This document shows positions 1 through 64,000 of a stretch of 64,000 nt of DNA, in pieces. The DNA is from Pimelobacter simplex (GTDB lineage Bacteria > Actinomycetota > Actinomycetes > Propionibacteriales > Nocardioidaceae). The stretch's first letter is position 1, and each line of letters opens with the position of its first letter. Location of the stretch: contig NZ_CP096276.1 of NCBI RefSeq assembly GCF_024662235.1, forward strand, positions 6,014,001 to 6,078,000, in the 5' to 3' direction. The notes under the pieces are model-generated. The model was not told the origin of the DNA. It saw only the letters and a program-made list of their open reading frames with translations, and did not search any database. The position numbers were made by a program, and so were the translations under genes.

Positions 1-748
1 AGACGCCGGCGGCGAGCAGCCACGGCCGGAACAGGATCCGCGGGCCCCACCCGCTCAGCGCCACCCCGTCGTCCGTACGACGGGCGAGCCTGGCCAGTCG
101 TGCTCGGTGCCAGTCGCGGTCCGCGACGAGGCAGGACACCGCACAGAGCAGGAACAGCGCGAGGAAGATGTCGAGCAACGCCAGCCGCGACAGCACGAAG
201 TGCAGGCCGTCGAGCATGAGCAGCGTGCCGGCGACGCAGCCGAGCATGGTGGACCCGGTCATCCGGCGGACCAGGCGGCAGATCACCAGCACCATCAGCG
301 CGCCCGCGACGGCGGAGGCGATCCGCCAGCCGAACGGGTCCATGCCGAAGGCCTTCTCGCCGAGCGCGATCAGCCACTTGCCGACGTCCGGGTGCACCGC
401 GAGCGACGGGTCGCCGGTCCAGATCCCCTGGGTGTGCCCGGAGAGGATGTCGGCGTTGATGTCGGTCTTGGTGTTGCCGTCGGCGTCGGCGACGTAGGTC
501 TGGATGTAGCCGTTGTTGAGCAGCGACCACGCGTCCTTGGCGTAGTACGTCTCGTCGAAGGCGAACCGGTGCGGGTTGCCGAGCCCGACCACCCGCAGCG
601 CGAACGCCAGCAGGGTGAGCGCGATCGGGGCGAGCCAGCCGACGAGCTTCTCGCGGCGCCCGAGCCGGCGCAGCGGGTTCACCGCGCGTTCGACGGCCAG
701 CGGCACGCGCTGCCCGAGCGCGGTGCGGGAGAGGCCGGTCACGGTCAC
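1..748 (-). CDS. Protein O-mannosyltransferase (PMT, GT39), N-terminal part, runs off the left edge
   Basis: This is the first 249 codons of a polytopic membrane glycosyltransferase; the C-terminus lies outside the window. It would transfer mannose from polyprenyl-phosphate-mannose to secreted proteins at the cytoplasmic membrane. A first membrane helix is visible at about residues 38-55, followed by the loop motif [11 protein letters not shown] near residue 64, whose Asp-Glu pair is the conserved acidic site of the PMT family. More hydrophobic helices follow after residue 145. The start is taken as GTG at 748, with an in-frame GTG at 742 as alternative. It diverges from rsmI across only 40 bp, an arrangement common in Actinobacteria. 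Confidence 0.88.
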
Positions 749-788
749 GATGCGGAAGCCTACGCAACCGGTCTGCAAGGATCGGGAC

Positions 789-1625
789 GTGAGTGGAGTC
801 CTGGTGCTGGCGGGCACGCCGATCGGTCAGGTGGGCGACGCCCCGCCCCGGCTCGCCGCCGAGCTCGCGGGCGCCGATGTGGTCGCTGCCGAGGACACCC
901 GCCGCCTGCGCCGCCTGGTCACCGACCTCGGCATCGAGCTCAGCGGGCGCGTGGTGTCGTACTTCGAGGGCAACGAGGCCGCGCGGACGCCGTCGCTCGT
1001 CGAGGCGCTGGTCGCCGGCGAGCGCGTGGTGCTGGTGACCGACGCGGGGATGCCGAGTGTCTCCGACCCGGGCTACCGCCTGGTCGCGGCGGCGGTCGAG
1101 GCCGGCGTACGGGTGACCGCGGTGCCCGGGCCGTCCGCCGTCCTCACGGCGCTGGCCGTGTCGGGACTGCCGGTCGACCGGTTCTGCTTCGAGGGCTTCC
1201 TGCCGCGCAAGGCGGGGGAGCGGTCCCGGCGGCTCGCGGACCTCGCCGGCGAGCAGCGCACGATGGTGTTCTTCGAGGCGCCGCACCGCACCGAGGCCGC
1301 GCTGGCCGCGATGCGCGACGCCTTCGGCCCCGACCGGGCCGCCGTCGTGTGCCGGGAGCTGACCAAGACCCACGAGGAGGTACGCCGCGACGGGCTCGCC
1401 GCGCTCGTCGACTGGGCGGCCGAGGGGATCCGCGGCGAGGTGACCATCGTCGTCACCGGCGCGACCCCCGGCACCGCCGTCGCCTCCGACCCGGACAGCC
1501 TGCGTGCGGCCGTGGCCGCGCTCGAGGAGTCCGGCATGCGGCGCAAGGAGGCGATCGCCGCGGTCGCCGTGCAGGCTGGACTCCCCAAGCGCGACGTCTA
1601 CCAGGTGGTGCACATCGATGGTTGA
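789..1625 (+). CDS. rsmI: 16S rRNA (cytidine1402-2'-O)-methyltransferase RsmI
   Basis: A 278-residue SAM-dependent tetrapyrrole-methylase-fold enzyme that 2'-O-methylates C1402 in the decoding centre of 16S rRNA. The N-terminal [11 protein letters not shown] segment and the [15 protein letters not shown] block near residue 85 are family signatures, and GPSAVLTAL follows. The length is normal for RsmI. The start is GTG at 789, because an upstream in-frame ATG at 576 would run through the divergent mannosyltransferase gene. The 3' end overlaps the next gene by 8 bp, so translational coupling is likely. Confidence 0.95.
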
Positions 1626-2478
1626 GCTCACGACCCCGGCCCGGATCACGACCGTCCAGCGCGACGGCCTCGTGCTCGACGTCCTCGACGAGGGCCCGAT
1701 CGACGGTGAGGTCGTGGTGCTGCTCCACGGCTTCCCCGAGCGTGCCGACTGCTGGCGCCTGGTGGCGCCGATCCTCCGCGAGGCGGGCTACCGCACGCTC
1801 GCGATGGACCAGCGCGGCTACTCCCGAGGCGCCCGTCCGAAGCGGCGCCGCGACTACCGGATGACCGAGCTGCTCGGCGACGTCCGCGCGCTCGCCGAGC
1901 AGGCCGGCGGCCGGGTGCACGTCGTGGGCCACGACTGGGGAGCCATCCCCGCCTGGCTCATCGCGATGCACCACCCCGAGCTCGTCGCGAGCCTCACGGC
2001 CGTGTCGGTGCCGCACCCGCAGGCGTTCCTGACCTCGATGGTGCGCTCCACCCAGGGCCTGAAGTCCTGGTACATGCTGGCGTTCCAGGTGCCCTTCCTG
2101 CCCGAGCGGCTGGCCCGCACGCCCGGCGGCTTCCTCGACAAGCAGCTGCGGACCGCCGGCATGACCGCCGACGACATCGCCCGCTTCCGCGCGGAGATCG
2201 TCGACGACGGCGCGCTGACCACCGCGCTCCACTGGTACCGCGCGCTGCCGCTGGCCGACCCGCGGCTGACCCGGCGCAAGGTCACCGTGCCGACCACGAT
2301 GGTGTGGAGCGACGACGACATCGCGCTGGGTCGCTGGGGCGTCGAGCGCACCGCGGGCCTGGTGGACGCGCCGTACCGGTTCGTCGAGCTCAACGGGATC
2401 TCGCACTGGATCCCCACCCAGGCGCCCGAGGCGCTGGCCTCGGCGATCCTCGACCGCGTCCGCTCCACGGCGTCGTGA
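1618..2478 (+). CDS. Alpha/beta hydrolase of the epoxide hydrolase / haloalkane dehalogenase type
   Basis: A 286-residue soluble hydrolase. LLHGFPE supplies the oxyanion-hole region near residue 38. VVGHDWGA near residue 102 carries an aspartate rather than a serine as nucleophile, typical of epoxide hydrolases and haloalkane dehalogenases. A late His in GISHWIP fits the catalytic base. The natural substrate cannot be read from sequence. It overlaps rsmI by 8 bp and tatD by 4 bp (GTGA), so the three form one transcription unit. The start is ATG at 1618. Confidence 0.85.
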
Positions 2479-3323
2479 GCACCGACGAGCGTCCGCCCGT
2501 CCCGGAGCCGCTGCCGCACCCCGTCGTCGACAACCACTGCCACCTCGACATCGGCCGGGGCGATGCGCCCTGGGACGCGCGCGAGGCGATCGACGCCGCG
2601 GCCGCGGTCGGCGTACGCCGGATCGTGCAGATCGGCTGCGACCTGCCCGGCGCCCGCTGGGCGGTCGCCGCGGCCGAGGAGCACCCCGAGCTCGTCGCCG
2701 GGGTCGCGCTGCACCCCAACGAGGCGCCGCGGATCCTCGAGCACGACGGCCGTGCCGCCCTGGAGGCCGCGTGGGACGAGATCGAGCGGCTCGCCGGCGC
2801 CCACCCCAAGGTGCGCGCGGTGGGGGAGACCGGTCTCGACTCGTTCCGCACTGGGGACGACGGCCGCGCGGTGCAGGTGGAGTCGTTCCGCCGCCACGTC
2901 GACCTGGCCAAGCGGCTCGACAAGACGCTCGTCATCCACGACCGCGAGACCCACGACGAGGTCCTCGAGGTGCTCGACAGCGAGAGTGTGCCGGACCGCT
3001 GGGTGATGCACTGCTTCTCCGGCGACGCGGCGTTCGCGCGGGCCTGCCTGGACCGCGGTGCCTATCTCTCGTTCGCGGGGACGGTGACCTTCAAGAACGC
3101 GGCGCCGCTGCGCGAGGCGCTGCGGATCGTGCCGCGCGACCGGCTTCTCGTCGAGACCGACGCGCCCTACCTGACGCCGATGCCCTACCGCGGGCGCACC
3201 AATGCGTCGTACCTGGTGCCGGTGACGGTGCGCGCGATGGCGGCCGAGCGGGGCGAGGACCTGGGCGAGCTGTGCGGCGCGATCGACGCTGCGACCGAGG
3301 CTGCGTTCGGTGGTTCCTGGTAG
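2475..3323 (+). CDS. tatD: TatD-family metal-dependent deoxyribonuclease
   Basis: A 282-residue TIM-barrel metallohydrolase. NHCHLDIG near the N-terminus gives the first metal-binding histidines, GETGLDSF the bridging glutamate region, and LVIHDRETHDEV, HCFSGD and VETDAPYLTP the remaining metal ligands in family order. TatD proteins are 3'-5' exonucleases involved in DNA repair and degradation. The GTG start at 2475 overlaps the hydrolase stop by 4 bp. tatD directly upstream of rpfB and rsmA is a conserved actinobacterial order. Confidence 0.93.
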   Translation: MSTDERPPVPEPLPHPVVDNHCHLDIGRGDAPWDAREAIDAAAAVGVRRIVQIGCDLPGARWAVAAAEEHPELVAGVALHPNEAPRILEHDGRAALEAAWDEIERLAGAHPKVRAVGETGLDSFRTGDDGRAVQVESFRRHVDLAKRLDKTLVIHDRETHDEVLEVLDSESVPDRWVMHCFSGDAAFARACLDRGAYLSFAGTVTFKNAAPLREALRIVPRDRLLVETDAPYLTPMPYRGRTNASYLVPVTVRAMAAERGEDLGELCGAIDAATEAAFGGSW

Positions 3324-3436
3324 TTCCTGGGAATTCCGGGGGCTGTGACAGGTGTGACGGATGGGGCGTTCTCGGCGTGACTCCGCTCACCGCGACCCGC
3401 CGGAAGACCCCTCGCCAAGTTGCAATCCGCCCCTGA

Positions 3437-4714
<1,278 letters not shown>

Positions 4715-4715
4715 C

Positions 4716-4839
4716 GAAGGGGCGCGTTCCGGCGCGCGAAGTCGCGCGTTCCGGCGTACGAAGGAGCACGTTCCGGCGGTCGAAGGTGCACCCTCGACCG
4801 CCGGAACGTGTCACTTCGGCCGCCGGAACGTGCTCCTTC
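4716..4839. repeat. 22-bp repeat array: three direct copies followed by two inverted copies
   Basis: Three tandem 22-bp units start at 4716, 4738 and 4760, each of the form GAAGnnGCrCGTTCCGGCG plus 3 variable bases. After a 14-base turn that begins like a fourth unit (4782-4795), two units follow in the opposite orientation (4796-4817 and 4818-4839). The centre can fold into a long hairpin, so the array could also end rpfB transcription. It fills the gap between rpfB and rsmA. Confidence 0.85.
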
Positions 4840-4863
4840 GGCGGGGATCACTAGGCTGGGCGC

Positions 4864-5742
4864 ATGGCTGACACCTCCGCACCGCGGCTGCTGGGCCCGG
4901 CGGAGGTTCGGGAGCTGGCGGCACGCCTCGACCTGCGCCCGACCAAGCAGCGCGGGCAGAACTTCGTGATCGACGCCAACACCGTGCGCCGCATCGTCCG
5001 GGAGTCCGGGGTGGGTGAGGGCGAGGTGGTGCTCGAGGTCGGTCCGGGGCTCGGTTCGCTGACCCTCGCGCTGCTCGAGGTGGGGGCCGAGGTGACCGCG
5101 GTCGAGGTCGATCCGCTGCTCGCCGGGGAGCTGCCGACGACCATCCAGGCCTACGCGCCAGCCCAGGCCGAGCGGTTCCGGGTGGTCCTCGCGGACGCGC
5201 TGTCGGTCACCGACATCCCCGGCCCGCCGCCGCAGGCGCTCGTCGCGAACCTGCCCTACAACGTCTCGGTGCCGGTGCTGCTGCACCTGATGGCCCTGCT
5301 CCCGTCGCTGAAGCACGGCCTGGTCATGGTCCAGGCCGAGGTCGCGGACCGGCTGGCCGCGCCCCCCGGCTCCAAGACGTACGGCGTCCCGTCCGCCAAG
5401 GCCGCCTGGTACGCCGACGTACGCCGGGCCGGCTCGATCGGCCGCAACGTCTTCTGGCCCGCCCCCAACGTCGACTCCGGCCTGGTCGCGTGGACCCACC
5501 GCGAGCCGCCGACCGACCAGGTCTCCCGCGAGACCGTGTTCGCCGTCATCGACGCCGCCTTCGCCCACCGCCGCAAGGCGCTGCGCGGCGCGCTGCGCGA
5601 CCTCGCCGGGAGTACCGACGCAGCCGAGGCCGCGCTGCGGGCCGCCGGCATCGACCCCCTCACCCGCGGCGAGGCTCTCGGGATCGACCAGTTCGTGGCG
5701 ATCGCGGTCGCCCTGCAGCAGACCCCGGAGGCCGCTCGATGA
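4864..5742 (+). CDS. rsmA: 16S rRNA (adenine1518/1519-N6)-dimethyltransferase RsmA (KsgA)
   Basis: A 292-residue SAM-dependent methyltransferase that dimethylates two adjacent adenines in the 3' hairpin of 16S r[13 protein letters not shown] is the N-terminal family signature. [10 protein letters not shown] is SAM motif I, and [11 protein letters not shown] contains the NLPYN catalytic motif. The length matches the family. The ATG at 4864 directly follows the repeat array. The stop overlaps the ispE ATG by 4 bp. Confidence 0.96.
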
Positions 5743-6630
5743 CCCAGGACGCCGTGACCGTGCGTGCTCCCGCCAAGATCAACCTGCACCTCGGTGTCGG
5801 CAGTCCTCGTCCCGACGGGCTGCACCCCCTGGCGACCGTCTACCAGGCCGTCGGCCTCTACGACGACGTCTCGGTCACCGACGCCGCGACGTGGTCGGTC
5901 GAGCTGGCCGAGCCGGTCGCCGGCGTACCCCTCGACGACGACAACATCGCCATCCGCGCGGGCCGGGCGCTCGCCGCGCACCACGGCATCGACCGCGCGG
6001 CCGCGATCACCATCGCCAAGGGGATCCCGGTCATGGGCGGCATGGCCGGCGGCTCGGCCGACGCCGCCGCGACGCTCCTCGCGCTCGACCGGCTCTGGGA
6101 CCTGCAGACCTCCGACGACGACCTGCTCCGCATCGCGGGCACCCTCGGCTCCGACGTGCCGTTCGCGCTCGTCGGCGGTACGGCGCTCGGGACCGGCCAC
6201 GGCCAGCTCGTCACGCCCGTCGAGGACACCAGCTCGGTGTGGTGGGTCGTCGTCCTCTCCGACGAGGGACTCTCCACGCCCGCGGTCTACCGCCACTTCG
6301 ACGAGCTCTCGCCCGACGCCCCGGCCGACCCCCCGGTCCCCGAGGCGCTGATCGAGGCCCTCGCCGGCGGGTACGCCGACGAGATCGGCGATCTCCTCGC
6401 CAACGACCTCTGGCCCGCCGCGCGCGACCTGCGCCCCGACCTCGTGGACGTCGAGGTGGCCCTGCGCAGCCTCAGCCCGGACGGCGTCCTCCTCTCCGGT
6501 TCCGGCCCCACCCTCCTGATGCTCCACGAGGGCGTCGAGGAGGCGCGGGCCGCGGCCGCCGACCTCACTGAGCGCGGCTACCGGTGCACCCTCGCCCCGG
6601 GACCCGTCGCCGGTGCCCACGTGGTGACCT

Positions 6631-6638
<8 letters not shown>
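5739..6638 (+). CDS. ispE: 4-(cytidine-5'-diphospho)-2-C-methyl-D-erythritol kinase IspE
   Basis: A 299-residue GHMP kinase of the non-mevalonate isoprenoid pathway. It phosphorylates CDP-methylerythritol at the 2-hydroxyl using [15 protein letters not shown] at the N-terminus and the Gly/Ser-rich ATP loop [17 protein letters not shown] near residue 95 are diagnostic, and LSGSGPTLL is the C-terminal GHMP motif 3. The ATG at 5739 overlaps the rsmA stop. The 3' end overlaps the ABC-F gene by 8 bp, giving a tightly coupled operon. Confidence 0.96.
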
Positions 6639-8450
<1,812 letters not shown>

Positions 8451-8454
<4 letters not shown>

Positions 8455-9356
8455 TCGTCGAACGTGGCGAGCACCGCGCGGTGGTCGCTGGACCCGGCCT
8501 TGGCGACCCGGGTCTCGAGGACGGTCAGGCCGCGCTCGAAGATGTGGTCGATCCGCACCAGCGGGAACCGGGCGGGCCAGGTGAACCCGAACGACAGCCC
8601 GGTCGAGCGCGGCTCGGACAGGTTCCGGCGGACGCCCTTGAGCGCCGGGTCCGTCGTCGCCGCGTTGAAGTCGCCCATCGCGACCAGGCGCGGGGAGTCG
8701 TCGGCGTCGATGAGGTCGGCCAGGTTGCTGAGCATGGAGTCGCGCCCGGCCTGCTGGCCCGGACGGACCGAGGCGGCGTGGACGACATAGACCCGGACCC
8801 TGCCGCCGGGGGCGGCGACGTCCGCGCGCAGGGCGCGCTTCCAGGACAGCCCGAGGGTGAGGCCCTCGGTGTTGCTGAGGGGGTAGACGCTCCAGAGGCC
8901 GACCGTGCCGGCGGTGTAGGTGTAGGGGTGCGACGTCGCCAGGGCCTCGGCCGCCTCGGCGCGGGCGGAGGCGTCCATCTCGGTGAGGGCGATGACGTCG
9001 CTGTCGAGTCCGGCGAGGGTGCGGGCCGACTCGGCGGAGGTGCCTGATCGAGCCTCGACGTTCTGGCTCGCGAAGGTGACCGGGGTGCCGTCGGCGTCCG
9101 GCGGCGAGGACAGGACGGCCGGCAGCACGGGCGCGAGCGCGACCGCCCAGAGGACGAGCGCGACCGGCGCGGCCAGCGACGACCAGGACCGGCGCAGGAG
9201 CGCGAGCAGGACCAGGGGGACCAGCAGGAAGCCGGCCCAGGGGAGCGTCGCCGCGCCGATCGTGCCGGCCACGCCGGGGATCTGGGCGAGCACGACGACC
9301 GCCGCGATCACGACGGACAGCAGCACGATCCCCAGGTCGCTGCGCAGGCGCGGCAC
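8451..9356 (-). CDS. Membrane-anchored endonuclease/exonuclease/phosphatase family protein
   Basis: A 301-residue protein whose first 85 residues hold three hydrophobic helices. An EEP-fold catalytic domain follows. Motifs in order are SQNVEA, TEMDAS, AMGDFNAA, RIDHIF and SSDHRAV, which supply the metal-binding Asn/Glu and the catalytic Asp/His set. The catalytic domain probably faces outward. Similar Nocardioides-type proteins are annotated only by fold, so the substrate is unknown. The GTG start at 9356 lies 4 bp after the marR stop, so the two are probably co-transcribed. Confidence 0.85.
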
Positions 9357-9360
9357 GACG

Positions 9361-9855
9361 TCAGCCCGCGAAGGGCAGCAGCAGCCGCCGCAGCAGGCCC
9401 GCGAGCTCGGCCTGGTCGTCCGCGGACAGGCCGGTGAGGAGCTCGCGCTCCGCGTCGAGGAGGGCCGCGAACGCGCCGTCGACGGCGTCCTTGCCCTCGG
9501 GGGTGAGCCGGACGAGGACGCCGCGGCGGTCGGAGGGGTCCGGATGGCGCTCGACCAGGCCGCGGGTGGTCAGCCGGTCGACCCGGTTGGTCATCGTCCC
9601 GCTGGTCACCAGCGTCTCGCGCAGCAGCCGCCCCGGCGAGAGCTCGTACGGCGACCCGGCGCGGCGCAGGGCGGCGAGCACGTCGAACTCCCAGGGCTCG
9701 ATGTCGTGGGTGGTGAACGCGTGCCGGCGCGCCTTGTCGACGTGGTGGGAGACCCGCGCGATCCGGCTGAAGACGGCGACCGGTGCCAGATCGAGGTCGC
9801 TGCGCTCGCGCGCCCACGCCTCGATCAGGGAGTCGACCTCGTCCCGCTCCGCCAT
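9361..9855 (-). CDS. MarR-family transcriptional regulator
   Basis: A 164-residue winged-helix regulator. The DNA-binding region lies at about residues 50-115: FDVLAALRRAG, the recognition helix LVTSGTMTNRVDRL, then the wing VERHPDPSDRRGVLVRLTPEG. Long N- and C-terminal helices fit the MarR dimer. It diverges from an alpha/beta hydrolase operon across 65 bp that hold a clear palindrome at 9883-9898. It probably represses both directions until a small ligand binds. The ATG at 9855 is the first in frame. Confidence 0.93.
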   Translation of the reverse strand: MAERDEVDSLIEAWARERSDLDLAPVAVFSRIARVSHHVDKARRHAFTTHDIEPWEFDVLAALRRAGSPYELSPGRLLRETLVTSGTMTNRVDRLTTRGLVERHPDPSDRRGVLVRLTPEGKDAVDGAFAALLDAERELLTGLSADDQAELAGLLRRLLLPFAG

Positions 9856-9882
9856 GACCGCAGTGTAGCGGGTGGGTCGAGA

Positions 9883-9898
9883 ATCTTGATGTCAAGAT
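9883..9898. promoter_or_regulatory. MarR-type operator palindrome
   Basis: A perfect inverted repeat with 7-bp arms, ATCTTGA (9883-9889) and TCAAGAT (9892-9898), separated by TG. This size and the TTGA/TCAA core are typical of MarR-family operators. It lies 28 bp upstream of marR and 23 bp upstream of the divergent hydrolase, so one bound dimer could block both promoters. Confidence 0.8.
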
Positions 9899-9920
9899 AA
9901 ATCGGACGTACGCTCGCCCC

Positions 9921-10832
9921 ATGACCGAGCACCGCACCGCCCTCGAACCGGTCACCCTGGCCAGCCTGACCTGGGGCGACCCCGATGACGTACGACGGCC
10001 GCTGGCCCTGCTCCTGCACGGCTTCCCGGACACCGCCCACACCTGGCGCCACCTCGCCCCCGCGCTCGCCGAGGCGGGCTACCGCGTGGTCGCGCCGTTC
10101 ACCCGCGGCTATGCGCCCAGCGACCTCCCGGCCGACGGCAGCTACCACGTGCCGGCCCTCATGGACGACGCGCTCGGCCTGCACCGCGCGCTCGGCGGCG
10201 ACGACCGCGCGGTGCTGGTCGGTCACGACTGGGGCGCGATCACCGCCAACGGCATCGCCGCGTCCGAGGCGAACCCGTTCGGCGCCGTCGTGGCGCTGTC
10301 GGTCCCGCCGATCGCCGCGATGAACCCGCGCCGCGACGACGCGATCCACTGGCTGCGGATCCTGCCGCGACAGGCCGCGCTGAGCTGGTACACGCTCTTC
10401 AACCAGCTCCCGCGCCTGCCCGAGCGCGCGTTCGACCGCCTCGTCGCGCACCTGTGGCGGCGGTGGTCGCCCGGCTACGACGCGACCACCGACCTGGCGC
10501 ACCTCGCCGCCGCGCTGCCCGACGACGCCCGCAAGGCAGCGGCGCTCGGCTACTACCGCGCGCAGCCCCGCCTCCGGCGGCTGCCCGCGCGCTACCGACC
10601 GCTGGCCCGCGACTGGGTCGGCCCGCCGCGCGTACCGCTGCTCTACCTCCACGGCGCCGACGACGGCTGCCTCGACGCCCGCTGGGCGGCCCGCATCGGC
10701 GACCGGCTCCCCGCGAGCAGCCGGGTCGCAGTGGTCGACGACGCCGGGCACTTCCTCCAGCTCGAACGGCCCGCCGCGGTGAACGCCCTCGTGCTGGAGT
10801 TCGTCGCCGAGCGAGCGGAGGTCGCCCGATGA
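9921..10832 (+). CDS. Alpha/beta hydrolase (epoxide-hydrolase type)
   Basis: A 303-residue hydrolase. LLLHGFPDTAHTW gives the oxyanion region, [10 protein letters not shown] near residue 96 the Asp nucleophile elbow, and DDAGHFLQLERP near residue 280 the catalytic His. It is the first gene of a three-gene operon with a methyltransferase and a VOC protein, facing a MarR repressor. This suggests an inducible detoxification or catabolic step. The substrate is unknown. ATG at 9921; the stop overlaps the next start by 4 bp (ATGA). Confidence 0.87.
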   Translation: MTEHRTALEPVTLASLTWGDPDDVRRPLALLLHGFPDTAHTWRHLAPALAEAGYRVVAPFTRGYAPSDLPADGSYHVPALMDDALGLHRALGGDDRAVLVGHDWGAITANGIAASEANPFGAVVALSVPPIAAMNPRRDDAIHWLRILPRQAALSWYTLFNQLPRLPERAFDRLVAHLWRRWSPGYDATTDLAHLAAALPDDARKAAALGYYRAQPRLRRLPARYRPLARDWVGPPRVPLLYLHGADDGCLDARWAARIGDRLPASSRVAVVDDAGHFLQLERPAAVNALVLEFVAERAEVAR

Positions 10833-11626
10833 GCGCCGCCACCGGTCCCGTGTGGGATCCGCAGCGCTACCTCGCCTATGCCGGCGAACGGGGCCGGCCG
10901 TTCGTCGATCTCGTCGGTCGCGTGGACGCGCTCGACCCTCGGGTCGTGGTCGATCTCGGTTGTGGTCCTGGCAACCTCACCTCCCTCCTCGCTGATCGCT
11001 GGCCGGCCGCTGCGATCACCGGCATCGATTCCAGTGCCGCCATGGTGCGCGCAGCCTCCGACACAAAGGCCGCCGAGCGGATCACGTTCGTCCAGGGCGA
11101 CGTGCGCGACTGGCTGGCGAGCGCGCCGGAGGGCGGCGTCGACGTCCTCGTGTCCAACGCGATGCTCCAGTGGGTGCCCGGCCACCTCGACCTGCTGCCG
11201 GGCCTGGTGCGCGCGGTCGCGCCGGGCGGCTGGCTGGCCTTCCAGGTGCCCGGCAACTTCGGCGAGCCGAGCCACACGCTGCGCGACGAGCTCGCCGGCG
11301 AGGAGCCGTACGCCGCCCACCTGCACGGCGTCGCGGTCCCGAGCTCGCACGACCCGGCGACGTACCTGCGGGCGCTGCAGGACCTCGGCTGCGAGGTCGA
11401 CGCGTGGGAGACGACGTACCTCCACGTGCTGCACGGCCCGGACCCGGTCTTCACCTGGGTCTCCGGGACGGGCGCGCGCCCGACGCTCCAGGCGCTGCCC
11501 GACGACCTGCGCCCGGGCTTCGAGGACGAGCTCAAGCGGCGCCTGCGGGCGGCGTACGCCGACGACGGGCGCGGTGTGGTGCTGCCGTTCCGGCGGATCT
11601 TCGTCGTGGCGCGGAGGCCGCGATGA
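10829..11626 (+). CDS. Class I SAM methyltransferase, trans-aconitate 2-methyltransferase type
   Basis: A 265-residue protein matching the Tam family. VWDPQRYLAYAGERGRPF at the start, VVDLGCGPGNLT as SAM motif I near residue 35, ITGIDSSAAM as motif II, and VSNAMLQWVPGH as the post-II motif are all present. E. coli Tam methylates trans-aconitate, a spontaneous aconitase by-product. That activity is a family inference here. The gene sits between a hydrolase and a VOC protein with 4-bp overlaps on both sides, in the MarR-linked operon. Confidence 0.87.
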   Translation: MSAATGPVWDPQRYLAYAGERGRPFVDLVGRVDALDPRVVVDLGCGPGNLTSLLADRWPAAAITGIDSSAAMVRAASDTKAAERITFVQGDVRDWLASAPEGGVDVLVSNAMLQWVPGHLDLLPGLVRAVAPGGWLAFQVPGNFGEPSHTLRDELAGEEPYAAHLHGVAVPSSHDPATYLRALQDLGCEVDAWETTYLHVLHGPDPVFTWVSGTGARPTLQALPDDLRPGFEDELKRRLRAAYADDGRGVVLPFRRIFVVARRPR

Positions 11627-12021
11627 GGCTGCACCACGTCCAGGTCGCGTGCCCGCGCGGGGGAGAGGACGAGGCTCGCCGCTTCTACGGCACGGGTCTG
11701 GGCCTGGTCGAGGTGCCCAAGCCGGACGCGCTCGCCGGACGCGGCGGCTGCTGGTTCCGTGCGTACGACGACCGGGGCGCGGTCACGGCCGAGCTCCACA
11801 TCGGCGTCGAGGAGCCCTTCGCGCCCGCCCGCAAGGCGCACCCGGCGCTGCTCCTCGACGCGGTCGCGGCGCTCGACGAGGCGGGCGCCCGGTTGGCCGG
11901 GCTCGGCTTCGCGGTCGACTGGACCGAGCGGCACACCTTCGCGGGCCACGAGCGCTGCCACGCCTTCGACGGAGCGGGCAACCGGGTCGAGCTGCTGGCC
12001 CCGGCTGCTGGTCCCGCCTAG
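11623..12021 (+). CDS. VOC-family (glyoxalase/bleomycin-resistance fold) protein
   Basis: A 132-residue single vicinal-oxygen-chelate domain. HHVQVACPRGGEDEARRFY opens the first beta-alpha-beta unit with a metal-ligand histidine. AELHIGVEEPF supplies another His, and the C-terminal HAFDGAGNRVELLAP carries the closing glutamate. VOC proteins act as isomerases, dioxygenases or antibiotic-binding proteins, and no specific role can be read here. It is the last gene of the MarR-linked operon and overlaps the methyltransferase by 4 bp. Confidence 0.85.
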   Translation: MRLHHVQVACPRGGEDEARRFYGTGLGLVEVPKPDALAGRGGCWFRAYDDRGAVTAELHIGVEEPFAPARKAHPALLLDAVAALDEAGARLAGLGFAVDWTERHTFAGHERCHAFDGAGNRVELLAPAAGPA

Positions 12022-12077
12022 CGGCGTAGCCGGGATCACCTTGCCGGGCATTGTTACCGACGAGTAGCCTCGGGTCC

Positions 12078-12557
12078 ATGACCCAGGTCCACAGCCTCTG
12101 GAAGACCACCACGAGCCTGCCCGTCGTCGGCGGCACCCTCGGCAAGCGGGTGTTCTCGTTCGCGTTCAGCCAGAAGGCGCCGTACTTCGCCACGATCCAC
12201 CCGCGGGTGACCGAGCTGCGGCCCAACTACGCCGAGGTCGTCATCCCCAAGCGCCGCCGGGTGCAGAACCACATCGGCACGGTGCACGCGATCGCGCTGT
12301 GCAACGGCCTCGAGATGGCGATGGGTGCGCTCGCGGAGGCGACGATCCCGCGCGACAAGCGGTGGATCCCCAAGGGGATGGAGGTCGCCTACACCGCCAA
12401 GGCGACGAGCGACATCACCTGCACGGCCGAGACCGACCAGGAGCAGTGGGACACCGCCGAGGGCGACCTGCCGGTCCGGGTCAAGGGCGTGCGCGACGAC
12501 GGCACGGTCGTCATCGAGGGCGTCATCAACCTGTGGGTGACCAGCAAGAAGAAGTGA
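12078..12557 (+). CDS. DUF4442 hotdog-fold protein (thioesterase-like)
   Basis: A 159-residue protein resembling DUF4442, a hotdog-fold family related to PaaI thioesterases. The segment NHIGTVHAIALCNGLEMAMG holds the conserved Asn/His and helix of the hotdog core. The flanking PKGMEVAYTAKATSDITC and VIEGVINLWVT strands fit the rest of the fold. The substrate is unknown. The ATG at 12078 is chosen; an upstream in-frame codon at 12051 would add nine residues. It converges with the large secreted hydrolase across a homopolymer-rich gap. Confidence 0.82.
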   Translation: MTQVHSLWKTTTSLPVVGGTLGKRVFSFAFSQKAPYFATIHPRVTELRPNYAEVVIPKRRRVQNHIGTVHAIALCNGLEMAMGALAEATIPRDKRWIPKGMEVAYTAKATSDITCTAETDQEQWDTAEGDLPVRVKGVRDDGTVVIEGVINLWVTSKKK

Positions 12558-12582
12558 CCGCGAGGGCAGAACGACGAGACGG

Positions 12583-12632
12583 CCCCCCCCCCCCCCCGGG
12601 GCGGGGGGGGGGGGGGCCCCCCCCCCCCCCCC
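12583..12632. repeat. Poly-C / poly-G homopolymer block
   Basis: Fifty bases consist only of C and G: 15 C (12583-12597), 4 G, 1 C, 14 G (12603-12616) and 16 C (12617-12632). It lies between two convergent genes and could fold on itself. Runs this pure are very unusual even in this genome and may be an assembly or sequencing artefact at a hard hairpin. Confidence 0.9.
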
Positions 12633-12642
12633 GTCCGTACTT

Positions 12643-12659
12643 CCTGAGGACCGCTCAGG
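12643..12659. terminator. Possible bidirectional terminator hairpin
   Basis: CCTGAG (12643-12648) pairs with CTCAGG (12654-12659) across a GACCG loop, 10 bp beyond the stop of the secreted hydrolase and downstream of the convergent DUF4442 gene. No T-run follows, as is common in high-GC Actinobacteria. Confidence 0.45.
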
Positions 12660-12668
12660 ACGGCGCGA

Positions 12669-15600
12669 TCAGCGCAGCACCACCACCGTCACCGGCGACA
12701 CCGCCGGCGCGTACGTCGTACCGCCGGGCACCACGGTGCGCACCCGCAGGTAGGCCGCCTTGCGCGACTTCGGCGCACGCACCTTGATCGTCGTGTCGCC
12801 GCGGGTGAGCGGCACCCGCGCCACGGTCCGGTAGCGGCCGCTACCGACCGCGACCTGGACCTGCGCCGGACCGGCGACCGGCGTACCGGCGATGACGCCG
12901 GAGACGCGGACCCGGACCGGCAGCTTCGCGCCGCGCCTGACCTTCGCCTTGGCGGTGGTGCTCAGGGTCAGGCTCGCCCGGGTGACCCGGTAGGTCGCCG
13001 TGATCGGGCCGCTCGCCGCGAGCTCGTCGGTGCCGGAGAACGCTGCGGTCACGCGGTGCTCGCCGACGCCGAGGGTCGCAGGCAGGGTGAGGGTGACCTC
13101 TCCGGCGGCCGGGACCGGGTAGGTCCGGGCGGCGCCGTCGATGGCGATCTCGACCGTGCCGCCCGTACCACCGGGGACGGCGACGGTGGCCGTTGCGGGG
13201 GTGCCGTAGGCCGCGGTGCCTGCCGAGAGCGACAGCGCGATCGCGGACTGACCGCGGCTGAGCGCGAACGTGATCACGTTGGACGTCGACGCCTGCGCGG
13301 TCGTCGTCTGCGCGAAGACGGCGCTCAGATGGTGCGTGCCGGCCTTGAGGCCGCTCAGCGGCAGGGTGGCGATCCCGTCGATGACATCGGCCCAGCCGAG
13401 TGTGGTCGCGCCGTCGAGGAACTCCACGCGACCGGAGGTGTCCGGCCCCGCCACGGTCGCGACCAGGTCGAACGGCTTGTTGACGGCGACCTCGTCCGGG
13501 GACCAGGTCAGTGTGGTGCTGGTCGCGTCGAGGGCGGCGAGCTCACCCTCGGCCTCGAGGCCGGTCGCGGCGGCGCGGGCCGTGACGGCGATCGTGCCGC
13601 GCACTACGTCCGCGGGGATGGTGAGCCCGGCGCTGGCCAGCCCGGTCCCGTCGGCAACGGCGGAGACCGGTGCGATGCCGTCGGGGGTGAAGGTCACCGA
13701 CTCGCCGGCCCGGAAGCCCCCGGCCGTCAGCGTGATGGTGTCGCCGGGGACGGGGGTGGGATCGCTGGCCGTGACCGTGCCGACGGTGCCGAGCGAGGCG
13801 TGCTCCGCGCACACGTCGCCCGGGACGCCGTACGGCGGGAGCGCGGTGCCCGAGGTGACCCCGTCGTCCTCACGGATGGTCGTGAACACGACGGCGTCCG
13901 GTCCCATCACACCGCCCTGGGTGTTGATCACGCTCGCCTTGAGACTCGTGCCGTTGGTCGCGCTCGGCAGCAGGTCCCCGTTGAGCGTCGCGGTGACGAC
14001 CTTGCAGGTCTCACCGGGCTCGAAGACGACCTTCTCCATGGCGGCGCCGGCCCGGCTCGACGTCGAGCCCAGGAGTGAGGCGTACCCCGTGACGCGCCGG
14101 TCGGCGGGCTTGTCGAGCGTGACCGCGATGTCGTACGTGCCGGGGCCGTTGCCCTCGTCGACGTAGGGCGCGTAGACGCCGAGGACCGGTGCCGTTCCGA
14201 CAGCGGGCGTTCCGACGGCCGAGCGCTCGAACGCCAGGTCGGAGAGATAGGCCGCCCCGGCGGTGCTCCCGTCGCTCGCCGGCGCGCCGGCGAAGCGGAC
14301 CTCCCGGACGTCGCTCAGGTCGAGGCCGGCCGCGGTGAGGTCGGTGACCGGGACGACGACCTGCTGGAGGACGACCTTCTTCAGCGTCGAGGCGCTGGTG
14401 CTCGTTGCCGAGGACGGCAGCCGGCGCAGGGCCTGCGGGTTGATCGCCGACACGAGCGAGCTCCAGGTGGCGCCCTTGCCGTCGATCACGCTGAGGGTCA
14501 GGTCGGTGTCGACGGCGACGCTCTCGGCGGCCGCGAGCTTGACCGACAGGCGCTCGAAGCCGGACACGTTGCGGCGCGCGGTCGGTACCGCGACCCGCAG
14601 CTCGTCGCTCGACCCGGTCCAGCCGAGCTGGGTGAGCGGCGTGGCCGGGACGTTGCCGCCGTTGCTCGCCGGCGTCCAGTGGGGGACCGTGGCCGAGGCC
14701 ATCGACGTGCTGGCGCAGGCCGGCAGCGCCTGCGCGACCGTGCGTCCGGCGAGGCTCGCGCACACCGTCGCCGTGGCCGCGCCGGAGGTGCGGATCAGCG
14801 AGCTGGTCGACTCGAACGACGCCACCGTGGTGCGCGCGGACGACGGGGCCGTGGCCTGGGTGCGGACGTCCTCTCCGTCGAGCACCTCAGGCACGGCGCC
14901 GGTGCCGTCGAACATCGGCAGGAACGCGGTCTCCCCGCCGACCGTGAGCCGGAACCAGGCGGCCATGTAGACGCTGCCCTGGCGGTACTGCTCGGCTGCG
15001 GTCATCCGGATCGAGCTGCCCGCGACGGAGGGGTCGGTGCCGCAGACCGGCTCGGTACGCCGCGCGGTGCTGCTGCTCCAGTCGTCGCTGACCGAGTTGA
15101 GGTAGACGCCCGGCGTCCAGACGGTGTTGTAGAAGTTGTGGTTCGCGCCCATCACCCAGGTGCCGGTGCGCAGCGAGTCGTCGCCGAAGGCGTAGCGCGA
15201 GTCGTCCAGCATGTGCTGGCCCTGCTGGTTGGACACGTCGCCGTCGCAGTAGGGGAGGACGACATTCATCGCGACGCCGGGCACGGTCATCCGGGCGAAG
15301 TCGACCGGGGCGAGGGGAAGCACCGAGCGCAGGCCGAACGGGTGCGCCCGCAGGGTGTTGAGGGTCGCCGCGTAGGTGACGCCCTCGCCGCCGCGCGAGT
15401 GTCCCATCAGGCCGACCTGGTCGAGGTCGAGGCGCCCGACGAGGTCGGCGGCCGCGATGTCGTCCAGCGGTTCCGGCGGGGTGACGAACCCGTCGGCACG
15501 CTCGGCCAGCGCGACCGTGCCGCGGTCGAGAGCCTCGTCGAGCGTGACGTCGGTGTCGGTGGCGTCGTCGTGGAGCCGGACCGGCTTGCCGGCGTTCGCG

Positions 15601-16448
15601 TCGGCGAGCAGGTCGAGGGTGTCGAGCACCAGGCGGCCACGGGCCTGGGCGCCCTGGTCGGCCGCGAGCTGGTTGTCGTTGGCGTTGATGGCGTTGGCGG
15701 AGATCGAGACGACGGCGTAGCCGTGGCTGGCGAGGGCCCGCGCGGTGCCGTCGTACCCGAGGTAGCTGGGGATCGAGCGCTGGGTGGCCGAGCAGGGCCA
15801 GCGCGCCGGGTTGGCCGCGCCGGAGCCGTAGCAGTAGCCGTGCCGGCCGTGGAGGAGCAGGACGACGGGGCGCTTGCCGGGGGTGTCGGGCAGGTAGAGC
15901 TTGCCCTCCATCTCGCCCCGGATGCCGCCGATCGCGGCCAGGTCGACGCTCTGGTCACCGAACTTGTAGATGGACTCGGTGAAGGTGGCCGGGCCCGGTG
16001 CTGACGGATCGGCAGCGAGGGCCTCCGCCGTGCTCGCCTCGGGAGCCACCGCCGCGCTGCGCGCCGCAGGCGCGGTCGCGTCGCGGCTCGCCCATCCGGC
16101 CTCGACACTGTGGGCGTCGGCGACCGACGGGTCCGCGGTGAAGACGCTCAGCGAACGGCCGTCGGGGGACTCGGTGGCGACGCCGATCGAGGCACCGTCC
16201 ACCTCGATGGTCGGCGCGTCCGAGACGATCGGCAGCGACCGATCGAGCTCGACGGTGACCTCGTAGCCGCCCGGCACGGTGGTGACGGACCAGTCGTCGC
16301 CGGCCGCGATCGCGCCGGGGGCGGCGCCCGCCGACGGAGTGACCCCGGGCAGGGGTGCGAGGAGGGCGAGGGAGAACGGGAGGGCGAGGACGGCCGCGAG
16401 GGCCGACCGCCCGGGTCGACGGCAGGGTCGACGGGAGGAGGGTGACAT
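12669..16448 (-). CDS. Large secreted serine hydrolase (alpha/beta) with C-terminal Ig-like domains
   Basis: A 1259-residue exported protein. Residues 1-45 are an Arg-rich, hydrophobic signal peptide ending near AGAAPG. An alpha/beta hydrolase core follows: VVLLLHGRHGYCYG, then GLMGHSRGGEG with the nucleophile Ser at about 351. A later PYCDGDVSNQQGQ aspartate and MGANHNFYN histidine complete the likely triad. The last third is beta-rich with Ig-like repeats (for example SGRVEFLDGATTLGWA, then a second unit) and a basic C-terminal beta module. It resembles secreted polymer or lipid esterases, but the substrate is not evident. The start is ATG at 16448, which begins a proper signal peptide. Confidence 0.82.
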   Translation of the reverse strand: MSPSSRRPCRRPGRSALAAVLALPFSLALLAPLPGVTPSAGAAPGAIAAGDDWSVTTVPGGYEVTVELDRSLPIVSDAPTIEVDGASIGVATESPDGRSLSVFTADPSVADAHSVEAGWASRDATAPAARSAAVAPEASTAEALAADPSAPGPATFTESIYKFGDQSVDLAAIGGIRGEMEGKLYLPDTPGKRPVVLLLHGRHGYCYGSGAANPARWPCSATQRSIPSYLGYDGTARALASHGYAVVSISANAINANDNQLAADQGAQARGRLVLDTLDLLADANAGKPVRLHDDATDTDVTLDEALDRGTVALAERADGFVTPPEPLDDIAAADLVGRLDLDQVGLMGHSRGGEGVTYAATLNTLRAHPFGLRSVLPLAPVDFARMTVPGVAMNVVLPYCDGDVSNQQGQHMLDDSRYAFGDDSLRTGTWVMGANHNFYNTVWTPGVYLNSVSDDWSSSTARRTEPVCGTDPSVAGSSIRMTAAEQYRQGSVYMAAWFRLTVGGETAFLPMFDGTGAVPEVLDGEDVRTQATAPSSARTTVASFESTSSLIRTSGAATATVCASLAGRTVAQALPACASTSMASATVPHWTPASNGGNVPATPLTQLGWTGSSDELRVAVPTARRNVSGFERLSVKLAAAESVAVDTDLTLSVIDGKGATWSSLVSAINPQALRRLPSSATSTSASTLKKVVLQQVVVPVTDLTAAGLDLSDVREVRFAGAPASDGSTAGAAYLSDLAFERSAVGTPAVGTAPVLGVYAPYVDEGNGPGTYDIAVTLDKPADRRVTGYASLLGSTSSRAGAAMEKVVFEPGETCKVVTATLNGDLLPSATNGTSLKASVINTQGGVMGPDAVVFTTIREDDGVTSGTALPPYGVPGDVCAEHASLGTVGTVTASDPTPVPGDTITLTAGGFRAGESVTFTPDGIAPVSAVADGTGLASAGLTIPADVVRGTIAVTARAAATGLEAEGELAALDATSTTLTWSPDEVAVNKPFDLVATVAGPDTSGRVEFLDGATTLGWADVIDGIATLPLSGLKAGTHHLSAVFAQTTTAQASTSNVITFALSRGQSAIALSLSAGTAAYGTPATATVAVPGGTGGTVEIAIDGAARTYPVPAAGEVTLTLPATLGVGEHRVTAAFSGTDELAASGPITATYRVTRASLTLSTTAKAKVRRGAKLPVRVRVSGVIAGTPVAGPAQVQVAVGSGRYRTVARVPLTRGDTTIKVRAPKSRKAAYLRVRTVVPGGTTYAPAVSPVTVVVLR

Positions 16449-16621
16449 GGGGGGACTCTCAGCTCGGGAACGCGATTCGGCCGTCCCGGTCGTCACCGAG
16501 GTGACACGGCGTCCGACGACCCTCGTCACCCAAGGTTTCGTCAAGGTTTCAACTAGCTCTGCGCGGCGTTGCCGCGGGACCCGGGAAGGTAAAGATCCCG
16601 GGTCGTCCCCTCAGCGGAGGG

Positions 16622-17008
16622 TCAGAGGATGTCGGGGACGACGCTCAGCGTCAGCCCGACCAGGATCGCCAGGACGGCGTACAGCGCGACGCGGCGGTTG
16701 CCCGAGCTGGGCGGGGCGTCGGCGAGGGCCGGCAGGCCCATGCTTCGGCGCCAGTCGTCCTCCTCGCCCTCCCATTGCTCGGCCGGGGTGATCGCGCGCA
16801 GCGTGGCGCCGATGCCGAGGAGCAGGAGCGTGAACGCGCCGCCCGCGACGGTGAGCACCGTGAGGATCGCGGAGACGCCGCGGGTCTCGGTGCCGAACAT
16901 CAGGCCCGCGCCCATGCCGACCGACGCCAGCAGCGCCACGATGCTGAGGATGCTGCCGACCACCTGGTTGTGGCGGGCGACGAAGCCGGGGGACGCGGTG
17001 TCGGGCAT
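16622..17008 (-). CDS. Small membrane protein of unknown function
   Basis: A 128-residue protein with three hydrophobic helices at about residues 17-38, 45-70 and 108-127. An acidic, Trp-containing loop (EQWEGEEDDWRRSMGLP) lies between the second and third. I do not recognise a family. The ATG at 17008 is used, since upstream in-frame codons add Arg-rich, non-membrane sequence. It lies alone on the minus strand between the secreted hydrolase and the IS element. Confidence 0.7.
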   Translation of the reverse strand: MPDTASPGFVARHNQVVGSILSIVALLASVGMGAGLMFGTETRGVSAILTVLTVAGGAFTLLLLGIGATLRAITPAEQWEGEEDDWRRSMGLPALADAPPSSGNRRVALYAVLAILVGLTLSVVPDIL

Positions 17009-17049
17009 GGGCCCGACCTTACTGGGCGGGGCCGAGCGGGCGACGCTCC

Positions 17050-17067
17050 GGTTTCCCCGATGAACCC
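17050..17067 (+). repeat. 18-bp direct repeat, left copy
   Basis: GGTTTCCCCGATGAACCC here matches 19306-19323 at 16 of 18 positions in the same orientation. The pair brackets the unknown gene and its IS element, so the two copies might mark an acquired segment. Confidence 0.5.
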
Positions 17068-17255
17068 CCGCGCTCGCACTCCTCGTAGGTCTGAGCCCTA
17101 CCCCAACGAGGTCCCCACCTGCGGGTGCCCGAGGAGCGCTCGCCCTGCGGGCGTCACTTCGGGGCACGACTGCCGCGCGGTGAACGTGGAGATTCGCTGG
17201 TAGGAAGGGTCACGGGACCAGGTCGCTGCGAAAGAACTCAATACGCTGTGTCCCA

Positions 17256-17263
17256 TGCAGCCG
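17256..17263 (+). repeat. Left target-site duplication of the IS256-family element
   Basis: TGCAGCCG here recurs exactly at 18686-18693 on the other side of the element. Eight bases is the usual duplication for IS256-family transposition. The left copy starts on the T of an ATG (17255-17257). Confidence 0.85.
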
Positions 17264-18685
17264 GGTCAAGTCCGCTGGGGTGGTGTACGAGGTTGATCCC
17301 TCGGTTGGGCGTGTCGGTCAGGCTGTGAGGGCCTGGAGTTCGGGTTCGGTCACCTCCTCGACGACGCAGGTGTCGACGGCCTGGGCGCGGGCGAGGACGT
17401 CGAGTCCGAGGTAGCGGCGGCCTTCGGCCCACTCGTCGTGCTGCTCGGCCAGGACGGCGCCGACGAGCCGGATGATGCTGGCCCGGTCGGGAAAGATCCC
17501 GACCACGTCGGTTCGCCTGCGGATCTCGCGGTTGAGGCGCTCGTTGGGGTTGTTGGACCAGATCTGGCGCCAGATCTCCTTCGGGAACGCGGTGAAGGCG
17601 AGGATGTCGGCACGAGCGTCCTCCAGATGCTCGGCCACCTTGGGGAGCTTCTCGGCCAGGGCGTCGACGACCCGGTCGAACTGGGCGTGGACAGCGTCGG
17701 CGTCGGGCTGGTCGTAGATCGAGTGCAGCAGCGCCTTGACCCAGCCCCACGAGGACTTCGGCGTCGCCGACATCAGGTTCGCCGCGTAGTGGGTTCGGCA
17801 GCGCTGCCACGAGGCGCCGGGCAACGTGGCGCCGATCGCGGCCACCAGCCCGGCGTGGGCGTCGCTGGTGACGAGCTTGACCCCGGCCAGGCCGCGGGCG
17901 GTCAGATCCCTCCAGAAGGCCAGCCACCCGGCGCCGTCCTCGCTGCTGGTGACCTGCACGCCGAGGATCTCGCGGTGCCCGTCGGCGTTGACGCCGGTGG
18001 CGACCAGCACGTGGACCGGCACCACCCGGCCACCTTCGCGGACCTTGAGCACCAACGCGTCGGCGGCCACGAAGGTGAACGGCCCGGCCTCCTCCAGCCG
18101 TCGGGTGCGGAACTGCTCGACGTGCTCGTCGAGTTCCTTGGCCATCACCGAGACCTGGCTCTTGGACAGGCCGGTGATGCCGAGGGTCTGCACCAGCTTG
18201 TCCATCCGCCGCGTCGAGACGCCGAGCAGGTAACAGGTCGCGACCACACTGGTCAGTGCCCGCTCTGCTCGCTTGCGGCGCTCCAGCAGCCACTCGGGGT
18301 ACAGCGAACCGGTGCGCAGCTTGGGAACCGCGACGTCCAGAGTGCCGACGCGGGTGTCGAGGTCGCGGTGCCGGTAGCCGTTGCGGGAGTTGACGCGCTC
18401 CATGCTGCGTTCGCCGTAGCCGGCGCCGCACACCGCGTCGGCCTGCGCCGAGAGCAGCGCATTGACGAACGTGGTGAGCAGGTCCCGCATCAGATCAGGA
18501 CTGGCCTGGGACAGCTGCTCGTTCAGGAACTGTGCAGGGTCGATACTGGGTCCAGCGGTCATCGTCGTGGTCCTTCTTCGAGTCGGTTTTCGCAGATCAC
18601 TCGAAGGATCCACCCGGTGGCCGCGCCTACGTTGGAGGCACGCGCTCACTCAGGTCCGTCGTACACCACTCTGCTGGACTCCACT
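17264..18685 (-). mobile_element. Complete IS256-family insertion sequence, 1422 bp
   Basis: One transposase gene is flanked by imperfect 27-bp terminal inverted repeats (17264-17290 and 18659-18685; 19 of 27 match, with GTGGTGTACGA identical at the inner ends). The 8-bp direct duplication TGCAGCCG lies immediately outside. The intact ends, duplication and open transposase frame point to a recent and possibly active insertion. It splits the first codon of a gene that continues at 18686. Confidence 0.92.
17318..18562 (-). CDS. IS256-family (Mutator-type) DDE transposase
   Basis: A 414-residue transposase. GYRHRDLDTRVGTLDVAVPK is the family N-terminal block. VAADALVLKV holds the first catalytic Asp and VTSDAHAG the second. 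WSNNPNERLNREIRRRTDVV is the family signature around the catalytic Glu. The length and motifs are complete with no frameshift. The ATG at 18562 (MTAGPSIDP) is chosen over an upstream frame extension. It fills the IS between the inverted repeats. Confidence 0.95.
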   Translation of the reverse strand: MTAGPSIDPAQFLNEQLSQASPDLMRDLLTTFVNALLSAQADAVCGAGYGERSMERVNSRNGYRHRDLDTRVGTLDVAVPKLRTGSLYPEWLLERRKRAERALTSVVATCYLLGVSTRRMDKLVQTLGITGLSKSQVSVMAKELDEHVEQFRTRRLEEAGPFTFVAADALVLKVREGGRVVPVHVLVATGVNADGHREILGVQVTSSEDGAGWLAFWRDLTARGLAGVKLVTSDAHAGLVAAIGATLPGASWQRCRTHYAANLMSATPKSSWGWVKALLHSIYDQPDADAVHAQFDRVVDALAEKLPKVAEHLEDARADILAFTAFPKEIWRQIWSNNPNERLNREIRRRTDVVGIFPDRASIIRLVGAVLAEQHDEWAEGRRYLGLDVLARAQAVDTCVVEEVTEPELQALTA

Positions 18686-19104
18686 TGCAGCCGCTTGCTG
18701 AGGTGACCTTGACGCGCCCATGGCACTGGGGCGTCGCGGTGGTGGGAAACCCCGTCGCTGAGGTTCCGACCGACTTCGGCGGGCACCTCATCGCGGCTGG
18801 TCGAGACGTCATCGCACTGAGCGTCCGACACGCTCAGGACATCGAGGCCGAGAAGTTCGAGGGTGAATGGGCTACGGCGACGCTGTACGTGCGGTCGTTG
18901 GTGCAAGAAGAAGGCACGGACCGGCACATCCTGTGCGACACGATCGTCGCGACATCTGACGAGACCGTCGCTGTCGGAGACGCTGACGGCATGGTGGTGG
19001 TCCCTTCGCCGAGCCTCCGAACTCGCGTCATCGTGTCGACCGACGACGCCGATCCGACAGGGTTGGAGCGCGTCTGGGTCGACTTGGTTGCTGTCGACGA
19101 CTGA
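18685..19104 (+). CDS. Uncharacterised protein whose start codon was hit by the IS element
   Basis: Removing the IS and one target duplication restores an uninterrupted gene starting ATG CAG CCG CTT at 17255 and continuing from 18694 to 19104 (139 codons). After insertion the last element base plus the duplication gives TTG CAG CCG, so a TTG start at 18685 keeps the frame. The original promoter and leader are now 1.4 kb away. The protein (MQPLAEVTLTRPWHWG) is beta-rich and acidic; I recognise no family. Its codons end in G/C less consistently than those of its neighbours, suggesting transfer. It may be silenced or driven from the IS end. Confidence 0.7.
   Translation: MQPLAEVTLTRPWHWGVAVVGNPVAEVPTDFGGHLIAAGRDVIALSVRHAQDIEAEKFEGEWATATLYVRSLVQEEGTDRHILCDTIVATSDETVAVGDADGMVVVPSPSLRTRVIVSTDDADPTGLERVWVDLVAVDD
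18686..18693 (+). repeat. Right target-site duplication of the IS256-family element
   Basis: Exact copy of the left TGCAGCCG (17256-17263), directly after the right inverted repeat. Confidence 0.85.
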
Positions 19105-19305
19105 GGCTTGGGCTTCTGCCACGCGGTCGCTGTTGGGGCGCTGCGTGACGGCAAGGGTCGGGCCGGCGAAACAGGCCAGGGTGGCTCACTGCCGTGCGTC
19201 ACCTCTGGACGGTCGACTGCCGGAGCCCATCCTCCCGAGCGACGGCGCAACGGGTCGATCGCGGACGGTTGCGCCGAGCTTGCTGGTGGTCATGAGTGTT
19301 CGTCT

Positions 19306-19323
19306 GGTTTCTCCGATGAACCG
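19306..19323 (+). repeat. 18-bp direct repeat, right copy
   Basis: GGTTTCTCCGATGAACCG matches 17050-17067 with two differences. It lies 25 bp upstream of miaB, at the right edge of the segment that holds the IS and the unknown gene. Confidence 0.5.
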
Positions 19324-19348
19324 CCAGCCGCCGTACCCTTGAGCGGTC

Positions 19349-20845
19349 ATGAGCACTGCAGCCCAGCCCCGCACCTACGAGGTCCGCACCTACGGGTGCC
19401 AGATGAACGTGCACGACTCCGAGCGCCTCTCGGGCCTGCTCGAGGACGCCGGCTACGCCGCGGCCCCCGAGGGGGAGCAGGCGGACGTCGTCGTGTTCAA
19501 CACCTGCGCGGTGCGGGAGAACGCGGACAACCGCCTCTACGGCAACCTCGGGCACCTGGCGCCGATCAAGGCGAAGCGGCCCGGGATGCAGATCGCGGTC
19601 GGGGGCTGCATGGCGCAGAAGGACCGCGACACCGTGGTCAAGCGGGCGCCGTGGGTCGACGTGGTCTTCGGGACCCACAACATCGGCTCCCTGCCGGCGC
19701 TCCTCGACCGGGCGCGGGTGCAGGAGGAGGCGCAGGTCGAGATCCTCGAGTCGCTCGACGTGTTCCCGTCGACGCTGCCGACCAAGCGCGAGTCGGCGTA
19801 CGCCGCGTGGGTGTCGGTGAGCGTGGGGTGCAACAACACGTGCACGTTCTGCATCGTGCCGAGCCTGCGGGGCAAGGAGAAGGACCGGCGGCCGGGCGAG
19901 ATCCTGGCCGAGATCGAGGCGCTCGTCGCCGAGGGGGTCTCCGAGGTCACGCTGCTGGGCCAGAACGTCAACGCCTACGGCGTGGAGTTCGGTGACCGGC
20001 AGGCGTTCTCCAAGCTGCTGCGGGCCTGTGGCGCGATCGAGGGGCTGGAGCGGGTGCGGTTCACGAGCCCGCACCCGGCCGAGTTCACCGACGACGTCAT
20101 CGAGGCGATGGCCGAGACGCACAACGTGATGCCGAGCCTGCACATGCCGCTGCAGTCCGGCTCGTCCAAGGTCCTCAAGGACATGCGCCGGTCCTACCGC
20201 CAGGAGAAGTTCCTCGGCATCATCGACCGGGTCCGTGCCGCGCTTCCGGACGCGGCGATCACCACCGACATCATCGTCGGCTTCCCGGGCGAGACCGAGG
20301 AGGACTTCCAGGAGACCCTCAAGGTCGTTCGGGAGGCGCGGTTCTCGGGGGCGTTCACCTTCCAGTACTCCAAGCGCCCCGGTACGCCGGCCGCGACCCT
20401 GCCCGACCAGGTCGCCCAGGCCGACGTCACCGACCGCTACAACCGGCTCGTCGAGCTGGTCAACGAGATCACCTGGGACGAGAACAAGCGCATCGTCGGG
20501 CGCGAGCTCGAGCTCATGGTCTCCGAGGGCGAGGGGCGCAAGGACGCCGCCACCCACCGGCTGTCCGGGCGCGCGCCCGACAACCGGCTCGTGCACTTCG
20601 AGGCCGACTTCTCGCAGGTCGAGGGCGTGCCGCGGCCCGGCGACATGGTGACGGTCCAGGTGACCTATGCCGCGCCGCACCACCTGGTCGCCGACGGTCC
20701 GGTACGCGCGCTGCGTCGTACCCGCTCGGGCGACGCGTGGGAGCGCCGTACGACGGCGCCCGCGCCCGCCTCCGCCGGGGTCGGGCTGGGGATGCCGTCG
20801 ATCGGCGTCCCCGCGCCGCTGCCGGACGCCCCCGTCTGCGGCTGA
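19349..20845 (+). CDS. miaB: tRNA-2-methylthio-N6-dimethylallyladenosine synthase MiaB
   Basis: A 498-residue radical-SAM methylthiotransferase that adds the 2-methylthio group to i6A37 in tRNAs reading UNN codons. The N-terminal UPF0004 domain has the auxiliary-cluster cysteines in [17 protein letters not shown] and VGGCMAQ. The radical-SAM domain has [14 protein letters not shown] (CxxxCxxC) near residue 157. A C-terminal TRAM domain spans about 380-450. A Pro/Ala-rich tail of about 35 residues lies beyond TRAM. Its partner miaA is 2.2 kb downstream. Confidence 0.97.
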
Positions 20846-20856
20846 GGCGGTACGAC

Positions 20857-21591
20857 GTGCCCGCCGACGCGCCGACCATCCTCGCGACCTCCGGGGGTGT
20901 GGTCCCCAGCGCCCGCAACCGCTGGTCCGTCGGCCCCCTGACCCGGTACGCCGTCGACCTGGCCGGCGTCGAGGGCCGGGCGCCGCGGGTCTGCTTCCTC
21001 GCGACCGCGTGCGGCGACCAGCCCGCGGTGCTGCGCGACTTCTACGACATGGCACAGGAGGCGGGCTTCCACGGCAACCACCTCTCGCTCTTCACGATGC
21101 CCAACGTGGCCGACGTCCGGGCGCACCTGCTCGCCCAGGACGTCATCTGGGTGTGGGGCGGCAGCGTCGCGGGCCTGCTGGCGATGTGGGAGCTGCACGG
21201 CGTCGGCGCCGCGATGCGCGAGGCATGGGAGGCCGGCGTGGTGCTGACCGGGGTCTCGGCCGGATCGATCTGCTGGCACTCCGGCGGCACGACGGACTCG
21301 TTCGGGCCGGACCTGCGCCCGATCACCAACGGGCTCGGGCTGGTGCCCTACTCCAACGGCGTGCACTACGACTCCGAGGAGCAGCGGCGCCCGCTGTTCC
21401 AGCAGCTGATCGGTGACGGCGTGCTGCCGGCCGGCTACGCGACCGATGACGGCGTCGGCCTGCACTACCGCGGGACCGAGCTGGTCGAGGCGCTGACGGA
21501 GCAGGCCGGCAAGGCGGCGTATTTCGTCGAGCGGGGTGCGGCGGGCGGCGCGGTCGAGACCCGGCTGGAGACCCGGCTCCTACGCGGGTGA
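20857..21591 (+). CDS. Peptidase S51 family (peptidase E / cyanophycinase-like) protein
   Basis: A 244-residue protein of the PepE fold. TILATSGGVVP opens the Rossmann-like core, VWVWGGSVAGLLAMW follows, and GVSAGSICW gives the nucleophile elbow with the catalytic Ser at about residue 134. S51 peptidases cleave Asp-X dipeptides (PepE) or cyanophycin, and the exact substrate is not decided here. The GTG at 20857 lies 12 bp after the miaB stop, so the two are likely co-transcribed. The 3' end overlaps a small gene on the other strand by 12 bp. Confidence 0.85.
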   Translation: MPADAPTILATSGGVVPSARNRWSVGPLTRYAVDLAGVEGRAPRVCFLATACGDQPAVLRDFYDMAQEAGFHGNHLSLFTMPNVADVRAHLLAQDVIWVWGGSVAGLLAMWELHGVGAAMREAWEAGVVLTGVSAGSICWHSGGTTDSFGPDLRPITNGLGLVPYSNGVHYDSEEQRRPLFQQLIGDGVLPAGYATDDGVGLHYRGTELVEALTEQAGKAAYFVERGAAGGAVETRLETRLLRG

Positions 21592-21786
21592 CTCCTCGTC
21601 CGGAGCCGTCTCGGAGCGGCGCTGGTCGTCGAGGCCGAGATCGAGGTCGAGGTCGAGGTCGAGGTCGCGCGACTCGGTGCTGAAGGCGCCGTCCCCGCCG
21701 ACGCCCTCGATCCGGTTCGGCCCGCCGGGAGGAGGCTCGGGAGGCTCGGTCGCGGGTTCGGGGCGCGGTGGCAGCTTCTCGTCCAT
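21580..21786 (-). CDS. Small acidic, Pro-rich hypothetical protein with an Asp-Leu repeat
   Basis: A 68-residue frame. The first third is Pro/Glu-rich (EPATEPPEPPPGGP). The centre is an alternating DLDLDLDLDL run encoded by a 6-bp tandem repeat (GAGGTC on the + strand, about 21643-21668). A good AGAGGAAG ribosome-binding site precedes the ATG at 21786, which is the main argument that it is real. No family is recognised. The repeat could vary in length between strains. Confidence 0.5.
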   Translation of the reverse strand: MDEKLPPRPEPATEPPEPPPGGPNRIEGVGGDGAFSTESRDLDLDLDLDLGLDDQRRSETAPDEESPA

Positions 21787-21808
21787 GACTTCCTCTCTTG
21801 GAGCACCT

Positions 21809-21970
21809 AGGGCGTGTCTCCCAAGTCCCCGCCTGCTGCGCGGTGTTTGCGACTCGATCTGGCGGCGTTGTCGCAGACTCGACGGGCCTCCGGCCCGCCT
21901 TCACTGCTCCGCCTTGCCAGATCGGCCGCAAACACCGCTCGCGACGGCGCGGACTTGGGAGACACGCCCT
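21809..21970. repeat. 162-bp MITE-like long palindrome
   Basis: Perfect 20-bp terminal inverted repeats (21809-21828 and 21951-21970, beginning AGGGCGTGTCTCCCAAGTCC) enclose two further nested inverted pairs: GCGGTGTTTGCG (21840-21851) with 21927-21938, and GATCTGGC (21856-21863) with 21916-21923. There is no coding capacity. Outer bases show no obvious target duplication. The structure suits a non-autonomous element or the collapsed ends of an IS. Confidence 0.8.
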
Positions 21971-22016
21971 GGAGGAGAGGTATCCGCTCGCGCGGATCCC
22001 AGTCGGGCAGGAGCCG

Positions 22017-22514
22017 TCAGAAGCCGTGGTGCGAGAGCGCCGGCAGGTCGCCGCGGCGCAGGCCGGCGAGCACGACCGCCTCGTGCGGGACGAGCGGGTC
22101 GGGCAGCGCGGAGAGCGGGAACCAGCGCAGGTCCGCGCACTTGGCCGGCTCGACGATCCGCGGCTCGCCGGACCAGGAGCGGGCGGTGAAGAAGAAGTCG
22201 ATGCGCTCGTCGATGGGCAGGTCGTGGGCCGTGCGCTGCATCGCGGTGGCGAACACGAGGTCGAGTCCGGTGACGCCCACCTCTTCGAGGGCCTCGCGGT
22301 GGGCGGCGGTCTCGGCGGTCTCGCCGCGCTCGACGTGGCCGGCCGCGGCGGCGGCCCAGTGGCCGTCCATGTAGCCGGTGTTCTGGCGCAATTGGAGGAG
22401 CACCTCGGTGCCCGTGCCGTCCGTGTCGTCCGGGTCCTCGCGGAGGAGGAAGACGTAGGAGGCGGGAACCACCACGAATCGGGTCTTGCCGGTGGCGGGG
22501 TCCTGAACGGTCAC
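22017..22514 (-). CDS. NUDIX hydrolase
   Basis: A 165-residue NUDIX protein. The box GHVERGETAETAAHREALEE plus VG fits the GX5EX7REUXEEXGU consensus completely, so the metal site is intact. YVFLLREDPDDTD and LRQNTGYMDGHWAAAAAG precede it, and FFFTARSWSGEP with a late LRWFPLSALP follow. The phosphate-linked substrate is unknown. The GTG at 22514 is the start. Confidence 0.9.
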   Translation of the reverse strand: MTVQDPATGKTRFVVVPASYVFLLREDPDDTDGTGTEVLLQLRQNTGYMDGHWAAAAAGHVERGETAETAAHREALEEVGVTGLDLVFATAMQRTAHDLPIDERIDFFFTARSWSGEPRIVEPAKCADLRWFPLSALPDPLVPHEAVVLAGLRRGDLPALSHHGF

Positions 22515-22548
22515 CGAGGTGCTCTCTGCCGGTCGTCGGTGGGGACGA

Positions 22549-22752
22549 TCAGCTGATGTCGTCGTTCTTGCCGTCGAGGCTGTCGAGCGCGTCCTTGGCC
22601 TTGTCGGCGCCGAGGTCGATCTTGTCGTCGAACTTGCCGCCCGTTTTGTCGGAGGCGAAGTCGGCAGCCTTGTCGACCGCGTCGCCGATCTTGTCGCCCT
22701 GGCTGTCGACCGCGTCGCTCAGCTTGTCCTTGGCGTCATCGAGAAAGCCCAC
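22549..22752 (-). CDS. MT0933-like small antitoxin-family protein (copy 2)
   Basis: A 67-residue, highly charged helical protein: VGFLDDAKDKLSDAVDSQGD, then KIGDAVDKAADFASDKTGGK, then DDKIDLGADKAKDALDSL. This matches the MT0933-like antitoxin family (M. tuberculosis Rv0909 is the named member). GTG at 22752 is the start. It lies directly downstream of a close paralogue at 22822-23043. No Rv0910-like toxin gene is next to either, so an antitoxin role is uncertain. Confidence 0.75.
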   Translation of the reverse strand: MGFLDDAKDKLSDAVDSQGDKIGDAVDKAADFASDKTGGKFDDKIDLGADKAKDALDSLDGKNDDIS

Positions 22753-22821
22753 GAGAAACCCCCAAAGGTGAGTGTCCGGCGACCCGACCTGAGCCACCGG
22801 TGTCACCTTAGAGGATCGGTC

Positions 22822-23043
22822 TCACGCGGGGGTGTCGTCCTCGCCCCGCTTGCCGAGCGCGTCCTTGGCCTTGTCGGTGGCCGACTCGATCTTGTCGTGG
22901 TACTTGCCCTTGGTCTTGTCGTCGACGAAGTCGGCGGCCTTGTCGAGCCCGGACTCGATCTTGTCGCCGTGCTTGTCGACCGCGTCGCCGACCTTGTCGG
23001 TGACGGTGTCCTTCGCGCCCTTCAGCTTGTCCATGAATCCCAT
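22822..23043 (-). CDS. MT0933-like small antitoxin-family protein (copy 1)
   Basis: A 73-residue paralogue of the next gene, sharing the pattern MGFMDKLKGAKDTVTDKVGD, KHGDKIESGLDKAADFVDDK and DKIESATDKAKDALGK. It probably forms a long amphipathic helix or a small helical bundle. A GGAGACCGCC stretch precedes the ATG at 23043. The two copies are separated by 69 bp and look like a tandem duplication. Confidence 0.75.
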   Translation of the reverse strand: MGFMDKLKGAKDTVTDKVGDAVDKHGDKIESGLDKAADFVDDKTKGKYHDKIESATDKAKDALGKRGEDDTPA

Positions 23044-23105
23044 GGCGGTCTCCTCGCGTCGTGGCCCGGGGTGGCTCCCGAGTGGGTCATTGCCACACTA
23101 ATCCC

Positions 23106-24035
23106 ATGCCGATGAGCCCGACCCCGCCCGCGACCCCCATCGTGGCGATCGTCGGCCCCACGGCCAGCGGCAAGACGGCGCTCTCGCTCGACCTCGCCGA
23201 GGCGCTGGGGGGAGAGATCGTCAACACCGACGCCATGCAGGTCTACCGCGGCATGGACATCGGTACGGCGAAGCTACCGCCCGCCGAGCGGCGCGGCATT
23301 CCGCACCACCTGCTCGACACGCTCCAGGTCCGCGACCCGGCCACGGTCGCGGAGTTCCAGGGATGGGCGCGGACGGCGATCGCCGCGCTGCGCGCACGGG
23401 GCGCGACGCCCGTCCTGGTGGGCGGGTCCGCGCTCTACACGCGGGCGATCCTCGACCGCTTCGACTTTCCCGGCACCGACCCGGCCGTCCGGGCGCGGCT
23501 GGAGGCCGAGCTCGACGAGGTCGGCAGCGCGACCCTGCACGCGCGGCTGCGGACGCTCGACCCGCCGGCGGCGGAGCGGATCGAGGTCGAGAACGGGCGC
23601 CGCGTCGTCCGGGCGCTGGAGGTCATCGAGATCACCGGGGAGCCGTTCAGCGCCCACCTCCCCGTCCAGGAGTACGCCGACCCGCGCACCGTCCAGCTCG
23701 GCGTCGCGATCGACCGCGACGTCCTGGAGGAGCGGATCGTGCTGCGGGTGCGGACGATGTTCGACGACGGGCTGCTCGACGAGGTCGAGCGCCTGCTGGC
23801 CGAGGGCCTGGCGGAGAGCCGGACCGCGGCGGCCGCGATCGGCTACCGGCAGGCGGCGGCGGTGCTCGCGGGGGAGATGTCGGTCGCCGAGGCCATCGAC
23901 AAGACGGTGATCGCGACGCGCCAGTTCGCCCGGCGCCAGATGGCCTGGTGGCGCAACGACCCCCGCATCACCTGGCTCGAGCACGACGACCCGGAGCGCG
24001 TCGCCCGGGCGCTGAGCGTGGTCCGGGCGGTCTGA
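23106..24035 (+). CDS. miaA: tRNA dimethylallyltransferase MiaA
   Basis: A 309-residue enzyme that transfers dimethylallyl from DMAPP to N6 of A37 in tRNA, giving the substrate of MiaB. AIVGPTASGKTALS is the P-loop, NTDAMQVYRGMDIGTAKLP the DMAPP-binding and catalytic Asp region, and VGGSALYTRAILD and AAAIGYRQAA are further family blocks. The QFARRQMAWWRND C-terminal signature is present. The ATG at 23106 is chosen. It ends 6 bp from the convergent FAD oxidoreductase gene. Confidence 0.97.
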   Translation: MPMSPTPPATPIVAIVGPTASGKTALSLDLAEALGGEIVNTDAMQVYRGMDIGTAKLPPAERRGIPHHLLDTLQVRDPATVAEFQGWARTAIAALRARGATPVLVGGSALYTRAILDRFDFPGTDPAVRARLEAELDEVGSATLHARLRTLDPPAAERIEVENGRRVVRALEVIEITGEPFSAHLPVQEYADPRTVQLGVAIDRDVLEERIVLRVRTMFDDGLLDEVERLLAEGLAESRTAAAAIGYRQAAAVLAGEMSVAEAIDKTVIATRQFARRQMAWWRNDPRITWLEHDDPERVARALSVVRAV

Positions 24036-24041
24036 GCCGCC

Positions 24042-25475
24042 TCAGCGCAGCCGCGCCAGCGCGGTCTCGGCCGCGTGGAAGCCGCCCATCCCGTGCACGC
24101 CCGCGCCCGGCGGGGTCGCCGCGGAGCACAGGTAGACGCCCGGGACGCCCAGCTCGTAGGGGGAGAGCGCGATCCGCGGCCGGAAGGCGACCTGGCGCGC
24201 GGTGTTGGCACCGGCGCTGATGTCGCCGCCGACGTAGTTGGCGTTGTAGGCCTCCAGCGCGGCCGGACCGCGGGGAGCCACGGCGAGGACGCGTTCGCGG
24301 AAGCCGGGCGCGAACCGCTCGACCTGGCTCAGGACGGCCTCGGTCGCGTCGCCGTCGTAGCCGTGGGGGACGTACGCGTAGGCGTAGACGGGGTGGGTCG
24401 TGCCGGAGGAGCGGGAGGGATCGGCGAGGTACTGCTGGCCGAGCAGCACGAACGGCCGCTCGGGCATCTCGCCGCGCACGGTGGCGGCCTCGATCGCGGC
24501 GACCTCCTCGGCGGTGCCGCCGAGGTGGAGGGTGCCGGCCCGGCGGCAGGCCTCGTTGGTCCAGGGGATGTCGCCCTCGATCGCGAGGTCGACCTTGAAG
24601 GCGGCGGGGCCGTAGGTGTAGCGGGCGAGCGCGCGGCGCACGCGCGGGGGCAGGCGGTCGCCGACGATGTCGAGGACGCCGGCCGGCGCCGTGTCCAGCA
24701 GTACGACGTCCGGTGCGGCGCCGCCGGTCAGCTCGCGGACCTGGTCGAGCGAGGTCACCCGGACCCCCGTGCGGACGGTGCCGCCGAGCGAGGTGAGCAC
24801 CGAGAGCAGGGCGCGGGTGATCGAGGCCGTGCCGCCCTCGGCGACCGGCCAGCCGACCGCGTGGGCGGTGGCGGTGAGCATCAGCCCGACCGAGCCCGAC
24901 AGGGGTGTGTCGAGACGGCCGAAGACATGGGCGGCGACGCCCGAGAACAGCGCCCGGGCGGGGTCGTCGCGGAACCGGGCCGTCGTCCAGGTGGCCGGCT
25001 GCAGTGCCTTGACACCGAACCGGCCGAGGGTGACCGGGTGGCGGGGCAGGTGCGTGACCGGCTGGAAGACCTCGTCGACGAGGTCGTCGAAGTGGCGCAC
25101 CATCGGCCCTAAGATCCGCTGCCAGCGGGCCGCGTCGACGCCGAGCGAGGCCGTGGCGGACGCCGCGAGCGAGCGGGTCGCGTAGCCCGCGCGGCCGTCG
25201 TCCAGGGGATGGGCGAGGTCGATCTCGGGCCAGCGCCAGCGCAGGCCGTGCTCCTCCAGCCCGAGCGAGCTGAAGAAGGGGGAGGCGACGCCCGTCGGGT
25301 GGAAGGCCGCGCAGTCGTCGTGGAGCAGCCCGGGGAGCGTGAGCTCGCTGGTCCGGGTCCCGCCCCCGGGGCGCTCGTGCGCCTCGAGGACGGTCACCGA
25401 CAGCCCCGCCTGGGCGAGCCGGATCGCTCCGGCCAGCCCGTTGGGTCCGCTGCCGACCACGACGGCGGTGGTCAC
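24042..25475 (-). CDS. FAD-dependent oxidoreductase of the phytoene-desaturase / PYROXD2 type
   Basis: A 477-residue flavoprotein. VVVGSGPNGLAGAIRLAQAG at the N-terminus is the FAD dinucleotide-binding fold, followed by the GG-motif ERPGGGTRT. The C-terminal YLCSAATPPGAGVHGMGG completes the FAD site as in CrtI-like and PYROXD2-like enzymes. It would oxidise or isomerise a hydrophobic substrate. The GTG at 25475 overlaps the stop of the DUF3556 gene by 4 bp, so it is the third gene of the acyl-CoA ligase operon. Confidence 0.87.
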   Translation of the reverse strand: MTTAVVVGSGPNGLAGAIRLAQAGLSVTVLEAHERPGGGTRTSELTLPGLLHDDCAAFHPTGVASPFFSSLGLEEHGLRWRWPEIDLAHPLDDGRAGYATRSLAASATASLGVDAARWQRILGPMVRHFDDLVDEVFQPVTHLPRHPVTLGRFGVKALQPATWTTARFRDDPARALFSGVAAHVFGRLDTPLSGSVGLMLTATAHAVGWPVAEGGTASITRALLSVLTSLGGTVRTGVRVTSLDQVRELTGGAAPDVVLLDTAPAGVLDIVGDRLPPRVRRALARYTYGPAAFKVDLAIEGDIPWTNEACRRAGTLHLGGTAEEVAAIEAATVRGEMPERPFVLLGQQYLADPSRSSGTTHPVYAYAYVPHGYDGDATEAVLSQVERFAPGFRERVLAVAPRGPAALEAYNANYVGGDISAGANTARQVAFRPRIALSPYELGVPGVYLCSAATPPGAGVHGMGGFHAAETALARLR

Positions 25476-27328
25476 GACACGGGATCCTTCCCGCCGGTGA
25501 GGGTGCTCTGCCGGCGATAGCCGTCCGCGGTCCAGCTCACCTGGAGCGGCACCGGGCCGTTGGGCAGCCACGGCTGCTCCTTGACGCAGTCGCGCACGTC
25601 CCAGCTGCCGCGCTCGACGACGCCGAGCGCGGCGTCGATGACGCGGTACTGCTGGGGCCGCGAGGTCTTCCAGGGCGTCGCCTGGGACTCGCAGTAGGCC
25701 ACCACGAGGTCGCCCGGCGCGAGGCCGAGGCGCTTCTGGATCGCGGCGACGAGGCGCTCGTCGTGCAGGTGCCCGTCGCCGAAGTTCCAGCCGACGATGA
25801 TGTTGCAGACGAACTCGCCCTCGCGGACCGCACGGGTCTCGATGTCGTCGAGGTGCTCGTAGAGCACCGAGAACAGGCCGCGGCCCTGGCTGTGCATCGA
25901 GCGCCAGGCGAGCGCCTTCTGGATGGTCATCTCCGCCTCGTCGGCGGTGTAGGGCATCGGCTGCATCCGCTGGAGCTGGTCGACCTGGTTCTCCACGAGC
26001 GGCAGCTCGTTGAGCCGCTCCTCGATGCCCGGGCGCATGGTCCACACGGCGGAGGCCCAGTTGCCGGCGTACTGGCGCATCGAGGGGAGGAACGACACGA
26101 GGTCGGGGCGCAGGTTGCCGAGCACCGGGCCGAAGAGCAGCAGCGCGAAGACCGGGATGAGCAGCAGGGGCTCGGAGAAGTTCCAGATGTTGTACGTCGA
26201 CGCCTCGAAGCCGTCGCCGAAGCCGGCCCACAGCACGATGGCGATGTAGCCGAAGTAGACGTTCCACTCCAGCGGCACCGCGAGCGGGAACGTCGAGGTG
26301 ATGTAGATGTGGAAGACCAGCATGGCGACGGCGCCGAGCAGGGCGATCGTGTTGTTCGTGGTGAGCAGCAGCACGACCGGGATGATGATCTCGACGGTCG
26401 TGCCGCCCACGTGGGCCATGAACCAGGCGAGCCGGCTGGGCCGGAGGTCGTCGGGGGCGCTGCGGTAGTGCAGGCGCTTGACGACGTCGAGCTGGCCCGG
26501 GCTGTTGGACACCATCGGCGGGACGACGTTGATGAAGTGCTCGCCGATCTTGGAGACGCCGGCGCCGATCCAGACGATGCAGATGATGATCTTGAACGCG
26601 ACGACGAGGTTGACGAAGTCCGCCGCGGAGGCGCCGTCGCTGAGCGCGATCGCCCCGAAGGTGGCCGAGAACAGCATGATCGGCAGGTACTGCTCGGAGC
26701 GGGCGGCCAGGAAGACGACCTTGTCGCGCAGCCCCATCAGCGGCATCGTCACCAGGATCGGGAGGAACGCGAGCGGGGGCACGAGCTCCTGCGGGCCGGT
26801 GCCGGACGGCAGCAGCCGCACGGGATCGGCGTGCGCGAGCAGGGGGTAGACCAGGCTGGCCAGCACGGCGACGTACAGCAGGACGTCGACGACGGTGCGC
26901 TCGTCGCCGCCGGTCAGCGGGACGCGGCGGCCCCACGGGGCCATCCGGATCGTGCCGGGGCGCAGCCAGTAGCGGATGTTGCCGAGCATCGGCACGAAGT
27001 GGCCGCACAGCGGGCCGAACGCGCCGCCGAGGCCGATCACCTCGAGGAGCATCAGCCAGATCGCGAGCTTCTGGTAGACGACGACATTGTCGAACCACGT
27101 GCTCGGGTCGGTGAAGTGGACGTGGTCGGTCGTCGCGGAGGTGATGGCCAGGCCGACGGCGAAGTAGAGGCCCAGCATCTTGAGGATGTAGACCACGTGG
27201 AGCATCCGCGGGGTGTTGAAGCCCGCGGTCACCCAGTTGGTGCTCAGCACCCGGATCCGCTCCCGCAGGGGGAGCACGAGGAAGTCGGCCGGCGGCATCG
27301 GCTCCGGCTCGGGCTTGAAGAATCCCAT
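25472..27328 (-). CDS. DUF3556 polytopic membrane protein
   Basis: A 618-residue integral membrane protein matching DUF3556, a family known mainly from mycobacteria and relatives and without a defined function. The first 400 residues hold about ten hydrophobic helices (for example MLHVVYILKMLGLYFAVGLA, VEIIIPVVLLLTTNNTIALL). The last 200 residues are soluble and include QPMPYTADEAEMTIQKALAW. It lies between an acyl-CoA ligase (1 bp upstream) and a FAD oxidoreductase (4-bp overlap). That suggests a role in a membrane-linked lipid or acyl pathway, which is inference. Confidence 0.85.
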   Translation of the reverse strand: MGFFKPEPEPMPPADFLVLPLRERIRVLSTNWVTAGFNTPRMLHVVYILKMLGLYFAVGLAITSATTDHVHFTDPSTWFDNVVVYQKLAIWLMLLEVIGLGGAFGPLCGHFVPMLGNIRYWLRPGTIRMAPWGRRVPLTGGDERTVVDVLLYVAVLASLVYPLLAHADPVRLLPSGTGPQELVPPLAFLPILVTMPLMGLRDKVVFLAARSEQYLPIMLFSATFGAIALSDGASAADFVNLVVAFKIIICIVWIGAGVSKIGEHFINVVPPMVSNSPGQLDVVKRLHYRSAPDDLRPSRLAWFMAHVGGTTVEIIIPVVLLLTTNNTIALLGAVAMLVFHIYITSTFPLAVPLEWNVYFGYIAIVLWAGFGDGFEASTYNIWNFSEPLLLIPVFALLLFGPVLGNLRPDLVSFLPSMRQYAGNWASAVWTMRPGIEERLNELPLVENQVDQLQRMQPMPYTADEAEMTIQKALAWRSMHSQGRGLFSVLYEHLDDIETRAVREGEFVCNIIVGWNFGDGHLHDERLVAAIQKRLGLAPGDLVVAYCESQATPWKTSRPQQYRVIDAALGVVERGSWDVRDCVKEQPWLPNGPVPLQVSWTADGYRRQSTLTGGKDPVS

Positions 27329-27329
27329 C

Positions 27330-28769
27330 TCAGGACTCCTTGCTCGTCGTGGCGGCGAGACGGGCCCGCAGGGCGGGCTTGTCGATCTTGCCGACGGGGT
27401 TCTTGGGCAGCGCGTCCAGGACGTGGACCACGACCGGGACCTTGATCTTGGTCAGCTCCTCCCGGCAGCGGGCGAGGAGGACGTCGACGTCGATCACCGC
27501 GCCGGGCTCCGGCGCGACGAACGCGACCGGTACCTCGCCGTAGACGGAGTCGGCGCCACCGACCACCGACGCCTCCAGGACGCCGGTCCCGCCGTGCAGG
27601 ACGTTCTCGATCTCCTTGGGATAGATGTTCTCGCCCCCGCGGATGATCATGTCCTTGATCCGGTCCACGATGCGCAGGTAGCCGTCCTCGTCCAGGATCC
27701 CGACGTCGCCGGTGTGCAGCCAGCCGTCGCCGAGCACCTCGGCGGTGGCCTCGGGCCGGTTGAGGTAGCCGCGCATCACGTTGTCGCCCTTGACGACGAC
27801 CTCGCCGCGCTCGCCGGCGGGCAGCAGCGCGCCGTCGGGGGCCATGATCGCGACCAGCTGGCCCGGCAGCGCGGGACCGACCGTGCCGGGCTTGCGGACG
27901 CCGTCGACGGGATTGCAGGTCGACGCGCAGGTGCCCTCGGAGAGGCCGTAGCCCTCGACCAGCGGGAAGCCGAACCGCTTCTCGACGGCCGCGAAGAGCT
28001 CCGGCGGCGCGGGGGCGGCGCCGCAGATCGCGAAGCGCACGGAGCTCACGTCGGCGGTGAACTCGGCCGGCAGCGCGACCAGGTGGCTGTAGATCGTCGG
28101 CACCGCCGAGAAGTACGTCGGCCGGTAGCGCTCGATCGCGCCGAGGAACTCGACCGGGTGGAAGCGCTGCAGCACGGTCAGCTGGGCGCCGACCGACATC
28201 GGCGTCAAGAAGCTCACGCAGATCGCGTTGACGTGGAACAGGGGGAGCACCAGCAGGCAGTGGTCGTCCGCGCCGGCCCGGATGCCCTCGCCCATCCCGG
28301 AGATCATCGCGGCGAGGTTGCCGTGGTCGAGCATCACGCCCTTGGGCCGGCCGGTCGAGCCGCTCGTGTAGACGAGGAGCGCGAGGTCGCCCGGCGCCGT
28401 CTCGGCCGGCGGCAGCGTGCCGGCGGGCTCGGTCGGCAGGTCCGCGACGTTGTCGCGGTCGATCACGAGCACCGCGCCCGAGTCGCTGATCTGGTGCCCG
28501 GACTCGGTGGCGGTGAACGTCGGGTTGACCGGCGTCGCGGCCGCGCCGAGACGCCAGGCGGCCATGATCACGACGAGCAGCTCGACCTGGTTCGGCAGCA
28601 TCACCGCGACCACGGACCCGCGGCGGACACCCTGCGCGGCGAGGTGCTCGGCCGCGGCCTCGACCCGCACGGCGAACCCGCGGTAGTCGAGCGCGATCCG
28701 CTCGTCGCGGACACACGGGCGCTCGTCGTACGCCGTGGGGCGGCGCCAGGGGAGGTAGGTCAGCGTCAT
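27330..28769 (-). CDS. Acyl-CoA ligase (AMP-forming, ANL superfamily)
   Basis: A 479-residue adenylate-forming enzyme that activates a carboxylic acid to an acyl-CoA. YTSGSTGRPKGVM near residue 160 is the phosphate loop, VEGYGLSEGTCAST the adenine region, and WLHTGDVGILDEDGYLRIVD the hinge. PKNPVGKIDK near the C-terminus has the catalytic Lys. The acid specificity is unknown. ATG at 28769 is chosen, as upstream codons give a basic non-conserved extension. It heads an operon with the DUF3556 and FAD genes and diverges from a PucR regulator. Confidence 0.92.
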   Translation of the reverse strand: MTLTYLPWRRPTAYDERPCVRDERIALDYRGFAVRVEAAAEHLAAQGVRRGSVVAVMLPNQVELLVVIMAAWRLGAAATPVNPTFTATESGHQISDSGAVLVIDRDNVADLPTEPAGTLPPAETAPGDLALLVYTSGSTGRPKGVMLDHGNLAAMISGMGEGIRAGADDHCLLVLPLFHVNAICVSFLTPMSVGAQLTVLQRFHPVEFLGAIERYRPTYFSAVPTIYSHLVALPAEFTADVSSVRFAICGAAPAPPELFAAVEKRFGFPLVEGYGLSEGTCASTCNPVDGVRKPGTVGPALPGQLVAIMAPDGALLPAGERGEVVVKGDNVMRGYLNRPEATAEVLGDGWLHTGDVGILDEDGYLRIVDRIKDMIIRGGENIYPKEIENVLHGGTGVLEASVVGGADSVYGEVPVAFVAPEPGAVIDVDVLLARCREELTKIKVPVVVHVLDALPKNPVGKIDKPALRARLAATTSKES

Positions 28770-28798
28770 GCTGGGACCGTAGGACGCGACCGATCCAC

Positions 28799-28920
28799 GG
28801 TTCTTGGTGCGCGGAACCAAACCCGGTCGCCGGAATCGGCGTGCCGGGGCCAAGGCGGGTCGCCGTCCCGGTCTGGCATCCTGGCGTGACCGCCGTCACC
28901 GTTGGTCTCGGGGGCCAACG
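28799..28920. promoter_or_regulatory. Divergent control region with two inverted repeats (acyl-CoA ligase / PucR)
   Basis: GGTTC (28799-28803) pairs with GAACC (28814-28818), overlapped by TTGGT/ACCAA. Further on, CGTTGG (28900-28905) pairs with CCAACG (28915-28920). They lie near the start of the ligase gene and the PucR gene respectively, so they are candidate PucR-binding sites. Confidence 0.4.
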
Positions 28921-28936
28921 ACCAAGGGGGCGCAGC

Positions 28937-30181
28937 GTGCCGGACGCGGAGAGCGAGCTCCAGGGCGTCGCCGCGCTCCTCGCCGAGCGCCGGGTCGAGC
29001 TGACCGCCTTCCTGGTGCGCGAGTTCGGGGAGCGGATCCCCGAGCTGCCGCGCGACCCGGTCCTCGTCGACCTGCTCAACGGCAGCGCCGGGTCCAACCT
29101 CGAGACGCTCTCGCACCTGCTGCGCGGGCACGTCCCGGTCACCGACATCCAGGCGCCGTCCGCGGCGGTCGAGTACGCCCGCCGGCTCGCCCAGCGCGGC
29201 ACCCTGCCCAGCGCGCTGCTGCGGGCCTACCGGCTCGGCCAGCAGCTCATCCTGCGCTGGGCCTACGAGGAGATCGAGCGCCGGGTCCCGGACCCGGTGC
29301 TGGCGCTCGAGACGAGCCGGCTGCTCACCGAGACCTCGTTCGTGTACGTCGACGCGGTCTCCGAGGAGGTCATCGGCGCCTACCAGTCCGAGCGCGAGCG
29401 GTGGCTGACCAACCGCAGCGCCGTCCAGCGCGAGACCGTCGACGCGCTGCTGCGCGACGACCGGCTCGACCTGGCCGCGACCGAGGCCGCGCTCGGCTAC
29501 CGGCTGCGCCAGCACCACCTGGGCCTCGTGCTGTGGACCGAGGCGGGCGCGGGCGACCTCGCCGTGGTCGAGCGGACCGTCGGCCGGATCGCCGAGCGGC
29601 TCGGCGCGGCCGGGCACCCGCTGTTCGTCCCGCGCGACCGCGAGACCGCCTGGGCGTGGGTGCCGATCGGGCGCACGGCCGAGGCCGACCTCAGCGTCGT
29701 CGGCACCGTCGTCGCCGAGTGCGGCGCCCCGGTGTCGGTCGCGGTCGGCGAGCCCGGCGCCGGTGAGCCCGGCTTCCGGATCACCCACGTCGGCGCTGCC
29801 GCCGCCCACGAGGTCGCCCAGCTCGGGCAGCTCCCCGCCGGCCACGTCATCGGGTACGACGACCCGACCGTGCGCGCCGCCGCCCTCCTCGCCCGCGACC
29901 TGCCCAGCACCCGCCGGATGGTGCGCGGGACCCTCGGCGACCTCGCCGACGACTCCGAGGGCGCGGCCCGGCTGCGCGAGACGCTGCTGGCGTTCGTCGA
30001 GGAGCGGGAGAGCTATGTCGCCACCGCGGCCCGGGTGCACCTGCACAAGAACACCGTGAAGTACCGCGTGGACCGGGCCGTCGAGGCCCGCGGCAAGCCG
30101 CTCGGCGAGGACCGTCTCGACCTCGAGCTCGCGCTGATCGCCTGCCGCTGGCTCGGGCCCGAGGTGCTCGGCCGGTCCTGA
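28937..30181 (+). CDS. PucR-family transcriptional regulator with C-terminal helix-turn-helix
   Basis: A 414-residue regulator. The N-terminal half is an all-helical sensor-like domain (LLAERRVELTAFLVREFGER onward). A GGDEF-like middle follows. The C-terminal PucR HTH is clear: LRETLLAFVEERESYVATAA, then RVHLHKNTVKYRVDRA, then LDLELALIACRWLG. GTG at 28937 sits 7 bases after AAGGGGG, a good ribosome-binding site. It diverges from the acyl-CoA ligase operon and is the likely regulator of it. The inducer is unknown. Confidence 0.9.
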   Translation: MPDAESELQGVAALLAERRVELTAFLVREFGERIPELPRDPVLVDLLNGSAGSNLETLSHLLRGHVPVTDIQAPSAAVEYARRLAQRGTLPSALLRAYRLGQQLILRWAYEEIERRVPDPVLALETSRLLTETSFVYVDAVSEEVIGAYQSERERWLTNRSAVQRETVDALLRDDRLDLAATEAALGYRLRQHHLGLVLWTEAGAGDLAVVERTVGRIAERLGAAGHPLFVPRDRETAWAWVPIGRTAEADLSVVGTVVAECGAPVSVAVGEPGAGEPGFRITHVGAAAAHEVAQLGQLPAGHVIGYDDPTVRAAALLARDLPSTRRMVRGTLGDLADDSEGAARLRETLLAFVEERESYVATAARVHLHKNTVKYRVDRAVEARGKPLGEDRLDLELALIACRWLGPEVLGRS

Positions 30182-30249
30182 CGGGTGCGGAGCGGACCTG
30201 CGCAAGAACGGTCAAGCGGCCCGCCCGCCCGAGCGACGACACTGGTCCC

Positions 30250-31164
30250 ATGACCGGCCGTGATCGCCTCCGCGAGCTCCTCGACGCGGTGCTCGACGAG
30301 GACCACCGGACGCTGGAGCAGATGGCGGACGGCGCGTACGCGTCGCCGTACCACTTCAGCCGGGTGCTCTCGCGCGACACCGGCGAGGCGCCGGTCGCGA
30401 TGCGGCGCCGGGTGATGCTGGAGCGTGCGGCCTGGCGGCTGGGGCAGGGGAGCACGGTCACCGATGCCGCCTGGGAGGCGGGCTACGCGTCGGTCGAGGG
30501 CTTCAGCCGGGCGTTCACCCGGGCCTACGGGCACCCGCCGAGCAGCGTCGGCGGGGCCGAGGGCAGCACCTGGCTGCCGGCCGGCAACGGCATCCACTTC
30601 CACCCGCCCACGAGCCTGTGGGTGCACAGCACGGAGCAGACCATGAACCCGCTGACCGACCAGCTCGTCCGGCACGACCTCGACGACACCCGGGTGCTGC
30701 TCGAGCTCGCCAAGGGGCTCTCCGACGAGGTCTTCCGCCAGGTCCGGATCCCCGGCCACGAGGTGAACGCGTGGGAGGGCCCCGAGGAGTCGATCGCGGT
30801 CGTGCTGGAGCACCACGTCGGTACCAAGGAGGTCTGGCTCGCCGCGATCGACGGCGACGACCTCCCCGAGCGGCCCGCGGACGCGAGCGCCGCCGACCTG
30901 CTCGAGCGCCACGACGAGGTCGCGGCCCGCTGGCTGGCGTTCGTCCGCGGGGTCGAGGCGCGCGCCGGGTGGGACGATCGGCTCATCGACGCGCTGTGCG
31001 AGCCGCCGGAGAGCTTCCAGCTCGGCAGCGTCGTCGCCCACGTCCTGACCTTCGCCGCCCACCGGCGGCAGCTCGCCCGTCACCTGCTGCGCAGCGCAGG
31101 AGTCGAGACCGACGACGGCGACCCGATCACCTGGCTGCGCGCCGAGAGGGGAGAGCACGCATGA
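30250..31164 (+). CDS. Fusion of an AraC-type helix-turn-helix domain with a DinB-like domain
   Basis: A 304-residue two-domain protein. Residues 1-105 form an AraC HTH pair: LEQMADGAYASPYHFSRVLS and VTDAAWEAGYASVEGFSRAF. Residues about 128-300 are a DinB/mycothiol-transferase-like four-helix bundle: LVRHDLDDTRVLLELAKGL, ESIAVVLEHHVGTKEVWLA and VVAHVLTFAAHRRQLARHL. In DinB proteins histidines at such positions bind a metal, and at least part of the set is kept. This is a regulator with a thiol- or metal-linked sensor (inference). It is coupled to the next gene by ATGA. Confidence 0.85.
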   Translation: MTGRDRLRELLDAVLDEDHRTLEQMADGAYASPYHFSRVLSRDTGEAPVAMRRRVMLERAAWRLGQGSTVTDAAWEAGYASVEGFSRAFTRAYGHPPSSVGGAEGSTWLPAGNGIHFHPPTSLWVHSTEQTMNPLTDQLVRHDLDDTRVLLELAKGLSDEVFRQVRIPGHEVNAWEGPEESIAVVLEHHVGTKEVWLAAIDGDDLPERPADASAADLLERHDEVAARWLAFVRGVEARAGWDDRLIDALCEPPESFQLGSVVAHVLTFAAHRRQLARHLLRSAGVETDDGDPITWLRAERGEHA

Positions 31165-31730
31165 CCCGCGTCGTCTACTACACCGCCACCACCCTGGACG
31201 GCTTCCTCGCCGACCCGGACGACTCGCTCGACTGGTTGATGCGCCAGGACCTCGACGAGCACGGACCCCAGAACTACGGCGAGTTCATCGCGACCATCGG
31301 GGCGCTCGTGATGGGCTCGACGACGTACGAGTGGGTGCTGGCGAACATCAAGCGCAACGGCGAGCCCTGGTACTACCCCCAGCCCACCTGGGTGATGACC
31401 TCCCGCACGCTGGGGACGCCCGAGGGCGCCGACGTGCGGTTCGCCCAGGGCGAGATCGCCACCGTGCTCGACGAGCTGCGCGCGGCCGCCGACGGCAAGG
31501 ACGTGTGGGTGGTCGGGGGCGGCGACCTGGCCGGCCAGGTCGCGGACGCCGGGCAGCTCGACGAGGTGATCGTGTCGGTCGCGCCCGTGGTGCTCGGCGC
31601 CGGACGCCCGCTGCTGCCGCGCCGGATGGACCTGCGCCTGGTCGAGACCGCCCCCAACGGCGCCTTCGTCACCGCGCGCTACGAGGTGCTCGGCGCGCTG
31701 AAGGAGGACCGGCCTAACCTGGACGGGTGA
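31161..31730 (+). CDS. Dihydrofolate reductase family (RibD C-terminal domain) protein
   Basis: A 189-residue single-domain protein of the RibD-C/DHFR-like fold. VYYTATTLDGFLADPDDSLD is the family N-terminal signature, LVMGSTTYEWVL the second block, and VWVVGGGDLAGQ the NADPH-binding glycine segment. VLGAGRPLLP closes the fold. The substrate is not known; this group is distinct from folate DHFR. It overlaps the AraC-DinB gene and the next gene by 4 bp each, so all three are one operon. Confidence 0.88.
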   Translation: MTRVVYYTATTLDGFLADPDDSLDWLMRQDLDEHGPQNYGEFIATIGALVMGSTTYEWVLANIKRNGEPWYYPQPTWVMTSRTLGTPEGADVRFAQGEIATVLDELRAAADGKDVWVVGGGDLAGQVADAGQLDEVIVSVAPVVLGAGRPLLPRRMDLRLVETAPNGAFVTARYEVLGALKEDRPNLDG

Positions 31731-32374
31731 GCGCCGAGACCTGGACCGAGATCACCGACGACGCCGCCCTCACCGCCCTGCTGGGCGAGCCGACGGTCGC
31801 CGTGCGCAACAAGGAGCGCGCGGCGCTGACCGACGTCGACCGCGACTGGCTCGCCTCCTCGCCGTTCTGCATGGTCGCCACCGCCGACGACCAGGGCCGG
31901 TGCGACGTCTCGCCCAAGGGCGACCCGGCGGGGCGGCTCGTCCACGTCATCGACGACACGACCCTCGCGATCGCCGAGCGGCCCGGCAACCGCCGGGCCG
32001 ACGGCTACCGCAACATCCTGGTCAACCCCCAGGTCGGGCTGAACTTCCTCATCCCCGGCCGCGGCGACACGTTGCGGATCAACGGCCGCGCCCGGCTGGT
32101 GAGCGAGGCGCCGTTCTTCGACGACATGGTGGTCAAGGGGCACCGGCCCCTGCTGGCGGTGGTCGTCGAGATCGAGACGATCTTCTTCCACTGCGCCAAG
32201 GCGTTCCTGCGCTCCCAGCTGTGGCGCCCCGAGACCTGGGAGCCGGAGTCGCGGGTGCCGCGCCGTGCCGTCCTCTCGCACCGGCTGGAGCGGCCGGACA
32301 CGCCGCTCGAGGAGCTCGACGACTACTACGGCCCGCGCTACGAGCAGGGGCTCTACGGCGCGCCGCCGGCCTGA
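31727..32374 (+). CDS. Pyridoxamine 5'-phosphate oxidase-like FMN-binding split-barrel protein
   Basis: A 215-residue protein of the PPOX family. The core block is WLASSPFCMVATADDQGRCD, then VSPKGDPAGRLVHVIDD, RPGNRRADGYRNILVNPQVG and LNFLIPGRGDTLRINGRARL. These are the typical strands and FMN-phosphate contacts, in a pattern like the MSMEG_1061-type subgroup. The C-terminal extension (YYGPRYEQGLYG) is longer than in minimal members. The GTG start at 31727 overlaps the upstream stop. Function is likely a flavin or F420-type redox step. Confidence 0.87.
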   Translation: MSAETWTEITDDAALTALLGEPTVAVRNKERAALTDVDRDWLASSPFCMVATADDQGRCDVSPKGDPAGRLVHVIDDTTLAIAERPGNRRADGYRNILVNPQVGLNFLIPGRGDTLRINGRARLVSEAPFFDDMVVKGHRPLLAVVVEIETIFFHCAKAFLRSQLWRPETWEPESRVPRRAVLSHRLERPDTPLEELDDYYGPRYEQGLYGAPPA

Positions 32375-32389
32375 GCCGGAGCCACCGCC

Positions 32390-33079
32390 TCACCGGCTCC
32401 CGGCGTCGAGGAAGCCGACGAGCGCCGGCTCCGGGTCCATCGTCGTGGTGGTGTTGGCCAGCGCGACGACGCCCAGCAGCACCGCCGCGGACAGGGCGAC
32501 GACGGCCGTCGGCCGGCCGCGCCGGCGCCAGGAGCGCACGCCCATGACGGCCAGCACGACCGCTGTCGCGCCGGCGAGGACCGCGACCACGGCGTGGTAG
32601 ACCGCGAAGTCGTGCACGAGCCCGTCGAACGCCGTCGTCCCCCGGGCATCGGCGGCGGCCGACACCGCGTCCGCCGGGAGCATCGAGAGCAGCGAGGAGA
32701 CGGGAGCGATCGCGCCCTGCACGTTGGCGATCACGAGCACCACGGCGGCCGCGGCCACCAGCACCAGGCCCGCCGTGGCGACGGGGGGACGCCGGCGCCG
32801 GCGGCGCAGGACGCTCACCACGACGGCGAGCAGGAGCGCGGCCGCGACCGCCTTCACCAGGTGGAAGGTGGCCCAGTAGTCGGCCGCGCGGCTCAGCGCG
32901 TGGCCCAGCGTGCCGTCCCCGAGGCGCCAGTGCTCGGCGAAGGCGCCGGGCAGCCCGTCGCGCAGCGCGCCGACGCTGGAGAAGTCGCCGACCACGAGGG
33001 TGGCGAGCAGGCTCGGGGCGAACGCGACGGCGGCGACGAGGACCGCGCCGAGCACGGTCAGCTGACGTGAGGAGGTCAT
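32390..33079 (-). CDS. Membrane protein of unknown function (about six helices)
   Basis: A 229-residue protein with hydrophobic helices at about residues 7-30, 73-90, 103-121, 160-180 and 190-210. The loop GDFSSVGALRDGLPGAFAEHW follows the first helix and an Arg-rich stretch (RRRRRRPP) follows the second. I recognise no family. It converges with the PPOX gene across 15 bp, where GGAGCC/GGCTCC (32378-32400) could form a shared terminator. It diverges from the secreted PLD-like gene. Confidence 0.72.
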   Translation of the reverse strand: MTSSRQLTVLGAVLVAAVAFAPSLLATLVVGDFSSVGALRDGLPGAFAEHWRLGDGTLGHALSRAADYWATFHLVKAVAAALLLAVVVSVLRRRRRRPPVATAGLVLVAAAAVVLVIANVQGAIAPVSSLLSMLPADAVSAAADARGTTAFDGLVHDFAVYHAVVAVLAGATAVVLAVMGVRSWRRRGRPTAVVALSAAVLLGVVALANTTTTMDPEPALVGFLDAGSR

Positions 33080-33248
33080 GCCCCGACGCTAGGCGCGAGC
33101 GGCCTCCGTCCGCGTCGGACCGCGGGCTGATCTGCGCCCTCCCGGCGTCCACCCGAGGTCGCACCCGGGGCGCTTCCCGGGCACTTCCGGGGCGCTTCCC
33201 CGGCGCGGACGGCGCGGGCTCGATGATCCGGCGGGGTGAGTCACGTAA

Positions 33249-33272
33249 GGTGACACGGTCTTCGTTGTCACC
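33249..33272. promoter_or_regulatory. Inverted repeat upstream of the PLD-like gene
   Basis: GGTGACA (33249-33255) pairs perfectly with TGTCACC (33266-33272) around a 10-base loop, 16 bp before the ATG. It can be an operator or an RNA hairpin. The half-site GTGACA/TGTCAC also occurs in the palindrome upstream of the SDR gene (35561-35579). Confidence 0.45.
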
Positions 33273-33287
33273 CAGATTGTGCTTTCC

Positions 33288-34676
33288 ATGAGACTCGGCC
33301 TCCTGACCTGCACGCTTCTGTCGACGGTGCTGGGCGTGAGCCTGCTCCCCGGCGTGGCTCTCTCCGACGCCTCCGCGGCGCCCGCACCGGTCGTCGTACC
33401 GGCGTCGGTGGCGGAGGCGCCACCGCTCGCCGAGGCGCCCGTGACGCCTGCGGCGCGCAACAAGGCCGACAGCTACCGGCCCAACCCGGGGCTGCGCTTC
33501 AACGAGCCCTACAACCGGGGTGGCAAGAAGGCCAACACGATCCGGCGCCACATCCTGCGCAGCATCGACAGCACCCGGCGCGGTGACGTGATCCAGATGG
33601 CGGCATGGAACATCCGTGGCCGCTCGTGGATGAAGTCGCTGATCCGCGCCCACAAGCGCGGCGTCGCCGTCCAGATCATCATGGACAAGGTCAACTGGGG
33701 CCCGGGTCACCCGAACCCCGAGGCCGCCGCGGTCGCCAAGGTGCTCAAGGGCAAGGAGAACCGCCCGGTCCAGAGCTGGCTGCGCAAGTGCTCCAGCTCG
33801 TGCCGGGGCAAGCGCGGCATCCCGCACTCGAAGTTCTACCTCTTCAGCCGGGTCAACGACCGCAGCTACGTGACGATGTTCGGCTCCAACAACGCCACCA
33901 ACGTCGCCGCCGAGGACCAGTGGAACGACCTCTACACCTGGGTCAACAACAAGAAGATCTACACGACCTTCCAGAACATCTTCAACCAGATGAAGCTCGA
34001 CCGGAACCAGGGCAGCCGCGCCTTCGTGCGGGCCCGGTTCAGCCCGACCCAGATGGTCGACTTCTACCCCTACAAGGGCGCGATCCCGACCAAGATCGGC
34101 GACCCCGACATGTACCGGCTCAACCGGATCACGTGCCGCGGCGCGACGGGCGGGGCGGGCTTCAAGGGCCGCACCAAGATCCGGATCCAGCAGACCGCGA
34201 TCCACGGCGAGCGCGGCAAGAAGCTCGCCCGCAAGCTGGTCCAGCTCCGCAAGGCCGGCTGCGACATCCGGATCGTCTACGCCCTCATGGGCGGGGACGT
34301 CCACAAGATCCTGACCCGCGGCAAGGTCGCCAAGCTCCAGCTGGCCTACGACCGCGACCGCAACGGCGTCTACGACATCTACCTGCACACCAAGGCGATG
34401 GCGATCAGCGGCGTCTACGAGGGCCGGACCAACGCGCGCGTGGTCTACAACGGCAGCGCCAACTGGAGCTCGGTCCCGCTGGCCAGCGACGACGTCGTGG
34501 GCGAGTTCCGCGACATCTCGATGACCAAGGCCTACATCGACTGGACCGACTTCCTCTTCAAACACCGCCCGAAGCGCTGGGGCCCGGTCAACCTCGCCCC
34601 GGTCAAGTCCTCGGTGGTCGAGGGCCGGATCATGCCGGTCGACCCGTACTCGTTCATGAAGGAGCAGGGCCTCTGA
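33288..34676 (+). CDS. Secreted phospholipase D-like protein with altered HKD motifs
   Basis: A 462-residue exported protein. Residues 1-32 are a signal peptide (MRLGLLTCTLLSTVLGVSLL to ASAAPAP). Two PLD-like half-sites follow. One is GIPHSKFYLFSR with FGSNNATN. The other is LHTKAMAIS with NGSANWSS. In both, the HxK part and the downstream GSxN/GSAN are kept, but the usual Asp five residues after Lys is Ser. It may be a phosphodiesterase or nuclease acting outside the cell, or a diverged binder. ATG at 33288 is chosen; GTG at 33279 is possible. Confidence 0.82.
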   Translation: MRLGLLTCTLLSTVLGVSLLPGVALSDASAAPAPVVVPASVAEAPPLAEAPVTPAARNKADSYRPNPGLRFNEPYNRGGKKANTIRRHILRSIDSTRRGDVIQMAAWNIRGRSWMKSLIRAHKRGVAVQIIMDKVNWGPGHPNPEAAAVAKVLKGKENRPVQSWLRKCSSSCRGKRGIPHSKFYLFSRVNDRSYVTMFGSNNATNVAAEDQWNDLYTWVNNKKIYTTFQNIFNQMKLDRNQGSRAFVRARFSPTQMVDFYPYKGAIPTKIGDPDMYRLNRITCRGATGGAGFKGRTKIRIQQTAIHGERGKKLARKLVQLRKAGCDIRIVYALMGGDVHKILTRGKVAKLQLAYDRDRNGVYDIYLHTKAMAISGVYEGRTNARVVYNGSANWSSVPLASDDVVGEFRDISMTKAYIDWTDFLFKHRPKRWGPVNLAPVKSSVVEGRIMPVDPYSFMKEQGL

Positions 34677-34707
34677 GCGACGGGGTCGCACCCCCTACGC
34701 TGGAGGC

Positions 34708-35538
34708 GTGTACCCCTTCCTCAAGGGCCACGGGACCGAGAACGACTTCGTCCTGCTGCCCGACCCCGACGGCACCGTCCACGGCGCGCTGACCCCCGAG
34801 CGGGTCCGCGCGCTGTGCGACCGGCGCGCGGGGATCGGCGGCGACGGCGTGCTCCGCGTGATCCGTACGGCGGCGATCGGTGCCGACGGTGCCGGCCAGG
34901 ACGCGGAGTGGTTCATGGACTACCGCAACGCCGACGGCTCGGTCTCGGAGATGTGCGGCAACGGCGTCCGGGTCTTCGGCCGCTACCTCGCCGAGCAGGG
35001 GCTGGCCGACCCGGCACGCCCCGTCCCGGTCGCCACCCGGGCCGGGGTCAAGGTGCTCACCTTCGCGGGTGGTGCGGCCGACGGTGAGATCACCGTCGAC
35101 ATGGGTGTGCCCGCCGTCCTGGGCGAGACCAAGGTCGCGGTCGCCGACCACGCCTGGCCGGCGCTCCACGTCGACATGGGCAACCCCCACGCGGTCGCCT
35201 TCGTCGACGACCTCGCCGACGCGGGCCCGCTGCTCGCCGCGCCGGCCCACGACCCGGCGGTCTACCCGGCGGGTGTCAACGTCGAGTTCGTCGTCCGCCG
35301 CGGGGCGCGCCACGTCGCGATGCGGGTCCACGAGCGTGGCTCGGGCGAGACCCGCTCGTGCGGGACCGGCGCCTGCGCGGTCATGGTCGCCACGGCGCTG
35401 GCCGACGACGCCCCGCGCGATACCGACTACCGCGTGGACCTGCCCGGCGGCACGCTGCGGATCAGCTGGACCGCCGACGACCGGATCCTGATGACCGGCC
35501 CCGCCGTCGTCGTGGCCGCGGGCACCACCGCGCTCTGA
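34708..35538 (+). CDS. dapF: Diaminopimelate epimerase DapF
   Basis: A 276-residue cofactor-independent racemase converting LL- to meso-diaminopimelate for lysine and peptidoglycan synthesis. The catalytic cysteines are in MCGNGVRVFGRYL and RSCGTGACAVM. GHGTENDFVLLPD at the N-terminus and MGNPHAVAFV before the second half are family blocks. The GTG at 34708 is the only start that gives the proper N-terminus. It follows the PLD-like gene by 31 bp. Confidence 0.96.
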   Translation: MYPFLKGHGTENDFVLLPDPDGTVHGALTPERVRALCDRRAGIGGDGVLRVIRTAAIGADGAGQDAEWFMDYRNADGSVSEMCGNGVRVFGRYLAEQGLADPARPVPVATRAGVKVLTFAGGAADGEITVDMGVPAVLGETKVAVADHAWPALHVDMGNPHAVAFVDDLADAGPLLAAPAHDPAVYPAGVNVEFVVRRGARHVAMRVHERGSGETRSCGTGACAVMVATALADDAPRDTDYRVDLPGGTLRISWTADDRILMTGPAVVVAAGTTAL

Positions 35539-35560
35539 GCAGCCGCCCACGTCTCTGACA

Positions 35561-35602
35561 GTGACACCGACGGTGTCACGGTGCCGGGCTCCGCCCTATG
35601 CT
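35561..35602 (+). promoter_or_regulatory. Operator palindrome and -10 element of the SDR gene
   Basis: GTGACACCG (35561-35569) and CGGTGTCAC (35571-35579) form an inverted repeat with perfect 9-bp arms around a single A. TATGCT (35597-35602) is a good -10 only 7 bases before the ATG, so the transcript is probably leaderless. The palindrome covers the -35 position. This layout fits repression by a TetR-type dimer not encoded beside it. Confidence 0.65.
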
Positions 35603-35609
35603 CCCGACC

Positions 35610-36386
35610 ATGGAACTCACCGGATCCTCTGCCATCGTCACCGGCGCCTCCTCAGGCATCGGCGCCGCGGTCGCCCGCGCGCTCGCCGCCCAGGGCGCGA
35701 CCGTCGTCGTCGCCGACCTCCAGGCCGACAAGGGCGAGGCCCTCGCCGCCGAGATCAACGGCGTCTTCGCCCAGGTCGACGTCACCAACACCGAGCAGAT
35801 CGCCGGCGCGGTCAAGGCCGCCGCCGAGATCGCCCCGCTGCGCGCCGTGGTCAACTCCGCCGGCATCGGCTGGGCCCAGCGCACCATCGGCCGCGACGGC
35901 CAGCTCGAGTCGGCCCACTCGCTCGAGGCGTTCACCAAGGTCGTCGCGATCAACCTGATCGGCACCTTCGACATGGTCCGCCAGGCCGCCACCGTGATGA
36001 GCCAGAACGAGCCCGACGCCGACGGCTGCCGCGGCGCCATCGTCAACCTGGCCAGCGTGGCCGCCTTCGACGGCCAGATCGGCCAGGCGTCGTACTCGGC
36101 GTCCAAGGGCGGCGTCGTCGGCATGACCCTCCCGGTCGCCCGCGACCTGTCCGCGGCCGGCATCCGCCTCAACACCGTCGCCCCCGGCCTGATCGACACC
36201 CCGATCTACGGCGAGGGCGAGGCGGCCGAGGCGTTCAAGGCCAAGCTCGGCGAGAGCGTGCTCTTCCCCAAGCGCCTCGGCGTGCCGGCCGAGCTGGCCA
36301 GCATGGTGGTCGAGTGCCTGACCAATGCGTACATGAACGGCGAGGTCATCCGCGTCGACGGCGGCATCCGGATGCCCCCGAAGTAG
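35610..36386 (+). CDS. Short-chain dehydrogenase (3-hydroxyacyl-CoA dehydrogenase type 2-like)
   Basis: A 258-residue classical SDR. VTGASSGIGAAVARAL is the NAD-binding TGxxxGxG motif, VVNSAGIG the NNAG-type motif, and NLASVAAFDG with ASYSASKGGV the Ser/Tyr/Lys catalytic set. PGLIDTPIYG and VIRVDGGIRM close the fold. The overall pattern is close to HSD17B10-type 3-hydroxyacyl-CoA or 2-methyl-3-hydroxybutyryl-CoA dehydrogenases, which act in branched acyl breakdown. ATG at 35610 lies just after a TATGCT -10. Confidence 0.9.
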   Translation: MELTGSSAIVTGASSGIGAAVARALAAQGATVVVADLQADKGEALAAEINGVFAQVDVTNTEQIAGAVKAAAEIAPLRAVVNSAGIGWAQRTIGRDGQLESAHSLEAFTKVVAINLIGTFDMVRQAATVMSQNEPDADGCRGAIVNLASVAAFDGQIGQASYSASKGGVVGMTLPVARDLSAAGIRLNTVAPGLIDTPIYGEGEAAEAFKAKLGESVLFPKRLGVPAELASMVVECLTNAYMNGEVIRVDGGIRMPPK

Positions 36387-36450
36387 TCAGCACCGGGCGC
36401 CTCCCGCCGCGCGCCAGCGCAGCGCGGCGGGAGACCCGCCCCGCCCGCCC

Positions 36451-36519
36451 GCGGCAGCGCGTCGAGAGGCGCCCCCCGGCAGCTTGCTGCCCCTACCGGC
36501 GCCGAAGACGCGCTCGCGC
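36451..36519 (+). repeat. Dispersed repeat, copy 1 (69-bp core)
   Basis: The 69 bases starting GCGGCAGCGCGTCGAGAGGC recur identically at 36584-36652. Inside, GGCAGC-TT-GCTGCC is a perfect hairpin. The stretch from the SDR stop to the next gene (about 275 bp) consists mostly of this repeat and has no gene. Confidence 0.85.
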
Positions 36520-36535
36520 CCCAAGCCGCCGTTGG

Positions 36536-36652
36536 GTCTGGCCGCCCAGTGAGCCCTGCACCGAGCGGAGGTCAACCGCGCGCGCGGCAGCGCGTCGAGA
36601 GGCGCCCCCCGGCAGCTTGCTGCCCCTACCGGCGCCGAAGACGCGCTCGCGC
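36536..36652 (+). repeat. Dispersed repeat, copy 2 (117-bp long form)
   Basis: The long form begins GTCTGGCCGCCCAG and runs into the 69-bp core (36584-36652), which is identical to copy 1. A diverged copy of the whole long form lies inverted at 47865-47982. The core contains the same internal hairpin. Confidence 0.82.
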
Positions 36653-36661
36653 AAATCGGAG

Positions 36662-37279
36662 CTAGCCCTCGCACCACATCGCGCTGTAGGCGCCCTTGGT
36701 CGAGCGCCGCTCCGTGACCCGGCCGTCGACCGTGATCGTGCAGTTGACCGGCTGGTCCACCCGCCCCTGCTGGGCGAACACCACCGCGTAGTCCGGGTTG
36801 CCGTAGACCGTGGTGGTCAACGACCAGGTGCTGCCGCGCACGACGGCGGTGCCCTCGTGGTTCTCCACGCTGGTCGGGATGATCCAGGCGACCGTGCCGA
36901 GCGTGCCGGCGGTCGACATCCGCACCGTCAGGGTGTGCTTGGGCAGCTGCGAGTAGTCGCCTGCCCCCTGCAGTCCCGGCGGTACGCCGAGCCCGGACGT
37001 GTGCCCGCCGAACAGGTCGCCCGGTCCGGCGTCCGTCGCCGACGGGTCGACCGTGGTGCCCTTGACCGGCGTGGCCGGTGACGGGGTGCTGGTCGGCGCC
37101 GAGGAGGAGTCGTCCGCCCGCGGTGTCGAGTCGATGGCGCGGTCGGACGGTCCCGGCCGCAGAGAAAGGAAGCTGGCGACGATGACGATGACGGAGGCGA
37201 CTGCGATCAACGCGAAGGTCCTGCTCTCGCCCCCCGGCCGTAGAGCACTCACACCACGCCAACGAGCCAACCCGGGCAC
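36662..37279 (-). CDS. Membrane-anchored extracytoplasmic protein of unknown function
   Basis: A 205-residue protein with one N-terminal membrane helix (ALIAVASVIVIVASFLSL, about residues 23-40). A Ser/Thr/Pro-rich linker follows (residues 45-85), then a beta-rich domain with HTLTVRMSTAGTLGTVAWII, QPVNCTITVDGRV and a C-terminal Cys in SAMWCEG, so one disulfide is likely. I recognise no family. The GTG at 37279 is chosen, and a GTG nine codons later is possible. It diverges from the PhoD-like gene. Confidence 0.72.
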   Translation of the reverse strand: MPGLARWRGVSALRPGGESRTFALIAVASVIVIVASFLSLRPGPSDRAIDSTPRADDSSSAPTSTPSPATPVKGTTVDPSATDAGPGDLFGGHTSGLGVPPGLQGAGDYSQLPKHTLTVRMSTAGTLGTVAWIIPTSVENHEGTAVVRGSTWSLTTTVYGNPDYAVVFAQQGRVDQPVNCTITVDGRVTERRSTKGAYSAMWCEG

Positions 37280-37410
37280 TCGCTATGGGTGGCGTCCCTC
37301 GGGTGTTCACCATCACGCCGCGCAGTGCTCAGGACGGCGTCGTCGGCGGCCGGTTCGCTACGAGCGTGACGCTGCTCTGGGATGACCGGAACCGCCTCGG
37401 TGAGCTCCGC

Positions 37411-39003
37411 GTGGGCCGCCGCACCACCATCGTCGCCGGGCTCTCCGGCGTGTCCGTCCCGGCGCTCGGCCTGCTCGGCCGTACGCCGGCCTTCGTCGAG
37501 CGCCGCGTCGATCTGACCACCGGCGCCCGCAGCGGCGAGGTCGGTACGACGTCCGCCGTGCTCTGGTCGCGGGCGCCCGGCCCCAGCCGGATGATGGTCC
37601 GCCTGCACAGCAACGGCCGGCACCGGCGCCTGGTCCGCGGCCCGTGGACCGACCCGCGCGCCGACCTCACCGCGCGCGTGCACCTGACCGGGCTCGCGCC
37701 CGGCCGCGAGTACGCCGCCGAGATCTGGTTCGAGACGCCCGAGGGGGAGCGCAGCGCCCCTGAGCACCTGACCTTCGCGACCGCGCCGATCCACGCGGCC
37801 GCGCAGACGGTCCTCTGGTCCGGCGACACCTTCGGCCAGGGCTGGGGGATCGATCTGGCGCGCGGCGGCGTCACGACGTACCGGACGATGCTCGACCTGC
37901 GCCCGGACCTCTTCATCCACGTGGGCGACACGATCTACGCCGACGAGCCGATGACCGACTCGGTGCTGCTGCCCGAGAACGGCACCACCTGGCGCAACGA
38001 GCTCACCGAGGACGTGCTGGGCGTCGCCGAGACGCTCGACCAGTTCCGCGGCCGGCACCGCTACCTCCTGCACGACGACAACGCGCGCGCCTTCCACGCC
38101 GCGGTGCCGACCGCGGTGCAGTGGGACGACCACGAGACGTGCAACAACTGGTGGCCCGGCGAGATCATCGACGACGAGGCCTACACCGAGCGTCGCGCGG
38201 ACGTGCTGGCCGTGCGCGGGCGCCGGGCCTGGCAGGAGTACCAGCCGGTGCCGGTCAAGCGCCTGGTGCCGGCCGACGGCGACGGCTTCGTCGCGACCCG
38301 CCTCTACCGCCGGATCCCGCGCGGGCAGCACCTCGACCTCTTCCTGCTCGACATGCGCAGCTGGCGGGGGCCGAACCCGGACCACGACCCGGCCGTCGTA
38401 CGGGACCGGGTGGCGGCCGGTCTGCTCGGCCGCGAGCAGGAGGCCTGGTTGATCGACGGGCTGCGCCGCTCCACCGCCACCTGGAAGGTCGTCTCGATCG
38501 ACCAGCCGCTCTCGGCGCCGGCCAGCCGGACCTACGACCTCGACGGCGTCTCGAACGGCGACGGCGGCCCGCCGCTGGGCCGCGAGCACGAGATCGGCCG
38601 GGTGCTCGCGGCGATCAAGCGGTACCGGATCCGCAATGTCGTGTGGGTGACGGCCGACGTGCACTACACGGCGGCGTACCACTACCACCCGGAGCGCGCG
38701 TTGTTCACCGACTTCGACCCGTTCTGGGAGTTCGTCTCGGGACCGCTGCACTGCTCGCCGTTCACCCCCAAGGACGACCAGCTCGACGCGACCTTCGGTC
38801 CGCGCGCGGTCTTCTCGCACGGCAAGGAGGAGGACCTGAACGTCAAGATCGCGCCGCGCCCCGACAACCAGCACATCGGCAGCCTCCAGGTCGCCGCGTC
38901 GGGCGCCCTCACCGTCACGCTGTACGACGGCGCGGCCACGCCGCTGTGGCGCCGCACCCTCGAGCCGGAGCCCCTGGTCAGCCCGGCGCGCGCCGGGACT
39001 TGA
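37411..39003 (+). CDS. PhoD-type alkaline phosphatase (calcineurin-like), Tat-exported
   Basis: A 530-residue phosphatase/phosphodiesterase. It starts with a twin-arginine signal, GRRTTIVAGLSGVSVPALG. An N-terminal Ig-like domain follows (TTSAVLWSRAP, TARVHLTGLAPGREY). The metal-binding set is SGDTFGQGWG, HVGDTIYADEP, QWDDHETCNNWW and TADVHYTAAYHYH. PhoD enzymes release phosphate from diesters outside the cell using Fe and Ca. GTG at 37411 puts the RR motif at residue 3. ATG at 37285 is possible but would bury the signal. Confidence 0.87.
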   Translation: MGRRTTIVAGLSGVSVPALGLLGRTPAFVERRVDLTTGARSGEVGTTSAVLWSRAPGPSRMMVRLHSNGRHRRLVRGPWTDPRADLTARVHLTGLAPGREYAAEIWFETPEGERSAPEHLTFATAPIHAAAQTVLWSGDTFGQGWGIDLARGGVTTYRTMLDLRPDLFIHVGDTIYADEPMTDSVLLPENGTTWRNELTEDVLGVAETLDQFRGRHRYLLHDDNARAFHAAVPTAVQWDDHETCNNWWPGEIIDDEAYTERRADVLAVRGRRAWQEYQPVPVKRLVPADGDGFVATRLYRRIPRGQHLDLFLLDMRSWRGPNPDHDPAVVRDRVAAGLLGREQEAWLIDGLRRSTATWKVVSIDQPLSAPASRTYDLDGVSNGDGGPPLGREHEIGRVLAAIKRYRIRNVVWVTADVHYTAAYHYHPERALFTDFDPFWEFVSGPLHCSPFTPKDDQLDATFGPRAVFSHGKEEDLNVKIAPRPDNQHIGSLQVAASGALTVTLYDGAATPLWRRTLEPEPLVSPARAGT

Positions 39004-39409
39004 ACCGCAGCGACTCGAGCTGCTCGGCGGGCAGGCGGGGCTGGCCGTTCTCGAGGTCGTAGCGGGCCCGCGCGACCGCGGACGCGGTCACCCGGCCGCG
39101 CTCGTCGGCGTACGCCGCCAGCGAGTGGGTCCGCGCCAGCCGCGGGCCGACGGCGTTCTCGGTGAGCCCGGCCTGGGCCCCCGCCGCGCGCAGCGAGGCC
39201 TGGCCGTGGAGCACGGCGGTCGCCATCGCCTCGTCGATGAGCTGGGTGATCCGGTCGGCAGCCTCGCGCAGGTAGGGCAGGGCCAGCTCGGGGTCCCTGC
39301 CCTCGGCCTCGTCGAGCGCCTGCCGGATCTGGGCGAGCACGCCGACCGAGGGCACCACCGGCACCCGGGTGGGCCGGTCGCCGCGGCGCGGGACGCTCGG
39401 ATCGGTCAT
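38978..39409 (-). CDS. Small putative DNA-binding protein
   Basis: A 143-residue protein. A helical N-terminal part (LAQIRQALDEAEGRDPELAL) precedes a helix-turn-helix-like segment (ASLRAAGAQAGLTENAVGPR, about residues 80-100) and then LARTHSLAAYADERGRVTAS. I recognise this layout only as a small actinobacterial HTH-like family with no set function. ATG at 39409. It overlaps the PhoD-like gene tail-to-tail by 26 bp. It diverges from hflX across a region with two inverted repeats, which may be its own operators. Confidence 0.62.
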   Translation of the reverse strand: MTDPSVPRRGDRPTRVPVVPSVGVLAQIRQALDEAEGRDPELALPYLREAADRITQLIDEAMATAVLHGQASLRAAGAQAGLTENAVGPRLARTHSLAAYADERGRVTASAVARARYDLENGQPRLPAEQLESLRFKSRRAPG

Positions 39410-39422
39410 GTCTCCGATGGTG

Positions 39423-39454
39423 CCGCACAAAGTGCGGATCCGCAAAGCGTGCGG
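39423..39454. promoter_or_regulatory. Two adjacent inverted repeats between hflX and the small HTH-like gene
   Basis: CCGCAC (39423-39428) pairs with GTGCGG (39432-39437) around AAA. CCGCA (39440-39444) pairs with TGCGG (39450-39454). They share the CCGCA/TGCGG half-site and lie just upstream of the small HTH-like gene, so autoregulation is plausible. Confidence 0.4.
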
Positions 39455-39552
39455 CCCCGCAGATGATGCGCGTGCCGCCGGGGCCACCGCCGGGACCACC
39501 GCCGATAAACGGGAAGCATCGGCTCGGCGGCGTCGTTACCCTGGAGACGCTT

Positions 39553-41091
39553 ATGACGAACCATGCTGAAGACTTCTCCCTCGCTGCCGCGCTGCGCGCC
39601 ACCGAGGGCTGGGACGACCCCGACGACCTGACCGACCCGATCGACGACGCCGACGCGGCGGAGGGCGACGACGACGGCTGGGTCTCCGGCTACGCCGACG
39701 CCGACCCCGAGGAGGCCGAGGACCTGACCACCGGCGACCTCGACCTGGTCGAGCGCCACGAGCTGCGCCGCGTCGCCGGCCTGCGCACCGAGCTCGAGGA
39801 CATCACCGAGGTCGAGTACCGCCAGCTCCGCCTCGAGCGCGTCGTGCTCGTCGGCGTGTGGACCGAGGGCACCGTGGCCGACGTCGAGAACGCCATGGCC
39901 GAGCTCGCGCTGCTCGCCGAGACGGCCGGCTCCGAGGTGCTCGACGCGATCTATCAGCGCCGCCAGTCGCCCGACCCGGCGACCTACATCGGCCGCGGCA
40001 AGGTCGAGGGCCTGCGCGAGATCGTGCAGGCGACCGGCGCCGACACCGTGATCTGCGACGGTGAGCTCGCGCCGAGCCAGCTGCGCAACCTCGAGGACAA
40101 GGTCAAGGTCAAGGTCGTCGACCGGACCGCGCTGATCCTCGACATCTTCGCCCAGCACGCGAAGTCCAAGGAGGGCCAGGCCCAGGTCGAGCTCGCCCAG
40201 CTCAGCTACATGAAGCAGCGGCTGCGCGGCTGGGGCGGCAACCTGTCCCGCCAGGCCGGTGGCCGGGTCGGCGCCGACGGCGGCGGCATCGGTGGCCGTG
40301 GTCCCGGTGAGACCAAGATCGAGACCGACCGGCGCCGGATCAACGACAAGATCGCCAAGCTGCGCCGCGAGCTCAAGGTCATGAAGGGCACCCGCGACAC
40401 CAAGCGCCAGGAGCGCCGCCGCAACGAGATCCCCTCCGTGGCGATCGCCGGCTACACCAACGCCGGCAAGTCCTCCCTGCTCAACCGGCTCACCGGTGCG
40501 GGCGTGCTCGTCGAGGACGCGCTGTTCGCGACGCTCGACCCGACCACCCGGCGTACGACGACGGGGGACGGGCGCATCTACACGATGAGCGACACCGTCG
40601 GCTTCGTCCGGCACCTGCCGCACCAGCTCGTCGAGGCCTTCCGCTCGACGCTCGAGGAGGTCGCCGACGCCGACCTCATCGTGCACGTCGTCGACGGCTC
40701 GCACCCCGACCCCGAGGGCCAGCTGACCGCGGTGCGCGAGGTGCTCGCCGACATCGAGGCCGGCGACGTCCCCGAGCTCGTCATCATCAACAAGACCGAC
40801 GCGGCCGACCCGCTGGTGGTCGACCGGCTGCTGCGCCGCGAGCCCCACTCCGTCGCCGTCTCGGCGCGCACGGGCGAGGGCATCGCCGCCGCCATCGCGG
40901 CGATCGAGGCCGACCTCCCGCGCCCGCAGGTCGAGTTCACCGCGCTCGTGCCCTACGCGCGCGGCGACCTCATCGACCGGATCCACAAGGACGGCGAGAT
41001 CGGCACGCTCGAGCACACCGCCGAGGGCACCCGGGTCACCGGCCGCGCCACCGAGGCGCTCGCCGGCGAGCTCGCCGCCTACGCGGTCTGA
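39553..41091 (+). CDS. hflX: Ribosome-associated GTPase HflX
   Basis: A 512-residue GTPase that splits or rescues stalled ribosomes. The N-terminal domain has ATYIGRGKVEGL and VICDGELAPSQLRNLE. The glycine-rich linker GGRVGADGGGIGGRGPGETK is typical. The G domain has GYTNAGKSSLLN (G1), DTVGF (G3) and NKTD (G4). A long acidic N-terminal extension (residues 1-55, Asp/Glu-rich) precedes the conserved part. ATG at 39553 follows GGAG at 39543. Confidence 0.96.
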   Translation: MTNHAEDFSLAAALRATEGWDDPDDLTDPIDDADAAEGDDDGWVSGYADADPEEAEDLTTGDLDLVERHELRRVAGLRTELEDITEVEYRQLRLERVVLVGVWTEGTVADVENAMAELALLAETAGSEVLDAIYQRRQSPDPATYIGRGKVEGLREIVQATGADTVICDGELAPSQLRNLEDKVKVKVVDRTALILDIFAQHAKSKEGQAQVELAQLSYMKQRLRGWGGNLSRQAGGRVGADGGGIGGRGPGETKIETDRRRINDKIAKLRRELKVMKGTRDTKRQERRRNEIPSVAIAGYTNAGKSSLLNRLTGAGVLVEDALFATLDPTTRRTTTGDGRIYTMSDTVGFVRHLPHQLVEAFRSTLEEVADADLIVHVVDGSHPDPEGQLTAVREVLADIEAGDVPELVIINKTDAADPLVVDRLLRREPHSVAVSARTGEGIAAAIAAIEADLPRPQVEFTALVPYARGDLIDRIHKDGEIGTLEHTAEGTRVTGRATEALAGELAAYAV

Positions 41092-41095
41092 CGCC

Positions 41096-41785
41096 GTGGT
41101 GGGGCCGGGGCGGCGCCGGGTCACGCTCGGCGTGCTCGCCGTGGTCCTCACCGCCGCGGTCAGCCTGACCGTGTGGGCCCGGGCCGGTGCCCGTGGCGAC
41201 CACTGCGGCGCGGTCCGGGAGCGGGCCGACGCCCGTGCCGCGCTCGTCACCGGCAGCGGACCCGAGGTGCTGGTGATCGGCGACTCCTACGCGGTCGGCG
41301 CCGGGCTGCGCCCCGACCAGTCCTGGCCGGTACGGCTGCCCGGCCGGGTGCGGGTCGACGGCTTCTCGGGCAGCGGGTTCAGCGCCGCTGCGAGCGGCTG
41401 CGGCGACGTCTCCTATGCCGTGCGGGCCCGGTCCGCGCTGCGCCCGGGCACCGCGCTGGTCGTGGTCGAGGGCGGGCTCAACGACTACGACCAGCCGATC
41501 GCCGCGCTCGCCGCCGGCTTCGACCGGCTGATGGGGGTCCTCGAGGACCGTCCGGTGCTCGTCGTCGGACCACCGCCGGCGCCCGAGCGGCCGGCCGGCA
41601 CGGTGCGGGCCGTCGACGCCGAGCTGGCCCGGCTCGCGGCGGCCCACGCGACGCCGTACCTGTCGCTGGTGGGGGTCGAGCTGACCTACCAACGCGACCG
41701 GCTGCACCCTGACGCGGCGGGCCAGCGCGTGTTCGGCGAGGCCGTCGCGGACCGGGTCCGTGCGCTCGGCGTCCCCGGCGTCTAG
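41096..41785 (+). CDS. Secreted or membrane-anchored SGNH/GDSL hydrolase
   Basis: A 229-residue hydrolase. A hydrophobic N-terminal segment (VTLGVLAVVLTAAVSLTVWA, about residues 9-28) is a signal or anchor. VLVIGDSYAVGAG holds the catalytic Ser (block I), EGGLNDYD the Asn (block III), and DRLHPDAAGQ the Asp-x-x-His (block V). These enzymes are esterases, lipases or acetyl-esterases of cell-wall glycans. The GTG at 41096 comes 4 bp after the hflX stop, so it is likely co-transcribed with hflX. Confidence 0.87.
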   Translation: MVGPGRRRVTLGVLAVVLTAAVSLTVWARAGARGDHCGAVRERADARAALVTGSGPEVLVIGDSYAVGAGLRPDQSWPVRLPGRVRVDGFSGSGFSAAASGCGDVSYAVRARSALRPGTALVVVEGGLNDYDQPIAALAAGFDRLMGVLEDRPVLVVGPPPAPERPAGTVRAVDAELARLAAAHATPYLSLVGVELTYQRDRLHPDAAGQRVFGEAVADRVRALGVPGV

Positions 41786-41794
41786 CGTCGGTCC

Positions 41795-42607
41795 ATGAAG
41801 TCGGCCGTCTGGGTCCCGTTGTTCGACGAGCTCGCCGACCCTGCGGTCGTCGTCCGGCTGGCGGTAGCGGCCGAGGAGCACGGCTGGGACGGCTTCTTCG
41901 TCTGGGACCACGTGCGCTGGCGGACTCCGGTCCAGGCCGTCGCCGACCCGTGGACCACCCTCGCCGCGGTCGCCACCGCGACCACCTCGGTCCGGCTGGG
42001 CCCGATGGTGAGCGCCCTGCCGCGCCGCCGGCCGCAGGTCCTGGCCCGGCAGAGCGTCACGCTCGACCTGCTCAGCGGCGGCCGCCTGGTCCTCGGCGCG
42101 GGTCTCGGCAGCGACCGGTTCGGCGAGGAGTTCTCCCGGTTCGGCGAGGAGGTCGACGACCGGCGCCGGGCCGCGATGCTCGACGACACGATCACGATCC
42201 TGCGCACGGCGTGGTCCGGCGAGCCGGTCCAGTACGACGCCGACTGGTGCACCATCGACGACGTCACGTTCCTCCCGCGCCCGGTCCGGGGCGAGATCCC
42301 GATCTGGACGGCCGGGTTCCCCGGCTACCGGCGCCCGCTCGAGCGGGCAGCACGGGCCGACGGCTTCGTCCCCGTCAACCTCGAGCAGCCCGACCAGCTC
42401 GTCACGGCCCTCGCCCGGATCGACCTGCTGCGGACCGAGGCGGGGGCCGCCGCGACGCCGTACGAGGTCGCCGTACCGCTGCCCGGGACGGCCGACCTCG
42501 CGGCGTTCGCCCAGGCCGGTGCCACCTGGTGGCTGGCCGACGTCGACCCGCACACGATCACCGCCGACGAGCTCGCCGGGGTGATCCGGGACGGTCCGTT
42601 CCGCTGA
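41795..42607 (+). CDS. LLM-class (luciferase-like) flavin or F420-dependent oxidoreductase
   Basis: A 270-residue TIM-barrel protein of the bacterial luciferase superfamily. EEHGWDGFFVWDHVRWRTP near residue 28 is the family N-terminal block. SVRLGPMVSALPRRRPQVLA and LDLLSGGRLVLGAGLGSDRF give the cofactor-phosphate region. IPIWTAGFPGYRRPLERAAR is the C-terminal block. F420 or FMN use cannot be decided. It follows the SGNH gene by 9 bp. Confidence 0.87.
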   Translation: MKSAVWVPLFDELADPAVVVRLAVAAEEHGWDGFFVWDHVRWRTPVQAVADPWTTLAAVATATTSVRLGPMVSALPRRRPQVLARQSVTLDLLSGGRLVLGAGLGSDRFGEEFSRFGEEVDDRRRAAMLDDTITILRTAWSGEPVQYDADWCTIDDVTFLPRPVRGEIPIWTAGFPGYRRPLERAARADGFVPVNLEQPDQLVTALARIDLLRTEAGAAATPYEVAVPLPGTADLAAFAQAGATWWLADVDPHTITADELAGVIRDGPFR

Positions 42608-42667
42608 GCCGGGCGCCCCTGTGGAGGGGCGCGCAAGCGGCGGCGCCGGACCATCTAGGGTTCTCCG

Positions 42668-44680
42668 GTGACCACTCGCGCCGCCGTGCAGACCCCGCCC
42701 GTCCGCGAGCTCCTCGCGTCGGCGGTGGCGGCCCTCGGCGGCCAGCAGCGCGATGGTCAGCTGGCGATGGCCGAGGCCGTCGCGGAGTCCTTCGCCGACA
42801 AGGAGCACCTCCTCGTCCAGGCCGGCACCGGTACCGGAAAGTCGCTCGGCTACCTGGTCCCCGCGCTCCTCCACGACCAGCGCGTCGTCATCGCCACCGC
42901 CACCCTGGCGCTCCAGCACCAGCTCGTCGAGCGCGACCTGCCCCGCCTGGTCAAGGCGGTCGGGACGACACCCGGCGTCGACGCGTCGTACGCGGTGCTC
43001 AAGGGGCGCTCCAACTACGCCTGCCTGCACCGGGTCCGCGAGGGCGCGCCCGACGAGCAGGGCGAGCTGATCCAGGCCGAGGCCGCGCTCGGCGCCCTCG
43101 GGCGCAAGGTCCTCGCGCTGCGCGAGTGGGCCGAGCAGGCCTCCGAGAAGGGCCGCACCGGCGAGCGGGACGACGCCCCGCGCCACACCGACAAGGAGTG
43201 GCGCCAGGTCAGCGTCACCGCCCGCGAGTGCGTCGGCGCGAGCAAGTGCGCCTTCGGCGAGGAGTGCTTCGCCGAGCGGGCCAAGGAGAAGGCGCACAAG
43301 TCCCACCTCATCGTCACCAACCACTCCCTGCTCGCGATCGACGCGATCGAGGGCATCCCGATGATCCCCGAGTACGACGCCGTGGTGATCGACGAGGCCC
43401 ACGAGCTCGCCGCACGGGTCACCCAGGCCGCCACCGACGAGCTCTGGGCCGCCGAGGTCGAGCGGGCCGCGCGGCGCAGCATCCGCCACGTCGAGGGCAG
43501 CGAGGGCGACGACCTCGCCGATGCGGCCGACGCGCTGCGCGCGGCGATCACCGATGCGCCGACCGGACGCTTCGAGCGGGTGCCCGAGGACCTCGCCGAC
43601 GCGCTCACGCTGGTCCGGGACGCGGCGCGCGCCTGCCTGTCGGCGTACCCCAAGGCGGAGTCGGGCAGCGAGCCCGACGCCGCGCTCACCCAGGCCAAGG
43701 GCATGGTCCAGGAGGTGCTCACCACCGCCGAGCGGATGGCCGCCTTCTCCGAGGCCGACGTGCTCTGGCGCACCGAGGGCACCGACCGGATCCCGCCGAT
43801 GCTCTGCGTCGCGCCGCTCCAGGTCTGGGGCCAGATGCGCGACCGGCTGCTCGCCGACAACACCGTGGTGCTCACCTCGGCGACGCTCATGCTCGGCGGC
43901 GACTTCTCGACCGTGGCCGGCTCGGTCGGCCTCAAGCCGTCCGAGCGGGTCGATTCTGCCGCGCCCCGCGCGGACTGGCCCGACGACGCCCAGCCCTGGC
44001 GTGGACTCGACGTGGGCAGCCCGTTCGACTACCCCAAGCAGGGCATCCTCTACGTCGCCCGGCACCTCCCGCCGCCCGGACGCGACGGCCTCGGCCCGGC
44101 CCAGCTCGACGCCATCACCGAGCTCATCGACGCCGCCGACGGCCGTACCCTCGGCCTGTTCTCCAGCCGCCGCGCGGCCGAGGCCGCGGCCGAGCACGTC
44201 CGCAAGGCACTGCCCCACCTGACCACGCTCGCCCAGGGCGAGGCGCAGCTGCCCGAGCTGGCCCGGCAGTTCGTCGAGGACCCCTACACCTGCCTGTTCG
44301 GCACGCTGGGCCTGTGGCAGGGACTCGACGTACCGGGGGACACCTGCCAGCTGGTGATCATCGACCGGATCCCGTTCCCGCGCCCCGACGACCCGCTGAT
44401 GAGCGCGCGCCAGAAGGCGGCCGACAAGGCCGGCGGCAACGGCTTCATGCAGGTCGCCGCGACCCACGCCGCGCTGCTGCTCGCCCAGGGCGCGGGCCGG
44501 CTGATCCGCACCACGGACGACCGAGGCGTGGTCGCCGTCCTCGATCCGAGGCTGGCGACCGCGCGCTACGGGTCGTTCCTGAAGGCGAGCCTGCCGCCGA
44601 TGTGGCCGACCACCGACCCGGCGGTCGTGCGGTCGGCCCTGACCCGGCTGGCCGAGGTCAGCGGATCACGCGAGCGCTGA
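42668..44680 (+). CDS. DinG/XPD-type superfamily 2 DNA helicase with iron-sulfur cluster
   Basis: A 670-residue ATP-dependent helicase. VQAGTGTGKSLGYLVPALL near residue 50 is Walker A and VVIDEAHELAARV near residue 240 is the DEAH box. Four cysteines between them, in NYACLHRV and ARECVGASKCAFGEECF, are placed as the 4Fe-4S ligands of DinG/XPD helicases. C-terminal motifs include TSATLMLGG, GLWQGLDVPG and LLLAQGAGRLIR. It likely resolves R-loops or unusual DNA structures. The GTG at 42668 is the start. It overlaps the next gene tail-to-tail by 23 bp. Confidence 0.92.
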   Translation: MTTRAAVQTPPVRELLASAVAALGGQQRDGQLAMAEAVAESFADKEHLLVQAGTGTGKSLGYLVPALLHDQRVVIATATLALQHQLVERDLPRLVKAVGTTPGVDASYAVLKGRSNYACLHRVREGAPDEQGELIQAEAALGALGRKVLALREWAEQASEKGRTGERDDAPRHTDKEWRQVSVTARECVGASKCAFGEECFAERAKEKAHKSHLIVTNHSLLAIDAIEGIPMIPEYDAVVIDEAHELAARVTQAATDELWAAEVERAARRSIRHVEGSEGDDLADAADALRAAITDAPTGRFERVPEDLADALTLVRDAARACLSAYPKAESGSEPDAALTQAKGMVQEVLTTAERMAAFSEADVLWRTEGTDRIPPMLCVAPLQVWGQMRDRLLADNTVVLTSATLMLGGDFSTVAGSVGLKPSERVDSAAPRADWPDDAQPWRGLDVGSPFDYPKQGILYVARHLPPPGRDGLGPAQLDAITELIDAADGRTLGLFSSRRAAEAAAEHVRKALPHLTTLAQGEAQLPELARQFVEDPYTCLFGTLGLWQGLDVPGDTCQLVIIDRIPFPRPDDPLMSARQKAADKAGGNGFMQVAATHAALLLAQGAGRLIRTTDDRGVVAVLDPRLATARYGSFLKASLPPMWPTTDPAVVRSALTRLAEVSGSRER

Positions 44681-46268
44681 TCTTGGCCGCACGGGTCTTG
44701 TTGCCGGAGTTCGACAGGTTGATCTCGACCCACTGGACGTTGCGGCCGAACGGGTAGACCACCCGCTTGTCGCCCTTGGCGTTGATCTTGACCTTGCGGG
44801 TCACGGCCGGCTTGTTCTTCTGCTTGATCGTGACGATCGCGAAGGCACCGGCGTTGCGCGAGCTGAGGTTGACGTCGACCCGAAGCCGCCCGGCGCGCTG
44901 CAGCGCGCTCTTGTAGCGGACCGTGCGCGAGGCCAGCTTGTTGATGTCGGTGCGCGCCGAGACGCTGCGACCCATGGTCAGCCGGTACGAGCGCCACAGC
45001 GGCGCCGCCCGGTAGGCCGAGCCCTCGGAGTAGTACGCCGCCGGGCGCCGGTTCCACGCGGTGAACCAGCCGAACTGCTTGCGCAGCTCGGTGTTGCGCG
45101 CGGCCAGCGTGCGGTTGAGTGCGGTCCGGGCGTCGGTCGTGCCGGCGGCCCGGTTCCAGATGTCGCGGATGATCACCGGCATCCCGCCGGCCGGCGTCGG
45201 GAAGCGCTCGCTGAGGTAGCGGAAGAAGATCCAGGCGCCGTAGGCCCCGTTGGCGTTGGTCATCGCCTGCGCCGGGCGGCCCAGGGGACCGCTGCTGAGG
45301 AACTGGCGGTTGTCGTTGACGTTGTCGTAGAGCTCGTCCTCGGCCCAGGTTGCGGTCGCCTCCATCATCCAGCGCTCCTCGCCGATGTCGTAGGCGAACT
45401 GGACGGCGTGGAAGTACTCGTGGGCCGCGGTGACCTGGAGGTTCTCGGTCGGCGTGTGGGCCCGGCCGAACTCGGCGGCCGAGTAGTCGTTGTCGAGCAC
45501 GCAGTAGGCCGGGGCGGTGCCGTGGCCGCCGACCTGGCGGTCGGTGGTGCAGTAGCCGTAGAGGCCGTACTTGCCGAGGTCGGCGAGGTAGACGTCGAAG
45601 GCGCCGTTGACGTTCCCGACGCCGCCGCTGGACATGCCGGCGGCACCGTCGGAGAGCGGCTTGCGGTAGCCGGCGGTCGCGTAGCGACCGGCGACGTACT
45701 GCATCACGTCGAGGACGTCGGCGGCCCAGGCGCCGCTCGCGGCGTTGACGCCGGAGGCGACGTAGTGGACGCAGATGCCGTTCTCGCAGACCGAGGGGGC
45801 CTCGGGGACGCTGCCGTAGCAGGGCAGGCCGGAGCCCGAGGTGCACTCGATGCCACCGGCCGGGTCGTTCGGGTTGGGCCGGGCGAGCAGTCGCGCGGCG
45901 TCCTTCTTGAGGCCGCTGGGCAGGTCGTTGCGGGTGGTGGCCAGGTCGGCCAGCGCCAGGGTCAGGTCGTTGCCGTCGGTCGTCGTGACCGGCGTGGCCG
46001 GGTCGATGATGCCCTGGACCGTCTCGAGCGCCGCCTCGGCCTCGGCCTGCGGGTCGACCGGCGCGGCCGGATCAGCCGGGTCAGCCGCGGTCGCCGTAGC
46101 GAGCGTGCCGGTCAGCGGGTCCACGACCAGACCCGCGAGGTCGGTCGGCGGCACTGGGCTGCCCGTCTCGGCCTGCGCCGCGGCGCCGGTGAGCGGGACC
46201 ACCAGCAGCGCGGTCAGCAGGGACGGGACGAGGAACGCGGCGCGGGGGAAGCGGCTGCGAGAAGTCAT
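44658..46268 (-). CDS. Secreted zinc metalloprotease-like protein (HEYFH motif)
   Basis: A 536-residue exported protein. Residues 1-35 are a signal peptide (PSLLTALLVVPLTGAAAQA). The zinc site is TAAHEYFHAVQFAYD (His283, His287 flanking Glu284), followed by the MMEATATWAEDELYD glutamate. Several Cys pairs (CTSGSGLPC, CENGICV) suggest disulfides. The last 120 residues are a beta-rich basic domain. The motif and spacing resemble the MXAN_6640-type putative metalloproteases. The target protein is unknown. Confidence 0.82.
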   Translation of the reverse strand: MTSRSRFPRAAFLVPSLLTALLVVPLTGAAAQAETGSPVPPTDLAGLVVDPLTGTLATATAADPADPAAPVDPQAEAEAALETVQGIIDPATPVTTTDGNDLTLALADLATTRNDLPSGLKKDAARLLARPNPNDPAGGIECTSGSGLPCYGSVPEAPSVCENGICVHYVASGVNAASGAWAADVLDVMQYVAGRYATAGYRKPLSDGAAGMSSGGVGNVNGAFDVYLADLGKYGLYGYCTTDRQVGGHGTAPAYCVLDNDYSAAEFGRAHTPTENLQVTAAHEYFHAVQFAYDIGEERWMMEATATWAEDELYDNVNDNRQFLSSGPLGRPAQAMTNANGAYGAWIFFRYLSERFPTPAGGMPVIIRDIWNRAAGTTDARTALNRTLAARNTELRKQFGWFTAWNRRPAAYYSEGSAYRAAPLWRSYRLTMGRSVSARTDINKLASRTVRYKSALQRAGRLRVDVNLSSRNAGAFAIVTIKQKNKPAVTRKVKINAKGDKRVVYPFGRNVQWVEINLSNSGNKTRAAKISARVIR

Positions 46269-46327
46269 GGGGAAGATCGGGCTTTCGCCTGGACGACAAG
46301 ACCCCCTGACCCTACGTCACCGAGCGC

Positions 46328-47083
46328 TCAGACCCGCCTAAGGACGGCGGTCACCTTGCCGAGGATGGTGGCGTGGGTGCCGTCGATCGGCTCGAAGGCC
46401 GGGTTGTGCGGCAGCAGCCACACCTGACCGTCCTTGCGCTGGAAGGTCTTGACCGTCGCCTCGCCGTCGATCATCGCCGCGACGATCTCGCCGTTCTCGG
46501 CCGTCGGCTGCTGGCGGATCACCACGTAGTCGCCGTGGCAGATCGCGGCCTCGATCATCGACTCGCCGCTGACCTCGAGCAGGAACAGCTGGCCGTCGCC
46601 GACGAGCTGGCGGGGGAGCGGGAAGACGTCCTCGACCCGCTCCTCGGCCAGGATCGGGCCGCCTGCGGCGATCCGGCCGACGACCGGCACGTTGGCCGGG
46701 ACCGGCGCGGCGTCGCCGATGCCGGTCTCGTCGTAGGCCGGGCGGTCGGGGTCCTCGACGTTGCCGATGGCGCGCCGGGCCGCCATCACCTCGGGCAGGA
46801 ACACCTCGAGGGCGCGCGGCCGGTTGGGGTCGCGCTTGAGGTAGCCCTTCTCCTCGAGGGTGCGCAGCTGGTGGGCGACGCTGGAGGTGCTGGTCAGGCC
46901 GACGGCCTGACCGATCTCGCGCATGCTCGGCGGGTAGCCGCGCTTCTCGATGCTGTCCTTGATGTGGGCCAGGACCCGCTGCTGGCGCGGCGTGAGTCCG
47001 GTGGCGTCCGCCGGGCCGTCGGGCAGCTCGGTGACCTTGCTCGCCTGCTTGGCGGCCTGCTTGTCGGCCTTGCGGTCAGCCAT
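46328..47083 (-). CDS. lexA: SOS-response repressor LexA
   Basis: A 251-residue repressor-protease. The winged helix spans about residues 38-105 ([40 protein letters not shown]). Self-cleavage is expected between Ala140 and Gly141 in RIAAGGPIL. The catalytic dyad is Ser175 (SGESM) and Lys212 (ATVKTF). The Lys/Ala-rich N-terminal extension of about 35 residues is an actinobacterial feature. ATG at 47083. Four SOS boxes lie in the 295-bp divergent region, so lexA is autoregulated. Confidence 0.97.
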
Positions 47084-47172
47084 GGGTGGTGCCCTCCAGA
47101 TCGGCGACGGTCTCGCGGCCCGGCCCGAACCGGGACGGTGTGACGACGCTAACCGAAGTCGCCGCCCCTTTT

Positions 47173-47313
47173 CAAACACGTGTTCGAACGGGCGTGTCGG
47201 CTCTTGCCTGCGCGAGCCGGCCGGAGACTCTCGAACGGATTTTCGAACGAGGGCTGGATTTGTTCGAACACATGATCTAGTCTCGTACACACGTTCGATC
47301 GAACACCTGATCG
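47173..47313. promoter_or_regulatory. Cluster of four LexA (SOS) boxes between lexA and the LysM gene
   Basis: Each site differs by one base from CGAAC-N4-GTTCG: CAAACACGTGTTCG (47173-47186), CGAACGGATTTTCG (47232-47245), CGTACACACGTTCG (47284-47297) and CGAACACCTGATCG (47300-47313). A weaker fifth lies at 47265-47278. The first is nearest lexA and the last two are nearest the LysM gene, so both genes should be SOS-controlled. Confidence 0.85.
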
Positions 47314-47378
47314 AGACGACTTCCGTCGGACCCCCTGACTACAAACAGGGATCCGTCCACTTCCCCCGGAGGTTCACC

Positions 47379-47756
47379 ATGAGCACCGTCACCCTTGCCC
47401 CGCGCGTCGCCCCCGCCCGTCGTACGGCTGCGCCTGCCGTGCGCCGTACCGGACAGGTCCGGCTGACCCGCCGTGGACGCCTCGTGGTCTTCCTCTTCGC
47501 GCTCACCGCGGTCGTCGTCGCCGCGATCTGGCTCGCCGCCGGCTCCGCCGCCTCCCGCGACGCCGCCCCGGCGCCCGCCGAGGTCGACGTCATCACCGTC
47601 GCCCCCGGCGACACCCTGTGGGACATCGCCAGCGACGCCGCCGCCACGACCGGCGACGACGTGCGCGACATGATGCAGCGCATCGAGCAGCTCAACGCGC
47701 TGGACGGCGGCACCGTCTACGTCGGCCAGGACCTCCGCGTCCCCGCCGACAGCTGA
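47379..47756 (+). CDS. LysM-domain membrane protein, probable SOS cell-division inhibitor (ChiZ/DivS/YneA type)
   Basis: A 125-residue protein. A basic N-terminus is followed by one membrane helix (RLVVFLFALTAVVVAAIWLA, about residues 33-54). A C-terminal extracytoplasmic LysM domain follows (VITVAPGDTLWDIASDAA to VYVGQDLRVPADS). Small LysM proteins divergent from lexA include YneA, M. tuberculosis ChiZ (Rv2719c) and C. glutamicum DivS, which stop division during DNA damage. The same place, domain plan and SOS boxes support that role here. GGAGG at 47368 sets the ATG at 47379. Confidence 0.85.
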   Translation: MSTVTLAPRVAPARRTAAPAVRRTGQVRLTRRGRLVVFLFALTAVVVAAIWLAAGSAASRDAAPAPAEVDVITVAPGDTLWDIASDAAATTGDDVRDMMQRIEQLNALDGGTVYVGQDLRVPADS

Positions 47757-47772
47757 GCCGCCACCTGAACTT

Positions 47773-47797
47773 CTCCGCTGACTCGACCCCAGCGGAG
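47773..47797 (+). terminator. Terminator-like hairpin after the LysM gene
   Basis: CTCCGCTG (47773-47780) pairs with CAGCGGAG (47790-47797) 16 bp after the stop. A short TTGGGG follows instead of a T-run. Confidence 0.55.
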
Positions 47798-47864
47798 TTG
47801 GGGAAGACGAGGGGCGGGATCCGGTCGACCGACCTCACCCGGATCCCGCCGCTCGCGTTTTTGG

Positions 47865-47982
47865 GCGCGAGCGCGTCTTCGGCGCTCCTGGGCGGCAGCA
47901 AGCTGCCGGGAGAGCGCCTCTCGACGCGCTGCCGCGCTCGCAGTTGTCGTCCGCGCGGTGCCGGGTTGCTGGGCGGCCAGAC
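47865..47982 (-). repeat. Dispersed repeat, copy 3 (inverted, diverged)
   Basis: Read on the minus strand, this is homologous to 36536-36652: it starts GTCTGGCCGCCCAG, continues into GCGGCAGCGCGTCGAGAGGC, keeps the GGCAGCTTGCTGCC hairpin, and ends GCGCCGAAGACGCGCTCGCG. It differs by scattered substitutions. The 399-bp gene-free stretch 47757-48155 consists of a terminator, this repeat and an imperfect GC-rich tandem repeat (about 48007-48070, unit CAACCCCTGCCGggccgctc-like). Confidence 0.78.
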
Positions 47983-48155
47983 CGGGGCAGGCCGCGTGGG
48001 TCGGGGCGCAACCCCTGCCGCACCCTGCCGGGCCGCTCCGGGCCCCAACCCCTGCCGGGCCGCTCCGGGCGCGCCTCTGCCGAGTCGGGCGGGGGGAACG
48101 CGGGCTCGAGCCCTGGCTGCGGGTCCGAGCCCGGGCCGGGCGGCCGGGCCGACCG

Positions 48156-48494
48156 TCAGCGAGCGGCGCGCTTGCCGCCCTTGGGGGCGTCGGGGTCGCG
48201 CTTGGGCTTCGGGTCCGGCGCGGAGGTCAGGCCGAGTGCCCGCGAGAACCGCGCGGCCAGCATGAACGCCAGGAACAGGCAGAGCATGGCGCCCGCCGAG
48301 GCGACCACGAGCAGCGCCCAGGCGCCGGTCTTGTCGTCGTGGCGGGCGGTCGCGCCGAAGTCGATGGCGGCGAGGACCAGGTACCCCCAGGCGACCAGGG
48401 CGAACGTGATCCCGGCCGCGAGCAGGAGCAGGGCAGGGCGGAATCGCGCCTTCGTCCGATCGCCGGCCCGCTTTCCTCCTGCCACGGCGGTCAT
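48156..48494 (-). CDS. Small two-helix membrane protein
   Basis: A 112-residue protein with membrane helices at about residues 20-42 (LLLLAAGITFALVAWGYLVL) and 55-80 (WALLVVASAGAMLCLFLAFM). A basic C-terminal tail follows (PKPKRDPDAPKGGKRAAR). No family is recognised. ATG at 48494 is chosen; longer in-frame starts give an Arg/Gly-rich leader without conservation signs. It diverges from nrdR. Confidence 0.68.
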   Translation of the reverse strand: MTAVAGGKRAGDRTKARFRPALLLLAAGITFALVAWGYLVLAAIDFGATARHDDKTGAWALLVVASAGAMLCLFLAFMLAARFSRALGLTSAPDPKPKRDPDAPKGGKRAAR

Positions 48495-48723
48495 TGTTGC
48501 TGATGGGTGGGTGGAATGGGTCGGCAACCCTCCGTCTAGGGCGCACCTCGTCGATCCACAGGCTCCCCGGAGGCCCTCGAACCGCCCTCCCGACCCCCTC
48601 CGCGGACGACGTCCAGACCGGTCCCGCACCCAAATCCCGCCGTGTTTCAGGCGTGCTGAGCGGGTCCGCGCGACAGGCCGGGGCGCGGTCTTGCGTCCGT
48701 CGTGCCCGGGGCGTACGGTTACC

Positions 48724-48769
48724 ACTACATCTAGTAGTTACAACGATGTAGTTCTCCACATATAGGTCC
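48724..48769 (+). promoter_or_regulatory. Pair of NrdR boxes upstream of nrdR-nrdJ
   Basis: ACTACATCTAGTAG (48724-48737) and CCACATATAGGTCC (48756-48769) resemble the NrdR-box pattern and have centres 32 bp apart. Three helical turns is the spacing known for paired NrdR boxes. The rest of the 366-bp gap 48495-48860 shows only short GC hairpins, including AGGGG-AAG-CCCCT. Confidence 0.65.
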
Positions 48770-48860
48770 ACAGGACCTGGCGTGAAGTACACAGAAACAT
48801 CCTCGTTTGTGCACAGGGGAAGCCCCTTTGTCCACAAGCGCCGACTCGGGAGGAGGAACC

Positions 48861-49376
48861 ATGCACTGTCCGTACTGCAAGCACAACGACACCAAGGTCC
48901 TCGACTCCCGGGTATCCGAGGACGGCTGCTCGATCCGGCGTCGCCGGGTCTGCCAGTCGCCTGCGTGCGAGAAGCGGTTCACGACCGTCGAGGCCATGCA
49001 GCTGACCGTGCTCAAGCGCTCCGGCGCGACCGAGCCGTTCACGCGCGACAAGGCCGTCGCCGGCGTCCGGAAGGCCTGCAAGGGCCGCCCGGTCGACGAG
49101 GACGACCTGGCCCGCCTGGGCCAGGAGGTCGAGGACCAGCTGCGACTCGCCGGCAGCCCCGAGATCGCGGCCCACGAGGTGGGCCTCGCGATCCTCTCGC
49201 CCCTGCGCCGCCTCGATGAGGTGGCCTATCTCCGCTTCGCCTCCGTCTACCGCGGGTTCGACTCCGCGGCGGACTTCGAGAACGAGATCGCCCTGCTGCG
49301 TGCCGAGCGCCAGCTGCAGAGCGAGTCGGGCGGAGCCCCGGGCGGTCTCGCGACCGCCTCAGCCCCGACGGGCTGA
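48861..49376 (+). CDS. nrdR: Ribonucleotide reductase regulator NrdR
   Basis: A 171-residue repressor of ribonucleotide reductase genes. The N-terminal zinc ribbon is [17 protein letters not shown] with [11 protein letters not shown]. An ATP-cone domain follows ([20 protein letters not shown]), which senses ATP/dATP. The zinc finger is intact. An AGGAGGAACC ribosome-binding site sets the ATG at 48861. It lies 123 bp upstream of nrdJ, the usual actinobacterial pair. Confidence 0.96.
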
Positions 49377-49499
49377 CCACGAACGCCCGGCAGGTAGTGG
49401 GGAAGCTGCCTGCCGGGCCACCACCCTTCCCCAAGAGCGCGCATCCATCGCCGCACCGCCGACCCCCGCCACGTCGCACACCAGGAGACCAGGAGAGTC

Positions 49500-52391
49500 A
49501 TGACCGAGACGGCCAGCAACCCGACCGCCGCAGGCGCCGCATCCGGCAAGGGCCTGAAGATCGACCGCGTCTTCAGCACCGAGGGCACCCACCCCTACGA
49601 CGAGATCACCTGGGAGCGTCGGGACGTCGTCCAGACCAACTGGAAGACGGGCGAGACCGTCTTCGAGCAGCTCGGTGTGGAGTTCCCCGACTTCTGGTCG
49701 CTCAACGCCTCCACGATCGTCACCACCAAGTACTTCCGCGGCGCGGTCGGCACCCCGGAGCGGGAGCGCGGCCTCAAGCAGCTCATCGACCGGGTCGTGT
49801 CGACGTACGTCAAGGCGGGCAAGGAGCACGGCTACTTCGCGAGCGTGGCGGACGCGGAGGTCTTCGAGCACGAGCTGACCTGGCTGCTCGTGCACCAGTA
49901 CTTCTCCTTCAACTCCCCGGTGTGGTTCAACGTCGGCACGACCGCTCCCCAGCAGGTCTCCGCGTGCTTCATCCTCTCCGTCGACGACTCGATGGACTCG
50001 ATCCTGAACTGGTACAAGGAAGAGGGCTTCATCTTCAAGGGCGGCTCCGGCGCCGGCCTGAACCTCTCCCGGATCCGCTCCTCCAAGGAGCTCCTCAGCA
50101 GCGGCGGTACGGCGTCCGGCCCGGTCTCCTTCATGCGCGGCGCCGACGCCTCGGCGGGCACCATCAAGTCGGGCGGCGCCACGCGTCGTGCGGCCAAGAT
50201 GGTCGTCCTCGACGTCGACCACCCCGACATCGAGGAGTTCGTCGAGACCAAGTGGCGCGAGGAGGACAAGATCCGTGCCCTGCGCGACGCCGGCTACGAC
50301 ATGGACCTCGGTGGCAAGGACATCACCTCGGTCCAGTACCAGAACGCCAACAACTCGGTGCGCGTCAACGACGAGTTCATGCGCGCCGTCGAGGCCGGCA
50401 CCGACTTCGGCCTGCGCGCCCGGATGACCGGCGAGGTCATCGAGACCGTCGACGCCCGCAGCCTGTTCCGCAAGATCAGCGAGGCCGCCTGGGCCTGCGC
50501 CGACCCGGGCCTGCAGTACGACGACACGATCAACGCCTGGCACACCAACCCCGAGACCGGCCGGATCACCGCGTCCAACCCGTGCTCGGAGTACATGTCG
50601 CTCGACAACTCCTCGTGCAACCTCGCCTCGCTCAACCTGCTGAAGTTCCTGCGCGAGGACGACACCTTCGACGCCCCCCTGTTCGCGAAGGCCGTCGAGC
50701 TGATCATCACCGCGATGGACATCTCGATCTGCTTCGCCGACTTCCCGACCGAGCCCATCGGCGAGACCACCCGCGACTACCGCCAGCTCGGCATCGGCTA
50801 CGCCAACCTCGGCGCGCTGCTCATGGCCATGGGCCTGGGCTACGACTCCGAGGGTGGCCGCGCGATGGCCGCGACCGTCACCTCGCTGATGACCGGTACG
50901 TCGTACCGTCGTTCGGCCGAGCTCGCCGCGATCGTCGGCCCCTACGCCGGCTACGCCCGCAACGCCGAGGCCCACCAGCGCGTCATGCGCAAGCACCAGG
51001 CGGCCAACGACGACGTCCGTACGCTCCACATCGCCGACGCCGAGGTCCACAAGCTGGCCACCGAGGAGTGGGCCCAGGTCGTCGAGCTCGGCAAGACCAA
51101 TGGCTTCCGCAACGCCCAGGCCTCCGTGCTCGCGCCGACCGGCACCATCGGCTTCATGATGGACTGCGACACCACCGGCATCGAGCCCGACTTCTCCCTG
51201 GTGAAGTTCAAGAAGCTCGTCGGCGGCGGCTCGCTGCAGATCGTCAACCAGACCATCCCGCGCGCCCTCAAGAAGCTGGGCTACGACAGCGAGAAGGTCG
51301 AGGCGATCGTCGCCTACATCGGCGAGCACGGCCACGTCGTCGACGCCCCCGGCCTCAAGCCGGAGCACTACGAGATCTTCGACACCGCCATGGGTGAGCG
51401 CTCGCTCAAGCCGATGGGCCACGTCCTGATGATGGCCGCCTGCCAGCCCTTCCTCTCCGGCGCCATCTCCAAGACGGTCAACCTGCCCGAGTCGGCCTCC
51501 GTCGAGGACATCGAGCAGATCTACCTCGAGTCGTGGAAGCTCGGCCTCAAGGCCACCGCGATCTACCGCGACAACTGCAAGGTCGGCCAGCCCCTGGCCG
51601 ACGGCGGCGGCAAGGCCAAGAAGGACGCCGCCGACGCTGCCGACGCCGCTGCCGAGGGCAAGGTCGTCGAGAAGGTCGTCGAGAAGATCGTCTACGCCCC
51701 CACCCGCAAGCGCCTCCCGAAGTCCCGCCAGGCCCGCACCACGTCGTTCACCGTGGCCGGCGCCGAGGGCTATATGACCTCGGGCGCCCACGACGACAAC
51801 GCCCTCGGCGAGATCTTCCTCAAGCTCGGCAAGCAGGGCTCCACCCTGGCCGGCGTGATGGACGCCTTCTCGATCGCCGTCTCCATCGGCCTCCAGTACG
51901 GCGTCCCGCTCGAGACCTACGTCTCGAAGTTCACCAACCTCCGCTTCGAGCCCGCCGGCCTCACCGACGACCCGGACGTCCGGATGGCGCAGTCGATCAT
52001 GGACTACGTCTTCCGTCGCCTGGCCCTGGACTACCTGTCCTTCGACGAGCGCGCCGCCCTCGGCATCTACTCCGCCGACGAGCGCCAGCGCCACCTCGAG
52101 ACCGGCTCGTACGAGCCCGTCGAGGAGACCGGCAACGCCTCCGAGCTCGTCGACACCGCCCCCGTCGCCAAGACCGCCCCGGTCGAGGCCGAGGTCGTCG
52201 AGGTCGCCGACGAGGACCCCCTCGCCGGCGCCCCCGAGGTCAAGGTCGCCAAGACCACGGCCGAGCTCCTCGAGCAGATCACCGGCCACGCGGTCGACAG
52301 CCCGCTGTGCATGACCTGCGGCACGAAGATGCGGCCGGCCGGCTCGTGCTACGTGTGCGAGGGCTGCGGCAGCACCAGCGGCTGCAGCTGA
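49500..52391 (+). CDS. nrdJ: Adenosylcobalamin-dependent (class II) ribonucleotide reductase NrdJ
   Basis: A 963-residue enzyme that reduces ribonucleotides to deoxyribonucleotides using vitamin B12. CFILSVDDSMDSILNWYKEE, GGSGAGLNLSRIRS, NPCSEYMSLDNSSCNLASLN and QASVLAPTGTIGFMMDCDTT are catalytic-barrel blocks of the family. The C-terminal CMTCGTKMRPAGSCYVCEGC carries the redox-active Cys pairs. Before it lies a low-complexity Glu/Val/Ala linker. AGGAGA precedes the ATG at 49500. No cobalamin riboswitch was recognised upstream. Confidence 0.97.
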   Translation: MTETASNPTAAGAASGKGLKIDRVFSTEGTHPYDEITWERRDVVQTNWKTGETVFEQLGVEFPDFWSLNASTIVTTKYFRGAVGTPERERGLKQLIDRVVSTYVKAGKEHGYFASVADAEVFEHELTWLLVHQYFSFNSPVWFNVGTTAPQQVSACFILSVDDSMDSILNWYKEEGFIFKGGSGAGLNLSRIRSSKELLSSGGTASGPVSFMRGADASAGTIKSGGATRRAAKMVVLDVDHPDIEEFVETKWREEDKIRALRDAGYDMDLGGKDITSVQYQNANNSVRVNDEFMRAVEAGTDFGLRARMTGEVIETVDARSLFRKISEAAWACADPGLQYDDTINAWHTNPETGRITASNPCSEYMSLDNSSCNLASLNLLKFLREDDTFDAPLFAKAVELIITAMDISICFADFPTEPIGETTRDYRQLGIGYANLGALLMAMGLGYDSEGGRAMAATVTSLMTGTSYRRSAELAAIVGPYAGYARNAEAHQRVMRKHQAANDDVRTLHIADAEVHKLATEEWAQVVELGKTNGFRNAQASVLAPTGTIGFMMDCDTTGIEPDFSLVKFKKLVGGGSLQIVNQTIPRALKKLGYDSEKVEAIVAYIGEHGHVVDAPGLKPEHYEIFDTAMGERSLKPMGHVLMMAACQPFLSGAISKTVNLPESASVEDIEQIYLESWKLGLKATAIYRDNCKVGQPLADGGGKAKKDAADAADAAAEGKVVEKVVEKIVYAPTRKRLPKSRQARTTSFTVAGAEGYMTSGAHDDNALGEIFLKLGKQGSTLAGVMDAFSIAVSIGLQYGVPLETYVSKFTNLRFEPAGLTDDPDVRMAQSIMDYVFRRLALDYLSFDERAALGIYSADERQRHLETGSYEPVEETGNASELVDTAPVAKTAPVEAEVVEVADEDPLAGAPEVKVAKTTAELLEQITGHAVDSPLCMTCGTKMRPAGSCYVCEGCGSTSGCS

Positions 52392-52403
52392 GCCAGTACG
52401 TCC

Positions 52404-52440
52404 AACGGCCCGGTCCCTCAGTGAGGGGCCGGGCCGTTGT
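52404..52440 (+). terminator. Strong terminator hairpin after nrdJ
   Basis: CGGCCCGG (52406-52413) pairs with CCGGGCCG (52429-52436), extended inside by CCCTCA/TGAGGG. TTGT follows. It also overlaps the 3' end of the convergent small gene and may serve both. Confidence 0.85.
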
Positions 52441-52819
52441 GCTGTGAGAGCGGAGGGGGCGGCCCGGCCGGCGTCGTCGAACGTTCGCTGGTGATCAGCA
52501 CCACCGCGAGACCGAGGACGCCGAGCAGTGCGAGTGCGGGCAGACGCGGATCGGCGACCTCCGCGTCGTGGTTCCGCGCTTCCTCGAGCTGCTTGGAGAT
52601 CAGTTCGAGGTACTTGTTGGCGGACCACCCGTTGACGACCGCCTGTTGCGGTGCGCCGTCGGCGAGCCCGTTGTTGCGGTCGTCGTCGGACTCGATGGTG
52701 CCGCGCGCGTTGCCGAAGGACGGCGCGTCGTCGTCCGGGGCCATCACAAACCACACGGCGACGGCGGCGAGGACGAGGATGCCGCCGACGATGCGGCGGG
52801 TGACGAGGTGGATGCTCAC
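52418..52819 (-). CDS. Membrane protein of unknown function (two helices)
   Basis: A 133-residue protein. The first helix is at about residues 10-27 (VGGILVLAAVAVWFVM). A polar, acidic middle follows (ESDDDRNNGLADGAPQQAVV, YLELISKQLEEARNHDAEV). A second helix is at about 93-112 (PALALLGVLGLAVVLI), and the tail is Pro-rich. No family is recognised. GTG at 52819. It converges with nrdJ over the terminator. Confidence 0.68.
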   Translation of the reverse strand: MSIHLVTRRIVGGILVLAAVAVWFVMAPDDDAPSFGNARGTIESDDDRNNGLADGAPQQAVVNGWSANKYLELISKQLEEARNHDAEVADPRLPALALLGVLGLAVVLITSERSTTPAGPPPPLSQHNGPAPH

Positions 52820-52918
52820 GGGGACTCCGGATCGGGTGGGGGGCTGAGGGGTGCGCCAACCTACAACGGTGCTCTGCCGCCGCGCGGCCGTTTCGGCCGG
52901 GCCGTGGGGGATCCCTCC

Positions 52919-53818
52919 CTAGGCGTGGCTTCCGGCGCCACTGGTCCCGTACGGCGCCTCACCCACCACGAACTCCCGGAACCGCTCCGCCGCCGGCTCC
53001 AGCCCCCGATCCGTCCGCCACGTCATCCCCACGCTGCGCCGCGCGTTCGCCCCGGTGAGCGCGATGCCGACGGTGCCGGAGACCCCCGCGAACGCCTCCG
53101 GTACGACGGCCACCCCGAGCCCCGCAGCGACCAGACCTTCGATGGTCGCGAGATCGGCGCTCTCGAAGGACACGGGCAGGGTGATGCCGGCGTCGGTGAG
53201 GAGGCGGTCGACGAGGGTGCGGAAGCCGAAGCCGAGGGGGGTGGTGACGAGCTCTTCGGAGGTGAGGTCGCGCAGGTCGATGCGCTTGCGGGTGCGGAGG
53301 CGGTGGGTGGGCGGGACGATGAGGACGAGGCGTTCGTGCTGGAGCGTGATCCAGCCGAAGTCACCGTCGGGGCGGCCGGAGGTGATGGCGAGGTCGACGG
53401 TGCCGGCGTTGAGGTCGCGGAGCATGGCGTGGGCGGGTTCTTGGGAGAGCTCGACGCGGACGCCGGGGGCCTGGTGGTGGAAGCCGCGGAGGATGCGGGG
53501 GACCAGGGAGGTCGCCATGGAGTCGAGGAAGGCGAGGCGGACGATGCCGCGGTCGGGGTCGAGGCGGGTCTCGATCTCGGTGGTCATCTGGCGGTAGCGG
53601 GCGACGAGGTCGCGGGCGGCGTCGACGACGAAGGCGCCGTTGGGGGTGGTGGTGAGGCCGTCGGGCACGCGCTCGAAGAGGCGTACGCCGAGCTCGTCCT
53701 CGGCGCGCGCGAGGGCTCGGGAGAGCGTGGGTTGGGTGACGCCGAGGATCGCGGCGGTGTCGGTCACGTGCTGGTGGTCGGCCAGTGCGACCAGCCACTC
53801 GAGGTCTCGGATGCGCAC
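52919..53818 (-). CDS. LysR-family transcriptional regulator
   Basis: A 299-residue regulator. The N-terminal winged HTH is standard: LVALADHQHVTDTAAILGVT, then QPTLSRALARAEDELGVRLF. The C-terminal substrate-binding fold runs from about residue 90 (IVRLAFLDSMATSLVPRILR). GTG at 53818. It diverges from an MFS transporter across 81 bp holding the palindrome ATACGC-GAA-GCGTAT. It probably controls that exporter. Confidence 0.93.
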   Translation of the reverse strand: MRIRDLEWLVALADHQHVTDTAAILGVTQPTLSRALARAEDELGVRLFERVPDGLTTTPNGAFVVDAARDLVARYRQMTTEIETRLDPDRGIVRLAFLDSMATSLVPRILRGFHHQAPGVRVELSQEPAHAMLRDLNAGTVDLAITSGRPDGDFGWITLQHERLVLIVPPTHRLRTRKRIDLRDLTSEELVTTPLGFGFRTLVDRLLTDAGITLPVSFESADLATIEGLVAAGLGVAVVPEAFAGVSGTVGIALTGANARRSVGMTWRTDRGLEPAAERFREFVVGEAPYGTSGAGSHA

Positions 53819-53827
53819 GCGACGAGA

Positions 53828-53842
53828 ATACGCGAAGCGTAT
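53828..53842. promoter_or_regulatory. LysR-type operator candidate
   Basis: ATACGC (53828-53833) and GCGTAT (53837-53842) form a perfect inverted repeat around GAA, 9 bp upstream of the LysR gene. This fits the T-N11-A class of LysR sites. Confidence 0.65.
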
Positions 53843-53899
53843 GGAGGGCCAGCGTGGATCGCATTAGACGCATGACCGTGGACGGCGCACGCTGGTCGG

Positions 53900-55129
53900 G
53901 TGCATGAGGGACATCTGCGTGGATCGGCCGCGTACCGGCGGACCATGGCGGCGATGGTGTGTGCGGGGATGGTCACCTTCGTCCTGCTGTACGACACCCA
54001 GGCGCTGCTGCCCGCCTTCCACGACGACTTCGGGGTGACGCCGGCGCAGGCGACCTTGTCGATGTCGCTGACCACGGCGGGACTGGCGCTGGGGCTGCTG
54101 GTCGCGGGGCCGGCATCCGAGGTGGTCGGGCGGACCCGGATGATCGTCGGTGCGGTCTGGCTGTCGAGCCTGGTCGCGCTGCTGTGCCCGTTCGCGTGGT
54201 CGTGGGATGCCCTGCTGGTGCTGCGGTTCGTCGAGGGTCTGGTGCTGGCGGGGCTGCCGGCGGTGGCGACGGCGTACCTCCGTGAGGAGCTGCACGCGTC
54301 GGCGCAGGCGCGGGCGGCCGGCGTCTACATCGGCGGTACGGCGCTCGGCGGCATGGTGGGCCGGGTGCTGACCGCGCCGGTGACCGAGGCGCTCGACTGG
54401 CGCTGGGGTCTCGGTGCGGCCGCGGTGCTGAGCCTGGTCTGCGCGGTCGCGGTGACGCTGACCCTGCCGCCGTCCCGCAACTTCCGGGGACGCCGGCGCC
54501 AGGAGCTCGCGCTGGGGGAGATGTCGCGGGCGGCGCTGGCCGATCCCGTCCTGCGCCGCCTGTACGTCGTCGGGGCGTGCTCGGTGGGCGCGCTGGTGGT
54601 GGTGTTCAACGCGCTCGGCTTCCGGCTGGTCGGGGGACCGCACCATCTCGGTCTGGGGGCGATCAGCCTGCTCTACCTGGTCTACCCGCTCGGGTCGGTC
54701 AGTGCGGCGGTCTCCGGCGCCTGGGCCGACCGGGTCGGACGGCGGGCGGTGCTGCCGGTGGGCTGTGCCGTCGCGATCGCGGGCGTCGCCCTCACCGTCC
54801 CGCACAGCCTGGTCGCGATCGTGGCCGGACTGGCGTGCCTGGCCATGGGCTTCTTCGTGGTCCACGGCATCGCGAGCGGCTGGGTCGCGGTGCGGGCCCA
54901 CGCAGCCGGTGCGAGCGCGAGCCAGGCGGCCGCGTTCTACCTCTGCGCCTACTACGTCGGCTCGTCGGTGTTCGGCAGCCTCGGGGCGAGCGCGTGGTCG
55001 ACGTACGGATGGGTGGGACCGGCGGTGCTGGCGCTCGGGCTGCTCGCGGTCGTCGGGGTGCTCGGCCTGGACCTGCGGCACGTGCCCGCGATCACAGCGG
55101 TGCCGATGTCCAGTGCGACTGCTCGTTAG
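53900..55129 (+). CDS. MFS transporter (YnfM-like exporter)
   Basis: A 409-residue permease with about 12 membrane helices. The MFS loop 2-3 motif appears as GPASEVVGRTRMIVGA, and a second-half equivalent as GAWADRVGRRAVLPVG. FVEGLVLAGLPAVATAYLRE and FYLCAYYVGSSVFGSLG resemble the YnfM/arabinose-efflux group. The substrate is unknown. GTG at 53900 is the start. It is paired with the divergent LysR regulator. Confidence 0.9.
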   Translation: MHEGHLRGSAAYRRTMAAMVCAGMVTFVLLYDTQALLPAFHDDFGVTPAQATLSMSLTTAGLALGLLVAGPASEVVGRTRMIVGAVWLSSLVALLCPFAWSWDALLVLRFVEGLVLAGLPAVATAYLREELHASAQARAAGVYIGGTALGGMVGRVLTAPVTEALDWRWGLGAAAVLSLVCAVAVTLTLPPSRNFRGRRRQELALGEMSRAALADPVLRRLYVVGACSVGALVVVFNALGFRLVGGPHHLGLGAISLLYLVYPLGSVSAAVSGAWADRVGRRAVLPVGCAVAIAGVALTVPHSLVAIVAGLACLAMGFFVVHGIASGWVAVRAHAAGASASQAAAFYLCAYYVGSSVFGSLGASAWSTYGWVGPAVLALGLLAVVGVLGLDLRHVPAITAVPMSSATAR

Positions 55130-55997
55130 CTCGCCAGGAACTCGGCGTAGCGTTCCTCGAGTCTCGTCTGGTCAGGCCGGGCCGCGCGCGAGGACGGCAC
55201 CGCCATCAGACGTTGACCGTGCATCGCTTGGATTCCGTGGCGCAGCATCGGACCGTCCTTCTCCGCCAGGATGTCGTCGCGCACGTGCAGCGTGAGATCC
55301 AGTCGGATGCCGAGGATGTCGGCGTCGTAGGCGGCGTGGTGAATCTTGCACAGCGCCATGCCGTTGGGGACGACGGGCTGACCGTTCGGTCGGCCGTCGG
55401 CGATGATGTGCGCCGCGTCGAGCAAGCTGCTGTGCCCGAGATTGCAGACCGCGCACCGAGTTCCGTAGGCCAGCAGGACCTGCGCCCGGAAGACCTTCTG
55501 GTGGAGTCGCTGCTTGGTGAGTCGAGCTACGTAGTCACGAGTGTCGTCAGGCATCGCGGTGCCTACGGTGACGAGGCGCTGAGCGGGGTCGACGGCGAGG
55601 GTGAACTCGAGCCGTCCGGGATCGTCCCCGACGACCCATACGGGATAGATCGGCTCATAGCAGCCCGCGGCGATGCCCACGAACCACAGCAGAGGCACCT
55701 TCAGCTCGAACGCTCGGCGGAGGGCCACGTTCTCCGCCTGGTTGGGATCAGTACCTCGGTACTTGTAGCGCTGCAGGCCATCCGATCCGATCTCATCGGC
55801 ATAGGGGGCAGCTTTCCCGGCGGAGTGAAGGTCGTCCTGATCGCGAGCGCCGCGTCGAATCCGGCCGGCTTGCGGATCCCTCGCTGGAGGTCCATCAGCG
55901 GGATCTCACGACCTTCGAACTCGAACGTTCGCAGCCACGCGTAGTCGACGCGCGGTGTCGGTCGCGCATCGAGCCAACGCATCGCGGCTTCGCGCAA
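55126..55997 (-). pseudogene. HNH endonuclease (putative restriction endonuclease), frameshifted
   Basis: The gene is split over two frames. The upstream part (55997 to about 55815) reads REAAMRWLDARPTP, EFEGREIPLMDLQRGIRKPA, ALAIRTTFTPPG. The downstream part begins KAAPYADEIGSDGLQRYKYR and carries the HNH domain CAVCNLGHSSLLDAAHIIAD, NGMALCKIHHAAYDADILGI. Adding one base in the G-run at about 55815-55819 restores one continuous frame matching the family. A clear ATG is also missing: TTG at 55997 or ATG at 55982 are the options. The codon use is less GC-extreme than that of its neighbours, fitting transfer. Confidence 0.75.
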
Positions 55998-56118
55998 GGC
56001 GAGCTCGCCGGGGAATCCTCCACGAGGAGAGTCATACCACTAGCGGGACCCGGCCGGCCGCGCTCTCGGGCCACGACCGACCGGATCGTTCAGGGAAGGC
56101 GTTCCGCGAAGGAGGGCC

Positions 56119-56898
56119 CTAGCGCACGGCCGCCAGGAACTCCCGGGTCCGCTGGTGCTGCGGGTCGCTGATCACCTGCGCCGCCGGACCGACCTCGACG
56201 ATCTGGCCGCCGTCGAAGAAGGCCACCCGGTCGGCCACGTCGCGCGCGAACCCGATCTCGTGGGTGACCACGATCATGGTCATGCCGGTCTCGGCGAGGT
56301 TGCGCATGACGGCGAGGACGTCACCGACGAGCTCGGGGTCGAGGGCGGAGGTGGGCTCGTCGAAGAGCATGAGGCTGGGCTGCATGCACAGGGCGCGGGC
56401 GATGGCGACGCGCTGCTGCTGGCCGCCGGAGAGGCTGCGCGGGTAGGCGTGGGCCTTCTCGGCGAGCCCAACCTGGCCGAGGAGGGCGAGGGCGCGCTCG
56501 CGGACCTCGCGGCGGGGCTGGCGCAGCACGCGCAGGGGTGCCTCGACGAGGTTCTCCAGCACCGTCATGTGGGGGAACAGGTTGAAGTGCTGGAAGACCA
56601 TGCCGACCTGGGTGCGCTGGCGGCAGATCTCGCGGTCGCTGAGCTCGTAGAGCTTGGTGCCGCGCTGCTCGTAGCCGACGGTCGTGTCGCCGACCCAGAG
56701 CCGGCCGCCGTCGATGGCCTCGAGGTGGTTGACGCAGCGCAGGAAGGTGGACTTGCCCGAGCCCGAGGGGCCGATCAGGCAGAGCACCTCGCCCTGCTCG
56801 ACGACGAGGTCGATGCCCTTGAGGACCTCCAGGTTGCCGTACGACTTGCGTACGCCGGCCGCGCGTACCTTGGGCGCGGCCACGGCCGTGGTGGTCAT
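56119..56898 (-). CDS. Amino-acid-type ABC transporter ATP-binding protein
   Basis: A 259-residue ATPase of the polar amino acid uptake family. GPSGSGKSTFLRCVNHLE is Walker A, VGMVFQHFNLFPHMTVLEN the Q-loop, LSGGQQQRVAIARAL the signature, and LMLFDEPTSALDPELV Walker B. ATG at 56898 overlaps the permease stop (ATGA). It is the last gene of an operon of amidohydrolase, binding protein, permease and ATPase. Confidence 0.94.
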   Translation of the reverse strand: MTTTAVAAPKVRAAGVRKSYGNLEVLKGIDLVVEQGEVLCLIGPSGSGKSTFLRCVNHLEAIDGGRLWVGDTTVGYEQRGTKLYELSDREICRQRTQVGMVFQHFNLFPHMTVLENLVEAPLRVLRQPRREVRERALALLGQVGLAEKAHAYPRSLSGGQQQRVAIARALCMQPSLMLFDEPTSALDPELVGDVLAVMRNLAETGMTMIVVTHEIGFARDVADRVAFFDGGQIVEVGPAAQVISDPQHQRTREFLAAVR

Positions 56899-57815
56899 GA
56901 CTTGCTCCTCTCGACGGGTGCATGGGTGCGGAAGAACTTGCGCAGCTGCTGCAGGGGCGTGGGCGGCAGGTTGCGGTTGCCGCGGGCGTAGCGGCGCTCC
57001 AGGTAGTACTGGCCGATGCCGAGGACCGTGGTGACGGCGAGGTACCAGATGCTCGCGACGATGAGGAGCGGGACGGTCTGGAAGTTCTTCGCGTAGATGA
57101 TCTGGCTGGAGTACAGCAGGTCGTGGACGGCGAGCACCGAGACGAGCGCGGTGGTCTTGAGCATGCCGATGGTCTCGTTGCCGGTGGGCGGGACGATGAC
57201 GCGCATCGCCTGGGGGAGCACGATCCGGCGCAGGGTCTGGCCGCGGGTCAGGCCGAGGGCGGACGCCGCCTCGTTCTGGCCGTGGTCGACCGAGAGGATG
57301 CCGGCGCGCACGATCTCCGACATGTACGCCGCCTCGTTGAGCCCCAGCCCGAGCACGGCCGCGATGAACGGCGTGATGAGCGTGTTGGCGTCGAGGTGCA
57401 CGCCGGGCAGGCCGAAGCTGATCACCGGGTAGAGCGCGGCGAGGTTGAACCAGAACAGCAGCTGCACGAGGACCGGCGTCCCGCGGAAGAACGAGACGTA
57501 GGCGAAGGCGAAGGTCCGCACGACGGGGTTGGCGCTGAGCCTCATCACGGCGAGCAGGACGGCGAGCAGGATGCCGATCCCCATGCAGATCGCGGTGAGC
57601 AGGAGCGTGGTCACCAGGCCGTGGAAGATCGAGACGTCGCGCAGGTAGAGCCCGACGACGTCCCACCCGAAGTTGGGGTTGGTGAACACGTCGCGCAGCG
57701 CGTAGGCGGTCAGCGCGACCAGCAGCACCGCGCTGACCCAGCGCAGCGGGTGCCGGCGGCGGACCGTGGTCACCTCGACGTACTCGCTGGTGGGGGAGAG
57801 GGCCATGGTGGTCAT
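56895..57815 (-). CDS. Amino-acid-type ABC transporter permease
   Basis: A 306-residue permease of the HisMQ/GlnP type. Helices run from about residue 25 to 270. FRGTPVLVQLLFWFNLAALY, NEAAYMSEIVRAGILSVDHG and QNEAASALGLTRGQTLRRIV (the EAA loop that contacts the ATPase) are diagnostic. A single permease implies a homodimer. It starts 1 bp after the binding-protein stop. Confidence 0.93.
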   Translation of the reverse strand: MTTMALSPTSEYVEVTTVRRRHPLRWVSAVLLVALTAYALRDVFTNPNFGWDVVGLYLRDVSIFHGLVTTLLLTAICMGIGILLAVLLAVMRLSANPVVRTFAFAYVSFFRGTPVLVQLLFWFNLAALYPVISFGLPGVHLDANTLITPFIAAVLGLGLNEAAYMSEIVRAGILSVDHGQNEAASALGLTRGQTLRRIVLPQAMRVIVPPTGNETIGMLKTTALVSVLAVHDLLYSSQIIYAKNFQTVPLLIVASIWYLAVTTVLGIGQYYLERRYARGNRNLPPTPLQQLRKFFRTHAPVERSKS

Positions 57816-57816
57816 G

Positions 57817-58731
57817 TCAGCTCCCCGGGTTCGGCGCGAGGTTGGTGTCGGGGATGTTCCACTTCTTCGTGAGCGTCGCGACGGTGCCGTCGTCGTAGAG
57901 CGACGTCACGGCGGCGGCGACGGCCGCGCGCAGCGGCGAGTCCTTGGGCAGCGCGATGCCGGTCGGGCGCGACTCGTAGATGTCGCCGGGGGCGAGCTCG
58001 AACTTCCCGCCGGCCAGGGCGCCCTGGTACGAGATCGCGGTGCTGTCGGCCATCATGCCGTCGACGCGGCCGGAGTTGAGGGCGAGGATCGCGTCGTTCT
58101 GCGACGGGAACAGCTCGGGCTCGGCGGGCGCCTTGCCGGCGTCGATGCACTGCTGGCGGATGGCGGGCAGCTGCTCGATCGCCTGGGTGGTGCCCTTCTG
58201 CGCGGCGATCTTGTGACCGCACAGCACCATCGGGTCCATCGACAGGTCCTCCGGGTTGCCCGGCCGTACGGCGATCCCGGCGCCGCCCTGCAGGTAGGTC
58301 ACGAAGTCGACGACCTGCTGCCGCTCCGGCGTGATCGAGAAGCTCGACTCGGCGAGGTCGTAGCGCCCGGCGGCGAGGCCGGTGAGGATCGTGTCGAAGC
58401 CGGCGTTGACGAGCTCGACCTTCAGGCCGAGCTTCTGCGCCACGGCGGTGGCGAAGTCGGCGTCGAAGCCGACGATCGTCTTGTTGTCGGGGGCGAACAT
58501 CTCGAACGGCGGGTACGACGCGTCCATCGCGACCTTGATCGTGCCGGTCTTGGCGATGTCGGCCGGCACGAGGTCGGCCGCGGCCTGGTCGGTCGCGACG
58601 TCGACCTGGTCCGAGGCGTCGGGGACGTCGACGCCCCCGGTGGCGCCGGGGTCGGTGGAGGCGTTGGTGCAGGCGCTCAGGCCGACGGCGAGCAGGGCGG
58701 CGACGGCGGTGCCGGTGAGGAGGTGCTTCAT
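57817..58731 (-). CDS. ABC transporter substrate-binding lipoprotein (SBP family 3)
   Basis: A 304-residue binding protein. The signal peptide ends in the lipobox LSAC at about residue 20, so it is membrane-tethered. TIKVAMDASYPPFEMFAPD, FDADFATAVAQKLGLKVELV and YDLAESSFSITPERQQVVDF are the family-3 ligand-binding blocks. The ligand could be an amino acid or, given the amidohydrolase next to it, a pyrimidine- or cyclic-amide-like compound (inference). ATG at 58731 overlaps the amidohydrolase stop. Confidence 0.93.
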   Translation of the reverse strand: MKHLLTGTAVAALLAVGLSACTNASTDPGATGGVDVPDASDQVDVATDQAAADLVPADIAKTGTIKVAMDASYPPFEMFAPDNKTIVGFDADFATAVAQKLGLKVELVNAGFDTILTGLAAGRYDLAESSFSITPERQQVVDFVTYLQGGAGIAVRPGNPEDLSMDPMVLCGHKIAAQKGTTQAIEQLPAIRQQCIDAGKAPAEPELFPSQNDAILALNSGRVDGMMADSTAISYQGALAGGKFELAPGDIYESRPTGIALPKDSPLRAAVAAAVTSLYDDGTVATLTKKWNIPDTNLAPNPGS

Positions 58732-59960
58732 GACGGGAACTCCAGGTGGGTGGGGTGGACGAGCTCGCCGTGGCGAGCGATGACGTGGCCGTCCTTGACG
58801 ACCAGGGCGCGGGTGGGGCGGGCGACGACGGCCTCCGCGACCGTCCGCGCCGGTACGACGACCAGGTCGCCCGGCGCGCCGGGCACGAGGCCGTAGGAGT
58901 CGAGGCCGAGCAGGTGGGCGGCGCCGGTGGTGGCGCAGTCGAGGGCGAGGGCGATGTCCTCGTCGCGGCGCAGCCCGTTGCGGTAGGCGACGTGCATCGC
59001 GCGCTCGATCATGTCGCCGTTGCCGTAGGGCCCCCACAGGTCGCGGATGCCGTCGCTGCCGCAGGCGAGCGTGACGCCGCGCTCGGCGAGGTCGCGCACC
59101 GAGGGGACCGGTACGTCGTACACGGCGGCGGTGATGACGGCGACGCCGGACTCGGCGAGCAGGTCGATGAGCCGGAACCGCTCGTCCTCGGGGACCGTGC
59201 CGAGCGCGTCGGCGTGGCTGAGCGCGACCTTGCCCTGCAACCCGAAGGCGACGGTGCGCCGGGCGACCAGGCCGAACTGCCAGGCCCCGAGGCTGCCGGT
59301 GTCGTGCAGGTGGATGTCGATGCCGGCGCCGCGGCGCGCGGCGATCTCGAAGAGCGCGTCGAGCTGGCCGAGCGGGTCGTCGTCGACCCCGGCGGGGTCG
59401 ATGCCGCCGAGGGTGGTGGCGCCCGCGTCGAGCGCGGCCTCGAGGAGCTCGAGCGTGCCGGGCCGGCGGATGACACCGTCCTGGGGGAAGGCGACCTGCT
59501 CGACGTCGACGAGCCCGCGGACCGCGTCGGCGGCCTTGGCGACCGACTCGATGCCGGCCAGGCCGAGCGCGGGGTCGACGTCGGTGTGGGTGCGGACCCG
59601 GGTCGTCCCGAGGGCGGCCATGTGCCGGAGCAGGTCGGCGGCGTGCTCGGGGGAGGGCAGCCCGAGGTCGGTGCGCCGGTCCCGTTCGTTGGCGATCCGG
59701 TCGACCAGGCGCGGCCCGGCCGCGTGCGGCACCCACGGCCCGCCCCACAGTGTCTTGTCGACGTGGCAGTGGGCGTCGATGAGGCCGGGGAGCACGAGCG
59801 CGCCGGCGACGTCCTCGACGGGGACGTCGTCGAGGACGTCCGGGCGGGGCGCGGCGACGCTGGTGCCGATCGCGGCGATCCTTCCGTCGCGGACCAGGAC
59901 GTCCTGGAGGTCGTCGTGGCCGGGCAGTCGCGCCTGGCGGACGAGCAGGGAGGCAGGCAT
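58728..59960 (-). CDS. Amidohydrolase, cytosine deaminase-like
   Basis: A 410-residue metal-dependent amidohydrolase. LIDAHCHVDKTLWG near residue 61 is the HxH metal motif in the form typical of cytosine deaminases. IDIHLHDTGS, VALSHADALG and LACGSDGIRDLWGPYGNGDM supply the remaining metal His and catalytic Asp. It would deaminate a pyrimidine-like ring or open a cyclic amide. AAGGAG precedes the ATG at 59960. It heads the transporter operon and diverges from a GntR regulator. Confidence 0.88.
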   Translation of the reverse strand: MPASLLVRQARLPGHDDLQDVLVRDGRIAAIGTSVAAPRPDVLDDVPVEDVAGALVLPGLIDAHCHVDKTLWGGPWVPHAAGPRLVDRIANERDRRTDLGLPSPEHAADLLRHMAALGTTRVRTHTDVDPALGLAGIESVAKAADAVRGLVDVEQVAFPQDGVIRRPGTLELLEAALDAGATTLGGIDPAGVDDDPLGQLDALFEIAARRGAGIDIHLHDTGSLGAWQFGLVARRTVAFGLQGKVALSHADALGTVPEDERFRLIDLLAESGVAVITAAVYDVPVPSVRDLAERGVTLACGSDGIRDLWGPYGNGDMIERAMHVAYRNGLRRDEDIALALDCATTGAAHLLGLDSYGLVPGAPGDLVVVPARTVAEAVVARPTRALVVKDGHVIARHGELVHPTHLEFPS

Positions 59961-59984
59961 GTCGCTCCTTGGCTGATGGTATTT

Positions 59985-60089
59985 GGTATACCGTAGATCG
60001 TAGGTCTACGATGTGGCAAGAGACACACTGACCCAGGGGGCCCGGCCGGCGAAATGCCGGGGGCGTACCTTTCGTCTCAGATCTGAGAC
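59985..60089. promoter_or_regulatory. Three palindromic operators in the amidohydrolase / GntR divergent region
   Basis: GGTATACC (59985-59992, within TTTGGTATACCG) fits the TGGTnnnACCA-type site of FadR-subfamily GntR regulators. ATCGTAG-GT-CTACGAT (59997-60012) is a perfect 16-bp palindrome. GTCTCAGATCTGAGAC (60074-60089) is another perfect 16-bp palindrome. The first two lie by the amidohydrolase promoter and the third is 27 bp before gntR. Confidence 0.72.
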
Positions 60090-60116
60090 TGTGGAGAAGC
60101 CTCGAAAGGAGTCGGC

Positions 60117-60821
60117 ATGGCGGTCACGCCGGGTGAGGAGACGCTGGGGTCGCGGTACCGGTCGCTGCGCGACCTGGTCCTCGAGGAGCTGCGCGACCAG
60201 ATCATCGAGCGCCGCCTGGCGCCGGGGGAGCGGCTGGTCGAGCGCGACCTCGCCGAGGTGCTCGACGTCTCCCGGATCGTGGTGCGCGAGGCGATCCAGC
60301 AGCTCGCCGCCGAGGGGATGGTGACCGTCCTCCCGCGCCGCGGCGCCCAGGTGGCCGCGCTCGACCCCGACTCGGCGCTGCACCTCTTCGAGGTGCGCAT
60401 CGGCCTGGAGTCGATGGCGGCGACGGCGGCCGCCGAGCGGCGTACCGACGCCGACCTGGCGCGCCTCGACCGGCTCATCGTCGAGGCCCAGGAGGCGACC
60501 CGGGCCGGCGACCGCAAGCGGGCGACCCACCTCAACATGGAGTTCCACGAGGCGGTCGTCGACGCGGCCGGCAACCCGCTGCTCGGCTCGATCTTCCGCT
60601 CGCTCTCGGGGCGCGCTCTCCAGCTCTTCCGGATCGGCCAGGACGTCGACGCGCACGGGCTGCACCACGAGCACGTCGAGCTGGTCGCGGTGCTCCGCGC
60701 CGGGGACGCCGAGCGGGCCGGCGCGATGATGGCCGAGCACATCGCGGGCTCGCGCGAGGGCACGATCGAGCGGGTCCGCCAGCTCGTCGCCGAGGCCGAG
60801 GCCCGCGAGGCCCGGGGCTAG
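60117..60821 (+). CDS. GntR-family regulator, FadR subfamily (FCD ligand domain)
   Basis: A 234-residue regulator. The winged HTH is at about residues 15-75 (IIERRLAPGERLVERDLAEV, LDVSRIVVREAIQQLAAEGM). The FCD all-helical domain follows (LFEVRIGLESMAATAAAERR, NMEFHEAVVDAAGNPLL, HHEHVELVAVLRAGDAERA) with metal/ligand His residues. AAAGGAG precedes the ATG at 60117. It most likely represses the divergent uptake and amidohydrolase operon until the substrate arrives. Confidence 0.93.
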   Translation: MAVTPGEETLGSRYRSLRDLVLEELRDQIIERRLAPGERLVERDLAEVLDVSRIVVREAIQQLAAEGMVTVLPRRGAQVAALDPDSALHLFEVRIGLESMAATAAAERRTDADLARLDRLIVEAQEATRAGDRKRATHLNMEFHEAVVDAAGNPLLGSIFRSLSGRALQLFRIGQDVDAHGLHHEHVELVAVLRAGDAERAGAMMAEHIAGSREGTIERVRQLVAEAEAREARG

Positions 60822-61390
60822 GAGTCCGCGGGCACGATCCGCTCGACCAGCCCGGTGACGAGCTCGGTGCTGTCCGGGTGCAGGCCCGGCAGGGTCAGGT
60901 GCTCGAAGAGGAAGCCGGTCATCGCCAGGTAGAGCGCCCGCGCCGCCTCGGGCCCGCCGGGGAAGCCGCCCTCGACGTGGTCGGCGGTGATCGCCTCCAG
61001 GTTGGCCCGGAAGCGCGCCGTGACCACCTCGCCCAGCGCGGGCTGGCGGGCCGCCTCCAGGCGCAGCTCGAAGAGCGCGAGGTGGCCGGCCCGGTCGGCG
61101 TCCGCGCGCGCGACCAGGTCGTGCATGAGGGTCGTCTCGAGCGCGCGGGTGCGCGGGGCGGCGAGCCGCTCGGCGACGTACGCCGGGTCGGGCGCGAGCC
61201 GGGTGAAGACGTGGTCGCACAGCTGCTGGAGCAGGTCCTCGCGTGAGCGGAAGTAGTTCGACGTCGTCCCGGTCGGGGCGCCCGCCTGCTCGTCGACCCC
61301 TCGGAAGGTCAGCCCGCGCGCGCCGACCGCGGCGAGCAGGTCGGTGGCCGCGTCGAGCAGCTCGGTACGACGGGCGGGGTTGCGGGCCAT
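60818..61390 (-). CDS. TetR-family transcriptional regulator
   Basis: A 190-residue regulator. The HTH is at about residues 8-55: RTELLDAATDLLAAVGARGL, FRGVDEQAGAPTGTTSNYFR. The C-terminal helical ligand domain follows. It overlaps gntR tail-to-tail by 4 bp and diverges from a DHFR-like gene across 77 bp, its probable target. ATG at 61390. Confidence 0.92.
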   Translation of the reverse strand: MARNPARRTELLDAATDLLAAVGARGLTFRGVDEQAGAPTGTTSNYFRSREDLLQQLCDHVFTRLAPDPAYVAERLAAPRTRALETTLMHDLVARADADRAGHLALFELRLEAARQPALGEVVTARFRANLEAITADHVEGGFPGGPEAARALYLAMTGFLFEHLTLPGLHPDSTELVTGLVERIVPADS

Positions 61391-61467
61391 GGCGGCATCC
61401 TGCCGGATCCGGGGCGATCTAACAAGGACGCTTGACGTACTTCAAACGTAGTGGTTGGCTTTCCGGC

Positions 61468-62061
61468 ATGCCTGAGCTGACCTACTACATCGGCGTGACC
61501 CTCGACGGCTTCATCGCCGGCCCGCAGGACGAGGTCGACTTCCTCGGTCTCTCCGAGGAGTTCCTCGGCTTCCTCGCGAGCGAGTTCGCCGACACCCTGC
61601 CCACGCCCGCGCGTGCCGCGTTCGGCGTCGCCGACGCGCCGCTGACCCGCTTCGACACCGTCGTGATGGGGCGGCGCACCTACGACCCCGCGCTCGCCGA
61701 GGGCCTGCTCGACCCCTACGCGCACCTCCGCACCGTCGTGGTCAGCCGCTCGCTGCCCGCGGCCAGCGACCCGGTCGAGGTCACTGCGGAGGCGCCGCTC
61801 GACGTCGTGCGCCGGCTCAAGGCCGACCCGTCCTCGCGCGGCGTGCTGCTCGCCGGCGGCGGCCGGCTGGCCGGTCAGGTGAGTGCCGAGATCGACCGGC
61901 TGGTGGTCAAGAAGTACCCGGTCGTCGTCGGTGACGGGGTGCGGATGCTCGACCGGGCGTTCGCGCCCGAGGCGTTCACGCTGGAGCAGGTGCGCACGTT
62001 CGACAACGGGTGTGCGGTCCTGGAGTACGCCCGCACTACGCTCTCGCCCCGTGACCTTTGA
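61468..62061 (+). CDS. Dihydrofolate reductase family (RibD C-terminal domain) protein
   Basis: A 197-residue relative of the protein at 31161-31730. [20 protein letters not shown] is the signature, [13 protein letters not shown] the second block, and [13 protein letters not shown] the NADPH glycine segment. [13 protein letters not shown] closes the fold. The substrate is unknown. ATG at 61468. The 3' end overlaps ppnP by 11 bp. The divergent TetR gene probably controls it. Confidence 0.87.
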
Positions 62062-62359
62062 GAACGTGACCCTCGACCCGCAGGCCAACATCTACTTCGA
62101 CGGTGCCTGCGTCAGCCACACCTTCTTCCTCGCCGACGGCACCCGGAAGTCGGCCGGCGTGATCTTCCCGGCCTCGCTCACCTTCGGCACCGCGGCGCCC
62201 GAGGTCATGGAGCTCAACGCCGGCGCCTGCCGGATCCGCCTGGCGGGAGCCGAGGACTGGCAGGAGTACGCCGCGGGCCAGTCGTTCAGCGTGCCCGGCG
62301 ACTCGTCGTTCGACATCGAGGTGACCGAGACGCTCGGCTACGTCTGCCACTACGGCTGA
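62051..62359 (+). CDS. ppnP: Pyrimidine/purine nucleoside phosphorylase PpnP (DUF1255 cupin)
   Basis: A 102-residue single cupin domain. [56 protein letters not shown] and GYVCHYG follow the PpnP pattern closely and in the right length. The family phosphorolyses several nucleosides to base and ribose-1-phosphate. The GTG at 62051 lies inside the 3' end of the DHFR-like gene, so they are translated together. Confidence 0.9.
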
Positions 62360-62367
62360 GCGAGGAT

Positions 62368-62411
62368 CTCCTCGGGGGACGTGCAACCTCCGAGGAGGCG
62401 CCATCCGTGTA
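62368..62411 (+). promoter_or_regulatory. Candidate ECF-type promoter and overlapping hairpin upstream of the sigma factor
   Basis: GCAACC (62383-62388), 17 bases, then CGTGTA (62406-62411) looks like an ECF -35/-10 pair just before the ATG at 62418. CTCCTCGG (62368-62375) pairs with CCGAGGAG (62390-62397), so a hairpin spans the -35. It may end ppnP transcription or control the promoter. Confidence 0.55.
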
Positions 62412-62417
62412 GGAAGC

Positions 62418-62948
62418 ATGAGACCGAAGAACCGCGACGCGGAGTTCGAGGACTTCGTCCGGCGCCGGCGCAGCCACCTGCTCGGTACGGCGATGGTGCT
62501 CACCGCCGGCGACGTCCATCTCGCCGAGGACCTGGTCCAGGGCACCCTGGTCCGGCTCTACCTCGCGTGGGGGCGGGCCTCGCGGCGCGGTGCGGTCGAC
62601 GCCTATGCGCGCCGGTCGCTCGTCAACGCCTTCATCGACCACCGCCGCCGTCCCGCCGTCGCGCGGGAGACGGTGACCGACGACCTGCCCGACCGGGCCG
62701 GCGCGGTCATGGCGGACCCGGTCGACGCCGAGCTGGTCGCGGCGCTCGCCGCGCTTCCGGACAGGATGCGCGCGGCCGTCGTCCTGCGTCATGTCGTCGA
62801 CCTCAGCGTCGAGGACGCCGCGGACGCGCTCGGGTGCAGCGTCGGCACGGTGAAGAGCCAGACGGCTCGCGGTCTCGCCAAGCTGCGGGAGGTCCTCCCG
62901 CAGCCCGTCACCCTCTCGGGATCCCTGCACGAAGGAGATCAGCCATGA
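62418..62948 (+). CDS. SigE-family ECF RNA polymerase sigma factor
   Basis: A 176-residue sigma factor with region 2 at about residues 8-75 (FEDFVRRRRSHLLGTAMVLT, LAEDLVQGTLVRLYLAWGRA) and region 4 at about 110-160 (LPDRMRAAVVLRHVVDLSVE, DAADALGCSVGTVKSQTARG). The length and the SHLLGTAMVL pattern are typical of actinobacterial SigE-family members. The next gene overlaps by 4 bp and encodes a one-helix membrane protein, probably its regulator. GCAACC-N17-CGTGTA upstream suggests autoregulation. Confidence 0.93.
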   Translation: MRPKNRDAEFEDFVRRRRSHLLGTAMVLTAGDVHLAEDLVQGTLVRLYLAWGRASRRGAVDAYARRSLVNAFIDHRRRPAVARETVTDDLPDRAGAVMADPVDAELVAALAALPDRMRAAVVLRHVVDLSVEDAADALGCSVGTVKSQTARGLAKLREVLPQPVTLSGSLHEGDQP

Positions 62949-63571
62949 CCGACCTCACCGACCGCCTCGCGCGGCTCGCCGCGCCCGGCGCGGAGCCCGC
63001 CGCCGAGACCGTACGACGCGACGTGGCCCGCGGTCGCGGGGCCGCCCGCCGTCGCGCGTTCCGGCGCGGCACGGCCGGGCTCAGCCTGGCCGCCGTGGCC
63101 GTCGTCGGCGGGACCATCGCGGTCAACGCCGACCGCACGCCGGCGCCCGCGCCGATCACCGCCGCGCCGAACGACGCGCCGCGGCTCGTCGCCTACACCG
63201 GGCAGCAGCAGCCGGGCTTCGTCGTGACCAAGGTGCCGGCGGGCTTCGTGCTCGAGGGGGCGACGGCGTACAACCTCAACGTGGCGCGGGCCGACGACCA
63301 CAGCGGGCTCGACGTGTTCAGCGACAAGCTGGTCGTGATGCTGGAGTCGCAGTCGGTGACCACGCCGCCCGAGGGGCGTCCGGTCCGGGTCGGCGACCAC
63401 GACGGCCGGCTGCGCACGGCCGAGGACGGCGCCCAGGTGCTGACCTACGACGACGGCGAGCACCGTGTCGTCGTCCAGGCGTGGAAGTCGCTCGGGCTCT
63501 CCGACGAGCAGGTCGTCGAGTTCGCCGAGGGCGTCACCGTCACCGCGGAGGCTCAGGCCGGGGTCGGCTGA
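62945..63571 (+). CDS. Single-pass membrane protein coupled to the sigma factor (possible anti-sigma)
   Basis: A 208-residue protein. The cytoplasmic part (residues 1-42) is Arg-rich (VRRDVARGRGAARRRAFRRG). One membrane helix is at about 44-61 (GLSLAAVAVVGGTIAV). The outside part has strand-rich segments (GFVVTKVPAGFVLEGATAYN, VRVGDHDGRLRTAEDGAQVL). It lacks a recognisable zinc anti-sigma motif (HxxxCxxC), so the role is inferred only from the ATGA overlap with the sigma gene. Confidence 0.75.
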   Translation: MTDLTDRLARLAAPGAEPAAETVRRDVARGRGAARRRAFRRGTAGLSLAAVAVVGGTIAVNADRTPAPAPITAAPNDAPRLVAYTGQQQPGFVVTKVPAGFVLEGATAYNLNVARADDHSGLDVFSDKLVVMLESQSVTTPPEGRPVRVGDHDGRLRTAEDGAQVLTYDDGEHRVVVQAWKSLGLSDEQVVEFAEGVTVTAEAQAGVG

Positions 63572-63644
63572 GCGGAGCTCTCGCGACAGCGATTCCCATT
63601 CCCGTGTGGTCGAAAGCAGGTGGTCACCTCCCGATGATGGAAGC

Positions 63645-63914
63645 GTGGCGAAACGGCGGATCACCTTCGAGCAGTACGCGCGCGAGCTCGGCGTCAACCT
63701 CCAGCGAGCGCGGGCCGCGCGAGGACTGAGCCAGGAGCGGGTGGCGCACCTGGCCGGGATCGCGGGCTACACGTACCAGAAGTTCGAGAAGGGAGAGTCC
63801 CGCCCGGGGCGGCCGATGAACCCGCAGCTCAGCACGCTGCTCGCGCTCAGCGAGGTGCTGGAGGTGCCGGTGGTCGACCTGCTCCCCGAGCGGACGCCCG
63901 ACCTCGGTCTGTGA
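63645..63914 (+). CDS. Small XRE-family helix-turn-helix regulator
   Basis: An 89-residue DNA-binding protein. LGVNLQRARAARGLSQERVA, then HLAGIAGYTYQKFEKGESRP, then LSTLLALSEVLEVPVVDLLP is a complete five-helix Cro/C1 HTH. The GTG at 63645 is used because upstream frame belongs to the previous gene. Target unknown. A strong terminator follows directly. Confidence 0.87.
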   Translation: MAKRRITFEQYARELGVNLQRARAARGLSQERVAHLAGIAGYTYQKFEKGESRPGRPMNPQLSTLLALSEVLEVPVVDLLPERTPDLGL

Positions 63915-63915
63915 C

Positions 63916-63952
63916 GAACCGGCCCCCGACGCAGAGCGTCGGGGGCCGGTTC
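63916..63952. terminator. Strong bidirectional terminator hairpin
   Basis: A 17-bp perfect stem: GAACCGGCCCCCGACGC (63916-63932) pairs with 63936-63952 across an AGA loop. It starts 2 bp after the XRE stop and lies 17 bp from the stop of a convergent gene at the window edge. Confidence 0.88.
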
Positions 63953-63968
63953 GGCGAGGTGGCGTGGC

Positions 63969-64000
63969 TCAGGCCGCGTCGACCAGGGCCGGCTCGGTCG
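63969..64000 (-). CDS. C-terminal fragment of a gene cut by the right window edge
   Basis: On the minus strand one frame reads TEPALVDAA followed by TGA (63971-63969), just beyond the strong terminator. Only ten codons are visible, so the product cannot be named. Confidence 0.4.
   Translation of the reverse strand, partial: TEPALVDAA

Follow-up and report, generated by a model that had tools for sequence, protein, structure and literature searches.

The window, the whole 64,000-nucleotide stretch of DNA analysed here, contains an insertion sequence of 1422 bp at positions 17264–18685 that lies on the minus strand, as read directly from the sequence. Its transposase of 414 aa is encoded on the same strand (17318–18562). 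The transposase scored 483 bits against Pfam PF00872 (cutoff 21) and 330 bits against the NCBIfam IS256 model NF033543 (cutoff 150), and it matched PDB 6xg8 with an E value of 3.4e-34; it is an IS256-family, Mutator-type enzyme. The IS256 family is defined by terminal inverted repeats together with an 8-bp target duplication. Here the left repeat (17264–17290, plus strand) and the right repeat (18659–18685, minus strand) are identical at 19 of 27 positions, confirming the 27-bp imperfect repeats of the original prediction, and the element is bordered by a perfect duplication, TGCAGCCG, at 17256–17263 and 18686–18693 on the plus strand. Like other members of the family, the element passes both profile cutoffs, carries imperfect terminal repeats, generates 8-bp duplications and is present in many copies, and we found no difference in kind. 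In 57 other genomes, its best matches of near full length were 74–87% identical. By eye, an inverted repeat, CTTCGAGT/ACTCGAAG, was also seen at 18576–18606, just before the transposase start, where it could mask the transposase ribosome-binding site in read-through transcripts.

At least 21 copies of the 1422-bp element, including that of the window, are present in the three-contig, 6.26-Mb genome, and all are 100% identical. This count is a lower bound, with 40 of 699 first-look candidates scored. Of the copies found, the chromosome-sized contig holds 17, contig 2 three and contig 3 one. Perfect 8-bp duplications flank 20 of the 21, and the 20 other identical copies fix the element boundaries independently of the window. 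The anatomy, the duplications and the identity of the copies were observed directly, and 21 identical copies imply that the element would have transposed recently. The copy without a perfect duplication (L040, C1:219435–220856) has flanks that match at only 4 of 8 positions; it sits 61 bp from another copy in the opposite orientation, and a rearrangement between copies is possible. Two others, on contig 2 (L029, C2:77355–78777) and on the chromosome (L031, C1:1515831–1517253), have the same immediate flanks, so a larger IS-containing segment was probably copied between the 111-kb contig 2 and the chromosome. With these two counted once, there are 19 distinct duplicated sites, including that of the window. 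Contigs C1 and C3 also carry five near-full-length relatives of the element at 75% identity, plus shorter ones at 65–69%.

The element interrupts a gene whose coding sequence, 139 aa plus a stop codon, now lies to its right at 18685–19104 on the plus strand. This gene belongs to an undescribed, unnamed but conserved family of proteins of 139–141 aa that mostly begin with MQPLAE. A protein search returned at least 135 relatives, 120 of which were available for alignment. The window's start residue is shared by 84 of the 121 aligned proteins, its own included; of the other 37, 22 start upstream of this residue and 15 downstream. Because so many family proteins begin at the same residue, we conclude that the ATG at 17255–17257 was the true start of the gene. 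From the 121 proteins we chose 45 for spread (alignment A1). In this alignment the window protein lacks two residues (DW) of a conserved GDWDW stretch, at window residues 60–61 (frame 18721 onwards); protein P0002, which comes from a metagenomic contig and is 99% identical, lacks them as well, so the interrupted copy is not alone in this loss.

Direct reading and the shared family start together confirmed that the insertion falls exactly within the start codon, as had been predicted. The duplication TGCAGCCG begins on the T of the ATG and is found at both junctions, and the element therefore entered after the A. Its last base, T18685, and the TG that opens the right duplication now spell TTG, also as proposed. 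This TTG arose by coincidence, because the element happens to end in T and the duplication to begin with TG. The frame is open and continuous with TTG 18685 as far as 19104, in agreement with the earlier claim that the whole coding sequence was retained.

A TACGCT hexamer at 17242–17247 on the plus strand ends 7 bases before the old ATG, as the original prediction had noted. We compared it with the upstream sequences of the family. Merging identical upstreams reduced 20 rows to 14 distinct sequences; 12 of the 20 loci L085–L104 were omitted when the search motif gave no start, and L053, whose start is missing, was not used. A TANNNT motif ends 5–7 nt before the ATG or GTG start in 12 of the 14, the window's empty site included, the exceptions being N. 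gansuensis and N. acrostichi. Over 2000 rounds of single-base shuffling, the average was 0.34 hits and no round gave more than 4 of 14; the motif stands at that distance from 0.475% of random positions. A TANNNT box about 12 bp upstream is described in PMC3160421 as a mark of leaderless genes, which are said there to be frequent in Actinobacteria, and PMC3898074 reports this −10 motif, together with numerous leaderless genes, in M. tuberculosis. The interrupted gene resembles the leaderless genes of these accounts in the type of box, its position and the high-GC host; unlike in them, an IS has come between its promoter plus start codon and its coding sequence. From the conserved layout we infer that the gene was most likely leaderless and transcribed from its first base. 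Before the insertion, TACGCT would have started transcription on the A of the ATG, giving an mRNA that begins with its own start codon, and the element would sit one base after that transcription start. It had been proposed that the gene lost both its promoter and its leader. The first part holds, in that the promoter is cut off; with a conserved leaderless layout there was probably no leader to lose, and the intact ATG stays with the promoter on the left.

The left junction keeps the promoter joined to ATG CAG CCG, and the frame opened by this ATG runs 13 codons into the element (17255–17296). The left promoter would thus yield at most a 13-codon peptide and, judging from the orientation, a transcript antisense to the transposase gene. 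The right copy, TTG CAG CCG, has no −10 box at the leaderless distance. Nor is there a clear Shine-Dalgarno sequence before TTG 18685, where 78% of 3000 positions drawn at random from the window had an equal or stronger duplex energy, in a test that barely separates real starts here (64% for miaB and 41% for the transposase). The 139-aa frame would therefore be left behind a TTG with neither a clear Shine-Dalgarno sequence nor a positioned −10 box. On leaderless mRNA in E. coli, GUG, UUG and CUG are reported to be much less efficient than AUG, with GUG working better in some actinobacteria (PMC9031893). As the promoter and ATG stay on the left and the frame on the right lacks clear start signals, expression of the gene has most likely ceased or almost ceased, a reading drawn from this layout and not from decay, since the coding frame is undamaged. 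We therefore favor, with good though not complete confidence, the interpretation that a recently expanded IS256-family element inserted by ordinary 8-bp duplication into a leaderless gene, between the first and second bases of its start codon, and most likely abolished, or nearly abolished, the gene's expression. The original prediction had left two outcomes side by side, silencing of the gene or its transfer to the end of the IS; the layout points to the former, and the latter finds little support, as detailed below. It had also proposed a comparison with related strains. None of them was found to have the exact empty site; the comparison did recover uninterrupted family members and a near relative without the gene.

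Another explanation, compatible with silencing, is that the gene was already a dispensable passenger, an orphan inhibitor without a partner, so that the insertion was neutral. We regard this as possible, although the odds are somewhat against it. The protein is predicted to adopt a ComJ-like fold, that of a nuclease inhibitor, and in a comparison of the predicted structure with the PDB the matches that stood out were ComJ (4mqd) and the crocagin biosynthetic protein J (6i86). ComJ is the NucA nuclease inhibitor of Bacillus subtilis; the window protein is actinobacterial and only 12% identical to it, and it is 8% identical to the crocagin protein. Imm-ComJ immunity proteins are described in PMC3482391. 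At the sequence level, the ComJ profile PF11033 had no match at E values up to 10 in four gene-carrying genomes, including that of the window, and searches of the protein against Pfam, NCBIfam, PHROGs and PADLOC revealed no known domain at E values up to 0.1. The 45 aligned members gave two weak DUF hits only (best E 0.021), and the family had no sequence match in the PDB at E values up to 1. A NucA-type nuclease, PF14040, was found in one of 14 genomes, which is not a gene carrier (G102). The lack of any match to PF14040 in the window's genome agrees with an orphan inhibitor, as do the lack of a second copy of the gene in that genome and the restriction of the gene to 10 of 215 genus genomes, the window's included and several of the matches partial. 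On the other hand, PF14040 is only one possible partner family, and the conserved family and open frame imply that selection would have acted until recently.

Matches also occur beyond the genus, in 11 of 391 genomes of an order-wide draw and in 4 of 394 of a class-wide draw, each including the window's genome. Twelve named loci carry the gene, among them those of N. gansuensis (71% identical), Ornithinicoccus halotolerans (64%), Janibacter melonis (63%) and Kribbella antiqua (42%). The gene had no match on phages or plasmids at E values up to 1e-5, and on viral contigs 12 stretches fitted a pattern but none was confirmed. Twenty scans of 19 neighboring ORFs in eight family loci, the ORFs being picked by an ad hoc codon-composition rule, gave varied domains (including DUF7878, DUF1877 and DUF1990) or none, and no common partner.

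In the window, the gene is probably a rare acquisition, with a damaged copy of the 5′ end of miaB on its left and miaB itself on its right. We compared 29 of 30 miaB loci, leaving out the window's own. In G107, which of 98 genus genomes is the closest at this locus and is not among the gene carriers, the upstream-gene block (89% identical) and the miaB block (94%) are only 44 bp apart, whereas the same blocks are 2271 bp apart in the window, or about 841 bp after subtraction of the element and one copy of the duplication. Direct repeats bracket this stretch (17047–17069 and 19303–19325, 87% identical; 17094–17138 and 19365–19409, 80%), and the core 17-mer GGTTTCYCCGATGAACC occurs only at these two places genome-wide with one mismatch allowed. 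In their left copies the repeats resemble the leader and 5′ end of miaB in a decayed form that lacks the ATG. Taken with the gene-free relative, the repeats indicate that acquisition of the gene probably went along with duplication of part of the miaB 5′ end. The arrangement of the repeats (17047–17138 and 19303–19409) suggests insertion of a cassette at that end with partial target duplication. A broader reading, which we put forward as speculative and rather unlikely in its entirety, is that the gene represents an undescribed actinobacterial family of leaderless, stand-alone nuclease inhibitors with a ComJ fold, serving as orphan immunity proteins and mobile as cassettes of one gene, in this case inserted at the miaB 5′ end, part of which was duplicated.

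It is considerably less probable that the element re-drives the gene, with an outward promoter, TACGTT, producing a leadered mRNA that is translated from TTG 18685 or from an internal TTG at 18709–18711. The frame is intact, and both signals are present on the plus strand. TACGTT (18628–18633) is the only outward TANNNT in 18486–18700 and ends 51 bases before TTG 18685; with a TANNNT density of 0.42 per kb on that window strand, its presence is somewhat unexpected. The internal TTG follows a Shine-Dalgarno-like GAGGTGA stretch stronger than that at 96% of random positions. However, both are weak candidates for rescue. A start at 18709 would drop eight residues, including the invariant P3 and L4, and with them half of strand 1 (residues 5–12). 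A strict sigma70 scan, which has almost no power, found no promoter where 0.1 was expected by chance. Nine IS relatives were considered for comparison of the right end, three being omitted from the alignment as their match stopped short of it; TACGTT was present in only one of the six aligned relatives, the closest. A conserved outward promoter at the right end is thus not supported, and there may be a small chance of weak expression via 18628–18633 or 18709.

A preference of the element for start codons or leaderless promoters is highly improbable: the junction splits an ATG or GTG at 3 of 21 copies, the window's included, and at a fourth (L028) a putative GTG start with a 104-codon frame opens the duplication, but the frames that follow the other two split codons are only 6 and 20 codons long, and the 19 distinct sites have no positional consensus over their eight positions, on which grounds we rejected it. 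A frame open past 132 codons follows the split codon only in the window. By rough arithmetic that assumes about 6000 genes, two inner junctions per start codon and 6.26 Mb, a random insertion would fall within a start codon in about 0.2% of cases, or about 4% over 19 sites. A start-codon hit is unusual for one site and forms no pattern; as the 20 copies with perfect duplications show no start-codon preference, the spot was hit by chance. A full-text literature search, judged from titles and abstract openings, returned no obviously identical precedent for an insertion sequence within a start codon, which is not proof of absence.

We conclude that the event is an ordinary case of inactivation by an IS, made instructive by the probably leaderless nature of the gene. 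It is a clear example from nature of an insertion that, falling after the first base, parts the promoter and start codon of such a gene from its coding sequence. As the remaining frame still reads as a TTG-starting gene, annotation could call the gene present even though it is probably off. The case also points to an unnamed protein family with a predicted ComJ-like fold.
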